From a bacterium (GTDB taxonomy: Bacteria > CSSED10-310 > JAJRTK01), in contig JAJRTK010000306.1 in assembly GCA_024278345.1 (NCBI GenBank), forward strand, positions 1 through 10,338: DNA of 10,338 bases. The letters run 5' to 3'. Position numbers and translations under genes: made by a program. Of the stretch, positions 1 to 10,338 are shown in pieces (positions within the stretch are counted from its first letter, which is position 1; each line of letters opens with the position of its first letter). The notes below the pieces were generated by a model. The model was not told where the DNA came from. It made no database searches and saw only the letters and a program-made list of their open reading frames with translations.

Positions 1-587
1 GTCTGGGCGATCTGGAGGCCGCTGGTGGGATCGGCGTTCTGGAGCTCCCGTTTTTCTTCCCAGGAGTCGCCGATTTTCAGCGTCCTGTCGGGATACTTGA
101 CGAAAAGGTTTTCCAGAAACGTCTTGAATTCCTCGATGTTGCCGCTTCCCTCGACATCGACGACCCGGCCCTTGGAGCTAATCTTTGCCGTGAAGCGCCG
201 CCCCACCAGGCCAGAGGTATCCAGGAGCTGCTCCTCGCCTCCGTTCACCGATTCCTTTTGGACCACGTCGTCGTACGTGTACTCGAAGGTGGTGATATTC
301 TGGTCATCGACTCGCGTGACTCGCTGGGTCACGTAGACTCGGCTTGTGGAGCTGGAGGTCTGCTCCGATTCCGAGCCCGCTTCAGCGACGTTGTAGCTGG
401 TGTTTCGCGTGTGGGTGATCGTATCGATCTGGTACTGGGAAATGTCGCCGACCTTGAACCTGTACTGCAGGTTCCAGCGCATGCGGACCTTTTCCATCGT
501 GTCGAAGGGCCGAGGCTGGGCCGAAGCGGTGACGCTCAGGAGTGTGAACGCCAGAGCGGCGCCCAGGGAGAAACGGCATTTGGACAT
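1..587 (-). CDS. Secreted protein of unknown function, 3' end beyond the window
   Basis: The reading frame is open from an ATG at 587 to the window edge, giving 195 codons with no stop, so the C-terminus is missing. The start is secure: AAGGAGGTT lies 5 nt upstream of the ATG, counted from GGAGG. Residues 1-23 look like a signal peptide, with a basic start (MSKCR), a hydrophobic core and an Ala-Ser-Ala cleavage site before Gln24, so the product is probably exported. The mature part is polar, rich in Ser, Thr, Val and Asp, and looks mostly beta-stranded. It includes a stretch reading RVYVTQRVTRVDDQN and a KIGDSWEE motif near the visible end. This resembles uncharacterised secreted proteins of the DUF6263 type; that assignment comes from the general pattern and is tentative. 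The gene lies 71 nt downstream of the glycosyltransferase gene on the same strand and may be cotranscribed with it, though it has its own strong ribosome binding site. Confidence 0.8.
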   Translation of the reverse strand, partial: MSKCRFSLGAALAFTLLSVTASAQPRPFDTMEKVRMRWNLQYRFKVGDISQYQIDTITHTRNTSYNVAEAGSESEQTSSSTSRVYVTQRVTRVDDQNITTFEYTYDDVVQKESVNGGEEQLLDTSGLVGRRFTAKISSKGRVVDVEGSGNIEEFKTFLENLFVKYPDRTLKIGDSWEEKRELQNADPTSGLQIAQ

Positions 588-590
588 CGC

Positions 591-599
591 AACCTCCTT
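591..599 (-). promoter_or_regulatory. Strong Shine-Dalgarno sequence of the secreted-protein gene
   Basis: The minus strand reads AAGGAGGTT, a near-perfect match to the 16S rRNA 3' end, and fixes the ATG at 587. Just upstream, CCTTCC could pair with GGAAGG and partly hide this site, but the loop would be only 1-2 nt, so this is weak evidence of regulation. Confidence 0.75.
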
Positions 600-658
600 C
601 CGGGAAGGCCGGGCTTGGCGGGGTGGGAGTTCTCCGTGTTTCCCTGGCCGGCGGAGTT

Positions 659-1366
659 TTACAGCTCTTTATGGAGGGTCCGGTACAAGCGGAACAGCTC
701 GCGGAACGCCTTGAAGATGACCAGCGGGCTGGCTCCCGTTTGGTGGCCCACCTCTCGTGGGTAGTGGTGAACCCCGACCTCCTTGAGAGTCATATCATGG
801 ATTCTGGCCTTGGCGAAGATCTCCGTGTTGATGATAGCGCCGTCAGCCGTGGGCTTCACCTTGTGAAAAACCGATGCCTTGTAGAGTTTGAAGGCACAGT
901 TGATGTCCGTGATCCGGATCTTCAGAAGCAGGCGGCAGAGGCGATTCCAGGACCAGGCATTGAGAGAGCGGGGAAAGGGATCTTGCCGGTTGATCCGAAA
1001 ACCGGTGACGATGTCGTACCCGGGGGCGTGAGGGAGGAGCTTTTCGATCTCCTGGATCCTGAATTGACGGTCCCCGTCGGTGTAGAAATAGTAGTCCAAA
1101 CGGCAGGCGCCGAATCCCGTCCGCAAGGCGGCGCCGTAACCGCGATTGACCTCGTGGTGGACTGCACGGACCTCGGGGAAACGCTCCGCAAGGCCGTCGG
1201 CGACTTCCCCGGTCTTGTCCTGGCTCCCGTCATTGACGATAATCACCTCGAATTCACGGACCAGCTTTTGGAGCGTTTCCACCGCTTCTTCCGTCAGCCG
1301 GGCGATGTTGCCTTCTTCGTTGTACGCCGGGAAAAAGACCGAGAGCCGGAGGTCGTGGGCAGTCAT
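659..1366 (-). CDS. Family 2 glycosyltransferase, dolichol/polyprenyl-phosphate sugar transferase type
   Basis: This is a 235-residue GT-A fold glycosyltransferase. Expected motifs appear in order: PAYNEE at 13-18, VNDGSQDKT at 44-52 (nucleotide-sugar binding), NRGYGAALRTGF at 74-85, and TDGDRQF at 96-102, whose D97-G-D99 is the metal-binding DXD. A later TDINCAFKLYK segment sits where DPM1-like enzymes carry a conserved acceptor-side motif. Relatives move a sugar from a nucleotide donor to a polyprenyl phosphate at the inner face of the membrane, so that is the likely reaction; neither donor nor acceptor can be read from the sequence. The protein ends soon after the catalytic domain and has no C-terminal membrane helices, as in the short, soluble or peripheral DPM1 class. 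Its ATG overlaps the stop of the upstream oxidoreductase gene (ATGA, 1363-1366), which indicates translational coupling. A purine-rich GGAAGGAAGAAG lies upstream of the start. Confidence 0.9.
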   Translation of the reverse strand: MTAHDLRLSVFFPAYNEEGNIARLTEEAVETLQKLVREFEVIIVNDGSQDKTGEVADGLAERFPEVRAVHHEVNRGYGAALRTGFGACRLDYYFYTDGDRQFRIQEIEKLLPHAPGYDIVTGFRINRQDPFPRSLNAWSWNRLCRLLLKIRITDINCAFKLYKASVFHKVKPTADGAIINTEIFAKARIHDMTLKEVGVHHYPREVGHQTGASPLVIFKAFRELFRLYRTLHKEL

Positions 1367-2673
1367 TCCGCTTCTTCCTTCCCCATGACAAGGTTAGCCG
1401 CTTCGAACCCAAGGCGGAGCGAGTCGTTGATGGAACGTTCGGGGTAACTGTTGAACATGCCGGCAGTGTAGAGGCCGGGAACCATGCTCTTCACCGGAAG
1501 CCGATCCCGCAGGAATCCCGTGCGATAAAGAGGTGCCGAATAGAGCGTTCTTGACACGCGCCACCACTCCACATCAGCCCCTGTTACGCCAAACAGCTTG
1601 CCCAGCCCATCCACGTAGCGCTCCAACAACTCCTTGTCCGTCAACTGCCACAGCGGTTCACCGGAGTCCTGGACGTAACTGGCCAAGTAGACCAGCCGAT
1701 GGCCGTAGGCCGGGTTATCGTAGAGGTTGTTGTGCTCCAGGAGCAGTCCGAAAGGGATTTCCTTGTCGCCGATATTCAGCCAGTAGATGGAGGTCAGGGA
1801 CTTGCGGAGCGCCAGCGTCATGCAAATCGTCCCCTGGTAAGCTACCCGGTGGAGCCCCTCCAAAAACTCTTGGCTTGCCCCGGGCACGAGCCCCCGCAAG
1901 ATTCGGGGAGCCACCGTGGAAATCACCGCCGAGGCCTGTTCCAGTTCTTCTCCCACTCTGACGCCGGAAACGCGGCCCTCCTCCAGTTCGATTCCCTCGA
2001 CCTCCACACCGCATCGAACCTCCACCATCTTGTTGACCTCGCGAGCCAAGGCATCGTGCAGTCGTTGGAAGCTGCTTCGCATGTAGACGAGCTTTTCCCC
2101 CTTCACTCCCCGATTCGAGCGCAGCTTGATCCGCGCAATGAACCAGGCAGCAGATATCTCCTCCGCCAGACGCCCAAATTTAGCCCGGAGCAAAGGCGCA
2201 AAGAACGTCTCGTAAACCCGTTCCCCCGCGTGCTTGATGACCCAGGGCTTCAGGGGAACTTCGTCGTAGGCTTCCTCGTCTCGGATCGACTTGATCTTGA
2301 GCACCAGCAGGCCCAGGCGAATGATGCCCCAAATCCCCAGAGGCCGAAATCTCAGCAGATCCACCGGAGTGTCCAGTCCATAGATCTTCCCATCCACCAG
2401 GTAGCCTGTGGAGGCCGGACAGCTTGTGACCTCATCCTCCAGCCCCAATTCCCGGATCGTCTGGAACAGAGCCTCATCGTCAAAAAAGGCGTGGTGGTAG
2501 TAGCGCTCGATGGAAAACTTGTCGAACGCATAACAGCTTGCCAGGCCGCCCAGGGATTGCGACCTCTCAAGCAGCAGCACGCGCTTGTTTCCCCGGCCAA
2601 GGCGATAGGCGGCGCCAAGTCCCGTGAGACCTCCGCCGACGATGATAGCATCATAAGGTTGGGAGCGATTCAT
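1363..2673 (-). CDS. FAD-dependent oxidoreductase, HemG/amine-oxidase-like superfamily
   Basis: The product has 436 residues. An N-terminal Rossmann motif, IIVGGGLTGLGAAYRL (about 10-25), is followed by the ribose-binding acidic residue E36 and a LERSQSLGG stretch, the classic FAD-binding start of protoporphyrinogen-oxidase/amine-oxidase and UDP-galactopyranose-mutase-like flavoproteins. The C-terminal VPGLYTAGMFNSYPERSIND segment (about 398-417) is the second FAD-contacting motif of this fold. Family members oxidise or desaturate amines, porphyrins or carotenoids, or rearrange sugars, so the substrate cannot be inferred from the fold. The coupled glycosyltransferase makes a role in glycan or lipid-linked sugar metabolism more likely than haem synthesis. 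The start at 2673 has only a weak ribosome binding site. A 7-codon ORF beginning at 2693 ends in the TGA that overlaps this ATG. The gene is divergent from the PilZ gene. Confidence 0.85.
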   Translation of the reverse strand: MNRSQPYDAIIVGGGLTGLGAAYRLGRGNKRVLLLERSQSLGGLASCYAFDKFSIERYYHHAFFDDEALFQTIRELGLEDEVTSCPASTGYLVDGKIYGLDTPVDLLRFRPLGIWGIIRLGLLVLKIKSIRDEEAYDEVPLKPWVIKHAGERVYETFFAPLLRAKFGRLAEEISAAWFIARIKLRSNRGVKGEKLVYMRSSFQRLHDALAREVNKMVEVRCGVEVEGIELEEGRVSGVRVGEELEQASAVISTVAPRILRGLVPGASQEFLEGLHRVAYQGTICMTLALRKSLTSIYWLNIGDKEIPFGLLLEHNNLYDNPAYGHRLVYLASYVQDSGEPLWQLTDKELLERYVDGLGKLFGVTGADVEWWRVSRTLYSAPLYRTGFLRDRLPVKSMVPGLYTAGMFNSYPERSINDSLRLGFEAANLVMGKEEAE

Positions 2674-3057
2674 CTTACGTCCAGCTTTTCCATGGCGGAG
2701 GCAGGCTACCGGGGATTAAAGGTTCGAGGAGGAGCGCCAGAATCCTACACATACCCAGAGTCTTGTGCAACTCACGGATAGAAGGCCGGGGGAGGCTGGC
2801 CTGAGAAGACTAGCGCTCGCCCGCGCTATCGGATTTATGATACCGATGAAGTGACTAGAAGTCCGGTACCGCGCTCTTGGTCTCTTTCTGAGAAACGGCA
2901 ATTGAATGATGGGGTTGTGGCAAGTCTATGCACTGGGCTGTCTTGCTCCCGACCATGGGTGGCCGCCGGTATCGGAACGAAAAAAAGGGATGGCGGCCGT
3001 CGAACTGGCAGTTTTCAACTCGCTTTTTCGAGGGCCACCCAAAGGGGGAGGCAAGCA
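2674..3057. other. Divergent intergenic region between oxidoreductase and PilZ genes
   Basis: About 384 nt without a convincing gene separate the two divergent genes and must hold promoters for both. The best -10-like element is TATGAT near 2836-2841, which reads TATCAT on the other strand, but neither has a good -35 partner. Short imperfect inverted repeats occur, including AGCGC/GCGCT around 2812-2827. The plus frame stays open back to a GTG at 2851, but that translation has no recognisable domain and no ribosome binding site, so I treat it as untranslated. Confidence 0.45.
3044..3051 (+). promoter_or_regulatory. Shine-Dalgarno sequence selecting the TTG start of the PilZ gene
   Basis: GGGGGAGG lies 6 nt before TTG at 3058. 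No alternative in-frame start upstream has a comparable site, so this decides the start of the tandem PilZ protein. Confidence 0.6.
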
Positions 3058-4500
3058 TTGAACTCCGTTGACTTGTCCAGGAATCGCCGCCGACACCCGC
3101 GTTTGCCGGTCAGCTTGAAAGTGGAATACCGGGCGGCCGGGAAACAGGGGTCCGGGCACATTGTCGATCTGAGCCTGGGGGGGATGTTCCTCCAAGTAGC
3201 CGGGGAGTTTGGGGAAAGCTCCTGGATCGATATTTCGTTCAGAGTCCGCAATGGAGAGGAGCGTCAACCTGTCCAATGTTCGGGCAAGATCTTGAGGGTT
3301 CTTGGTATCCAAGCAGCGTCAAAGTGGGGGCTCTTGCCGGGAATCGCCCTTCAGTTCACCCGCTTCGATCAGGGGTTTGATGCCCTGCGGCAGTACCTCG
3401 GCCAAAGATGTGGCGTTCTCCCTACACTGGCTGATCCACATGAAGCTGCAGGCCCGGGCGAAGGCCCCGCCGTGACTCCCGCCCTGTCCAAGAGCGCCTC
3501 ATCTTCGCCAGACCTTTCTGATGATGCATCCCCCAGGCCGGACAGGGGGATGCCTCGCCTGGCTACCAACAGGAAAGTCCATTACCGCTGTGGTTCCGCG
3601 GGTGGCCATGCCTACACTCTGGATCTCAGTGTTGGAGGCATGTTCCTCCAAGTCGTGCCGGAGCGGCTTCCGGAAAAGTGGCTTCATCTCGACTTTCCCG
3701 TGCGCCTCAAGAGCGCCGAACACCGGATCCGTTGTATCGGCCGGGTGGTCCGTCTGCTGACCTCGGCCGAGGCCAACTCGTATGGGCTCTTGCCTGGCGT
3801 CGCCATTCAGTTCCAGCGATACGAAGCTGGAGAGGCCGAACTTCGAAGCTACCTGGCCGAACGCTTGGGCGTTGCCTTGTCGGATCTGGGAAAACCCGAT
3901 CTGGGGCCGGTTCCCGACGGCGTGCAGGCCAGCGACCGGCTGCCGTCAATGACCGACTCGGGAAGTGAAATGCTTCCCCAAGCTGCAACTGGCCAGCCAA
4001 CCTCTGCTCCAGCCTCTTCTTCGGTCTCCCGCTCCTCCCGGGGGATCAGAGGCCCGGCAACCAAGATACCCACGGCTTCAAGCCGTCAATCTCCACGGCA
4101 GCGGCAATCACGTGAGGTCAGGAAGAAGAGAAAGCGAGTGGCCGAACGCTCGCGGGCAGCCTACCAGTACGCCGGACCCCCTCCAGCATCCCGAAAGGTC
4201 AGCCGTCTCCTAAAACCGGATGAGGTGAAGGGTCTTGACGGGGGGGCTCCTTGGGAGTTGAAAAATGTGGAGGCGGATTGGAACAAGCGGGAATGGGAAA
4301 AGTATTTGGCGCCTTTGGAGCAGGGATCCGGGAAATTCAAGGTCCACGTGGAGGTGCAACCTGCCGAACCACCCACCGGTCGCGATGGCTGGTTGGAATC
4401 GCGGTTAGGCTTTGGTTTCGCTCATTTGGCGAAGCTCGCGGCCCTTGGCGTGGGCGCCGGATTTCTGCTTGCCTATCTCGCGGTGGCGTTTGTCATCTAG
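3058..4500 (+). CDS. Tandem PilZ-domain protein with C-terminal membrane anchor
   Basis: Counted from the TTG, this is a 480-residue protein. PilZ domain 1 spans about 8-118, with RRHPR at 11-15 (RxxxR) and DLSLGG at 37-42. PilZ domain 2 spans about 160-272, with RGMPR at 163-167 and DLSVGG at 189-194. Both copies keep the arginines and the D-x-S-x-G-G motif that bind cyclic di-GMP in this family, and share GGMFLQV and GLLPG(I/V)A(I/L)QF, so they arose by internal duplication. A Ser/Pro/Gln-rich linker follows, then a strongly basic cluster (about 346-364). The last ~24 residues are hydrophobic (LAALGVGAGFLLAYLAVAFVI at the end), so the protein is probably tail-anchored with its sensors in the cytoplasm. 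It should act as a membrane-attached c-di-GMP receptor; the partner is unknown. No cyclase or phosphodiesterase gene is nearby. The longer frame from GTG 2851 is possible but less likely. Confidence 0.85.
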   Translation: MNSVDLSRNRRRHPRLPVSLKVEYRAAGKQGSGHIVDLSLGGMFLQVAGEFGESSWIDISFRVRNGEERQPVQCSGKILRVLGIQAASKWGLLPGIALQFTRFDQGFDALRQYLGQRCGVLPTLADPHEAAGPGEGPAVTPALSKSASSSPDLSDDASPRPDRGMPRLATNRKVHYRCGSAGGHAYTLDLSVGGMFLQVVPERLPEKWLHLDFPVRLKSAEHRIRCIGRVVRLLTSAEANSYGLLPGVAIQFQRYEAGEAELRSYLAERLGVALSDLGKPDLGPVPDGVQASDRLPSMTDSGSEMLPQAATGQPTSAPASSSVSRSSRGIRGPATKIPTASSRQSPRQRQSREVRKKRKRVAERSRAAYQYAGPPPASRKVSRLLKPDEVKGLDGGAPWELKNVEADWNKREWEKYLAPLEQGSGKFKVHVEVQPAEPPTGRDGWLESRLGFGFAHLAKLAALGVGAGFLLAYLAVAFVI

Positions 4501-4598
4501 GAGACTGTAACAACAAAAGTTTCCGCCCGGAAGGTCGTTGCCTCCGGTGGTCAGGACATCAGGGGCATTCAAAACTGGAGATATAATTCTTACAGGCT

Positions 4599-5984
4599 CT
4601 AGGTCTCGCCGGCGGGGCCGGAATCTGGGTCGTGCTCTTCTTTTGGGGCGGAGTTGTCGGAAAACCCTTTGTTTTCTTCGTGTTGCGTTCCGCTCACATC
4701 GGCGGCAGTCCGTCCGCCGCTGTTCGCCTTCATCGCCGCTCTCACTCTCCACTGCCCTAAGGCCGAAGCACCACCGGGATCTGGAGCCACGGCCTCTTCC
4801 AATAGCTGGCTGACAGCATCGTTGGCGAGAATCGCCCGGAGAACTGGCAAGGAGCTTTCGGCCCAAGCCGTTGCCCAGGTTTTGCCATCGATGCCGGCTT
4901 CCTGAAGGTGGCGCCCAAGGCTTTGCGCTCCCTGCTCAGAAAGGAAGGCTCTCACCGTGGCGGCGTGATCGCGGGTCCGAAGCTCTGCCAGGATGTCTTG
5001 GGCCACGCTGTCCGCCAGGCTCTGAGCAGTTTCGAGCTCATGGAGGTCTTCGATCTCCCGCAGAATTCCAGAGACTTCGCGATCCAGGAACTCTCGTAGA
5101 AGATCCAGCCTCAAGTCGGCAAACGCCTGCTGGTTCGCATCCGACAGCGTCAGGTCAACCGCCCGGAGTAGAGCCGCCCCGGTGCAGCGTTGGAGAAAGG
5201 CCTTGAGGTGCGGCTCAAGCTGGCGCTCGAACTCTTCGCGCATCGTCTCCAGAAGCCGGCCTCCAGCCTGGAGCGGGTTGGCGCCAAAGAGACCGATCCG
5301 GCCCAAGGGGCTCTTCTTTAGGAGAGCCGGAAGTCCCCAACTGGAAAAAAATGGGTTGACCGTGACGGAAAAGTCCCGGAGCACCTCGTAGAGCATCGTC
5401 CCCGTGATCTCTTCGAAGACACGATTTTGGGCGACCTCCCGAACCCAGTCGCCCTCTGTCCAAGCGGGGCTCGTCACCAGGTTTTCTAGCAGCTCGACGG
5501 TTTCGTCCGAAAGAAGGGCCCTGACAGTGCGGCGGGAATCCCGCCAGAGCTCCCACTCTTGCTCCAAGGGCTGTTGCAGCAGCTCCCGGAGCCGCGGAAC
5601 GAGGATGTCGGATTCGAGGATGGATCCCAGGGCTGTAGCCCAGGATTCCGGTTCCACGAGATCTTGCAAAGGCCTGTCCAGTAGGGCTAGGAAAGCCGTC
5701 TGAGCCAGGTCGGGGAGGCGCTCTTTCAGGCGTTCCGCCGTGGTGAGGCTCGGGGGCTTCGCTCTGGATGTCCTCCGTTTCCGTGGCCGTCTCTTGGAGG
5801 GCGTCGCTTTTTTCGGGGTCCTAGCCGACTTTTTGGGGGATTTCGCTGCCACGATCTTCTCTTTTCTGGATGGGATTGATGGCTTGTTCATACCCCAGAA
5901 CCGGCCCATGCGCCAACTGGCCATCGCCAGGGAAGGCCTGGGTGTGGTGGCACCCGCTTGTTCAGATCTGGATGCTCGTGTCAT
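4599..5984 (-). CDS. Orphan helical protein with Lys/Arg/Pro-rich N-terminal tail
   Basis: I do not recognise a family. The open frame encodes up to 461 residues. Residues about 46-78 form a tail of repeated K/R, P, S, T and A (AAKSPKKSARTPKKATPSKR), resembling the basic tails of histone-H1-like or AlgP-like bacterial proteins, which could bind nucleic acid or polyphosphate. Residues about 80-400 are rich in Leu, Glu, Arg and Ala and look almost wholly alpha-helical, with no signal peptide or clear membrane helix; a Gly/Pro-rich break (NPFFSSWGLPALLKKSPLG) sits mid-protein. The last ~60 residues are low-complexity, and codons about 419-435 lie inside a dispersed repeat. The start is unresolved: ATGs at 5984, 5924, 5909 and 5891 and a GTG at 5852 are in frame, none with a strong ribosome binding site. 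MNKPSIPS (5891) or GTG 5852 would give a more natural N-terminus. The gene converges with the PilZ gene and diverges from the binding-protein gene. Confidence 0.7.
   Translation of the reverse strand: MTRASRSEQAGATTPRPSLAMASWRMGRFWGMNKPSIPSRKEKIVAAKSPKKSARTPKKATPSKRRPRKRRTSRAKPPSLTTAERLKERLPDLAQTAFLALLDRPLQDLVEPESWATALGSILESDILVPRLRELLQQPLEQEWELWRDSRRTVRALLSDETVELLENLVTSPAWTEGDWVREVAQNRVFEEITGTMLYEVLRDFSVTVNPFFSSWGLPALLKKSPLGRIGLFGANPLQAGGRLLETMREEFERQLEPHLKAFLQRCTGAALLRAVDLTLSDANQQAFADLRLDLLREFLDREVSGILREIEDLHELETAQSLADSVAQDILAELRTRDHAATVRAFLSEQGAQSLGRHLQEAGIDGKTWATAWAESSLPVLRAILANDAVSQLLEEAVAPDPGGASALGQWRVRAAMKANSGGRTAADVSGTQHEENKGFSDNSAPKEEHDPDSGPAGET
4681..4728. repeat. Dispersed hairpin repeat, copy A, inside a coding region
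   Basis: This 48-nt segment aligns without gaps to 8567-8614, with 37 of 48 positions identical by hand count. The first 15 nt (TGTTGCGTTCCGCTC) are identical. Its core is an inverted repeat: CGGCGG (4700-4705), an 8-nt loop, CCGCCG (4714-4719). Similarity to the other locus continues in patches to about 4788: GCCCTA at 4754-4759 and CCACCGGGATCTGGAGCC at 4771-4788. It lies in the 3' end of the orphan gene on the opposite strand and adds codons to it. Confidence 0.7.
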
Positions 5985-6101
5985 GTTAATATCGTGGTCC
6001 GGAGGCCGGTACGGAATTGGCGGGATCTCGCGTCAGCCAGCCTCGCCATGCTCCGTGGTGAAAGCTTCGACGTGACCGGGAAAGAAGAGGTAGTAAAGAG
6101 A

Positions 6102-7217
6102 ATGAAGAGATATGTTTTTGGGGCGACAACATGGTTGGGCTTCCTCGTCGTGGCGATGGCGGGGGTTCTCTCCTTCTGTTCGTCGTCCAGCGGCCCGTTG
6201 AAAGTGGGCGTGTTGCTGCCCTTGACCGGGAGCTCCGCCAGATATGGCCAGAGTGTTCGCCGCGGGCTCGACTATGCGCTGGATCGGCATTTCGAAAAGG
6301 ATGCCAAGCGGGATGTCCTGCTTCTCTATCGCGACTCCCAGGCATTGCCGGAAAAGGGGCTCCAGTTGATGAAAGAGCTCATCGACAAGGAAGGGGTTCC
6401 GGTGGTTCTGGTCGTTTCTAGTGGCGAGATGCTGGCTTGTGGCCCGCTGGCAAATGAAACCAAGACTCTCCTTCTTTCTCCCACGGCGTCCGCTCCGGAG
6501 ATCGCCCAACTAGGGGAATGGGTTTTTCGCACCACTTCCTCCGACGAGCTCGAGGGGATTACCATGGCGAACTATTGCATTCGCCAGAAATACGAGCGTG
6601 TCGCCGTCGCCTACATCGACAATGCCTACGGCCGGGGGTTGATGCGGGTCTTTCGTGATGATTTCCAGCGCAAGGGTGGCATCATCCCCTTCAACGAGAG
6701 TTTCGCCCAGGGTCAAACCGATTTTGTCGATCTCGTGGAAAAACTCCGCAAGAGCAAGCCCGACGCTGTCTACATGCCAGGTTATGTCGGCGAGATGATG
6801 GCTATCCTCCAACGGGCCCACGACATCGGGTGGAAACCCCAGTGGCTTGCTTCGGCGTCGCTTTACGTCAACGAAGTTGCCAGGATCAAGGATGCGGCCG
6901 AAGGAGTGGTTCTCACTCTGCCTTCCTACGATCCAAAAGATACGGACAAGCTTGTTGCCAGTTTTGTCCAAGGCTTCCAGAAAGAATACGGGGAGGTGCC
7001 GGACATTTTTTCCGCCTCCGCCTTCGACGCCATGAATATCCTTCTCCATGCAGCGGAGATCGGAGGACATAGCGCGGAGGATCTCAGAGGGGCCCTCAAA
7101 GTCATGCAGAATGTGCCGGGGGTCACCGGGAGGACCACGTTCGACGAAAACGGGGAAGTGACACGAATCCCCAGAATCGCTCAGTTCAGGGACGGAGACT
7201 TCAGATCGTTGCAATAG
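6102..7217 (+). CDS. Periplasmic-binding-protein-like lipoprotein (Leu/Ile/Val-BP type)
   Basis: From the ATG at 6102 this is 371 residues. Residues 1-25 form a basic, then hydrophobic, export signal ending VLSFC. Cys26 followed by SSSSG suggests a lipid-modified N-terminus, although Phe at -1 is atypical for a lipobox. From about 33 the sequence matches type 1 periplasmic binding proteins (Peripla_BP_6/LivK class): LKVGVLLPLTGSSARYGQ, then the ligand-cleft pattern VVSSGEMLACGPLANE, LSPTASAPEI, VAVAYIDNAYGRG, PDAVYMPGYVGEM and a closing GVTGRTTFDENGE. These proteins bind amino acids or other small molecules for ABC importers or act as sensors. No permease or ATPase gene is linked, so it may serve a distant transporter or a receptor. 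AGAGG lies 11 nt upstream of this ATG. The frame is open back to 5958, but that part overlaps the divergent gene and does not look coding. The 5' gap has one AT-rich, -10-like patch (TTAATAT, near 5986). Confidence 0.88.
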   Translation: MKRYVFGATTWLGFLVVAMAGVLSFCSSSSGPLKVGVLLPLTGSSARYGQSVRRGLDYALDRHFEKDAKRDVLLLYRDSQALPEKGLQLMKELIDKEGVPVVLVVSSGEMLACGPLANETKTLLLSPTASAPEIAQLGEWVFRTTSSDELEGITMANYCIRQKYERVAVAYIDNAYGRGLMRVFRDDFQRKGGIIPFNESFAQGQTDFVDLVEKLRKSKPDAVYMPGYVGEMMAILQRAHDIGWKPQWLASASLYVNEVARIKDAAEGVVLTLPSYDPKDTDKLVASFVQGFQKEYGEVPDIFSASAFDAMNILLHAAEIGGHSAEDLRGALKVMQNVPGVTGRTTFDENGEVTRIPRIAQFRDGDFRSLQ

Positions 7218-7262
7218 CGGGGTTCGCCGCACCTGCCGGGCAATCCATACGAAAGCCCACCA

Positions 7263-7508
7263 CTAGGGAATGAAATCGAGGCCCGACGCCATCCCATCGA
7301 AAGGATCCGAAATGGGCGCCTTGGCTCCAAGGACCTTTTGCTTGAGCTTCTCGAACTTATAGTGGACTTCGAACCGGCAAGTCCCACAACTGGTGCAAGC
7401 GCCAGTCCGGCTTTGAAGCTCGTCGAATCTGACGACGCCTTGAAGAACGGCTTGTTCGATGTCGCGATCCGTCACAAGATGGCAGTAGCAGAGAGTCTTG
7501 GGCATCAT
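7263..7508 (-). CDS. Bfd-like [2Fe-2S] ferredoxin
   Basis: This is an 81-residue protein. Cys7-x-Cys9 near the start and Cys38-x2-Cys41 match the cluster-ligand arrangement and spacing of bacterioferritin-associated ferredoxin (C-x-C, about 30 residues, C-x2-C). The intervening helix-rich stretch (TDRDIEQAVLQGVVRFDEL) also fits the BFD-like (2Fe-2S)-binding fold. A fifth cysteine, Cys44, follows directly. Such proteins reduce bacterioferritin to release iron, or serve as cluster modules of nitrite reductases and other redox enzymes; the partner is not visible here. The C-terminal 25 residues extend past the domain and lack motifs. ATG-ATG at 7508 is the natural start but has only a weak ribosome binding site. 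It lies 97 nt downstream of the Tudor-like gene on the same strand and converges with the binding-protein gene. Confidence 0.75.
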   Translation of the reverse strand: MMPKTLCYCHLVTDRDIEQAVLQGVVRFDELQSRTGACTSCGTCRFEVHYKFEKLKQKVLGAKAPISDPFDGMASGLDFIP

Positions 7509-7605
7509 AACCGGCTGCTCGGGCGTGTTTTTGGGGGGGACGCTCTTCAGGAGCCAACAGCAGGCTATCAGAGAATCGGTGCGTCGGCAAAGAAGATGTT
7601 CCCTC

Positions 7606-8286
7606 TCATCTCAGTCGTTGCATCACCAAGGTCCGCTCCTTGATCTTGCCCCGGGAAAAGAGAACGCCGATCCGCCGCGCCGTTTCAATTCCCGTGACGA
7701 TGCCAATGCCAAACCCCGGGTGGTAGATGAGCTCGCCCACCTTGAAGTCTTGGGCTATTTCGTAGCTCCTGGCGGACCAGGAAAAGTCGATTTTGGCTTC
7801 GGGAACCAGCGAACGGAGGTGCTGCAGCTCACTCTCGAGACGACTGACGCTGGCGTTGAGAGCCGCGATCTTGGATTCCAAGAGCCTGAGAAGACCCTTA
7901 CCGCGGCTAGTGCTACGGCCGGAGCCGCCCGATGGGTCGAGAATGCCCGCCGAAGCCACGGCATCGACGTAGCTGCGAAGCTCCGCTACCGCGCCGCGGG
8001 CACCGGGTAGGTCACCGCGAAGTATGCGCCCTCCCACGCGCTCGGTGTACTGCTCCATGAGTTCTTCAAGAGCCGCTTTCATTCCTCGTTGCCAGCTCCC
8101 GAACAGATCCCGCGCTGCTCCCACAACGCGGTCGTCCGCTTGATCTTCGGTAACCTTGCCCGATCGGATCGAAGCGATGGCAAGATCCAGGAACTCTTCA
8201 GTCGATAAACGGGTCAGGCCACTGTTTTCTAATGAGGCTTCCCCGGGGGGGGCTGCCGCCTTTTCCAGATGATCCGCTTTGGACAC
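7606..8286 (-). CDS. Coiled-coil protein with C-terminal Tudor/CarD-like domain
   Basis: From the GTG at 8286 this is 226 residues. Residues about 20-110 are helical and charged (STEEFLDLAIASIRSGK and on). A Gly/Ser-rich linker follows at about 115-130, then a heptad-like coiled coil (LLRLLESKIAALNASVSRLESEL, about 132-154). The last 45 residues, FKVGELIYHPGFGIGIVTGI followed by a strand pattern ending in KERTLVMQRL, resemble the small beta-barrel found in CarD-like proteins and at the C-terminus of PcrA/UvrD helicases, where it contacts RNA polymerase or nucleic acid. A role in transcription or DNA repair is therefore conceivable but not shown. The start rests on GGAGG placed 7 nt before the GTG. 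The same frame remains open to 8874, but it would then overlap the next gene and read through a repeat; the extra part is Gly/Pro/Ser-rich with weak codon bias. Confidence 0.72.
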   Translation of the reverse strand: MSKADHLEKAAAPPGEASLENSGLTRLSTEEFLDLAIASIRSGKVTEDQADDRVVGAARDLFGSWQRGMKAALEELMEQYTERVGGRILRGDLPGARGAVAELRSYVDAVASAGILDPSGGSGRSTSRGKGLLRLLESKIAALNASVSRLESELQHLRSLVPEAKIDFSWSARSYEIAQDFKVGELIYHPGFGIGIVTGIETARRIGVLFSRGKIKERTLVMQRLR

Positions 8287-8293
8287 GCCACTG

Positions 8294-8298
8294 CCTCC
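8294..8298 (-). promoter_or_regulatory. Shine-Dalgarno sequence selecting the GTG start at 8286
   Basis: The minus strand has GGAGG followed by 7 nt and then GTG TCC AAA. This is the only well-spaced site in the open frame and is why the shorter protein is preferred. Confidence 0.55.
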
Positions 8299-8566
8299 AG
8301 GTCCAGAACTTTCGCCGTTCTTGTCGCGAGGTGGTTTACGCTTGAGCTGGCGGATAATATCAATCTGTTGGGCAGGACACAACAATTCCCTTTCGTTTCC
8401 GTGCATCGTGAAGGGAAGCCGCGAGGATACCTGATCCATCAGCCCCGCTTCGGAGTTGGCCGGTTGGCTTTCTTCGATCAGCTCCCCGGGCCGGTCTGAG
8501 GCTTCGGTCTGGTGGCCTTGCGTGACCGTTCTTGAAGGTTGTCCACGGACTGCGCTGCCTGCTTTT

Positions 8567-8614
8567 TGTTGCGTTCCGCTCCCATCGGGCGTCGGCCGAC
8601 GCCCGCTACTCGCC
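8567..8614. repeat. Dispersed hairpin repeat, copy B, intergenic
   Basis: This is the gap-free partner of 4681-4728. The core 8586-8605 is a perfect 20-nt inverted repeat (CGGGCGTCGGCCGACGCCCG), longer than the copy A stem but in exactly the same aligned position. Two stem pairs are swapped between copies: C4703-G4716 against G8589-C8602, and G4704-C4715 against C8590-G8601. Pairing is kept in both. Confidence 0.75.
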
Positions 8615-8638
8615 ATTCTCCCCCTCTTGTCACCTTGC

Positions 8639-8659
8639 CCCGGGTCTCGGGACTCTGCC
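8639..8659. repeat. Degenerate direct repeat, first unit
   Basis: CCCGGGTCTCGGGACTCTGCC is similar to 8700-8720; both begin CCCGGG and end CTCTGCC. It lies 61 nt from the second unit and just past hairpin copy B, so it may be part of the same composite repeat. Confidence 0.45.
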
Positions 8660-8699
8660 ACAAATACCGTTTTTTCACTGTGCTCTGGAGGCCCTACCA

Positions 8700-8720
8700 C
8701 CCGGGGTCTGGGGCTCTGCC
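8700..8720. repeat. Degenerate direct repeat, second unit
   Basis: CCCGGGGTCTGGGGCTCTGCC resembles 8639-8659 and also CCACCGGGATCTGGAGCC at 4771-4788 beyond copy A. GCCCTA stands directly before this unit's CCAC (8691-8696) and also occurs upstream of the copy A match (4754-4759). Confidence 0.45.
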
Positions 8721-8740
8721 CAACTTTTTTGCATGGGGGA

Positions 8741-9820
8741 TCAGCTTTGCATGAGCTTCCGTAAGAAATCGGTTTCCTTAGGATTATGTTCCGTCTTGGC
8801 GTCGCAGACGATCTTGAGCAGTCGCAGAAGGGTTTCTCTTTCCTCATACTGTTTTGGGTCCTGGAAATAGGCAAGAAAAGTGGCCGGGGAGAAGCAGAGC
8901 TGTTGTCCCAGGATTTGCTCCCAGATTGCCGATGCTTGCAGGGCCCGTGCCAGCTCTCGGACGAGGTAGATTTCTTCCAGGGTCAAGGGGCCGTCGGAGT
9001 GAAGATAGGTGACCACGGCCAAGAGAGCTTGTTTTTCCTTGCCATGGAGCTGTGGCCTGAGCTCGAAGAGCTGCTCCTTCATCTGCCGAAGTTTGCCGTA
9101 CCTCGTTTTGGCCGAGCTGCCCACGCGCTTGGTGAGAGCGCGGCTGGAAAAGGCGCCGATGCCGATACTAAGGACAGGGAGGGCGTATCGAGCCGCCGTG
9201 TTCCTGAGAAGCACAACTCCAATTTTCCGGGCGATTCCCTTGTAAATTTGCCGTTTGGCCGCCGCGCTGCCCAGAAACTCCAACCCCGAGTAACTTCCCG
9301 CGGGGTGCAGGTCGAGGTTGCCCATCCCGAGAGCGGTTCCAAAGACGACGAGGGTCTCTTCCACATCGTTGATGGAGATGGGGATCCTGTTGATGGCGGC
9401 GACGTCGAAAGAGAGCCGGAGTTGGAGGTTCGTCAGATAGAGCATTTCCGCCATCGCCGAAGCGGCGCCCACCGTGAGGGTCATCCCCCAGGTCAGAAAT
9501 GACGCAAGTTCCGCCGCTGACACAGCGGCGCCAGCGGTTCCGCCAGCCAGAGCGGAAACCCGCATGCTGCCTTCCACCAAGAGATCCACCAGCTCGTCTT
9601 CCGACTTTGACGGATGGCTGAGCTCGAGCTCTTCGATCCGGTCCCAATCGTGGTAAGAGGCGACGAATCGGTGGAGGTTGTCCAAGAACCAGTCGCCACT
9701 CCGGAAAGCGTCCACGTCGAATGCCTTTTGGATCTCGCGCTCGATCTTGCGGATCTCCGCCCGGATCTCCTGAAGATTGATCCGGTTTCCCAGTAGTTTG
9801 GCGAAAAAACCTTCAGTCAC
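8741..9820 (-). CDS. EcsC-like protein with TerB-like C-terminal segment
   Basis: This is a 359-residue protein. Residues about 75-245 fit the EcsC family: a Gly/Ala-rich hydrophobic segment (SALAGGTAGAAVSAAELASF, 89-108), then a MAEMLYLTNLQLRL helix, and near 197-240 the typical KIGVVLLRN, Pro-containing hydrophobic helix and SSRALTKRVGSSAKTRY ending. About 259-357 is separate and helical, with HSDGPLTLEEIYLVREL (274-290) and a second acidic PKETDFLRKL near the end, resembling the paired acidic helices of TerB-like proteins. The biochemical role of EcsC proteins is poorly known; they are often membrane-associated. The start is a GTG at 9820, with GGAG 10 nt upstream. Only 3 nt separate it from the stop of the small membrane-protein gene, so the two are almost surely cotranscribed. 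Family assignments come from pattern recognition; EcsC is likely and TerB less certain. Confidence 0.75.
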   Translation of the reverse strand: MTEGFFAKLLGNRINLQEIRAEIRKIEREIQKAFDVDAFRSGDWFLDNLHRFVASYHDWDRIEELELSHPSKSEDELVDLLVEGSMRVSALAGGTAGAAVSAAELASFLTWGMTLTVGAASAMAEMLYLTNLQLRLSFDVAAINRIPISINDVEETLVVFGTALGMGNLDLHPAGSYSGLEFLGSAAAKRQIYKGIARKIGVVLLRNTAARYALPVLSIGIGAFSSRALTKRVGSSAKTRYGKLRQMKEQLFELRPQLHGKEKQALLAVVTYLHSDGPLTLEEIYLVRELARALQASAIWEQILGQQLCFSPATFLAYFQDPKQYEERETLLRLLKIVCDAKTEHNPKETDFLRKLMQS

Positions 9821-9823
9821 GTG

Positions 9824-10051
9824 TCAGGCTCCAGAGGCTTGGAGGACCAGAAGAAGGCAGCAGCCTAGAAGTACCAGCGCAAGAAAAATCACCAACATCC
9901 CCATGAGTCTAGCGGAAGTCCCTTCGCAGGCCACCGTGTAGAGCTCGAAGCGCCCTGTGCGAAGCCCCATCGCTCCCTTGACCAGAAACAAGAGTCCCAT
10001 GGGAATAAAGAGCGGAAGAAGCAAGAGCAACAAGATCCATCTCAGCACCAT
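9824..10051 (-). CDS. Small two-helix membrane protein
   Basis: This 75-residue protein consists of two hydrophobic helices (about 5-24 and 49-70) joined by a polar loop containing LRTGRFELYTVACEGTS. The ends are short, so a hairpin in the cytoplasmic membrane is expected. The ATG at 10051 is preceded by a G-rich GGGGGA, a weak ribosome binding site. The frame is open to an ATG at 10105, but the extra 18 residues are basic and lack a signal for translation. It is the first gene of a tight pair with the EcsC-like gene, which suggests a shared membrane function. I do not recognise a family. Confidence 0.65.
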   Translation of the reverse strand: MVLRWILLLLLLPLFIPMGLLFLVKGAMGLRTGRFELYTVACEGTSARLMGMLVIFLALVLLGCCLLLVLQASGA

Positions 10052-10338
10052 GAGTCCCCCAATCCGGCGGGCCGTCCTCCGGCAAACGAGAGAGGTAAAT
10101 TCCACTTTTCCGCGGGGAGCTCCCCGTAAAGCGGCGATGAACCCCGAAATTCCGCGCGCCGCGAAATCTCGGCGACGGGGCCCGCGGTTCTTGACGCGAC
10201 CAAGAGCAGGGACCTATCAGATCCGGTTGACAAGTCCACGCACGAAAGGAACCCACCGTTCAATTCCGTGAATCCCGTCCAGCCCGCCACCGGCAAGATG
10301 CCGGTGCCACCAGGGCGGCACCGCGGAGTGTAAAGCAA
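10052..10338. other. Upstream region of the membrane-protein operon
   Basis: This region should hold the promoter of the pair of genes ending at 8741, though no clear -35/-10 pair stands out. A minus-strand frame is open across it from the window edge, but its translation begins inside a known kind of repeat and shows no domain, so I do not call a gene. Confidence 0.4.
10281..10323. repeat. GC-rich hairpin repeat (reads GTGILPV on the minus strand)
   Basis: Two overlapping inverted repeats share a middle arm. CACCGGCA (10288-10295), loop AGA, then TGCCGGTG (10299-10306) gives an 8-bp stem. CGGTGCC (10302-10308), an 8-nt loop, then GGCACCG (10317-10323) gives a competing 7-bp stem. On the minus strand the core GGCACCGGCATCTTGCCGGT translates as GTGILPV, a phrase I recognise from spurious ORFs over repeats in many bacterial genomes. 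No U-tract follows, so it does not look like a terminator. Confidence 0.6.

Follow-up and report, generated by a model that had tools for sequence, protein, structure and literature searches.

An abundant REP-like hairpin repeat with solo and IS1-type MITE copies in a CSSED10-310 bacterium

Two copies of a hairpin repeat in the window

The window analyzed here was a 10,338-nt stretch of DNA, contig C232 of a 6.06-Mb assembly that consisted of 550 contigs and was 87.9% complete. A PilZ protein was encoded at 2851-4500; it contained two PilZ domains (3158-3368 and 3614-3824), an apparent internal duplication with a spacing of 456 nt. The neighboring minus-strand open reading frame (ORF) at 4599-5984 had no Pfam match. 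A hairpin-containing repeat was found near the 3' end of this ORF (copy 1) and again about 3.9 kb away (copy 2).

The two copies were noticed in a first-pass annotation, which aligned segments 4681-4728 and 8567-8614. Recomputing the ungapped alignment reproduced its 37 identities in 48 positions, with nearly identical flanks (21 of 22 on the left and 9 of 11 on the right) around a divergent center (7 of 15). No other pair of 48-nt segments in the window matched as well, and eight block shuffles yielded 29 to 31 identities; as a 62-nt repeat at 73%, the pair also headed the direct-repeat families found there. Folding and alignment indicated that the centers paired at the same aligned place. 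In copy 1, the hairpin spanned 4700-4719 (minus strand), and its arms CGGCGG and CCGCCG lay at 4700-4705 and 4714-4719; in copy 2, the hairpin was a perfect 20-nt palindrome, CGGGCGTCGGCCGACGCCCG, at 8586-8605 (minus strand) that was preceded by GTAG. The swapped base pairs that had been described, C-G for G-C and G-C for C-G, were present in the stems. The segments themselves were therefore real, but their boundaries were too narrow: the first was the middle of a 148-bp unit, and the second was part of a unit of about 70 nt.

The 148-bp unit of copy 1 was a complete MITE at 4628-4775 (plus strand), whose ends and core offset (54) recurred in about 26 further copies within 0.96 Mb of the assembly. 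Its left terminal inverted repeat (TIR), GGTCGTGCTCTTCTTTTGGGGC at 4628-4649 (plus strand), followed a genome-wide TIR pattern. The right TIR, GGTGGTGCTTCGGCCTTAGGGC at 4754-4775 (minus strand), was identical to the left end at 14 of 22 positions and resembled the end of a resident IS1-like insertion sequence (IS). The unit was bordered on the plus strand by the target-site duplicates ggaatctg (4620-4627) and gggatctg (4776-4783), which matched at 7 of 8 positions. Within it, covariance model R1 identified a core at 4665-4736 (minus strand, 77.9 bits) that comprised the hairpin, a conserved 3' flank, and an A-rich tail. When the unit and one duplicate (156 nt) were removed, the ORF at 4599-5984 stayed open and ended in APDSGPAGET at the same stop codon; thus, the insertion lengthened the gene by 52 in-frame codons close to its 3' end, and copy 1 shows how a MITE can extend a reading frame.

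Copy 2, at 8551-8622 (minus strand), was recognized by the same model (78.4 bits) as a solo core that lacked MITE ends. When its flanks were compared to the MITE, the z scores were -0.1 on the left and 1.7 on the right, which was within the spread of the controls.

Family architecture and distribution

Flank statistics were derived from 0.96 Mb of the 6.06-Mb assembly, mostly contigs that were chosen for holding copies. Copies with a T-rich upstream stretch had flanks that aligned far outside the hairpin, and this alignment defined a unit that ended in GGTCGTGCTCTTCTTTTAGGGC and, inverted, GGTGGTGCTCCAGCCCTAGGGC, with the core starting at offset 54. The unit was 148 bp long, or about 172 bp with a long hairpin variant, and its 22-nt terminal inverted repeats were imperfect. 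Clear 8-bp direct repeats flanked several units (GGAATCCT, GATCTTCT, CAGATTCG, CAAAGTCG, GAGATTCT, and GAAAGAGG), and several others had no recognizable target duplication. Matched flanks scored 6.56, compared to 4.68 ± 0.23 for shuffled pairings, with a maximum of 5.33 in 200 shuffles (n = 26). By every test available, this family is a MITE; the first-pass annotation had missed that copy 1 is part of such an element, of the IS1 type, complete with inverted repeats and target duplications of 8 bp.

Like copy 2, 63 of the 126 copies with enough flank had no MITE end that was recognizable in a loose test. The mean z scores of these solo flanks against the MITE were 0.37 and 0.45, compared to 0.42 for a reversed-consensus control, with a handful of exceptions. 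The best-conserved part of the solo copies ran from the T-rich tract to CTCGCC, although the core positions were partly ascertained by the search itself. Target duplications at the solo cores were not significant (11 of 200 shuffles scored as high), and a within-genome comparison found no empty sites for these cores.

Read on the strand opposite to that on which the repeat was found, the core was about 65 to 70 nt long and, in an alignment of 55 copies, consisted of GGCGA, a foot, a variable GC-rich hairpin closed by a C-G pair, CGATGGGAGCGGAACGCAAC, and an A-rich tail. The feet included GTAG, GCAG, GTGG, GGAG, ACAG, and others; 41 of 104 copies with a readable foot had GTAG or GTGG, 27 more had GCAG, and the rest were degenerate. 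The REP-like description fits the core because copy 2, which has no MITE ends and is about 70 nt long, resembles a REP. The conserved flank of the core also holds an ATG (ATGGGAGCGGAACGCAAC), and at a few sites (L065:1312, L068:623, and L092:9482) the gene caller started the downstream gene in or right beside a core.

To examine the stem, we used eight stem pairs in 55 diverse copies. The stem cells were paired in 86.1% of cases, compared to 68.9 ± 1.4% in shuffles, which ignore relatedness, and at most 54% in slid versions, which keep it. Cells that had changed on both sides numbered 66 (20.3 ± 3.3 in shuffles), and the covariation score was 0.419 (0.151 in shuffles). In a short-stem subtype, tandem G-A/A-G oppositions occupied the stem center in the alignment. 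These results bore out the earlier proposal of a copied element in which compensatory changes preserve a folded hairpin, and they indicated that pairing within the hairpin persists despite turnover of its sequence.

The turnover was most apparent between closely related MITEs. In pairs with a flank identity greater than 0.85 (mean, 0.885), identity reached 0.975 in the left core flank but only 0.646 in the hairpin. The flanks of the window MITE and the MITE at L072:8506 were 94% identical, but one had a hairpin of 19 nt and the other a hairpin of 43 nt. Point changes under selection would not by themselves swap loops wholesale, and candidate routes are exchange, template switching, and recombination. 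One form of this idea is that the hairpin is an exchangeable cassette whose stem-loop is replaced at resident copies by a hairpin-processing enzyme or by replication template switching. Such replacement would leave MITEs with nearly identical flanks carrying wholly different, fully paired hairpins, but we regard the cassette as improbable.

The family was very large. With up to three mismatches, the 20-nt flank GTTGCGTTCCGCTCNCATCG had 624 matches in the 6.06-Mb genome, compared to 1 for a reversed control, and the opposite-strand form of the flank had 567 matches, compared to 0. There are about 570 to 620 copies of this mobile repeat in the genome, and both window segments are among them. Its 13-mers were the most frequent of all 13-mers in the 0.96 Mb, and the element is the most abundant repeat of its genome. 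A covariance-model search, the check that had been suggested for the two-copy hairpin, gave 165 matches across the 0.96 Mb at an E-value cutoff of 1. Further copies thus existed by the hundreds, and they kept the central pairing; the first-pass annotation had named a lack of either as grounds for dropping its claim. Many contigs ended in or near MITE copies (for example, contig ends C14, C45, C59, C143, C182, C511, and C546 lay inside or beside such copies), so the assembly breaks on copies and the youngest ones are probably undercounted.

Based on our own gene caller, which called about 80% of the DNA coding, 118 of 126 copies were intergenic, MITE and solo copies alike. Divergent, convergent, and codirectional gaps were used in proportion to their length, and gene ends were not preferred. 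In codirectional gaps, the core strand ran along the downstream gene in 36 cases and against it in 19, a slight excess. A role as transcription terminator was rejected, as neither convergent gaps nor gene ends were favored. Inverted pairs of the REPIN/BIME type were not characteristic of the family, as only 4 neighboring pairs within 300 bp occurred among the 126 copies, and 2 of these were inverted.

In the other genomes compared, the repeat was essentially absent. None of 59 other genomes, the nearest of which belonged to the same phylum, matched the covariance model; seven other genomes of the phylum yielded only stray flank matches with two or three mismatches; and no element was found in viral contigs. 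An Rfam search of the window returned no match.

The IS1-type parent IS and the RAYT gene

The TIR pattern of the MITE had 186 matches in the genome, compared to 28 for a control, and some of these lay in elements without a core. Exact matches occurred at both ends of one multicopy IS, on whose copies contigs break. Its right end adjoined sequence for an IS1 transposase (PF03400) at C548 (26.4 bits) and C58 (21.2 bits), and a 209-bp deletion derivative at C474 joined both IS ends and contained the C terminus of the transposase. The transposase of the parent IS was seen in the assembly only as fragments, with contigs breaking in the copies, and no intact gene was seen. The ends of IS1-family elements begin with GGT, and their target duplicates are 8 to 10 bp long. 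The GGT ends and 8-bp duplicates of the MITE fit this family. Two other families were considered as parents because they can also give 8-bp duplicates. An ISL3 transposase (PF01610) was present, but no MITE-like end was found by the gene, and an IS1595 transposase (PF12762) was present, but its copies ended in a different repeat. At L057:340-540, another abundant repeat appeared to be inserted in the ISL3 transposase gene.

The first-pass annotation had likened the element to REP sequences mobilized by RAYT transposases and had proposed a search for a RAYT gene. The search of the assembly (88% complete) turned up a single such gene, at C390:22510-23235 (L055:2510-3238; NF047646, E = 1.4e-18), and its product had a tyrosine region at the C terminus as well as a HuH motif (HVH) and the sequence WQRGFYDH. 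The RAYT stop codon was overlapped by a diverged core that scored 31.1 bits (E = 1.7e-6 in 4.4 kb and 3.8e-4 in 0.96 Mb), and no core was nearer than 1.2 kb on the 5' side. Overlap of a REP with the 3' end of a RAYT gene has precedents (PMC3733652). Because cores occur about every 6 kb, in gaps between genes, the probability of a chance overlap was estimated at a few to about ten percent.

Between the HuH and tyrosine regions, the RAYT gene also held two hairpins in frame, GTAGGGGCGGGTTCCGAACCCGCC, and these occurred nowhere else in the genome. A REP in this position is known for TnpA-REP subclass 2.4 (PMC6006769). Given this other REP (hairpin GTAGGGGCGGG), the RAYT may be a newcomer that brought a REP of its own. 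The REP-like shape, the genome-wide spread, and the mostly intergenic location thus held up, but mobilization by the RAYT did not follow: the single RAYT gene had a diverged core at its stop codon and a different REP hairpin inside, and the foot of the core was only a degenerate GTAG. The link of the repeat to the RAYT is weak, and the REP-like core is a candidate member of the GTAG REP/RAYT system. Sequences similar to another dispersed repeat of the window (10206-10240) were found near the RAYT locus, on both sides.

Origin of the two forms and known counterparts

We consider it quite probable that the repeat is a two-layer family with a REP-like core, in which some cores sit in an IS1-type MITE moved in trans, copy 2 is solo, and the paired hairpin turns over. 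The inner layer is the REP-like core, a singlet of about 65 to 70 nt. The outer layer is the 148- to 172-bp MITE with 22-nt imperfect inverted repeats, inside which some cores, including that of copy 1, lie. The MITE inserts with 8-bp duplications, and the enzyme that mobilizes it in trans would be the IS1-family transposase of the IS that shares its ends; the MITE ends, the duplications, the sharing of ends, and the transposase family were observed directly, and from them we infer the mobilization in trans. IS1-type transposition of the MITE form is the only mechanism documented by the sequence itself. For the solo cores, the likeliest route of spread would be copying as a single-stranded hairpin by a TnpA-REP/RAYT-type enzyme, for which the genome's single RAYT is the candidate.

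A simpler proposal is a plain REP family in which the RAYT at C390 moves all copies as single-stranded hairpins. The REP-like hairpin, its GTAG-like foot, the high copy number, and the mostly intergenic location are as this proposal would have them, and the one RAYT gene has the conserved HuH (HVH), WQ, and tyrosine regions and a core that overlaps its 3' end, as REPs do elsewhere (PMC3733652). We nevertheless place it on the unlikely side, as it explains neither the inverted repeats nor the 8-bp duplications found at MITE copies, and as the REP inside the RAYT gene is another one that has not been amplified; in addition, the foot is degenerate and dimers are few. Conversely, all copies may once have been IS1-type MITEs, and the solo cores may be old ones whose outer parts decayed while selection kept the core. 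The whole core is indeed common to both forms, a handful of "solo" copies keep clear right-flank similarity (best z scores of 5 and more), and small REP-like copies of QMITE2 have been described as truncated MITEs (PMC5896051). This history is doubtful, however, given that most solo flanks do not exceed the level of the reversed-consensus control, yet the cores, which were partly ascertained by the search, match nearly perfectly.

It is also conceivable, but very improbable, that the hairpin is a conserved, nonmobile RNA or DNA element with a host function, such as a terminator, a leader, or a protein-binding site. Strong covariation, a strictly conserved flank, and the slight orientation excess toward the downstream gene (36 versus 19) would suit such a function. 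Set against them are the hundreds of copies, the use of gaps by length without a preference for gene ends, the lack of an Rfam match, the target duplications of the MITE form, and the near absence from the seven other genomes of the phylum.

The closest precedent for the two-layer family is QMITE2 of Coxiella burnetii, a MITE of 150 to 190 bp with TIRs of 17 to 31 nt, duplicates of mostly 7 to 9 nt, and a GTAG REP inside, which occurs as full-size and small REP-like copies and has extended a gene in frame at its C-terminal end (PMC5896051). The family described here shares the REP-containing MITE, the TIRs, the duplicates, the small copies, and the C-terminal extension, but it differs in its parent IS, which is identified as IS1-like, in having about eight times more copies (roughly 570 to 620 versus 78), and in its degenerate foot and widely varying hairpin sequence. 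GTAG REPs and REPtrons are similar in their high copy number, intergenic location, and alternative complementary stem residues and, for part of the copies, in a GTAG/GYRG-type foot (PMC3733652, PMC6006769, and PMC8266576), and in REPtrons, too, a copy overlaps the 3' end of the RAYT gene. In contrast to GTAG REPs, the core is followed on its 3' side by a long stretch of conserved sequence (about 18 nt and the A-rich tail), forms few dimers, and is embedded in MITEs, and the RAYT is only a candidate cognate. GTAG families composed mostly of singlets are known. The likeness to the IS1 family lies in the DDE transposase (PF03400), the GGT ends, and the 8-bp target duplicates; the element here encodes nothing, however, and its parent IS was seen only in pieces.

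The mobile element is therefore real and very abundant; its kind is largely known, and its hairpins are unusually variable. New features are the copy number, the identification of the parent IS, and the wholesale hairpin differences between nearly identical MITEs. REP-like hairpins are here tied to a DDE (IS1-type) MITE with an identified parent IS, in a lineage without a close relative among the compared genomes. The hundreds of hairpins with the same flank also provide a dense natural data set on how palindromes stay paired during sequence turnover, for which selection by a hairpin-binding transposase and template-switch correction are candidate causes.

Two other repeats were located near the right end of the window. 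The dispersed repeat at 10206-10240 reads GGGACCTATCA...GGTTGACAAG, and 22 copies of its GGGACCTATCA motif were present in the 0.96 Mb. A further palindromic repeat, CCGGCAAGATGCCGGTGCCACC at 10290-10313, had about 14 copies in the same 0.96 Mb.
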